IMG/VR virus record: IMGVR_UViG_3300012147_000067
Span: 1 to 29,177 of that record
Strand: one strand, 5' to 3'
Length of the DNA: 29,177 bases
From: a virus
The notes under the pieces are model-generated. The model did no database searches and was not told where the DNA came from. It saw nothing but the letters and a program-made list of their open reading frames with translations. This document shows positions 1 through 29,177 of the stretch, in pieces (position 1 is the stretch's first letter; every line of letters begins with the position of its first letter). The position numbers and the translations under genes were made by a program.

Positions 1-46
1 AAATTGACCAGCTGACTAGTTCAGCAATATAACGGAGTATTGAAGA

Positions 47-3000
47 ATGGCAAGACAAGGCGTTGACATTGGTGTAGAAGGCAACGACGGAACAGGCGAC
101 AGTATTCGTGAATCGTTTCGCAAGGTAAACGAAAACTTTCAAGAACTGTACGCAGTGTTTGGAATTGGTGGCCAGATATCGTTCACTGATCTAAGCGATA
201 CACCCGACAGCTATCTCGATAACGAAAATAAGATCCCTGCGGTGCGCCCTGATGGTTCTGGACTTAGTTTTCTCGAACTTGTGTCAGACGGGTACGACGG
301 CGAAGCTGTTAATACCATTGGATTCGACTTTAGTGTTGACGGCAAGGTTATAGTTAGGCAGCTGGTCTCAAGAGTTTCAAATGATCCAGAGCCAAGTCTA
401 AGTGGACCACTAAATGCCGCAACACAACCTATTGCAGGCGTTACTGTATCTCAAGCAGCAATTGATACATTTAACTCGGTTTATAATACTGACTATACAG
501 TTGGTGATCTGGTTATTAATAAATCCTTTGCAGACAGAAATTACCAGACTAAAACAGTGCCTGGAGGTGGCGTAAGACTACCTGACGAACCAGACACTAT
601 ATCACAATATACTCTTACTGCATCTGGGCTAGATCAAGGAAGTTTAGTAATTGTTGATCACGGACTTTCAGATGCGTTTAACGGTGCCGGATTTGTGTTT
701 AATTCAACTGAAACAGATCCTAACAACGTTACGTCTGGCGGTGATGTATACATTAGAATTAAGAATAAGGATACAATTTCTCTCTATGGATCACAACAAG
801 CTGCACTAGACGGTTCCGGCAGAATATTGTTGGCTGGTGGCACCGGCGTATTTACTATTACAGATGCTGCTCTAGATCTTGCCCTCGAAGGAAATTGGCT
901 GGACAACATAGCATTACCACGCAAGTCAATTGTACGAAGACAAGGCGACACTATGGAAGGTATTTTAAACCTTTCAGACCATCCTGGTGATCTAGCAGGG
1001 ACCGGCCTTCCAAACGGCCTTGATGATCTTCAAGCAGCTACTAAGTTATATGTGGACAATGCATCTGCTGCAAGCACTGTAAACTTGTATGTAACCACAG
1101 TAGGTGATGACTCACAAAAAAATACTCCAGATGGCAAACAAGGACGCAGCCCAGCATACGCATACAAAACTGTTAACGCCGCAGCAGAAAAAGCAGAAGA
1201 AATTATACAAGCAGCGCCATTTGAACCTGGACCATACGTACAAACAGTTACTTATAACTCAGGAGCTACAGATGGAATAGTAGTTTCGCAAGGTATAACT
1301 CCTACAATAGTTAACAGAATAAACGCAAGACAGCTGATTACGCTGAATAAAGAGTTTGTTAGTAAAGAAGTAACTGCATACATAGACGCAACATATCCTG
1401 AATTTGCAGGAAGATATAATACATCTACGTGCGAAAGAGACGTAGAATATATTCTAGATTCAGTTTCACTTGATGCGCTGCTGGGCAACAATGCCAACTA
1501 CTTATCTCGTTGGGCTGGAATTAGATACTTTTCAAACGCTAGTGCAAGTGCTGCAATTGGTTCACAAAGACTGTATACCCTAGCAGGAATAAACTATGCT
1601 AGGAATCTTGTAGTAAATTATATATTAACTAATACTGCGCCACCTGTGCAGTATCAAGACAGAGTTGATCAAGTAATTGATAATACTATCATACCAGATA
1701 GTGCAGCTGACGAAACCATCGATGCTAAGTTTAACGTATTGCTCGACGTGATTAACCAAGGCGTTTTAAACGCTCCTACAATTGTAGACGGATTAACTAA
1801 TTACAAAATTAACATCTCTAACGGCAATTATGGATTTATTGACCAAGCCAACCCGTTAAATGCAGATATAATCCCCGGCAAGGTAATACGAGGTAAGTCC
1901 TCAGGCGCAGTTGGTCGCATTGTTGACTATAAAAACGAGTCGGGTGACAGAGCAGTTAGCCTAGCAGAAACAGATGAAGTTGAAGTGCAACTACTGGAAC
2001 CTATAGAATTTCAAGACAGTGAAACTTTAGAATTTGGAAACATTGTACGCGAAACACAAGTTTCAATAAGGGTAGAAACTGGTATCTACGAAGAAGATTA
2101 TCCAATCAGGGTATCTGCTAACGTGTCTATTAAAGGTGACGAGTTTAGACGAGTAATAATTCGCCCTAAGAAACGAGTTTCACAATCACGCTGGGCTAAC
2201 TTATATTTCTATAGAGATGCACAGTTTGACGGCCTGGTACTTGGTCGCAGTATAATTGAATCAGTTAGTGTCACGAACCCGGATGATTCTAACAGGGCTG
2301 GCGGAGTCTGGCGAATCGATAACTCCGATTGGACTTCAAACAATCTAGGTAAAGACGCTGTGTTTGAAGTAGACGTTAATACATCCGGCACAGTAATTGG
2401 CGTTACTATACTAAACCCTGGCGTAGACTTTGTTAAAAACGAATTAATCACAATACCAGACAGTGCATTAGGCGGTAGTGGGGCTGCTCCGGTTATTCTG
2501 TCGGTATCTAGAATCCCAAACGGGGTCGAGTATGTAAATTCACTAACTGGTGAAGTAGACGGTTACTTTGGCTATCACTACCTAGAAAAACCAAATCAAC
2601 AGAAACAAATTGGGGCTGGTTACACAAACGTAGGATCGTGGAACACTTCAGCACTGGCGTTAGTTGACAACAAAGAATTTATACAGGAACAAGTAGCTGA
2701 ATACCTAGACGATCAGTTTTCTATCTTTAATAACACCGCTGACAAAGTTGCATACTTTAATGGCGTTGGTAAAATTGTCGATGCATTGATTAAGGATGTG
2801 CGGCTGGGCAGCAACGAGTTCTCACTAGAAGCGCAGGGAGAGTACTATGTTGGGCAATCTCCAAACGGAACTGTTGAAGGAATACAGTATATTGCAACTA
2901 TAGCTAACAAGATAATTAGAGGTCAGGGGCCAGATACCATATACGGCCTAGATAATCAGTATGCAATAGACACATTTAACGGCGATACTATTCCAGATAT

Positions 3001-6000
3001 GTGGAGTAGCGGCATTAGATATAGAGCAAGAACTGTTGTATCTAATACAGTATCAGGAACAACTCGGTTTTACACTACAACTATCGAACATCTTTCCGGA
3101 GATGAGTTCAATCAAACTGAAGAAAATAATTTTTGGAGGGAAATTGATGGACCTGAGCTAGTAATTAGTAATCTAATCAACACGATTGCATTTGCATTCG
3201 AACCTGAGTATAGTCCACCTCTTCGTAACAACGAAATGGACGTGTTCCTCATGGACAATGCCACTATCATTCGTAATGTAACAGTGCAAGGTCACGGTGG
3301 ATTCATGCTAGCACTAGACCCAGAAGGGCAAGTTCTAACTAAATCACCATATATTCAAACCGGTTCAAGCTTTTCAAAAAGCCTTAATAAACAGTCGTTC
3401 CGAGGCGGAATGTTTGTTGACGCGTTCGTAGGTAACACCGCAGTTCAAGTATCTGATAGGGTTGACGGATCAGCGTTTAGGCTTAAGATACAAAGTTTTG
3501 GAAGTCAAGACGATCCGCAAGGGTTATTTGTAAGGCGTCCTCAAACTCCATGTGCATTCTACATTGACGGAAGGCGTTTTCAAGTAAACGCAGTTACTAA
3601 CTACGATCCGGATTTAGGCTCAGCTGAGCTTATTCTAGATCGTAGTTCAAACAACGGTCAAGGTTTTGCAGGATTAACTAGTCAATTGCTTACTGGTGTT
3701 GATCTGGATGCTATCGGAGATTCCGAAACACAAATACCTATTACTTTGCAAACAGCTGGCAACCGTTCCATACTAGGAAACGACTTTACGCAGATTAACG
3801 ATCTTGGCTACGGACTAGTGGTATTGAACGGTGCATTATCAGAAATGGTGAGTATGTTTACTTACTATTGCTGGGTGTCTTATTATGCTGCCAATGGCGG
3901 CCAAATACGTTCAATAAGTGGTTCGTCTTGCTACGGAGAATATGGATTAATTGCAGAAGGAGCTGATCCTAACGAAATTCCTGACGTAGTTGATCTGATA
4001 CAGGATATGGTTCAGCCTGCTAAATCATTTACTGCTGATGTGGTGTTAACCGTAACAAATCCAATACAACTTACAGTTGGAGATGTTGTACAGCAGGCAA
4101 ACTCAGATGCTATTGCAACAGTAAGTGCCAGCACGTCACAGACTAGCAACGGAGGTACTGGGTCAACCACTGTTTACTTAAAAAATTCTACAGGTATATT
4201 TAATACAGTTGATCAACTAACACTTGACCCACAGGGCACAGCAAGTGCACTAGGGTCAAATAGTGTTCCAATAAACGTAAATGCTATAGGATACGGCAAC
4301 GACGTCGAAAGCTTGTCCATTTACGTATACGACATGAAGGATGTACCATCTAATAGATCCGAAATAGACCTATATCATCCAGCACGTAACGTTTTTGCAA
4401 GATATGAAGTTGCAAATGCAGAAAAAACGGGAGAATATGTAGGAGCGTATCTCAACGTAGGTACTGATATTTCATATAACTACAACACCGGCGCAGCAGC
4501 AACAGGTACTGCAACCGGCGCAATTTTCACTATTAGAAAAACTATTAACGGGGGGTATACCGCAACTATAGAAAATGGCGGCAATGACTATAGAGTAGAC
4601 GACTCCTTCAATATTACAGGTTCGTTACTTGGTGGGCAAAACGGCACGCACGATTGTACTATTGCAATTACTGCTATAAACAATACCGAAGGCAACGGCA
4701 TAATAACCGGTATTTTAGTAACAGGTACGATATACATCGAGCCAACAACTCCAACAGTTAGTAACACTGTTTATAAGCTGAACTTCTCAACAGGAGATTC
4801 TCAGTTTAGTGAGAGTGGTTTGCTAGAGGAAGTTGCATTTGATACTATTATTCAGTATCGTCGTAACTCAACACACATTTTAGGTGACGTTGCAAGGGCA
4901 GAACTTCTAACAATTAGACCATCTACTGCTATCATTTTTAATGAAAATCCTGAATTTGTGTACAGATCAGTTAGTTTCCTCACATCTGATTCGTTGGGCA
5001 ATGAATTAGAACAAGATCAACTACAAACTGGATTTGATACAAGTTATGACTACATAAGGCTGTTGGTAGACTCTCAGCGAGCAGGAGAGTCTAGTCTTTC
5101 AGGTGACGGTACTACTAAAGGCGGCACAGTCGGTGATACCAGAATTGCATTATTGGCAGCTTCAGATTTTAATGAAATTTTTCGATTAAATAATAACTTG
5201 TTTACGCCTGAAGGCAACCGTCCAGTCGGCTGGACTGCGGATTCATTAACTCCACTTCCTTCCATTATAACATGGGCTGGCAAGCAGCATTATGTTTACA
5301 ACTTCCGTGGTGTGAAGACTATTCAAGGTGTCGAAACCGAAGTAGCGCCAGCAGAAGATAACGATTATGCAATCGTAGACATTGAAGATGTGGGAATAGA
5401 TATAAACTATCCTCTTAGTGCCGAGGGACTTGCAGGCACAACAATTTTAGGAAATAGTATTGTTGTAATACGTGCTGGTCTAAAAGCTGGAAGCATTGGC
5501 GATATTACTGTTAACATTTCTACTTGCAGAGTCACCGGCCACGACTTCCTTGACATTGGCACAGGAGGTTACAACTCTACCAATTATCCAAACGTGTTAT
5601 TTGGAGAGCCTGAAGATAAAAATAGTGCAAACGAAGTAGAGGAACGAGGCAAGGGTCGAGTTTTCTATGTAAGCACTGATCAGAACGGCGTATTTAGAGT
5701 AGGCAGATTCTTTAGCGTAGACCAAGGTACAGGTACTGTGACTTTTAGTGCTTCCATAGCACTAAGTGATGTAGACGGGCTAGGTTTTAAACGTGGTGTT
5801 GTAGTAACAGAGTTTTCAACAGACACTGCAATGACTGACAATGCTTCGGATACTGTGCCTACAGAACTTGCTGTTAGAGGATATGTAAACCGACGATTAG
5901 GTTACGATGCAGCAGGCAATCCGGTCTCGAACAGATTAGGACCCGGTGCGCTGGCGCCTAACGGTTCAATTCCGCTGACAGGTGATTTGAATGCAGCCAA

Positions 6001-7993
6001 CAACACAATTTCTAACTTGGGTATACCCAGTAATGCAGCAGATGCAGCAACCAAACGCTATGTTGATAACACTGCCAGCGGCGGCGACGAGATTCAAGAC
6101 CTGCGATCAGTCAGCTATAACAGTTACCAATCAGGACAAGTATTGTCTTCCACTGGTGCTAAACGCCTTATATTACCTGCCGGCAGTGTTGTAGCAGGGC
6201 CGTATGTTCCCGGAGATGTTATAACCGGATCAGTAACTGGAGCTACAGGTGAAATAGTCGAGGTCATTGAAGAGACAGGATCAGTAGACGGCGACATTGT
6301 TATATTGGTTTACACACCGCTATCAGGAGAATTTAGTGATGGAACTCCTGCTGGTAACTCGCCTGGGCAAGACAGAGCTGAAGTGTTGCCAGCAGGCGCG
6401 CAAGGAATTGTAATAGATGGTCCTGTAGACGAATGGGCTAACGTCTTGGCATCTGCTAGCAGCGATATCAGTATAACAACCAGTCGAGAAGAAATTAACC
6501 TGCAGATTAAAGCAGGAGTTATTGTTAATGCTGATGTTAATGCAAATGCTGGCATAGCACAAAGTAAACTAGCACTTGCATCTGCATCCACAAGGGCAAA
6601 TTCAACAGGCATATCACAAAGTGATCTAGGATCTGCATCATTTGACTCAGCAGTGTTTAATTCAACTACTGGCTGGATTACAATAAACAACGGTGCACTA
6701 AGCATTAACAAACTACAGCGCATATCTAATGGCTCAGTATTAGGTAATTGGAGTGGTGATGACGGTGCTAGTAATATAGACCAGATATCTTTTTCTAATG
6801 TTGTAGCGCAGGGACTTGGTCTAGAGGATAAAGACTTCACAGGTTCCGTACTTGCAGTAGCAAGTGATCCAGGACAAGCACTGATAAGAACTGGTACAGG
6901 TGCATACAGTATTTCAAATGTTACCAACTCTGGCGAAACAAATTCAATACTCAAAACAAATGCCATTGGTAGTATTCAAGTCAACTCCTTAATATTAGGG
7001 GGTAACCCATCTTATGAAATATTAAGCCTTGATACGACCACTGTTCTGTTCAAAACTCCAACGCAGGGTGAAATACTTCGATCAGTAGGGGGCTCACCAA
7101 GTGTAGCACCTACTGTACAGATAGCAGGTGGAGTAAATATTGGAGACTCCAATACTGCACAGTCTGTATTAAAAGCCAACTCTACACTTGCAAGCAAGAA
7201 GGCCATCGGAGTCAATTGGATCTACTCCAGCTTTATAGAAGCACAAAGTGAAAAAGGTGCAGCTTCAACAGGAATATCTATAGGCGCAGCGTCAGGATTA
7301 TCCTCAGCAGGCAGAGTTGCAATAGTAACAGCAAATACTAGTTCAAACACTAGTGTAATTCCGTTTACTTTTAGCTCAGCAGGTGTACTTCCTGATGTTA
7401 CTAACACTTATGATATTGGTAGTAATTCACTAAGATATCGTAATATATATTCAAGTGGAAACTTGTTTGTAAATGGAGCCAGTATTGTTGCAGGTGAATA
7501 CACTGGTAAAGGATTCTTACCAGATGTTACCAACTCCCACGACATTGGCAGCGCAGCATTAAAATATGATAACGTTTACGCAAATATATTTAATGGTACT
7601 GCAACCACAGCATACTACGCTGACCTAGCTGAAAATTATCAAGCTGATGCAGCTTACGAAGCCGGCACTGTTCTAGTATTTGGTGGCGATGCCGAAGTAA
7701 CTACAACTAACCAAAAGGACAACTTTAGAGCTGCCGGAGTGGTATCAACTAATCCAGCGCATCTAATGAACACTGCACTGTCAGGTGATAATGTAGTTGC
7801 TCTGGCACTTCAAGGACGAGTTCCATGTAAAGTAGTTGGCAAAGTTAGCAAAGGAGACATAATTGTTACAAGCGGAATATTTGGATACGGTTGTGTAAAC
7901 AACAACCCAGTTAATGGCACAATGATTGGTAAGGCAGTAGGTGCTAAAAATACCAACGAACGCGGCATTGTTGAAGTAGTAGTAGGAAGATAA
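47..7993 (+). CDS. Giant tail-fibre / structural protein (2648 aa)
   Basis: Very long virion protein, most likely a tail fibre or fibre-associated adhesin that contacts the host surface. Residues about 10-40 carry the module NDGTGDSIRESFRKVNENF, which recurs at the start of the protein at 8844. Two fibre signatures of the type ATK-x-YVDN occur near residues 330 and 2000, the second after SIPLTGDLNAANNTISNLG. A FYVSTDQNGVFRVGRF segment lies near residue 1875. Towards the C-terminus there are two copies of a (Y/H)DIGS...(R/K)Y-x-N(I/V)Y repeat, followed by a terminal domain (about 2524-2648) with YADLAENYQAD and ALQGRVPCKVVG. I know that combination from marine T4-like phage fibre proteins. The ATG lies about 6 bases after a weak Shine-Dalgarno (CGGAG is further upstream). 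It is the first of a run of structural genes. The exact virion position and receptor cannot be read from the sequence. Confidence 0.85.
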   Translation: MARQGVDIGVEGNDGTGDSIRESFRKVNENFQELYAVFGIGGQISFTDLSDTPDSYLDNENKIPAVRPDGSGLSFLELVSDGYDGEAVNTIGFDFSVDGKVIVRQLVSRVSNDPEPSLSGPLNAATQPIAGVTVSQAAIDTFNSVYNTDYTVGDLVINKSFADRNYQTKTVPGGGVRLPDEPDTISQYTLTASGLDQGSLVIVDHGLSDAFNGAGFVFNSTETDPNNVTSGGDVYIRIKNKDTISLYGSQQAALDGSGRILLAGGTGVFTITDAALDLALEGNWLDNIALPRKSIVRRQGDTMEGILNLSDHPGDLAGTGLPNGLDDLQAATKLYVDNASAASTVNLYVTTVGDDSQKNTPDGKQGRSPAYAYKTVNAAAEKAEEIIQAAPFEPGPYVQTVTYNSGATDGIVVSQGITPTIVNRINARQLITLNKEFVSKEVTAYIDATYPEFAGRYNTSTCERDVEYILDSVSLDALLGNNANYLSRWAGIRYFSNASASAAIGSQRLYTLAGINYARNLVVNYILTNTAPPVQYQDRVDQVIDNTIIPDSAADETIDAKFNVLLDVINQGVLNAPTIVDGLTNYKINISNGNYGFIDQANPLNADIIPGKVIRGKSSGAVGRIVDYKNESGDRAVSLAETDEVEVQLLEPIEFQDSETLEFGNIVRETQVSIRVETGIYEEDYPIRVSANVSIKGDEFRRVIIRPKKRVSQSRWANLYFYRDAQFDGLVLGRSIIESVSVTNPDDSNRAGGVWRIDNSDWTSNNLGKDAVFEVDVNTSGTVIGVTILNPGVDFVKNELITIPDSALGGSGAAPVILSVSRIPNGVEYVNSLTGEVDGYFGYHYLEKPNQQKQIGAGYTNVGSWNTSALALVDNKEFIQEQVAEYLDDQFSIFNNTADKVAYFNGVGKIVDALIKDVRLGSNEFSLEAQGEYYVGQSPNGTVEGIQYIATIANKIIRGQGPDTIYGLDNQYAIDTFNGDTIPDMWSSGIRYRARTVVSNTVSGTTRFYTTTIEHLSGDEFNQTEENNFWREIDGPELVISNLINTIAFAFEPEYSPPLRNNEMDVFLMDNATIIRNVTVQGHGGFMLALDPEGQVLTKSPYIQTGSSFSKSLNKQSFRGGMFVDAFVGNTAVQVSDRVDGSAFRLKIQSFGSQDDPQGLFVRRPQTPCAFYIDGRRFQVNAVTNYDPDLGSAELILDRSSNNGQGFAGLTSQLLTGVDLDAIGDSETQIPITLQTAGNRSILGNDFTQINDLGYGLVVLNGALSEMVSMFTYYCWVSYYAANGGQIRSISGSSCYGEYGLIAEGADPNEIPDVVDLIQDMVQPAKSFTADVVLTVTNPIQLTVGDVVQQANSDAIATVSASTSQTSNGGTGSTTVYLKNSTGIFNTVDQLTLDPQGTASALGSNSVPINVNAIGYGNDVESLSIYVYDMKDVPSNRSEIDLYHPARNVFARYEVANAEKTGEYVGAYLNVGTDISYNYNTGAAATGTATGAIFTIRKTINGGYTATIENGGNDYRVDDSFNITGSLLGGQNGTHDCTIAITAINNTEGNGIITGILVTGTIYIEPTTPTVSNTVYKLNFSTGDSQFSESGLLEEVAFDTIIQYRRNSTHILGDVARAELLTIRPSTAIIFNENPEFVYRSVSFLTSDSLGNELEQDQLQTGFDTSYDYIRLLVDSQRAGESSLSGDGTTKGGTVGDTRIALLAASDFNEIFRLNNNLFTPEGNRPVGWTADSLTPLPSIITWAGKQHYVYNFRGVKTIQGVETEVAPAEDNDYAIVDIEDVGIDINYPLSAEGLAGTTILGNSIVVIRAGLKAGSIGDITVNISTCRVTGHDFLDIGTGGYNSTNYPNVLFGEPEDKNSANEVEERGKGRVFYVSTDQNGVFRVGRFFSVDQGTGTVTFSASIALSDVDGLGFKRGVVVTEFSTDTAMTDNASDTVPTELAVRGYVNRRLGYDAAGNPVSNRLGPGALAPNGSIPLTGDLNAANNTISNLGIPSNAADAATKRYVDNTASGGDEIQDLRSVSYNSYQSGQVLSSTGAKRLILPAGSVVAGPYVPGDVITGSVTGATGEIVEVIEETGSVDGDIVILVYTPLSGEFSDGTPAGNSPGQDRAEVLPAGAQGIVIDGPVDEWANVLASASSDISITTSREEINLQIKAGVIVNADVNANAGIAQSKLALASASTRANSTGISQSDLGSASFDSAVFNSTTGWITINNGALSINKLQRISNGSVLGNWSGDDGASNIDQISFSNVVAQGLGLEDKDFTGSVLAVASDPGQALIRTGTGAYSISNVTNSGETNSILKTNAIGSIQVNSLILGGNPSYEILSLDTTTVLFKTPTQGEILRSVGGSPSVAPTVQIAGGVNIGDSNTAQSVLKANSTLASKKAIGVNWIYSSFIEAQSEKGAASTGISIGAASGLSSAGRVAIVTANTSSNTSVIPFTFSSAGVLPDVTNTYDIGSNSLRYRNIYSSGNLFVNGASIVAGEYTGKGFLPDVTNSHDIGSAALKYDNVYANIFNGTATTAYYADLAENYQADAAYEAGTVLVFGGDAEVTTTNQKDNFRAAGVVSTNPAHLMNTALSGDNVVALALQGRVPCKVVGKVSKGDIIVTSGIFGYGCVNNNPVNGTMIGKAVGAKNTNERGIVEVVVGR

Positions 7994-8035
7994 TGTGAAC
8001 TACTGAGTGATCTTTAGTCACTCAGTAGTTCACAT
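7993..8035 (+). terminator. Perfect 18-bp hairpin after the giant fibre gene
   Basis: A perfect inverted repeat with arms 7993-8010 and 8018-8035 and a 7-base loop (TCTTTAG) begins on the last base of the stop codon. No T-run follows the right arm, so it is not a classical intrinsic terminator. It may instead protect the 3' end of the mRNA, serve as a processing site, or insulate the late promoter a few bases downstream. The inverted repeat is certain; its function is inferred. Confidence 0.5.
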
Positions 8036-8040
8036 AGATA

Positions 8041-8049
8041 CGATAAATA
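8041..8049 (+). promoter_or_regulatory. Late-promoter-like box CGATAAATA
   Basis: CGATAAATA lies 31 bases before the ATG at 8072 and resembles the T4 late promoter TATAAATA, which is read by a gp55-type sigma factor without a -35 box. The same box occurs 31 bases before the gene at 9546, with related boxes before 13053, 25457 and 28609. The preceding hairpin separates it from the upstream gene. Confidence 0.55.
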
Positions 8050-8071
8050 TATAAACAAACAGGACGCAAGA

Positions 8072-8833
8072 ATGGCCAATAGATATCCCCTAATAATTGA
8101 TGTCAATGACAATAATAAAATAAAAGAGATACCTACAGGTGATAATCTTACTTTACAAGGATCTTCTATTGTTCAAGTTCAGGATATTACAGCAACAGGA
8201 ACTATTAACGCAGGCGATATTAGGTTAAATGGCAATAGACTAGTAGCTCAGACGTTTTCTGATCTAATAGAAACACCGTCTAGTTTTCAAGGTTCACAAG
8301 ACTACTTTTTAAAAGTTAATGCGGCAGGCGACGGCATTGTCTATCGACCGCTAAGCGACCTCGGAAATATTCAACTTGATAGTCTAACACTAAACAGCGA
8401 TATCATACCTAGTGTTAATGCTAGTGGTAGCATAGGTACTGACCAGGCATCATTTGCGAGGATCACTGCTACTAATCTAAAAGGAAACTTGCTAAGTTTA
8501 AATGACGAGCTTGTATTTAATGCTGGCACAGGGCTGATATCATATGCTGCAATACAGGGCGCGCCGTCAAGTCTTTCTGAATTCAATGACGACGTTGGAT
8601 ATCTAAAGGTTAATGATCTAAGCACTACAATTAATAACCTGCCGTCAGTTAGCACATCTAGCATTACTGTTAGCAATCTATTAACATTAGGCATAATAAC
8701 AGCAGAGCCAGGCTCTCCTCAAAACGGAATGATTGCAATTGCGGACGGAACAAATTGGAATCCAACAAGCTCAGGAGTACAAACAATGGTTGTGTACCTA
8801 GGCGGCGCATGGAAGCAAATACAAACAGCGTAA
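8072..8833 (+). CDS. Fibre-like structural protein (253 aa)
   Basis: Probable tail-fibre or fibre-accessory protein. It is rich in Ser, Thr, Asn and Gly, with short beta-repeat-like stretches (ATGTINAGDIRLNG, SITVSNLLTLG). Its C-terminal tail, SPQNGMIAIADGTNWNP followed by MVVYLGGAWKQIQ, resembles the terminal segment of many phage fibre proteins. No enzymatic motif is visible. A late-promoter-like box lies 31 bases upstream, and the next gene follows after 10 bases, so the two are probably co-transcribed. The family is inferred from composition, position and the C-terminal tail. Confidence 0.7.
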   Translation: MANRYPLIIDVNDNNKIKEIPTGDNLTLQGSSIVQVQDITATGTINAGDIRLNGNRLVAQTFSDLIETPSSFQGSQDYFLKVNAAGDGIVYRPLSDLGNIQLDSLTLNSDIIPSVNASGSIGTDQASFARITATNLKGNLLSLNDELVFNAGTGLISYAAIQGAPSSLSEFNDDVGYLKVNDLSTTINNLPSVSTSSITVSNLLTLGIITAEPGSPQNGMIAIADGTNWNPTSSGVQTMVVYLGGAWKQIQTA

Positions 8834-8843
8834 GGAAAAGACA

Positions 8844-9509
8844 ATGGCAGTAAACTTAATTAACGTAGGACAAATTGCTAACGACGGAACAGGTGATGAT
8901 CTTCGCGAAGCAATGATAAAAATAAATGAAAACTTCGAAATACTTGATCTGACAATTGGCGCAACATCAACTGCTAGTAATCTTGGTACTGTGGGGCAAG
9001 GACTTTTTTCTGCTAGCATTAACGACGATCTACAGTTTAAAAAACTTAATAGCGGTACCGGCATTGCTCTAAGCTCAGATTTTGAAAAAGTTACAATTAG
9101 TAACACAGGCGTTGTTTCACTTGCAATAACAACCGACGGTGGCGCCACTCTGCTAGAAGGCAGCGCAGAACTAACTATTCAGGGTGGACCCGGTATATCC
9201 ACTCGCATAGTAGACGGTAACCTTGTTATTAACAACGATTATCTTGCAGAACTGTCACAAGATATTACTCCGGAACTGAGTGGGAATCTTAATGCCGGTG
9301 GGTACGACATACTTAATGTAGGCAACCTTACCGGATTAGTAAATGGAGTTGACCCAGCGGCCTATGCTGTTTACTTTGAAAATATTGAGCTAGGTGGAAT
9401 ACTATTTTCTGTTACCAACACAATCGAATTACTTACTGCAACATCAGACTTTGATCTAGGAACTTTCACTAACCCGTCAGCAATTAGTATTGACGAGGGT
9501 GTGATTTAA
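8844..9509 (+). CDS. Fibre-like structural protein with shared NDGTGD module (221 aa)
   Basis: Virion structural protein of unknown exact role. Residues about 13-31 read NDGTGDDLREAMIKINENF, clearly related to residues 13-32 of the giant fibre at 47. That suggests a common N-terminal attachment or trimerisation module carried by different tail proteins. The rest is a Ser/Thr/Gly-rich, beta-type sequence containing LSGNLNAGGYDILNVGNLTG, a form of the fibre repeat GDLDM-x-x-x-x-I-x-NL. A good ribosome site (AAGGAAAAG) precedes the ATG. It is followed by a late-promoter-like box and the next large structural gene. Confidence 0.7.
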   Translation: MAVNLINVGQIANDGTGDDLREAMIKINENFEILDLTIGATSTASNLGTVGQGLFSASINDDLQFKKLNSGTGIALSSDFEKVTISNTGVVSLAITTDGGATLLEGSAELTIQGGPGISTRIVDGNLVINNDYLAELSQDITPELSGNLNAGGYDILNVGNLTGLVNGVDPAAYAVYFENIELGGILFSVTNTIELLTATSDFDLGTFTNPSAISIDEGVI

Positions 9510-9514
9510 TATTC

Positions 9515-9523
9515 CGATAAATA
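9515..9523 (+). promoter_or_regulatory. Late-promoter-like box CGATAAATA
   Basis: Identical nonamer to the one at 8041, at the identical 31-base distance from the next ATG (9546). A small dyad (TACTCT...AGAGTA, 9522-9539) overlaps its 3' end and would lie at the 5' end of the transcript. Confidence 0.55.
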
Positions 9524-9545
9524 CTCTGCATGGAGAGTACTATAG

Positions 9546-12500
9546 ATGAGCAGTATTTGGAACATACAGACAGGGGATAGAATAGCAACTTCAATCGAAA
9601 GAGAAGCTGTTAATATTCTGCTGCCCTTAACAAACAATAACGAAACTATTACTGAAATTATAAGCGGACGTCTCCCACCAGGTGCAAGATTAGAAGGTAA
9701 TCGTATAGTAGGTACACTGTTTGAAGTAGCCTACAACCAAAGCTTTAACGTTGTTATCCGAGCAGAATTAGATGATCTATTTGAAGATCGAACTGTAGAA
9801 CTAATAGTTACCGGTCCTGATGACCCACGCTGGGTTACAAACTCAGGGCTTTTACCAATTGGCGCAAACGATTCGTTATTCATTCTAGACAATGTACTGG
9901 TAGATTTTCAATTACTGGCCACAGATACCGATCTTCCAGCAGGCGACCAGCTAAGATACTATATTGCAAACGACGACGGTGAGCTACCACCAGGAATAGA
10001 ATTATCAAACGACGGTAAACTACAGGGCATCGTAGAACCCCTGTTAAGTTTGGACCTGGACTTTGTTACTGATAGCAATGATGTAACAACAACAGGCTAC
10101 AGCAGTTATGTTTACGATTCAGTACCCTATGGATTTAGTGCAACTTCGATTTTTTCTAGAAAACTAAACAGATATTATCCTTTTGCTGTCACTGTAACAG
10201 ACGGTACTAGCTTTATTCGAAGAGAATTTAAAATATACGTAGTAGGAGACGATTTTCTAACTGCCGATAATACACTAATGCAATCCAGCACAGGGACATT
10301 TACTGCTGATTTAACCAACATAAGAACGCCCACTTGGCTAACACCAAGAGACTTAGGAGTTAGACGTGCAAACAATTACGCTACTATATATTTAGAAACA
10401 ATTGACAATAATCAGCTAGACGGTGAACTAATATACACACTCGAAAACATAAACAATCTAGGCACTATAAGTAGATTACCACCAGGATTATTATTAGACA
10501 GCAGAACTGGTGAGATTACAGGACAAATTCCCTATCAGCCAGCTATTACAATAGACTACACATTTACAATACGCGCTACTAGGATATCACCAGATACTGG
10601 AATAGTTAGCATATTTGCAAACTACTTTGAAGACACTCCGCGAGAGGCAACCTCGTTTAAAATATTTAAGATAGATCGTACCGGTGATATAGACGGTATT
10701 AATGACCTATTGGCTTTGGTCAATCGAGAAATTCTTCTCGAAGAAAGACTGTATAGAGTTATAAATGTTGATGACTCAAACGCAGACTATGACGTAATTT
10801 TTTTAGGGTCGCCTCTTATCACCAGTGTTCCGTTAATACTCAGCAGGGCCAGTGTTACCAGCAGCGACTACTTATTTGTTAACCGCCTGTCTGAAATCAA
10901 TAGGCAAAGGTACACTCAACGTCAATTAGAGTTTGAACAAAACAAAGCCTATACTATAAGTAGTATTACTCCGTATATTGAATACGAAATAACACAAACT
11001 GATCTCAATATTACAGGAATATTTCCTTCAGGCAGTCCTAGAGATATACAAGTAGGCGAAGATTATATTGTGGGTGATTATATTGTTCGCTCAGTGTCCA
11101 GCGGGGGAGACGGGTTTATCTATGTGTGCATAGCAGCACACGCAACTGAGCCACAACTTGATGCTAACGGTGATATTATCTTCGACGACCAAGGAAATGT
11201 TCAGATATTATTTGAACAAAATAAGTGGTCCGAAGTTGCCGAAACGTCTAATGAGCTAAGTGTTAACGACCGAGTAATTGCAACCGTACAGGCGCTTGAA
11301 GACACCTATAACAACAGGGCATTTGTCAGTGCTGTTGAACCTCGACAATGGATAATTAAAATACCTAGTACTGCTAGTTCTAGAGCTGTTTCAAATATTC
11401 GCAACTTCTTTGGCAATAACGGAACTATTGTTGTAAAAGTGCTGCGTGACAATGAGGATTTTGTACAGCTAGATAAAAATCTTACTGTTGTGCTAGCACA
11501 AGGAAGAAATATTGGCATAGCACTATTTGCCCGAGACTTTTTCTCTGAGGACATAATTGTTGCAGAAAACGACGAAGTAGTCATGCCCAGCAGTATAAAA
11601 ACATTTAACCTGCAGATAATTGGAGAAGTTGACAGTAACATAAGTTGGATTACTGCTGCGGACCTAGGAACTATTAATGCCAACTTCACTAGTATTTTTA
11701 GATTAGAAGCAGAAACAACCGTGCCCTTTTCAAAGATGACATATAAACTAATAAACGGCAGACTACCGTTCGGCATGAGACTGCAATACAATGGAGAAAT
11801 AGTCGGAGCTCCTAAGCAGTTTGCTGATGCAGAAGGTCTAGGACTAAGCATATTTGATAATAACAATGTGTCCTGGGATGGTAAAATACCTGGCGAAACA
11901 ACTTTCGATCGACAATACGATTTCACTGTTAGAGCAGTTGATCGATTTGGCATTGCAGCAATCGACCGTACATTTACCGTTCGAGTAGAAAGTTTTGACA
12001 ACACGCAATATACAGATATCTACGCAAGACCCATGCTTCAACAGAGTCAACGAGATGCGTTTAGAGACTTTACAAGCGATCCCAGCATATTTACACCTGA
12101 TAAAATTTATAGACTAGGTAACGCTACATTTGGCATACAAAAGAACCTAGATATGCTGATCTATGCTGGAATTGAAGCCAAAAACATTGCAGAGTTTGTT
12201 GCAGCCGCAGCAAAGAATCATAAAAGAACAAAGTACGGGTTGGGAGAGTTCAAGACAGCAATTGCAATTGATCCAGATACTCAAGAACAGGTATACGAAG
12301 TAATTTATATTGATGTTAACGATTTTGCACAGACTGATAAAGGTAAAACACAAAGTAAGTTTAACATACGTAATACTAAAAAAATCACAGTTGACAGTTT
12401 ACAGTATGCAGCTATCGACGATAATACAAACACTGGATCAGGCTTTGATTCTTTGCCAGTATATGGTCGTGGCGGCTTTGTTAGATTTATTCCCTCTACT

Positions 12501-13016
12501 CTAAACCAGCTAATTATCGAAACCAGGGAAGGCGATGTTGAACTTTCAACAGACAATGCAGACTTTGAGGTAGAAATAAATGACACTTCCAGTGTTGTAG
12601 TTGCTCTTGAAAGAAGCGACAGTGAACCATACAGAATTAGACCGAATCCTACAAACACATTGAAAGTGGATAGTAATGCCATACTTGCTGGTCAGAGTTC
12701 GGATGTCGTAAAATATAGAGCTAGTATTGAACACATGCGAGATAACATCAAGGCAATTGGGCAGAATGAAAGAAATTATCTGCCTCTTTGGATGCGAACT
12801 CCTCAAAACAAATTGCAAGAACTAGGATATGTAAGTGCTATTCCAGTTTGCTATTGTGTGCCAGGACAAGCAAAGAATGTTCTAGCAGCTATAAATAATA
12901 GTAACTTTAATCCTAATATTATTAACTACGACATAGATAGGTATATTGTTAAGCGAAGCAAAGACTCATTGGAAGAAAAATTTATACTATTCGCAAACTA
13001 CCTATTCAACGTATGA
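9546..13016 (+). CDS. Large tail/baseplate structural protein with Ig-like repeats (1156 aa)
   Basis: Large virion protein with at least four He_PIG-like (putative Ig) signatures, each a LPPG or LPFG turn followed by a strand ending in a G-x-(I/L)-x-G motif: near residues 39-58 (RLPPGARLEGNRIVGTL), about 146-166 (ELPPGIELSNDGKLQG), about 310-330 (RLPPGLLLDSRTGEITG) and about 737-757 (RLPFGMRLQYNGEIVG). Such domains are common on tail fibres and baseplate proteins, where they act as spacers or adhesins. The C-terminal 250 residues (from about 905) look different, with charged helices and a terminal ICYCVPG-like stretch (PVCYCVPGQ), and may anchor the protein in the particle. A late-promoter-like box lies upstream. 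The baseplate or fibre position is inferred. Confidence 0.75.
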   Translation: MSSIWNIQTGDRIATSIEREAVNILLPLTNNNETITEIISGRLPPGARLEGNRIVGTLFEVAYNQSFNVVIRAELDDLFEDRTVELIVTGPDDPRWVTNSGLLPIGANDSLFILDNVLVDFQLLATDTDLPAGDQLRYYIANDDGELPPGIELSNDGKLQGIVEPLLSLDLDFVTDSNDVTTTGYSSYVYDSVPYGFSATSIFSRKLNRYYPFAVTVTDGTSFIRREFKIYVVGDDFLTADNTLMQSSTGTFTADLTNIRTPTWLTPRDLGVRRANNYATIYLETIDNNQLDGELIYTLENINNLGTISRLPPGLLLDSRTGEITGQIPYQPAITIDYTFTIRATRISPDTGIVSIFANYFEDTPREATSFKIFKIDRTGDIDGINDLLALVNREILLEERLYRVINVDDSNADYDVIFLGSPLITSVPLILSRASVTSSDYLFVNRLSEINRQRYTQRQLEFEQNKAYTISSITPYIEYEITQTDLNITGIFPSGSPRDIQVGEDYIVGDYIVRSVSSGGDGFIYVCIAAHATEPQLDANGDIIFDDQGNVQILFEQNKWSEVAETSNELSVNDRVIATVQALEDTYNNRAFVSAVEPRQWIIKIPSTASSRAVSNIRNFFGNNGTIVVKVLRDNEDFVQLDKNLTVVLAQGRNIGIALFARDFFSEDIIVAENDEVVMPSSIKTFNLQIIGEVDSNISWITAADLGTINANFTSIFRLEAETTVPFSKMTYKLINGRLPFGMRLQYNGEIVGAPKQFADAEGLGLSIFDNNNVSWDGKIPGETTFDRQYDFTVRAVDRFGIAAIDRTFTVRVESFDNTQYTDIYARPMLQQSQRDAFRDFTSDPSIFTPDKIYRLGNATFGIQKNLDMLIYAGIEAKNIAEFVAAAAKNHKRTKYGLGEFKTAIAIDPDTQEQVYEVIYIDVNDFAQTDKGKTQSKFNIRNTKKITVDSLQYAAIDDNTNTGSGFDSLPVYGRGGFVRFIPSTLNQLIIETREGDVELSTDNADFEVEINDTSSVVVALERSDSEPYRIRPNPTNTLKVDSNAILAGQSSDVVKYRASIEHMRDNIKAIGQNERNYLPLWMRTPQNKLQELGYVSAIPVCYCVPGQAKNVLAAINNSNFNPNIINYDIDRYIVKRSKDSLEEKFILFANYLFNV

Positions 13017-13019
13017 TAA

Positions 13020-13028
13020 TAATAAATA
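13020..13028 (+). promoter_or_regulatory. Late-promoter-like box TAATAAATA
   Basis: A variant of the ATAAATA late box, 33 bases before the ATG at 13053, in the short gap after the 1156-residue gene. It is weaker than the two CGATAAATA boxes. Confidence 0.4.
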
Positions 13029-13052
13029 GGATTATATAACAGAGGAATAATT

Positions 13053-13628
13053 ATGGCAAGTCAAATTATAAGCGACACGCTGGATGCAGCGTACCCAGTT
13101 GCTGGAGTGGATAATGACACCCAGGGCTTTCGCGATAACTTTAGTATCATTAAGGCAGGATTAGGCATTGCAAAAAATGAAATTACAATTCTGCAGAGTA
13201 ATACTGCTAAGCTGGATCAGTCCAACAACTTCGACGGCAGTGTAATTGCTAGCGCAGAATTGTCGTTGTCCACTCACTCATCACGTAATCCCCTAACAAT
13301 AAACTCGGGATCGTCAAACTTAGAAATTAGTTTTCTAGAAGGACACTACCAAACAATTGCACTAGCAACTGACGCTACGTTTATGCTGACTGATTGGCCG
13401 ACCCGCGACAATGGAGTCTATGTTTCAAAAATGACTGTAGAATTTAAAGGAAGTGATTCTACCGTACACGAAATAGGGTTAACGACCAATGCCGGAACAA
13501 TTAAGTATTCGTCAGACTTTCCTACAACATTAACGGTTGCCAGTAATAACACATCGGTCATTATTGAATTTTGGACTGCAACCCAAGGACACACTGTGTT
13601 TGCAAACTACATCGGAGAGTTCTCGTGA
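13053..13628 (+). CDS. Small structural protein (191 aa)
   Basis: Probable virion protein. The N-terminal 45 residues contain VDNDTQGFRDNFSIIKAGLG, which echoes the ND-x-x-x-x-(F/L)R-x-x-F/N-x-I module in the neighbouring fibre proteins. Beta-rich sequence follows, with no catalytic motif. A clear ribosome site (AGAGGAA) precedes the ATG. The stop codon overlaps the GTG start of the next gene, which indicates translational coupling. I assign a structural role from context and the shared N-terminal module; the precise particle position is unknown. Confidence 0.6.
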   Translation: MASQIISDTLDAAYPVAGVDNDTQGFRDNFSIIKAGLGIAKNEITILQSNTAKLDQSNNFDGSVIASAELSLSTHSSRNPLTINSGSSNLEISFLEGHYQTIALATDATFMLTDWPTRDNGVYVSKMTVEFKGSDSTVHEIGLTTNAGTIKYSSDFPTTLTVASNNTSVIIEFWTATQGHTVFANYIGEFS

Positions 13629-13870
13629 TAAGTCCATTAATACATTCACTAAGTGATCTAAGCGAAAGTCAACTGGATTCGAAAATATCTGAGCTTCAGC
13701 ACAAATATTTTCAAAGTTCTAATCCCAGTGTTAAGCATCAAATCACTGTGTTCCTTGATATCTATCATGCTGAAGTAGCCGATCGTCGAGTAGTCGCAGC
13801 ACAAAAAGAAAGAGAACAAATGGCAGAAAACGGCCACAAAAGTGTTGACAATCTAATCAATATCAACTAA
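13625..13870 (+). CDS. Small helical protein of unknown function (81 aa)
   Basis: I do not recognise a family. I chose the GTG at 13625 because it overlaps the upstream stop as GTGA and has GGAGAG at ribosome-site distance; the open frame extends further upstream only through the preceding gene. The protein reads as charged helices (SLSDLSESQLDSKISELQHK, then a Lys/Glu/Arg-rich segment ending QKEREQMAENGH), with no membrane segment or signal. The position between virion genes suggests a small assembly or accessory protein, but this is only context. Confidence 0.6.
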   Translation: MISPLIHSLSDLSESQLDSKISELQHKYFQSSNPSVKHQITVFLDIYHAEVADRRVVAAQKEREQMAENGHKSVDNLININ

Positions 13871-13879
13871 ACTGTTTGT

Positions 13880-14401
13880 ATGATTGTAAAAACAGACAAG
13901 TTAGGAACACCAATCTTCACCACTTTAGATCTCGTAAACATGATCTACAGCGGACATGCAGATAAAGTACACCTTGTACAGTGTGAAGACACAGCTGACG
14001 TACAACGGTTTAATGCCGTTGCAAAAGAAAGGTATACTTCAGGATTACAAGTCTACAACTCATCAACTACAACAATGGTAGAATTCGATAATGCCTGCCA
14101 GTCTGAGTGGTTCATGCCTGACGAGTATCTAAAGATAGATATTTACGATCACCTTGTTGGATTATGCTCGAATCAAAACGAAATAAACAGACTAACTAGT
14201 GAACTAGAAGAATATCAATCTCGTAATATGATTAATATACTTAGGTATATGATATTTTTAGTTGATTTTATGAGAGAGAATGAAATAGTTTGGGGAGTCG
14301 GCAGAGGATCTAGTGTAGCAAGTTTTGTACTGTATTTAATCGGAGTGCACAAAATACACTCAATTCAATATGGCCTAGACTTCCATGAGTTCATGAGATA
14401 A
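13880..14401 (+). CDS. Stand-alone DnaE-like (Pol III alpha) palm fragment (173 aa)
   Basis: The C-terminal 45 residues, including WGVGRGSSVASFVLYLIG and YGLDFHEFMR, match the segment of bacterial DNA polymerase III alpha subunits that reads GRGSGAGS...YALGI...D-x-L-x-x-x-LLFERFL. In DnaE this segment directly precedes the catalytic aspartates (PDFDIDF). Here the protein stops exactly before that point, and the PHP domain, fingers and the aspartates are absent, so it cannot be a polymerase by itself. The first 115 residues resemble no domain I can name. Start: ATG at 13880 with no good ribosome site. It could be a domesticated fragment with a structural or regulatory role, conserved in related marine phages, rather than a decaying gene. 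Its length and position are consistent with an intact frame. Confidence 0.6.
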   Translation: MIVKTDKLGTPIFTTLDLVNMIYSGHADKVHLVQCEDTADVQRFNAVAKERYTSGLQVYNSSTTTMVEFDNACQSEWFMPDEYLKIDIYDHLVGLCSNQNEINRLTSELEEYQSRNMINILRYMIFLVDFMRENEIVWGVGRGSSVASFVLYLIGVHKIHSIQYGLDFHEFMR

Positions 14402-14425
14402 GTAAGTATATAATAGGAGACACAC

Positions 14426-14854
14426 ATGTCAAAAGTATCATCAGGAAAAAAACAGCACATCAGCATGAGAGGAAAGCAAGTTGATATGGACTTGCTTCGC
14501 AAAAGAAACGAATTAACTCCGGCAGTGGGAAATGCAAGAGTAAATGCACGTGGTGACGAGCTAGGCCCAGGCGGCGAAATTACACGCAAGCGTGAAGCAA
14601 TTGTACAAGAGCACTACGCCCAAGCAGGCAAAGCACGTCCAGATAGTGGAAGAGCGGAGTCATCCGACAAACAAGCAGAAGTAGAGCAGCCGACTACTAA
14701 ATTAGCACCTGCAAAGAAATCTTCAAAGAAGTCTCAAACCAAAGTCGAACAACAATTAACAACATTAGAAATAGAAGAGCAAGACAACAATGAAGATAAC
14801 TGGGCCGAAGATGCAAAGGGCAACTTTATAAAAAAGGTAAACGATGGCCACTAA
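14426..14854 (+). CDS. Conserved phage protein of unknown function (142 aa)
   Basis: Function unknown. The N-terminal half is conserved-looking (HISMRGKQVDMDLLRKRNEL, then TPAVGNARVNARGDELGPGG), a segment I associate with proteins found near the co-chaperonin in marine T4-like phages. The C-terminal half is low-complexity, with Lys/Ser-rich then acidic stretches (KKSSKKSQTK, EIEEQDNNEDNW), and probably disordered. A strong ribosome site (AGGAGA) precedes the ATG. The end overlaps the co-chaperonin gene by 11 bases, so the two are probably made together. It could be a small virion or scaffold-associated protein; this is inference. Confidence 0.6.
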   Translation: MSKVSSGKKQHISMRGKQVDMDLLRKRNELTPAVGNARVNARGDELGPGGEITRKREAIVQEHYAQAGKARPDSGRAESSDKQAEVEQPTTKLAPAKKSSKKSQTKVEQQLTTLEIEEQDNNEDNWAEDAKGNFIKKVNDGH

Positions 14855-15254
14855 CATTAATAATATACAAGGCAACCTTAGAGCAATCAATAATCGAGTA
14901 CTAGTTACCGAGATGCACTTTGGTGAACAAACTACTACTACTGGAATAGTAATATCCAACGATGACGGTAAGACTCGAGGCATCTACCCTCGATGGGGCA
15001 AGGTATACAGCAAAGGGACAATTAATAACGATGTATACGCTGTAGGTAATTGGATATTAGTCGAACACGGCCGTTGGACTAGAGGAATTAACCTTGAAGC
15101 TAACAACACTGAATTTGAAGTTAGAATGGTAGAAACTGAAAGCATTCTAGCTTATTCAGTAACTGCGCCTAATAGTTTAAACATGGGTGCAGAATACAGA
15201 GACGGTGAACACGCTACTGTAGACCCAAGTTCGTTTATAAATCCACAATACTAA
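14844..15254 (+). CDS. 31: gp31/GroES-like head-assembly co-chaperonin (136 aa)
   Basis: Probable functional replacement for GroES that caps the host GroEL ring to fold phage capsid protein. The sequence opens with LRAINNRVLVTEMHFGEQTT, similar to the GroES start (I-R-P-L-x-D-R-V-L-V). It continues through TTTGIVISNDD, the expected mobile-loop position with a TxGIV hydrophobic triad, and then GKVYSKG...VGNWILVEHGRWTRGI, the beta-barrel strands. At 136 residues it is longer than GroES (about 97) and near T4 gp31 (111). It overlaps the upstream gene by 11 bases and lies in a gene group feeding virion assembly. Similarity to GroES is by motif reading only; the mobile-loop match is the strongest support. 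Confidence 0.65.
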   Translation: MATNINNIQGNLRAINNRVLVTEMHFGEQTTTTGIVISNDDGKTRGIYPRWGKVYSKGTINNDVYAVGNWILVEHGRWTRGINLEANNTEFEVRMVETESILAYSVTAPNSLNMGAEYRDGEHATVDPSSFINPQY

Positions 15255-15267
15255 CCAAGAGGCTCAA

Positions 15268-15564
15268 ATGAATTACGAAGAATTAATTACGCAATGGCAC
15301 CACGACCGAAACTTGATTAACGGATCTGACGACAAGTCACAATTTTGTAAATTAGTAGAGGAAATGGGAGAACTTTCCTCTAACATCTGCAAAGGTAAAG
15401 ACATTAAGGACGACATTGGTGATATGATGGTTGTACTAATTAACATTATGGTGCGCAATGGTCATACTATGGACGATTGTCTTGCAGTTGCTTATGACGA
15501 TATTAAAGATCGTAAAGGAAAAATGATAGACGGAATCTTTGTAAAATCAGCTGATCTTACATAG
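15268..15564 (+). CDS. mazG: MazG-like nucleotide pyrophosphohydrolase (98 aa)
   Basis: Single-domain MazG-type NTP pyrophosphohydrolase, which converts (d)NTPs to NMPs plus pyrophosphate with Mg2+. The metal-binding signature is visible as EEMGE (about residues 31-35) followed by DDIGDMMVVL (about 48-57), the all-alpha NTP-PPase ExxE...ExxD/DxxD arrangement. It ends with KDRKGKMIDGIFVK, the usual tail of the family, so the gene is complete at 98 residues. A ribosome site AAGAGG precedes the ATG. In phages MazG is proposed to clear damaged nucleotides or modulate the host alarmone state; which applies here is unknown. It is the last gene before the long non-coding stretch. Confidence 0.8.
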   Translation: MNYEELITQWHHDRNLINGSDDKSQFCKLVEEMGELSSNICKGKDIKDDIGDMMVVLINIMVRNGHTMDDCLAVAYDDIKDRKGKMIDGIFVKSADLT

Positions 15565-15570
15565 ATTACT

Positions 15571-15610
15571 CAGGCACACTTAGGCACACTTAGTCACACT
15601 TAGGCACATT
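15571..15610 (+). repeat. Four tandem 10-bp repeats (YAGGCACACT)
   Basis: Four consecutive decamers (CAGGCACACT, TAGGCACACT, TAGTCACACT, TAGGCACATT) start 7 bases after the MazG stop codon. The unit length equals roughly one helical turn, so all copies face the same side of the DNA, as in iteron-type protein-binding sites. It directly precedes the structured non-coding region. Function is unknown. Confidence 0.8.
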
Positions 15611-15611
15611 A

Positions 15612-16056
15612 ACCAGTACTGTTTGGTCGGGGCTGCTCGACTCATCAAGAGTTTGCGATGTAACATCGTCGACGGATATCGATGCACTGGAAGGCAAAAG
15701 CTAACTAAAGGCTTTAAATGAAGTAGGCGCTGTGATAAAGATACAACCTACAGGCAAGTAATTTCGCTTAATAGGGATTAACTACCATCCGTTGATATTG
15801 TGAAGCTAGAGTAAGGGGTACCGGTCAACCGCCTCTGATACAGAAATGTAAATCTCTTTTATTAAGATGGTCCATGCTCACTCAGATGAAAATGAGTTAC
15901 CTTCAATTCACCCAAATGGGTGAGTTATGGCTCTACTATCTAGATGAACCAACTGAACCTGCCTGCTAGCAGTCATGCAGTACAAGTGGTATTTGATTAA
16001 CCAAACATTATTCACAAAGAGAAGTTAGATTGAGCGCAAGCGAAAGCTTGTGTTAA
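15612..16056 (+). ncRNA. Candidate structured non-coding RNA, class unknown
   Basis: The 606-base gap 15565-16170 has no convincing gene but is dense in short perfect helices, which I read by eye. CGATG/CATCG (15656-15660 with 15664-15668) is enclosed by TCGAC/GTCGA (15637-15641 with 15668-15672). AAAGC pairs with GCTTT (15697-15701, 15711-15715). CCAT/ATGG (15872-15875, 15927-15930) closes a three-way junction with arms ACTCA/TGAGT (15880-15884, 15893-15897) and TCACCC/GGGTGA (15908-15913, 15918-15923). A 9-bp stem capped by a GAAA tetraloop lies at 16033-16054. The GNRA cap and nested arms suggest a folded RNA. I could not match it to tmRNA, RNase P, a tRNA or a group I intron core. Strand is inferred from G-U pairs in the last stem, which are tolerated only if the plus strand is transcribed. 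The rest of the gap, to 16170, shows nothing further. Confidence 0.4.
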
Positions 16057-16170
16057 GCGAAGCGTACACACATACAGTCAAACACCAATTATATTAATGG
16101 CATGCTCTGAATTAAAAGAAACTACTTATCTTAGACAATAGAAAAATATTCAACACACAGGACTAGTATT

Positions 16171-16428
16171 ATGAGTTTACTACTTGATGCAGGAAATAAA
16201 ATACGCACAGCCGTTGCTTGGGATATGTATCTGTTAGACAATGTGCCGGCTCTTGATAAATTATGGAGTCAGGGCAAGTTTGAACAGTTTGAGACCTACA
16301 AAGCCCTAGCGGGATTAACCTACAAAGATTACATAGAAAAGAACAAATATCATCCTAATGCCGGTCTTTTCTACTGCCCTTATATTCCAATAGAGTTTAC
16401 AAATGTTGAATTTACCGTTACCAAGTAA
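16171..16428 (+). CDS. Small protein of a tandem paralogous pair (85 aa)
   Basis: Function unknown. It shares a core with the next gene of the form W-x-x-YL(L/I)-x-x-VPAL-x-x-LW-x-Q-x-K(F/L)E-x-FETYK(A/V)LAG, here spanning about residues 18-53, so the two arose by tandem duplication. It has no membrane segment, signal or catalytic motif. It is the first gene after the structured non-coding region and overlaps its paralogue by 26 bases. The ribosome site is weak. A role in early host takeover would fit the setting but has no direct support. Confidence 0.6.
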   Translation: MSLLLDAGNKIRTAVAWDMYLLDNVPALDKLWSQGKFEQFETYKALAGLTYKDYIEKNKYHPNAGLFYCPYIPIEFTNVEFTVTK

Positions 16429-16663
16429 TAATATACTTTCTGAAGATGATTGGAACGAATACCTAATAGAGCATGTGCCTGCTCTTGCTACATTGTGGAA
16501 GCAAGATAAGCTTGAACTGTTTGAGACCTACAAGGTATTAGCTGGCTTTTCTTACGCTGAATATATATTAGAAGGTTCACGAAACTTTATGAGTGAGCTA
16601 GCTAGTGTTCAACCTATGTCAGCACCCACAGGTGCAATATACAAAATTCGACTAATTAAATAA
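16403..16663 (+). CDS. Small protein, paralogue of the preceding gene (86 aa)
   Basis: Second member of the tandem pair. Its residues about 16-54 (DDWNEYLIEHVPALATLW, then FETYKVLAGFSYAEYI) align nearly gap-free with the upstream protein. The C-terminal 30 residues differ. The ATG at 16403 lies inside the upstream gene, with no better start downstream in the conserved part. A sigma70-like promoter begins only 5 bases after its stop, so this pair ends a transcription unit or is read through. Function unknown. Confidence 0.6.
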   Translation: MLNLPLPSNNILSEDDWNEYLIEHVPALATLWKQDKLELFETYKVLAGFSYAEYILEGSRNFMSELASVQPMSAPTGAIYKIRLIK

Positions 16664-16667
16664 GTCA

Positions 16668-16696
16668 TTGACATTCCTTAAATTCTGCGCTACACT
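16668..16696 (+). promoter_or_regulatory. Sigma70-type promoter (TTGACA, 17 bp, TACACT)
   Basis: A perfect -35 (TTGACA, 16668-16673), a 17-base spacer and a -10 TACACT (16691-16696) lie just before the small membrane gene at 16721. A second promoter at 20951 shares TCCTT right after the -35 box and a GT...GACA segment right after the -10, so both look like members of one phage early-promoter family recognised by host RNA polymerase. Confidence 0.7.
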
Positions 16697-16707
16697 GTAT
16701 TGACAGT
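16694..16707 (+). promoter_or_regulatory. Operator-like dyad over the -10 and start site
   Basis: ACTGT and ACAGT arms separated by ATTG overlap the -10 box and expected transcription start. A repressor binding here would block the promoter, but the dyad is short and could be chance. No repressor gene is recognised in the window. Confidence 0.25.
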
Positions 16708-16720
16708 ATAGGAGCAGATT

Positions 16721-16891
16721 TTGAAACTTCCAGAAACAGCAACAAACAACAAAAGTCTTACTACTACTGGGCTCGCAGGCATTGTCTTGATGTTCCTGCA
16801 CCTTACTAGCTCCATTACAGGATGGGGTTGGCCCATCCTGTATATATTCTTAATCATATCTGGCATTGGTCAGGAAAACAGGAAAACTTAA
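16721..16891 (+). CDS. Small membrane protein, TTG start (56 aa)
   Basis: An unrecognised 56-residue protein starting at TTG with AGGAG 6 bases upstream. It is directly downstream of the sigma70-like promoter, with a leader of about 18 bases. After a polar N-terminus (KLPETATNNKSLTTTG) come two hydrophobic stretches, about residues 17-33 (GLAGIVLMFLHLTSSI) and 36-50 (WGWPILYIFLIISGIG), then a basic tail (QENRKT). That suggests one or two membrane passes. Its stop overlaps the exonuclease ATG as TAATG, typical of coupling, which supports it as a real gene. Function is unknown; small early membrane proteins in phages often act in superinfection exclusion or host takeover. Confidence 0.6.
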   Translation: MKLPETATNNKSLTTTGLAGIVLMFLHLTSSITGWGWPILYIFLIISGIGQENRKT

Positions 16892-17430
16892 TGGCTACTC
16901 ATGGAACCATAGATTTAGAAACACTTGACGTTAAACCTGGCGCAACTATCCTAAGTATAGGTGCAGTTAAGTTTGACCCCAAATCAGATTCTGAACCGCA
17001 TTCAGAATTATACTTTAAGATTGATATTGACGAGCAGGATCAGCTGGGACGATCAGCAAGTGACAGTACAATTGAGTGGTGGGGCAGGCAAGACCCTGCC
17101 GTTATGGAAGAAGCGTTTGATCCCGTAGGCAGACTCAGCGTAGAAGACGCATTGCGACAGTTATCCAAGTGGTGCGTAGGAACCAGTGTGCTTTGGGGGC
17201 AAGGCTACGGCTTTGACTATACTATTCTTGAAGACTTATATCGCTGTGTAGGAAAGCCGATTCCTTGGAACTTTTGGCAGATCCGTGACAGTCGTACACT
17301 GTTCTCAGCATGTAAGCAGGATCCGAGAAAGACGTTGGGGCAGAATAATTTGCACAATGCACTATCAGATGCATACTTCCAGTCTAAAAGTATTCAAATT
17401 GCCTACAAGGAGTTAAACATACAGCGATGA
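16891..17430 (+). CDS. DEDDh 3'-5' exonuclease, DexA/Rv2179c-like (179 aa)
   Basis: Probable 3'-5' exonuclease on single-stranded DNA or RNA ends, of the RNase T-like fold. The acidic motifs are visible: D8-x-E10 in GTIDLETL; the second-motif Asp in WGQGYGFDYTILEDL; and H-x4-D in NNLHNALSDA, the DEDDh third motif. At 179 residues it is somewhat shorter than T4 DexA (227). I use the ATG at 16891 because it forms TAATG with the upstream stop and puts motif I at the usual distance from the N-terminus; the ATG at 16822 would add a segment lying inside the membrane gene. It ends in an ATGA overlap with the next gene. DexA-like or exoribonuclease specificity cannot be decided here. Confidence 0.75.
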   Translation: MATHGTIDLETLDVKPGATILSIGAVKFDPKSDSEPHSELYFKIDIDEQDQLGRSASDSTIEWWGRQDPAVMEEAFDPVGRLSVEDALRQLSKWCVGTSVLWGQGYGFDYTILEDLYRCVGKPIPWNFWQIRDSRTLFSACKQDPRKTLGQNNLHNALSDAYFQSKSIQIAYKELNIQR

Positions 17431-17702
17431 AACCACGTGAAGAAATAGTTGAAGAAGTTATTAACTGGTTCCACAACGAAGCAAAACAGTCTAAGATGGC
17501 GTTTTTAGAAACAAAAGAATCGGACCTAATACTGTATCATCACACGCTGGGTCGCAAGATACGCAATGAGTTCAGTTTATGGGAAGCTAAGTGGACACCG
17601 GAGCTACAGGACGGTGTTGACTGTAGCTCCGGTCACCCTGATGCTTTGAGTCAAGGCATTATACAAGAAGTCTGGACCAGACTTCTAGGACAAGATTTAT
17701 GA
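17427..17702 (+). CDS. DUF6794-like small protein (91 aa)
   Basis: Function unknown. Residues about 29-88 fit the DUF6794 pattern: a YHHTLGRKIRNEFSLW stretch (family F-H-x-x-L-G-x-x-IRN-x-x-x-LW), then GHPDALSQGIIQEVWTRLLG (family HPD-x-x-S-x-x-II-x-x-LW). It is coupled at both ends by ATGA overlaps in a tight run of small genes. A 13-bp perfect inverted repeat lies inside the coding sequence at 17597-17633. The DUF assignment is from memory of the pattern and should be treated as probable. Confidence 0.65.
   Translation: MKPREEIVEEVINWFHNEAKQSKMAFLETKESDLILYHHTLGRKIRNEFSLWEAKWTPELQDGVDCSSGHPDALSQGIIQEVWTRLLGQDL
17597..17633 (+). repeat. 13-bp perfect inverted repeat inside a gene
   Basis: Arms ACCGGAGCTACAG (17597-17609) and its exact complement (17621-17633) flank an 11-base loop, within the coding sequence of the 91-residue protein. 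Five of the paired positions are GC at the base, so the RNA hairpin would be stable. No T-run follows, and the codons still encode a conserved segment. Confidence 0.7.
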
Positions 17703-17896
17703 TTAACACCCCCGAAGGAATTATCCGAAACATGTGTTTGACCTACAACCACGCATATTTTCTACCTACTAAGGCTGATGACGACGATAATCTCCTTAAT
17801 TGTGCACTAACTATTAGTGAGAAAGAGTATCTTTGGAGACAGATGACACAGATATTTAATAACGATATTGAACCGTTTATGGAGTTTAAAAAATGA
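17699..17896 (+). CDS. Small unknown protein (65 aa)
   Basis: No family recognised. ATGA overlaps at both ends place it firmly in the operon between the DUF6794-like gene and the 161-residue protein. The sequence has an aromatic N-terminal part (NHAYFLP), a run of four Asp (about residues 27-30), then a Glu/Lys/Arg-rich helix (SEKEYLWRQMTQIF). It is soluble, with no signal or membrane segment. Confidence 0.6.
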   Translation: MINTPEGIIRNMCLTYNHAYFLPTKADDDDNLLNCALTISEKEYLWRQMTQIFNNDIEPFMEFKK

Positions 17897-18378
17897 GTAT
17901 GTTAGACTTTGCAAAATCAGAACTAGACTGTATCGGAATGACAGATGACGATTTAAGCGGCGAAGACATAAACTTTTGTATGCGTGATCACATTTTGCGC
18001 ATGGTTGAAGAGTTTAGCAAAGAAGGCCACAGTGGATACAGCGCAAGCTATGCATTAGGTATTCTCAAGAAGCTGCTGGCGTTCGAGCCGTTAACACCGC
18101 TTACCGGCGAAGACAGCGAGTGGATAGACGTCACCGAAGAGTCAGGAGGTAATGTAATGTACCAAAACAAGCGATTGAGCAGCGTATTTAAAGACAACAA
18201 CAGCGCATGGGATATTGACGGCAAAGTATTTTGGGAATGGTACACCGACGAAGAATCCGGTGAGAAGTCTAAAATCTACTTCTCAGGCAGTGGCTGCGCA
18301 ACACCTGTGGGGTTCCCCTACACAAAGCCTGACGAGCCAATTTACGAATACCGTCCTACTGAGGACGAAACTGTATAA
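17893..18378 (+). CDS. Conserved phage protein of unknown function (161 aa)
   Basis: Matches by eye a widespread phage family of unknown function. The N-terminal helical part has EEFSKEGHSGYSASYALGIL (about residues 39-58). The middle has FEPLTPLTGEDSEW (about 64-77) and QNKRLSSVFKD, and a C-terminal segment has DIDGKVFWEW and VGFPYTKP...IYEYRP. These blocks recur together in many phage and prophage proteins, so it is a real, full-length gene. An ATGA overlap with the preceding gene and no gap before the SHMT ATG place it in the same operon. The role is not known. Confidence 0.7.
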   Translation: MSMLDFAKSELDCIGMTDDDLSGEDINFCMRDHILRMVEEFSKEGHSGYSASYALGILKKLLAFEPLTPLTGEDSEWIDVTEESGGNVMYQNKRLSSVFKDNNSAWDIDGKVFWEWYTDEESGEKSKIYFSGSGCATPVGFPYTKPDEPIYEYRPTEDETV

Positions 18379-19542
18379 ATGATTCATACTAAAATACAAC
18401 AAATTCTTGCAAGAGAAACTACCAGACAACAGGAAACAATAGAGCTGATAGCCAGCGAGAATTTTGCTAGCCCAGAAGTGATGCAGCTTTGTGGAAGTGT
18501 TTTCACTAACAAGTATGCAGAAGGTTACCCAGGCAAACGCTATTACAATGGCTGTGAATATATTGACGAAATTGAACAGTTAGCAATTGATAAACTCAAA
18601 ACACTGTTTGGCTGCACGTTTGCAAACGTACAACCGCATAGTGGAGCTAATGCAAATACAGCAGCGTTTCAAGCATTCCTCAACCCAGGAGACACTATAC
18701 TAGGTATGGATCTTGCAAGTGGCGGACACCTGTCACACGGATCTTTACCAAACATATCCGGCAAAATCTACAATGCATTCAGCTACGGAGTGGATGCAAA
18801 CGGCTGGATAGACTACAACCAAGTCGAACAGCTTGCTTACCAGCACCGTCCCAAAATGATCATATGTGGAGCTAGTGCATACCCACGACAGATTGACTTT
18901 GTGCGTTTTAGGGACATCGCAGACGCTGTAGGCGCAGTATTACTAGCTGACATTGCACATTACTCAGGTCTAATTGCCGGAGGAGTATATCAAACTCCAG
19001 TAGGACTAGCTGACGTCATTACTTCTACCACACACAAAACCCTACGTGGTCCACGCGGTGGCATAATCATGTGGAATGACCCTGCCTACACTAGAAAGAT
19101 CAACAGTGCAATCTTTCCGGGCACACAGGGCGGCCCGCTGATGAATACAATTGCAGCCAAAGCGCAATGCTTTATTGAAGCAGACACTGTGTCATTTAAG
19201 CAATACGCAGCGCAAGTAGTTAACAACGCTAGAATAATGTGTGACGTATTTAACAATCATGGTATTAAAACATTGACACACGGTACAGATTCTCATATAA
19301 TACTACTAGACTTAAGTACTAGCAAACTTTCGGGAAGAGCTGCTGCTGACTTACTTGAAGAATGCGGAATTACCGTTAACAAAAACAGCATACCTAATGA
19401 CCCACGCTCCTTTGTTGAGACGTCAGGCATCAGAATAGGAACAGCAGCAGAAACGACTCGCGGGCATGGATCGGAATGGTTCTGCCAGCTTGCTCAAAAA
19501 ATAGCAAATATTTTAAAAACTAAAACTAAAACTAAAAGGTAA
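18379..19542 (+). CDS. glyA: Serine hydroxymethyltransferase (387 aa)
   Basis: PLP enzyme that transfers the serine beta-carbon to tetrahydrofolate, giving glycine and methylene-THF, the one-carbon donor used by thymidylate synthase. Diagnostic motifs: IELIASEN (21-28), NKYAEGYPGKRYYNG (44-58, with the catalytic Glu48), VQPHSGANAN (84-93), DIAHYSGLIAGG (about 194-205, PLP-contacting Asp and His) and TSTTHKTLRGPRGG, where Lys220 is the PLP lysine. TVNKNSIPNDPRS and SGIRIGTAAETTRG near the end are canonical apart from Ala for Pro in GTPA. It is about 30 residues shorter than the E. coli enzyme (417), partly at the C-terminus, which ends in a KTKTKTKR tail coded by a hexamer repeat. All active-site residues I checked are present, so it is probably functional. 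It starts immediately after the upstream stop. Confidence 0.93.
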   Translation: MIHTKIQQILARETTRQQETIELIASENFASPEVMQLCGSVFTNKYAEGYPGKRYYNGCEYIDEIEQLAIDKLKTLFGCTFANVQPHSGANANTAAFQAFLNPGDTILGMDLASGGHLSHGSLPNISGKIYNAFSYGVDANGWIDYNQVEQLAYQHRPKMIICGASAYPRQIDFVRFRDIADAVGAVLLADIAHYSGLIAGGVYQTPVGLADVITSTTHKTLRGPRGGIIMWNDPAYTRKINSAIFPGTQGGPLMNTIAAKAQCFIEADTVSFKQYAAQVVNNARIMCDVFNNHGIKTLTHGTDSHIILLDLSTSKLSGRAAADLLEECGITVNKNSIPNDPRSFVETSGIRIGTAAETTRGHGSEWFCQLAQKIANILKTKTKTKR

Positions 19543-19545
19543 ATT

Positions 19546-20949
19546 ATGAATCAATTATGGACCGAAAAGTATCGGCCAAATGATCTAAACGGCTATGTCT
19601 TTAAAGACAACTCGCAAAAAGAACAGATAGAAGGATGGATCAAACAGGGCAGTATTCCGCACCTGCTTTTATCGGGGTCGGCCGGAATTGGTAAGTGCCT
19701 AGCCGGTACCGAAGAAGTTTGTATAGAAATCGACACTGCTACATTGACTTCTTTACAAAAAGAGCAGCTATTAAAATACCAATCAATTGATAAGCATTAT
19801 AAAATACCGATCAAAGAACTTTTCAAAATACTAGAACTGGACGAGATTGAATATAACGTGCCTGTTGTTAGCAAGCACTGTATAAAAATTGATAGCCCCA
19901 CAGGCTATGTACCTGTTAATGGGCTTGTAAAGAAAAGACACACTGTTGCTACTTATGTATTTGATAACAATACAGAACTTAAATGTTCTACAGAACATTT
20001 GGTCTTTAGTAATGGTATTCCTAAGAAGATTAGTAAATGTGACGTAGTAGATACTATAAACGGGCCGGCTAGTATAGTTGGAATGTTATCAGGAGACGAA
20101 CAAGACGTGTATGATGTGGCATTAGACACACCACACCAGTATGTAACACCCAATGGCATTATACATCATAACACTACTCTAGCTAAAATACTAATTAATC
20201 AGTTGGACGTGCAAGATACTGATGTGTTGATTGCTAACGGTTCAAAAGAAGGCAGAAAGATCGAATGGGTTGATAAGCTGATTATGTTTTGTCAGACCAT
20301 GGCATTTGGTGACTATAAAATTGTGCTGATTGACGAAGCAGACTATATGAACATCAACAGTGTGCAGCCTGCCCTGCGTAACCTCATGGAATCATATAGT
20401 GCAGATGTTAGATTTATTCTAACTTGTAATTATCCCAACAAGATTATGCCGGCCATTCACAGCAGGTGTCAGCACCTTCACTTTGAAAAAATTGATCAAA
20501 CAGAGTTTACTGCTCGAGTTGCCGAAATACTTATTACTGAGAATGTAACATTTGATCTTGAAACTATAGATAGTTATGTAAAAGCATACTATCCAGACAT
20601 GCGTAAATGTATTAATACCGTACAGCTAAACTCACAAAGTGGTGAGCTGGAGGCCGCAGCTACTGCCAGCACCAGTGCTGACTTCCACTTGGCAATGACA
20701 GATTTGTTCAAGGCAGGTAAGATTACAGAAGCCCGTAAGCTAGTCTGTAGTCAAGCACAGCCGGAGGAAATGGATGAAGTGTACCGCTGGCTCTATAATA
20801 ACATTGAGCTTTTTGGTGCCAGCGAGCACCAGCAAGACAGTGCAGTGCTAATTATCAAACAAGGGTTAGTAGACCATGCATTGGTCGTTGATCCGGAGAT
20901 AAATTTAGCAGCAACTATGATCAGACTTGCACGTAATCTAGAGAAATAG
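19546..20949 (+). CDS. 44: Clamp-loader ATPase (gp44/RFC-like) precursor with mini-intein (467 aa)
   Basis: AAA+ subunit of the sliding-clamp loader, which opens and loads the processivity clamp at primer ends. The start WTEKYRP (5-11) is the RFC/gp44 hallmark. Walker A is split: GSAGIGK (44-50) is followed by an intein (51-209) and resumes as TT at 210. Walker B is IVLIDEAD (259-266), and the SRC arginine-finger motif is at 306-308. After intein removal the protein is 308 residues, close to T4 gp44 (319). The mature P-loop would read GSAGIGKTT, so the ATPase is inactive until splicing. It follows the SHMT gene by 3 bases. No gp62-type small subunit is seen in the window. Confidence 0.9.
   Translation: MNQLWTEKYRPNDLNGYVFKDNSQKEQIEGWIKQGSIPHLLLSGSAGIGKCLAGTEEVCIEIDTATLTSLQKEQLLKYQSIDKHYKIPIKELFKILELDEIEYNVPVVSKHCIKIDSPTGYVPVNGLVKKRHTVATYVFDNNTELKCSTEHLVFSNGIPKKISKCDVVDTINGPASIVGMLSGDEQDVYDVALDTPHQYVTPNGIIHHNTTLAKILINQLDVQDTDVLIANGSKEGRKIEWVDKLIMFCQTMAFGDYKIVLIDEADYMNINSVQPALRNLMESYSADVRFILTCNYPNKIMPAIHSRCQHLHFEKIDQTEFTARVAEILITENVTFDLETIDSYVKAYYPDMRKCINTVQLNSQSGELEAAATASTSADFHLAMTDLFKAGKITEARKLVCSQAQPEEMDEVYRWLYNNIELFGASEHQQDSAVLIIKQGLVDHALVVDPEINLAATMIRLARNLEK
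19696..20172 (+). mobile_element. Mini-intein in the clamp-loader Walker A motif (159 aa)
   Basis: In-frame insertion that starts at Cys (CLAGTEEVCIEI, N-terminal block A) and ends at the dipeptide His-Asn (GIIHHN, block G), followed by Thr as the +1 nucleophile. All residues needed for standard splicing are present. Block B is LKCSTEHLVFSNG (T-x-x-H) and block F is YDVALDTPHQYVTPNG. At 159 residues there is no room for a LAGLIDADG or HNH homing endonuclease, so it is a mini-intein that can splice but not mobilise itself. Extein reading frames join as Lys-Thr-Thr, restoring Walker A. Confidence 0.92.
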
Positions 20950-20950
20950 G

Positions 20951-20979
20951 TTGACGCTCCTTCCTTGTGAGCTTATACT
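20951..20979 (+). promoter_or_regulatory. Sigma70-type promoter (TTGACG, 17 bp, TATACT)
   Basis: The -35 TTGACG (20951-20956), a 17-base spacer and the -10 TATACT (20974-20979) start one base after the clamp-loader stop and lead into the four-gene membrane array, with a leader of about 25 bases. It shares TCCTT after the -35 and a GT...GACA block after the -10 with the promoter at 16668. Confidence 0.72.
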
Positions 20980-21010
20980 GTCAAGACACTAAGCAAACAA
21001 GGAAAGAAAA

Positions 21011-21319
21011 ATGAGAGTATTTAAGAAAACTTGTTCCCTACTCTGGAATGATACCTGCTACGTTTTAAAGGAGGTACTATTACCTTATCTAGGTTATGTA
21101 TGCGCTCTCCTTGTTTTATTAGCATCAATGGTGGGCACACTGAGTTTGCTAATGCATTATACATCATTGTCGGACGCGGGTATGTTTTTGGTAATTGTAG
21201 CCCAATCAATAATTCTACTCGGTGGCGGTTTTTGGATACACGTGGCTTGCCGCAAAGCTAAGACTATGATCATTGCAGAAAACAAAAATCTCATCAACCT
21301 CATTAATGAGACACGATAA
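21011..21319 (+). CDS. Two-helix membrane protein, array member 1 (102 aa)
   Basis: First of four consecutive paralogues. Layout: a short N-terminal amphipathic segment starting MRVFKKT, two hydrophobic helices (about residues 24-48 and 57-80), and a basic C-terminal helix ending in AENKNLINLINETR. The positive charges at both ends predict N-in/C-in topology in the inner membrane. It is the most diverged member in the middle, but the MR(V/F)-x-K-x-T start and the EN-x-x-L-x-N-I tail match its neighbours. A good ribosome site (AAGGAAAG) precedes the ATG, behind its own sigma70-like promoter. Its stop overlaps the next ATG as TAATG. Function is unknown. Confidence 0.65.
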   Translation: MRVFKKTCSLLWNDTCYVLKEVLLPYLGYVCALLVLLASMVGTLSLLMHYTSLSDAGMFLVIVAQSIILLGGGFWIHVACRKAKTMIIAENKNLINLINETR

Positions 21320-21633
21320 TGCGAGTACTTAAAGAAACGATTAAACTGATGAAAAAAGACCTTAGGATTTGGGCTAAAGGTCATTTGGTACCACTTCTTG
21401 TGTTTTTGTTAATTACTGCAACAATAAATGCAGATGCTATTATCACAGCACTAATGGCTGCATTCACTCCTTTTGGCGGTGATGGCGTGTTAATAACTAT
21501 ATTAATTGTAGGCATTATCCAAATATTCCTAGCTACCTGGGCATGGGGCGCATATAAAACAGCAGCAAAGAATGTCAAGAAAGAGAACGACGAGCTGTTG
21601 AGAAACATTAAACACACTAAGTCACGCAACTAA
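21319..21633 (+). CDS. Two-helix membrane protein, array member 2 (104 aa)
   Basis: Paralogue of the genes on either side. N-terminus MRVLKETIKLMKKDLRIW, hydrophobic segments at about residues 24-50 and 56-75, and the C-terminal motif AYKTAAKNVKKENDELLRNI. The second helix and tail (IIQIFLATWAWGAYKTAAK) align directly with member 3 (VTEIFLIAWTNNAYVKARE), showing homology rather than mere shared composition. TAATG overlap with member 1; 24 bases and a ribosome site separate it from member 3. No catalytic motif is seen. Confidence 0.65.
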   Translation: MRVLKETIKLMKKDLRIWAKGHLVPLLVFLLITATINADAIITALMAAFTPFGGDGVLITILIVGIIQIFLATWAWGAYKTAAKNVKKENDELLRNIKHTKSRN

Positions 21634-21657
21634 CACTGAGCTAACAAGGTAAGAGAA

Positions 21658-21963
21658 ATGAAACGAGTATATAAAGAAACAGTAACGCAGATGCAGACAG
21701 ATTTTCAAGAATGGGCTGGAGAATGGCTTAGGCCTATTTGTGTTGTCGTACTATCAATTGCCTTTGTAGTTGCATCTGCAATTGGTCTTATAATCTTATT
21801 ACCATTAACCGCCGGCGGGTTTTCTGTCATAATACTTATACTTGTAGTAGTAGTAACTGAGATCTTTCTAATAGCTTGGACAAATAATGCTTACGTCAAA
21901 GCAAGAGAAAAAATTAAAAAAGAAAACAAAATGCTAATAAACAACGTTAGGTATCCACGATGA
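21658..21963 (+). CDS. Two-helix membrane protein, array member 3 (101 aa)
   Basis: Paralogue of members 2 and 4. N-terminus MKRVYKETVTQMQTDFQEW; long hydrophobic helices at about residues 26-52 and 56-74 with Ile/Val/Leu-rich sequence; tail AREKIKKENKMLINNVR. The ribosome site AAGGTAAGAG precedes the ATG. The stop overlaps the next start as ATGA. Function unknown; both ends are predicted cytoplasmic by the positive-inside rule. Confidence 0.65.
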   Translation: MKRVYKETVTQMQTDFQEWAGEWLRPICVVVLSIAFVVASAIGLIILLPLTAGGFSVIILILVVVVTEIFLIAWTNNAYVKAREKIKKENKMLINNVRYPR

Positions 21964-22289
21964 GATTCGTTAAAACGATACTTCGTGAAATTAGAAATGA
22001 TATAAAATCTATATTTTCACTATTCAACATTAAAGTGATTCTGTTTATAGCAGGTGTCGTTAGTTGGGCAGTGTTCGTAGTTTGGTTCGCTTGCTTTTTA
22101 GAAACTGTTGTTGGACTCCTTCCAGGAGAGGCAGCGCCGGTTTCTATATTTTCGTCTTTGGCTGTTACTGCGCTAATTCTCTGGATCGTAAATATAGTAA
22201 TCCGAGCAAGAAAACGAATCAAATACGAGAATACTCAAATATTAAACACAATAAAAGGAAACACACGTGACCAAAATAAATACAATTAA
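21960..22289 (+). CDS. Two-helix membrane protein, array member 4 (109 aa)
   Basis: Fourth paralogue. N-terminus MRFVKTILREIRNDIKSIF, helices at about residues 24-50 and 58-82, tail RARKRIKYENTQILNTIKGN. The shared EN-x-x-(I/L)-L-x-(N/T)-I end places it in the family despite little other identity. It overlaps the DHFR start by 23 bases, so the membrane array and the DHFR/thymidylate genes appear to be one transcription unit. Function unknown. Confidence 0.65.
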   Translation: MRFVKTILREIRNDIKSIFSLFNIKVILFIAGVVSWAVFVVWFACFLETVVGLLPGEAAPVSIFSSLAVTALILWIVNIVIRARKRIKYENTQILNTIKGNTRDQNKYN

Positions 22290-22767
22290 AGCAATATTAG
22301 CTTGTGATGATCACGGCGGCATAGCAGCAAATGGAGCCCTTCCGTGGCCACATAACTATACAGATATGCGTTGGTACCAAGAGCATACTAAAGGACACGT
22401 TATCGTACTGGGTTCCACAACTTGGTGCGCACCTGATTTCCCCAGGCCAATGCCTCTACGTATAAACGTGTTAGCTACAACTAGGCCAGATGAGTTTCCT
22501 GGTGCGGCCCAATATATTAGCGGCAACATTGCTGATCAAGTGTGCTTGGTTGCTGATGCATTTCCAAATCTAATCACTTGGGTAATAGGCGGCCGCAACC
22601 TAATTGATCAAACACTGGATGTCATTGACGAGTTCTATCTAAGCAGAATTCCAGGTAGTTACGATTGTGACACATTTCTAGATGTTGCTGCTATTGAGGA
22701 CCAGTTTGAGTTAACGTTCCAAGAGGTACATCCTGAGGTTACATTTGAGATATGGAAGAAAAAGTAA
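22267..22767 (+). CDS. folA: Dihydrofolate reductase (166 aa)
   Basis: NADPH-dependent reduction of dihydrofolate to THF, regenerating the folate consumed by thymidylate synthase. Motifs: GGIAANGALPW (17-27, the family G-x-x-G-x-LPW), Asp33 in YTDMRWYQEHT as the active-site acid, VIVLGSTTW (cofactor-binding, with Leu for the usual Met), and VIGGRNLIDQTLDVIDEFYLSRI near the C-terminus. The start is GTG at 22267 with AAAGGA upstream; no later Met fits the domain. Length is typical for bacterial DHFR (about 160). It overlaps the preceding membrane gene and, at its end, the next small gene by 16 bases. Confidence 0.85.
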   Translation: MTKINTIKAILACDDHGGIAANGALPWPHNYTDMRWYQEHTKGHVIVLGSTTWCAPDFPRPMPLRINVLATTRPDEFPGAAQYISGNIADQVCLVADAFPNLITWVIGGRNLIDQTLDVIDEFYLSRIPGSYDCDTFLDVAAIEDQFELTFQEVHPEVTFEIWKKK

Positions 22768-23009
22768 CTGTTACTGACAAAGAACACACATACCTTGTGC
22801 TAAAGTGGGGTGTAAACTATCTACTTGATCTTTATTACTTATGGGCAGGCGGTGCTAGTGGACTAACTGAGCTAGAAAGAAGAGCAGCAAAACTGTTTGA
22901 ACGGCACCGTAACCAAGCAGAACTGATACAAGCAGACGAGATCAAAAAAGAAATAGACCGAGAATTGATAGACAATATTATCAACCTAGCAAAGGACCAA
23001 AGCAAATGA
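22752..23009 (+). CDS. Small helical protein, pair member A (85 aa)
   Basis: Unknown function. Residues about 6-48 carry T-D-K-E...LVLKWGVNYLLDLYYLW...LTELERRAAKLFERH. The same pattern, with xK(D/E)xxxLxxKxGxNYxxxL and an ERRA block, recurs in the protein at 23185, so the two are paralogues. The rest is a charged helix. Overlap with DHFR and an ATGA overlap with the next gene place it in the DHFR-thymidylate operon. The pattern does not name a family to me. Confidence 0.6.
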   Translation: MEEKVTVTDKEHTYLVLKWGVNYLLDLYYLWAGGASGLTELERRAAKLFERHRNQAELIQADEIKKEIDRELIDNIINLAKDQSK

Positions 23010-23185
23010 AATCATCAAAAGAAAAAAAAGAAACAATTGAGCTACTAACAAACGCTAATCGCTATCACGAAGAAACAGAAAAATCAATAGGTACAGCGGC
23101 CGAGAAAGACTTTACTGACTATCAGTTCGAAGTATCACTAGATTGGATTAGGAGAGGTGCAGGAATTGACCAGAAAAAGAAATAA
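23006..23185 (+). CDS. Small charged protein (59 aa)
   Basis: A 59-residue frame that fits exactly between its neighbours: ATGA overlap with the upstream stop and TAATG overlap with the next start. It begins with a Lys/Glu-rich helix (SSKEKKETIELLTNANRYHE) and has a second helical part with DYQFEVSLDWIRRGAG. The perfect start/stop overlaps on both sides are the evidence that it is translated. No family recognised. Confidence 0.6.
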   Translation: MKSSKEKKETIELLTNANRYHEETEKSIGTAAEKDFTDYQFEVSLDWIRRGAGIDQKKK

Positions 23186-23376
23186 TGAGTAATAAATCAG
23201 AAACTTCGTTAACTGAAAAAGATCGATTACTTTTAGAGATCAAGTATGGACAAAACTACATTGACAAGCTTACAAATGCCAGGTTCAATGATGTAGAACC
23301 GTGGGCAACTAAAGCCGAACGTCGAGCAAATCAAGAATGGTTATTGAAAATGTCTGGCATAGTAAAAAAAGGATAA
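23185..23376 (+). CDS. Small helical protein, pair member B (63 aa)
   Basis: Paralogue of the protein at 22752: LTEKDRLLLEIKYGQNYIDKL followed by a WATKAERRANQEWL block aligns with that gene's VTDKEHTYLVLKWGVNYLLDL and LTELERRA. It is shorter and lacks the paralogue's C-terminal extension. It lies 6 bases upstream of thymidylate synthase. Function unknown; conserved position in the nucleotide-metabolism operon suggests a link but does not prove one. Confidence 0.6.
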   Translation: MSNKSETSLTEKDRLLLEIKYGQNYIDKLTNARFNDVEPWATKAERRANQEWLLKMSGIVKKG

Positions 23377-23382
23377 CGCTGA

Positions 23383-24249
23383 ATGAAAGAATACCTACGA
23401 GCACTAGAATATATTTTAGAAAACGGCAAGAATAAAAATGATAGGACTGGCACAGGAACTAAAAGTGTATTCGGCTATCAAATGCGATTTGATCTGCGCA
23501 AAGAATTTCCAGCTGTTACAACTAAGAAATTAGCGTTTCGTGGAGTAGTTAGTGAACTGCTATGGATGTTAGAAGGCAGCAGTGACGAACGCAGGCTAGC
23601 TGAAATACGTTACGAAGACAAACGAGAAAACCTTATTGGCAAAAGAACTATCTGGACAGCCAATGCTAACAAGCAGGGCAAGGACCTAGGATACACTAAT
23701 ACAGACCTAGTAAAAGAACTGGGACCAATTTATGGCCATCAATGGCGACACTGGGATGCTGCACTAGGTTACGTAGATCAAATTGCAAATGTTCTTGAAG
23801 GATTACGCAATAATCCTGATGGTCGACGACATATTGTAAGTGCGTGGAATGCCGATAAAGTAGGTGCAATGGCACTTCCTCCGTGTCATGCATTTTTCCA
23901 ATTCTATGTGTGCGACGGTGAGCTAAGCTGCCAACTGTACCAGCGCAGCGTCGATGCTCCGCTTGGACTGCCGTTTAATATTGCTAGCTACAGTTTACTG
24001 GTTCATATGTTTGCTCAGATACTAGGACTAGGAGTAGGTGAGTTTGTACACACTTCAGGTGACCTACACATATATCACAATCAAATAGACGCTGTTAGAG
24101 AGCAGCTAAAAAGAGATCCGTTACCTGGCCCTATTTTGATAATGCCAGCATTTACAAATCTAGAAGAGCTGCTTCAAACAAAAACCAGTGATTATGAGTT
24201 AATAGGTTACCAACATCACCCAGCAATAGACATTCCGTTTGCTACATAG
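23383..24249 (+). CDS. thyA: Thymidylate synthase, T4 Td-like (288 aa)
   Basis: Methylates dUMP to dTMP with methylene-THF, producing dihydrofolate. Motifs in order: DRTGTGT (20-26), FPAVTTKKLAFRG (folate/dUMP pocket), ELGPIYGHQWRHW, RRHIVSAWNADKV, MALPPCHAFFQF with the nucleophile Cys168, and LYQRSVDAPLGLPFNIASY, with VDAP in place of the common CDVF or VDVF. It carries an insertion ahead of GPIYG (about residues 66-105) compatible with phage Td enzymes, and is similar in length to T4 Td (286). It probably functions with DHFR and SHMT in this window. No intron is seen in this copy. Confidence 0.93.
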   Translation: MKEYLRALEYILENGKNKNDRTGTGTKSVFGYQMRFDLRKEFPAVTTKKLAFRGVVSELLWMLEGSSDERRLAEIRYEDKRENLIGKRTIWTANANKQGKDLGYTNTDLVKELGPIYGHQWRHWDAALGYVDQIANVLEGLRNNPDGRRHIVSAWNADKVGAMALPPCHAFFQFYVCDGELSCQLYQRSVDAPLGLPFNIASYSLLVHMFAQILGLGVGEFVHTSGDLHIYHNQIDAVREQLKRDPLPGPILIMPAFTNLEELLQTKTSDYELIGYQHHPAIDIPFAT

Positions 24250-24285
24250 AAATACTTGACCGGCATACAAAGGAAAGGGAGTAGT

Positions 24286-24537
24286 ATGAAACTAATGCAT
24301 ATGGAAGATATTAAGCCGTCACATTGGATATCGAACTTCAAAACGTCTTGTCCAGTAGTTATTAACGTTAACACTGGTTATGAAATGGCTGGCGTTATTT
24401 CTAGAGTTGTTAGGCTTTGTGAACAATGCAATAGCGACACTACTGTGGTATGGGACACTGAACATCATACAGTAATACTATGGTTTGATGATGCCAAGTG
24501 GGAAACTTATTTTTCGTTAAAAGGAATAAGGGGTTAG
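24286..24537 (+). CDS. Small unknown protein (83 aa)
   Basis: No family recognised. I start at the ATG at 24286, which has AAGGAAAGGGAG upstream; the frame extends to a TTG at 24256 without a better site. The protein is compact with mixed beta-like segments (VVINVNTGYEMAGVISRVVRL, TTVVWDTEHHTVILWFDDA). A CEQC pair and another Cys (TSCPV) could bind metal, but spacing does not fit a known zinc finger. It ends 13 bases before the bidirectional terminator. Confidence 0.55.
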   Translation: MKLMHMEDIKPSHWISNFKTSCPVVINVNTGYEMAGVISRVVRLCEQCNSDTTVVWDTEHHTVILWFDDAKWETYFSLKGIRG

Positions 24538-24550
24538 TAAAATAATATAG

Positions 24551-24587
24551 TCAAGATAAAAGGAGCCATTGGCTCCTTTTATCTTGA
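24551..24587 (+). terminator. Bidirectional terminator between convergent genes
   Basis: A perfect 17-bp stem (24551-24567 with 24571-24587) with loop ATT, and a TTTT run inside the arm on each strand, sits between the plus-strand gene ending at 24537 and the minus-strand PhoH gene ending at 24599. It can terminate both transcripts. Confidence 0.85.
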
Positions 24588-24598
24588 GTTACTAGGTG

Positions 24599-25321
24599 TT
24601 ATTCGTCTCCGTATATCTCAAGAACTTCCTTAACTGCGTCATGTCTCTCAACGTCTCCTTGTGCAAAACGGACTATGTCCAAATGAGTTAGATCTTTTGA
24701 TTCTAAGAGATTTAGGAAATTAATTAAACCGTTATCTTTAGATCGGTCTGCTTGTGCTAAGTCTCCTGTGACTGCCATATAAGACCCTTGTCCTATGCGT
24801 GTAAGCAACATCTTCATCTGTCTTTTAGTAGTCGACTGACACTCGTCTGCGACTATATACGAGTTTTTAAAGGTTCTGCCTCTCATAAAACCAAGTGGCG
24901 CTATCTCAAGTATACCTTCTTGCATCATTGCTTCTAGCTCTCTTGAATTAAAATACTCACGCAACACATCCATAATAGGTCTTACCCATGGAGCCATTTT
25001 TTCTTCTAACGTGCCTGGCAGTGCACCAATGTCTTCGTCTGTGTCAACTGCTGGTCTAGTAACCACGATCTTGTCAACTTTGCCGTCTTTGAACATTTTT
25101 ACAGCAGCTTGAACTGCTAGCATTGTTTTGCCGGTACCAGCAGGACCTACCCCGAATACAATACTTTTGCTTTCGTCAAGTAGTTTTAGTACGTATGATT
25201 CCTGTGCTATGTTTTTAGGTACGATATGAACTTGCTGTTGTTGTTTGCGTTGATTGATCTCGACTACGTTGCCGAAGTTTTTGCTAGTCTGCTTTTTAGC
25301 AGTATTTCGTTTTGCACCCAT
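24599..25321 (-). CDS. phoH: PhoH-like ATPase (240 aa)
   Basis: P-loop NTPase of the PhoH family, common in marine phages and often linked to phosphate stress, though its biochemical role is unsettled. Walker A is GPAGTGKT (59-66), the TRPAVDTDEDIGALPGTLEEKM segment is typical of the family, and Walker B appears as YIVADECQ (usual IIDEAQ). RGRTFKNS and a GDLAQ sensor (TGDLAQAD) are also present. A strong ribosome site, AAGGAGG, lies 7 bases before the ATG on the minus strand. It is the only minus-strand gene in the window and is divergent from the gene at 25457. No clear promoter could be assigned to it in the 135-base gap. Confidence 0.92.
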   Translation of the reverse strand: MGAKRNTAKKQTSKNFGNVVEINQRKQQQQVHIVPKNIAQESYVLKLLDESKSIVFGVGPAGTGKTMLAVQAAVKMFKDGKVDKIVVTRPAVDTDEDIGALPGTLEEKMAPWVRPIMDVLREYFNSRELEAMMQEGILEIAPLGFMRGRTFKNSYIVADECQSTTKRQMKMLLTRIGQGSYMAVTGDLAQADRSKDNGLINFLNLLESKDLTHLDIVRFAQGDVERHDAVKEVLEIYGDE

Positions 25322-25436
25322 TAAGTGTCCTCCTTAGGGTCGAAGAGTAAGGTAATGTTTTAGTAACCATGTTGTCCTTACACTAATATTTACCTTTTGT
25401 CGCGGATTAATAAATTAGTATAGAACTCTTATCATA

Positions 25437-25445
25437 CGATAAATA
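25437..25445 (+). promoter_or_regulatory. Late-promoter-like box CGATAAATA in a dyad
   Basis: The same nonamer as before 8072 and 9546, 20 bases before the ATG at 25457. It overlaps an 8-bp inverted repeat (ACTCTTAT at 25425-25432 and ATAAGAGT at 25443-25450), so a small hairpin or protein site could coincide with it. Confidence 0.5.
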
Positions 25446-25456
25446 AGAGTAATAGA

Positions 25457-26011
25457 ATGAGGCAACTTAAAAACATGCATGACGTATTAGATATTGTTAA
25501 GAACATTGAAAACGTTTTCGGTTCAAATACATCGTTCCAGGTGCTTAAAGACTTCGAAAGAGTCTTAGATCATCTTGACATATATGTATATGCAAACTGG
25601 ATGGAAGGCGAGGTAGTTGAAGGCCCTAATATCGAACGACACTGGGTAACCTGCTCTTTTATGTGGCCTGAAGAAGAAATGCCTGACCCAATGGGCGGCA
25701 AGCGCCTGCTAGACTACGACTGTAAGGTGCGTTATTCTAAGTCTCATCTTGTTGTGCCGAGAAAGATAGAAGAGCCAAATGACATTCGTCCTGGAACTAA
25801 GAAAGGTAAACTAGACCGTCTTCCGGTTTGGGTTGTTGAGATTCAAATGCCCAAGAAATTAATGGCAGATATTTACACAGGTTATATGGGCGATGCTTTT
25901 GAACCGCCTGAACAGACTGCTCCTCCGGCAGAAGAAACTCAACCAGCAGACGATATGGCTACCGACGAAGATATGGGTGACCCAATGGACGAAGAGGAGG
26001 CTAGTGTATGA
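25457..26011 (+). CDS. Conserved marine-phage protein of unknown function (184 aa)
   Basis: Unknown function. Well-formed soluble protein with an N-terminal helix (MRQLKNMHDVLDIVKNIENV), a mid-section VYANWMEGEVVEGPNIERHWVTCSFMWPEE (read in parts), GGKRLLDYDCKVRY and LPVWVVEIQMP. It ends in an acidic, Pro/Glu-rich tail (PPEQTAPPAEETQPADD), probably disordered. I recall similar proteins in marine T4-like phages but not their role. It is behind a late-promoter-like box and coupled by ATGA to the next gene, so a virion or assembly role is possible. An internal Met at residue 7 (25475) is an alternative start. Confidence 0.6.
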   Translation: MRQLKNMHDVLDIVKNIENVFGSNTSFQVLKDFERVLDHLDIYVYANWMEGEVVEGPNIERHWVTCSFMWPEEEMPDPMGGKRLLDYDCKVRYSKSHLVVPRKIEEPNDIRPGTKKGKLDRLPVWVVEIQMPKKLMADIYTGYMGDAFEPPEQTAPPAEETQPADDMATDEDMGDPMDEEEASV

Positions 26012-26727
26012 GTTTAACCAAAGGAGATCTTAGAGATCTAGTAGACGAGATTATAGAAATAGACTCGTACAAAAGTAAGATGGGCAGTGACGAAGACATT
26101 GTTACTGTTGCGTTCAGTACAATGACAACTGAATCAGCAACGGATCTAGCAGATTTTATAGAAAGAGGATATAGCTTTGTATTAGACGCCGACGCTACGC
26201 CGGGCGAACAAAGTGACGGAACATACAAAGTGTTCGTAGAAATTCAAAGAGACAAGGCAGTGCCGGCACAAATTGAAGAGCTAGTAAACGGTGTTAAAAA
26301 CCTTACTGATATGAAAGAGATTAAGTTTAGATACTATAAAAACTTTAGGAGTGTGCCTCTGACACAGGCTGCGCTAGAAGAAGTTATGCCAGTCGACGCT
26401 GACGAATATGATATCACAGTAAACGAGTCTAATCTAAATAACTATAAGAATTTCTTTAATAGGAGTTTTGTCGAAGACGTTAGTATGCGAGACGACATGA
26501 TAACTATTAAAAAAACATACGCTGATCCTGTTCAATTTAAGTTCATTGACTTTGGTCCTGCGCAGGAAACATTAGACAACATATCAGAATCGTTTAACGC
26601 GAACGACTTTTCAGAAATCATCTTCTTGTCTAAATATATCGGCGACTATAACATTACCAAATACGGTAATAAATTAACTTTTGAGAATGAAAACCATGTA
26701 TTGGTCTTGGAAAGAATTGTTTACTAA
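26008..26727 (+). CDS. Unknown protein (239 aa)
   Basis: No family recognised. Starts in an ATGA overlap with the upstream gene and overlaps the endolysin start by about 30 bases, so the three probably share a transcript. The sequence is acidic with mixed alpha/beta character (FSTMTTESATDLADFIERGY, KYIGDYNITKYGNKLTF), with no signal, membrane helix or obvious catalytic motif. The middle part around KNFFNRSFVEDV is followed by a beta-rich C-terminus. A late role is inferred from position only. Confidence 0.55.
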   Translation: MSLTKGDLRDLVDEIIEIDSYKSKMGSDEDIVTVAFSTMTTESATDLADFIERGYSFVLDADATPGEQSDGTYKVFVEIQRDKAVPAQIEELVNGVKNLTDMKEIKFRYYKNFRSVPLTQAALEEVMPVDADEYDITVNESNLNNYKNFFNRSFVEDVSMRDDMITIKKTYADPVQFKFIDFGPAQETLDNISESFNANDFSEIIFLSKYIGDYNITKYGNKLTFENENHVLVLERIVY

Positions 26728-27586
26728 AAAAGATAATATAGCCGCTGACTTTGCATTTACTTTTAATAGTAATATGCTAGAGGAACTGTTGACTGGAAAT
26801 ACCCACCCAGATGATTGGTTCAAAATAATGTGTAAAGTACTGCCTAAATACGAAATTACTACAGTTGAAAGAGTAGCCGGCTTTATTGCACAATGTGGTC
26901 ATGAAAGCAGAGACTTTAGTGTGCTTACAGAGAACTTAAATTATTCTGCCAGCGCACTGAACAAGATCTTTCCTAAATACTTTGAACGTGCAGGACGTAA
27001 TGCAGCAGACTACCACAGACAGCCAGAAGCGATTGCTAACATAATTTACGCTAACAGAATGGGCAATGGGGATACTGCAAGTGGCGACGGTTGGTACTAT
27101 CGTGGCGGCGGCATATTACAGCTAACGGGATTTAACAATTATAGTCAATTCGGTGCGTACATCGGTATGAGTGCACAGAGTGCGGCTGAGTATGTACGTA
27201 CCAAGGAAGGTGCCTTAGAAAGCGCATGCTGGTTCTGGAAAGAGAATAACTTAAACAGATATTGCGACAGACAAGACATCGTTGGATTAAGCAAGCGCAT
27301 TAACGGTGGCACTCACGGAATGGACGACCGAAAGGCGCGTTACATAAAGGCCACGGACGTACTAGGTGGCGATCTTGAGTCAAGTAACATAAACCTCAAT
27401 GTAATACTAAAAGAAGGTAGTAGAGGACCAACAGTGGCGCTGGTACAAGAAAAGCTAGGCATTACATCCGACGGCATTTACGGCCCGGGTACAGGGCGAG
27501 CAGTCAAGCGTTGGCAGAAAAAAGCAGGACTAGTAGCAGACGGAATTGTGGGGCCGAACACTATTAAGGCATTACTAGGAGAGTAA
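26696..27586 (+). CDS. GH19 endolysin with C-terminal peptidoglycan-binding domain (296 aa)
   Basis: Lysis enzyme predicted to cleave peptidoglycan glycan strands. The catalytic domain (first about 200 residues) has the GH19 pattern FIAQCGHESRDFSVLTENLNYS, where the Glu of HES and the Glu of TENLNYS are the expected catalytic pair, followed by YYRGGGILQLTGFNNY and the RINGGTHGMDDR region. The last 65 residues form a PG_binding_1 domain (LKEGSRGPTVALVQEKLG, DGIYGPGTGRAVKRWQKKAG, DGIVGPNTIKALLG). I prefer the ATG at 26696; ATG 26687 and a TTG at 26681 lie just upstream, within the previous gene. No signal peptide, so it depends on a holin. It is followed after 1 base by the spanin pair. Confidence 0.88.
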   Translation: MYWSWKELFTKKDNIAADFAFTFNSNMLEELLTGNTHPDDWFKIMCKVLPKYEITTVERVAGFIAQCGHESRDFSVLTENLNYSASALNKIFPKYFERAGRNAADYHRQPEAIANIIYANRMGNGDTASGDGWYYRGGGILQLTGFNNYSQFGAYIGMSAQSAAEYVRTKEGALESACWFWKENNLNRYCDRQDIVGLSKRINGGTHGMDDRKARYIKATDVLGGDLESSNINLNVILKEGSRGPTVALVQEKLGITSDGIYGPGTGRAVKRWQKKAGLVADGIVGPNTIKALLGE

Positions 27587-27587
27587 T

Positions 27588-28061
27588 ATGGGATTTAAAC
27601 TTGCAGGTGTATTTGCGTTAGTCATGCTGCTCATGGGCGGCTTGGGCTACTGGTATTACTCAGATAGTCAATCAACAATTGCTACCCTGCAGAAGAATAA
27701 TGCTGTGCTCGAAACATCTTTAGAACTTAGTGAAAGAGCTGTAAATACTCTCAAGTCTAACATTGCAACTGCTAACAACCAAATAACAGAATTGAACGAA
27801 GACTTTGCAGATATTCGATCGCAAAATAACCAGCTGGCTAATAAACTCGAAAAACACGAGTTAGGTGTGTTAGCAAGTCGTAAGCCGGGACTAGTTGAAC
27901 GAGTTATAAACAATGCAACTGAGAAAGCCAGTAGGTGTTTTGAATTATTAAGTGGCGCTGAGCTAACAGAGAAAGAAAAAAACGCAGCGTTAGCAAAAGA
28001 AGCAAACTCTGAGTGCCCGTGGTTGTTTGAAGATAAGGAGCCTGTCAATGAAAGCAACTAA
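27588..28061 (+). CDS. Inner-membrane spanin (Rz-like, 157 aa)
   Basis: Probable i-spanin. It has an N-terminal membrane anchor (LAGVFALVMLLMGGLGYWYY, about residues 4-23), then a long coiled-coil segment (about 28-93), rich in Leu/Asn/Glu/Gln. A C-terminal periplasmic part contains two Cys, in ATEKASRCFELL and SECPWLF. It lies just after the endolysin and overlaps the start of the lipoprotein gene by 14 bases, the standard Rz/Rz1 arrangement. With the outer-membrane partner it would fuse the two membranes after peptidoglycan loss. Family membership rests on architecture and position. Confidence 0.75.
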   Translation: MGFKLAGVFALVMLLMGGLGYWYYSDSQSTIATLQKNNAVLETSLELSERAVNTLKSNIATANNQITELNEDFADIRSQNNQLANKLEKHELGVLASRKPGLVERVINNATEKASRCFELLSGAELTEKEKNAALAKEANSECPWLFEDKEPVNESN

Positions 28062-28449
28062 TGTGCTAGTGCTCGTCCTGGTCGCAACCCTGCTAAGCGG
28101 GTGTAGCTTGTTTACTAAAAAGGTTGACGCTTCGTTTACTCCTATTGCTAAACCAGAATTAGTGTTGCCAGATGCTGATGAGATACGTATGCGCAGTCTC
28201 GAATGGTATATTATTACTCCTGAGAACTATCAAGAAATATTTGAAGAATTAAGACTGTCAGGAGAATCAGTAGTATTGCTAGGTCTGACCAGCAACGGCT
28301 ATGAAAGAATTAGTCTGAACCTTGGTGATATACGTGCGTTCATACAACAGCAGCAAAGCATTATCAAAGCGTACAGACAATACTATATCCAGTCAGAAAA
28401 GACTATGGACGAAATCAATAACAAGATTCAAAAGAGTAACACTGAGTAA
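28048..28449 (+). CDS. Outer-membrane spanin lipoprotein (Rz1-like, 133 aa)
   Basis: Probable o-spanin. The signal peptide ends in a clear lipobox LLSGC (15-19) with Cys19 as the lipidation site. The mature part is about 115 residues, longer than classical Rz1 (about 40) but compatible with unimolecular or longer o-spanin types, and carries a Gln-rich helix (IRAFIQQQQSIIKAYRQYY). I start at ATG 28048 with AAGGAG upstream; the open frame continues to a TTG at 28027 with no site. The overlap with the i-spanin gene supports a pair. An alternative is a phage lipoprotein of another role, for example an exclusion factor. Confidence 0.7.
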   Translation: MKATNVLVLVLVATLLSGCSLFTKKVDASFTPIAKPELVLPDADEIRMRSLEWYIITPENYQEIFEELRLSGESVVLLGLTSNGYERISLNLGDIRAFIQQQQSIIKAYRQYYIQSEKTMDEINNKIQKSNTE

Positions 28450-28582
28450 ATAGTTAAAAGAACACAGCACTTGGGACCGTTATAGTTACATAAGCCCATA
28501 GTGTGTCGGTGCTCACTACCGTTGGAACTGGGCCGCTACCTTTAGTTTTAAAAAGTGTGAGTATTATTTTAAGCAGTTACTC

Positions 28583-28590
28583 CATAAATA
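28583..28590 (+). promoter_or_regulatory. Late-promoter-like box CATAAATA
   Basis: An ATAAATA-type box 26 bases before the ATG at 28609 and just upstream of AAGGAG. One base from the T4 late consensus TATAAATA. Confidence 0.45.
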
Positions 28591-28608
28591 TAACAAGGAG
28601 TGACTATC

Positions 28609-28905
28609 ATGGACAATATGGCAAAATTTGACAACAACGATGACGGTAAACTTACTGCAACTGAGTTTGCTCTCTATAAAGAAAATGAAACACTAATAGC
28701 TGACCTTGCTAAGCAAAATGACCAATCGAAGATGGCGTGGACTGCTATAATGACTATGCTGATTTTCACTGCGTTGTTATTCATGCCGTTTGTAGATGTT
28801 GATCGAGTTGCTGCTCTGGCAGATATGATCGACTTATTCTATCTTGCACAAGCAGGCATAGTAGGTGCATTTATGGGCGCAACCGCTTGGATGAAACGTA
28901 AGTAA
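28609..28905 (+). CDS. EF-hand membrane protein, possible holin (98 aa)
   Basis: Residues 8-19 form a perfect 12-position EF-hand calcium-binding loop: D8, N10, D12, G13, K14, L15 and E19, in FDNNDDGKLTATEF. Two hydrophobic helices follow, about residues 46-63 (WTAIMTMLIFTALLFMPF) and 77-93 (FYLAQAGIVGAFMGATAW), and the protein ends MKRK. The two-helix layout, small size and position right after the endolysin and spanins suggest a holin, but no holin family is recognised. I use ATG 28609 with AAGGAG 8 bases upstream; a GTG at 28600 overlaps the ribosome site. If the EF-hand lies in the cytoplasm or periplasm, Ca2+ could set its timing; this is speculation. Confidence 0.65.
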   Translation: MDNMAKFDNNDDGKLTATEFALYKENETLIADLAKQNDQSKMAWTAIMTMLIFTALLFMPFVDVDRVAALADMIDLFYLAQAGIVGAFMGATAWMKRK

Positions 28906-28950
28906 TATCAAGATCTTCTAATATACTACTAGTCTCAGATAAGTAAGAGC

Positions 28951-29177
28951 ATGGACTACTATAACTTACTAAATGTTAAAAAATCAGCAACCGTTGAAGA
29001 GATTAAAAAATCTTATAGATCACTAGCAATGAAACATCACCCTGATCGGGGTGGTGACCCTGACACGTTTAAAAGTATTAACGAAGCATATGATATATTA
29101 GGCAATGCGGTCAAACGAGCTGCATATGATAACCCTCCAAACAACCACCAGTTCAATAGTCAAAATTTTACTCACCC
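28951..29177 (+). CDS. J-domain (DnaJ-like) protein, 3' end outside the window
   Basis: Partial gene that starts [18 protein letters not shown] and continues [20 protein letters not shown], with the HPD tripeptide (residues 30-32) that stimulates the Hsp70 ATPase. It then reads [13 protein letters not shown], the usual helix III/IV of J domains. The frame stays open through the window end. It may act as a co-chaperone of host DnaK, complementing the gp31-like protein, or as a phage-specific J-protein. Whether a Gly/Phe or zinc region follows cannot be seen. The ribosome site is weak (GTAAGAG). Confidence 0.85.

Follow-up and report, generated by a model that had tools for sequence, protein, structure and literature searches.

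Why would a T4-superfamily-like phage carry four consecutive genes for small membrane proteins between gp44 and DHFR, and do these genes form one family? In the 29,177-nt stretch of IMGVR_UViG_3300012147_000067 that we analysed in full (the window), the four genes lie on the + strand as P1 (21011..21319, 102 aa), P2 (21319..21633, 104 aa), P3 (21658..21963, 101 aa) and P4 (21960..22289, 109 aa), each encoding two predicted membrane helices. They are flanked on the 5' side by a gp44 clamp-loader homologue (19546..20949, +; an AAA match and a weak Gp44 lid match in Pfam, and tblastn matches to phage clamp loaders) and on the 3' side by DHFR (22267..22767, +; phrog_316). The original prediction of a four-gene array at 21011-22289 encoding proteins of 101-109 residues is thus correct in coordinates and sizes. 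Bases 30953-60129 of IMGVR_UViG_3300012031_000005, read in reverse, match the window from end to end at 100% identity, so we count the two records as one observation; IMGVR_UViG_3300028361_000039 encodes proteins identical to the window's in the region read.

The neighbourhood has features of its own. The gp44 homologue carries an intein-like insert of ~159 residues (CLAG...GIIHHN, residues ~51-209) that splits Walker A (GIGK/TT) and matches Pfam Intein_splicing at E=5e-6, below the curated cut-off; gp44 of two relatives, L003 and L004, is 308 aa long and free of this insert. A serine hydroxymethyltransferase gene (glyA-like, 18379-19542) adjoins the gp44-DHFR-thyA genes, and a glyA-like gene also follows thyA in the relative L106, which points to a folate-metabolism cluster. 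Further on, a PhoH-like gene on the minus strand (24551-24587 and 24599-25321) ends in a 17-pair terminator-like hairpin.

Read directly, the sequences of P1, P2, P3 and P4 carry the proposed end motifs at both termini, with starts MRVFKKT, MRVLKET, MKRVYKET and MRFVKT and tails AENKNLINLI, KENDELLRNI, KENKMLINNV and YENTQILNTI, respectively. BLASTP linked P2 with P3 (E=1e-15) and P1 with P3 (E=9e-7). Because membrane proteins match by composition, we compared Smith-Waterman scores with those of sequences shuffled 1000 times within each region, so that tails, helices and loop were never mixed. None of the 1000 region-preserving shuffles reached the real score for P2/P3 (z=14.1), P1/P3 (z=8.2) or P1/P2 (z=6.9), so the similarity beyond composition on which the original prediction turned is present, and P1, P2 and P3 are clear paralogues. 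For P4 the pairwise scores were lower (P3/P4 z=4.2, with 1/1000 shuffles reaching the real score; P2/P4 z=3.1; P1/P4 z=1.0); against a profile of P1-P3 types it beat 1000 of 1000 shuffles narrowly, with 21.0 bits against 20.1 for the best shuffle, and in hhalign profile-profile comparison it aligned in the C-tail only (68.5%). P4 is probably a remote member of the family, supported mainly by its C-terminal tail, and it may have a separate origin. The proposed paralogue set is therefore upheld, for P4 by way of the profile, whereas the idea that divergence is concentrated in the membrane helices is unsupported between orthologues, since substitutions did not cluster consistently in any one region.

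The family appears to be undescribed. Searches of Pfam, PHROGs, NCBIfam and PADLOC with P1-P4 gave chance-level matches only and assigned none of the four proteins to a different known family. P4 matched TIGR04561 at E=7e-4, below the curated cut-off and over helix and tail only, and P3, alone of the four, weakly matched the holin group phrog_263 (E=0.065); holin families of Pfam and NCBIfam gave no match to P1-P4. As for homology to exclusion proteins, the Pfam scan gave no match to Imm_superinfect (PF14373) at E<=1, and PADLOC none above noise, its one chance-level match (E=0.016) being to a helicase model. A six-frame search of related contigs for the Imm family came back empty, as did its controls, and we give it no weight. 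The best match among PDB sequences had E=0.08, a fold search with the P3 model gave a meaningless best E=3.7, tblastn of P1-P4 and one L014 member against INPHARED (50,697 phage records) returned nothing at E<1, and a search of genome contigs gave no relative. A profile search of 18 related contigs, run without a positive control, found no member, and we found no account of such an array in the open-licence literature. The absence of a described family from Pfam, PHROGs, NCBIfam, PADLOC, PDB sequences and INPHARED agrees with the original prediction; small accessory membrane proteins that phages make early are a known kind, and the unusual part is the paralogue array.

The array was also said to have its own sigma70-like promoter, and TTGACG-N17-TATACT lies at 20951..20979 (+), separated from the gp44 stop codon by a single base. 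A generic scan around the array, which taken alone proves little, found sigma70-like sites without excess (19 against 19.3 expected). The specific class TTGACA-N17-TATACT (<=1 mismatch), to which the array promoter belongs, is represented by 19 sites in the 92-kb contig matching the window, against a mean of 0.8 and a maximum of 3 in order-2 Markov simulations, and 18 of the 19 lie on the same strand as the window's genes. This enrichment makes the array promoter a convincing one. The class also precedes a gp45-like sliding clamp, a FolE-like gene (behind a variant site at 84681 of the 92-kb contig) and many small-protein genes, all named by reading their sequences. We infer from this company that the promoter class is an early one, and that the array is probably expressed early in infection. 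Both hexamers are unchanged in L003 and L004, where two spacer bases differ; L014 has the same 12 promoter bases at 17-nt spacing inside gp44, ~170 nt before its array genes, and the best candidates at the gp44-end position in array-free relatives carry 2-3 mismatches. In a separate place, a perfect 12/12 TTGACA-N17-TATAAT at 19273-19301, inside the glyA-like gene and ~245 nt before gp44, may be the gp44 promoter.

Tight coupling, the next proposed property, stands for the TAATG overlap of P1 and P2 and the ATGA overlap of P3 and P4, but not for P2 and P3, which are 24 nt apart. This gap holds a copy of the promoter-proximal leader: copy 1, ACACTAAGCAAACAAGG, lies 5' of P1 at 20986..21002 (+), and copy 2, ACACTGAGCTAACAAGG, at 21633..21649 (+), with 2 mismatches between them. 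Copy 2 is identical to the post-promoter leader of L003 and L004, and no shuffle gave three matches to the leader motif. Copy 2 thus looks like a trace of the duplication unit, as if leader and gene had been duplicated together. In addition, and absent from the original prediction, DHFR starts within P4, sharing its first 23 nt with the 3' end of that gene, an overlap kept in L003 and L004. From their layout (one promoter, same-strand overlapping or near-adjacent frames and a duplicated leader) the genes may form one transcription unit, and the array operon is predicted to run into DHFR.

Relatives, that is contigs fetched by gp44 and DHFR, place the array in a history. L107-L110 have the order gp44-ferredoxin-DHFR-thyA with no family membrane genes, L106 likewise plus extra genes, and L018, L019 and others have a soluble ORF of 115-119 aa, a candidate ferredoxin, in the ferredoxin position. 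L003 and L004 carry three-gene arrays that lack P1, which occurs only in the window-type lineage. In L014 (IMGVR_UViG_3300010316_000005, 176-kb) the order is gp44, an unrelated two-helix gene, a family member, a ferredoxin (assigned by PHROG match), a second family member, DHFR and thyA; for the 92-kb contig, which is incomplete, tblastn gave no ferredoxin match. The L014 genes at 7171 and 7806 share the junction, the two-helix plan and the tail motif with P1-P4, and both beat all shuffles (HMM E=0.003 and 1.9e-6). These two members, which flank the ferredoxin, are closer to each other (z 10.8; support 93/92 in a tree of 12 family members that is poorly resolved and has P1 as a long branch) than either is to P1-P4, which makes one or more independent duplications likely. 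The copy number among relatives sharing gp44 and DHFR is therefore 0, 2, 3 or 4, and we take the array to be a recurrently duplicated, recombining accessory cassette. We read from the sequence a recurrent duplication of two-helix genes at the gp44-DHFR junction, with a dedicated promoter and a predicted operon into DHFR. The L014 two-helix gene at 6918-7178 was rejected as a family member, as 847 of 1000 shuffles scored at least as well; a further small membrane-protein gene lies near gp44 in L014 (5548-5820). GIY-YIG-like homing endonuclease genes, recognised by reading the sequence, are found at 9514-10323 in L014 and at 45857-46393 in the 176-kb contig G001, one of the two lying between spanin genes.

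Rapid evolution of the array, a further part of the original prediction, found partial support. Between the window and L003/L004, pN/pS was 0.84/0.71 for P2, 0.51/0.40 for P3 and 0.43/0.49 for P4, against 0.24/0.25 for DHFR and 0.08/0.08 for gp44. By Fisher test P2, P3 and P4 each differ from gp44, so that by this measure the array genes evolve faster than gp44, but the difference from DHFR is significant for P2 alone (p 0.009 and 0.016, without correction). All values in this comparison fall below 1 and do not show positive selection; the elevated pN/pS could be relaxed constraint. Moreover, synonymous divergence of P2 and P3 is about a third of the gp44 and DHFR values, and DNA identity, which stands at 0.91-0.98 where gp44 ends and over the greater part of P2 and P3, falls to 0.80-0.84 where P2 begins, so part of the array, the P2/P3 block, was probably exchanged recently.

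By hydropathy, P1 and P4 each have two clear hydrophobic stretches, P2 has two that dominate and P3 has a single unbroken one of 59 residues, and the C-tails of all four proteins are basic. An AlphaFold model of P3 of low to moderate confidence (13-row alignment; mean pLDDT 69, pTM 0.38) pairs two long helices (2-47, 54-98) in a hairpin, and a hairpin fold within the host inner membrane is probable for P1-P4. We hypothesise that the array is an accessory ("moron"-like) early cassette of inner-membrane hairpin proteins, which would insert with N-in/C-in topology (from charge only), leaving their basic tails on the cytoplasmic side. They would build up in this membrane at an early stage of infection, probably form homo- or hetero-oligomers, and either alter the envelope or block one of its proteins. 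As a whole we give this explanation a probability of about 0.4, with topology taken from hydropathy and the P3 model, and timing from the promoter class only. Its more general part, that the array is some sort of early accessory cassette acting on the envelope, is rather likely, given the promoter class, the DHFR overlap, the copy-number variation, a pN/pS above that of gp44 and the recombined block, together with the two-helix plan with basic C-tails, the P3 hairpin model and a separate holin candidate (see below). The likeliest benefit would be superinfection exclusion, in which the proteins halt DNA delivery by competing phages in the manner of the inner-membrane SieA and of T4 Imm, and the paralogues could widen the range of targets; it is our leading guess, and a tentative one. 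A more elaborate version, in which diverged two-helix paralogues of one early operon form a hetero-oligomeric exclusion or takeover system tuned to local competitors or hosts, we regard as doubtful.

Host takeover could also be considered. Here the hairpins would inhibit or redirect a host inner-membrane protein such as a transporter, a secretion or division protein or a membrane-bound defence sensor, perhaps with one target per paralogue. The putatively early promoter, the accessory distribution and the fast protein change are compatible with takeover as they are with exclusion, and the sequence does not separate the two; we consider takeover possible though not probable. Of the functions originally guessed at, superinfection exclusion and host takeover thus agree with early expression, as inferred, and with an accessory distribution, while a primary holin role does not fare as well.

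A holin/antiholin set, with N-in/C-in two-helix paralogues tuning lysis time, would suit the size and predicted topology of the proteins, since class II holins have two helices and lie N-in/C-in (PMC9636201), and the weak phrog_263 match of P3 points the same way. However, the lysis cassette is separate (26681-28449, with the endolysin at 26681 and spanins at 27588 and 28027), 4-6 kb downstream of the array, and has its own conserved candidate, a two-helix protein at 28600-28905 that follows the endolysin and spanins. This protein, which contains an EF-hand-like segment (Pfam E 0.02, below cut-off) and is possibly a calcium-sensing holin or lysis regulator, has a homologue after the spanins of the array-free L025 (12009-12386, E=1e-16), and L014 has another two-helix protein at its post-spanin lysis site. 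The array, by comparison, sits in one operon with DNA-metabolism genes and has their type of promoter, and there are relatives that do without it. We therefore disfavour a primary holin role as improbable, though an antiholin role may still apply; that the array lies outside the lysis cassette counts as supporting evidence only, because not every holin sits in the cassette.

The site between gp44 and DHFR, and the overlap of the last membrane gene with the DHFR start in three lineages, could also suggest a membrane anchor or scaffold whose basic tails would hold complexes of gp44, DHFR or thymidylate synthase at the inner membrane; such adjacency is weak evidence because the operon arrangement occurs without the array, many relatives having the gp44-DHFR-thyA block with no such protein, and we give this role little credence. 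Finally, the pN/pS of up to 0.84 in P2 and the ORFan distribution might reflect weakly constrained accessory genes that do little, persist through selection on their neighbours and are copied by slippage or recombination. Three lineages, however, keep the frames open and conserve the tails and the start/stop overlaps, pN/pS stays below 1 between the window and L003/L004, and the dedicated promoter is retained, which makes this quite unlikely.

If the leading reading, an early cassette of envelope-acting hairpin proteins, is true, the array represents an undescribed early membrane-protein family that is duplicated and swapped at one site of a replication operon, and the 0, 2, 3 and 4 copies at one junction are a natural series for studying the role and multiplication of small phage membrane proteins. 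If it is merely an accessory ORFan set, the junction would still cleanly illustrate a hot spot at which ferredoxin and membrane cassettes take each other's place. Among known systems, class II holins (the phage 21 S type) resemble the array in having two helices and a predicted N-in/C-in topology; unlike them, the array lies away from the endolysin, behind a putatively early promoter, and consists of four paralogues. T4 Imm, a small phage membrane protein made early and predicted to have two helices, is encoded by a single gene and not by a paralogue array; P1-P4 are likewise small with two predicted helices, but match no Pfam family, PF14373 included. SieA of P22 is an inner-membrane protein of 162-164 aa with three predicted helices that is expressed from the prophage (PMC10883804), and compares with the shorter P1-P4 (101-109 aa, two predicted helices). 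SieA types have diverged strongly within one function, to less than 30% identity (PMC10883804), and, compared by description, SieA and P1-P4 are alike in being small, located in the inner membrane (as predicted for P1-P4) and strongly diverged.
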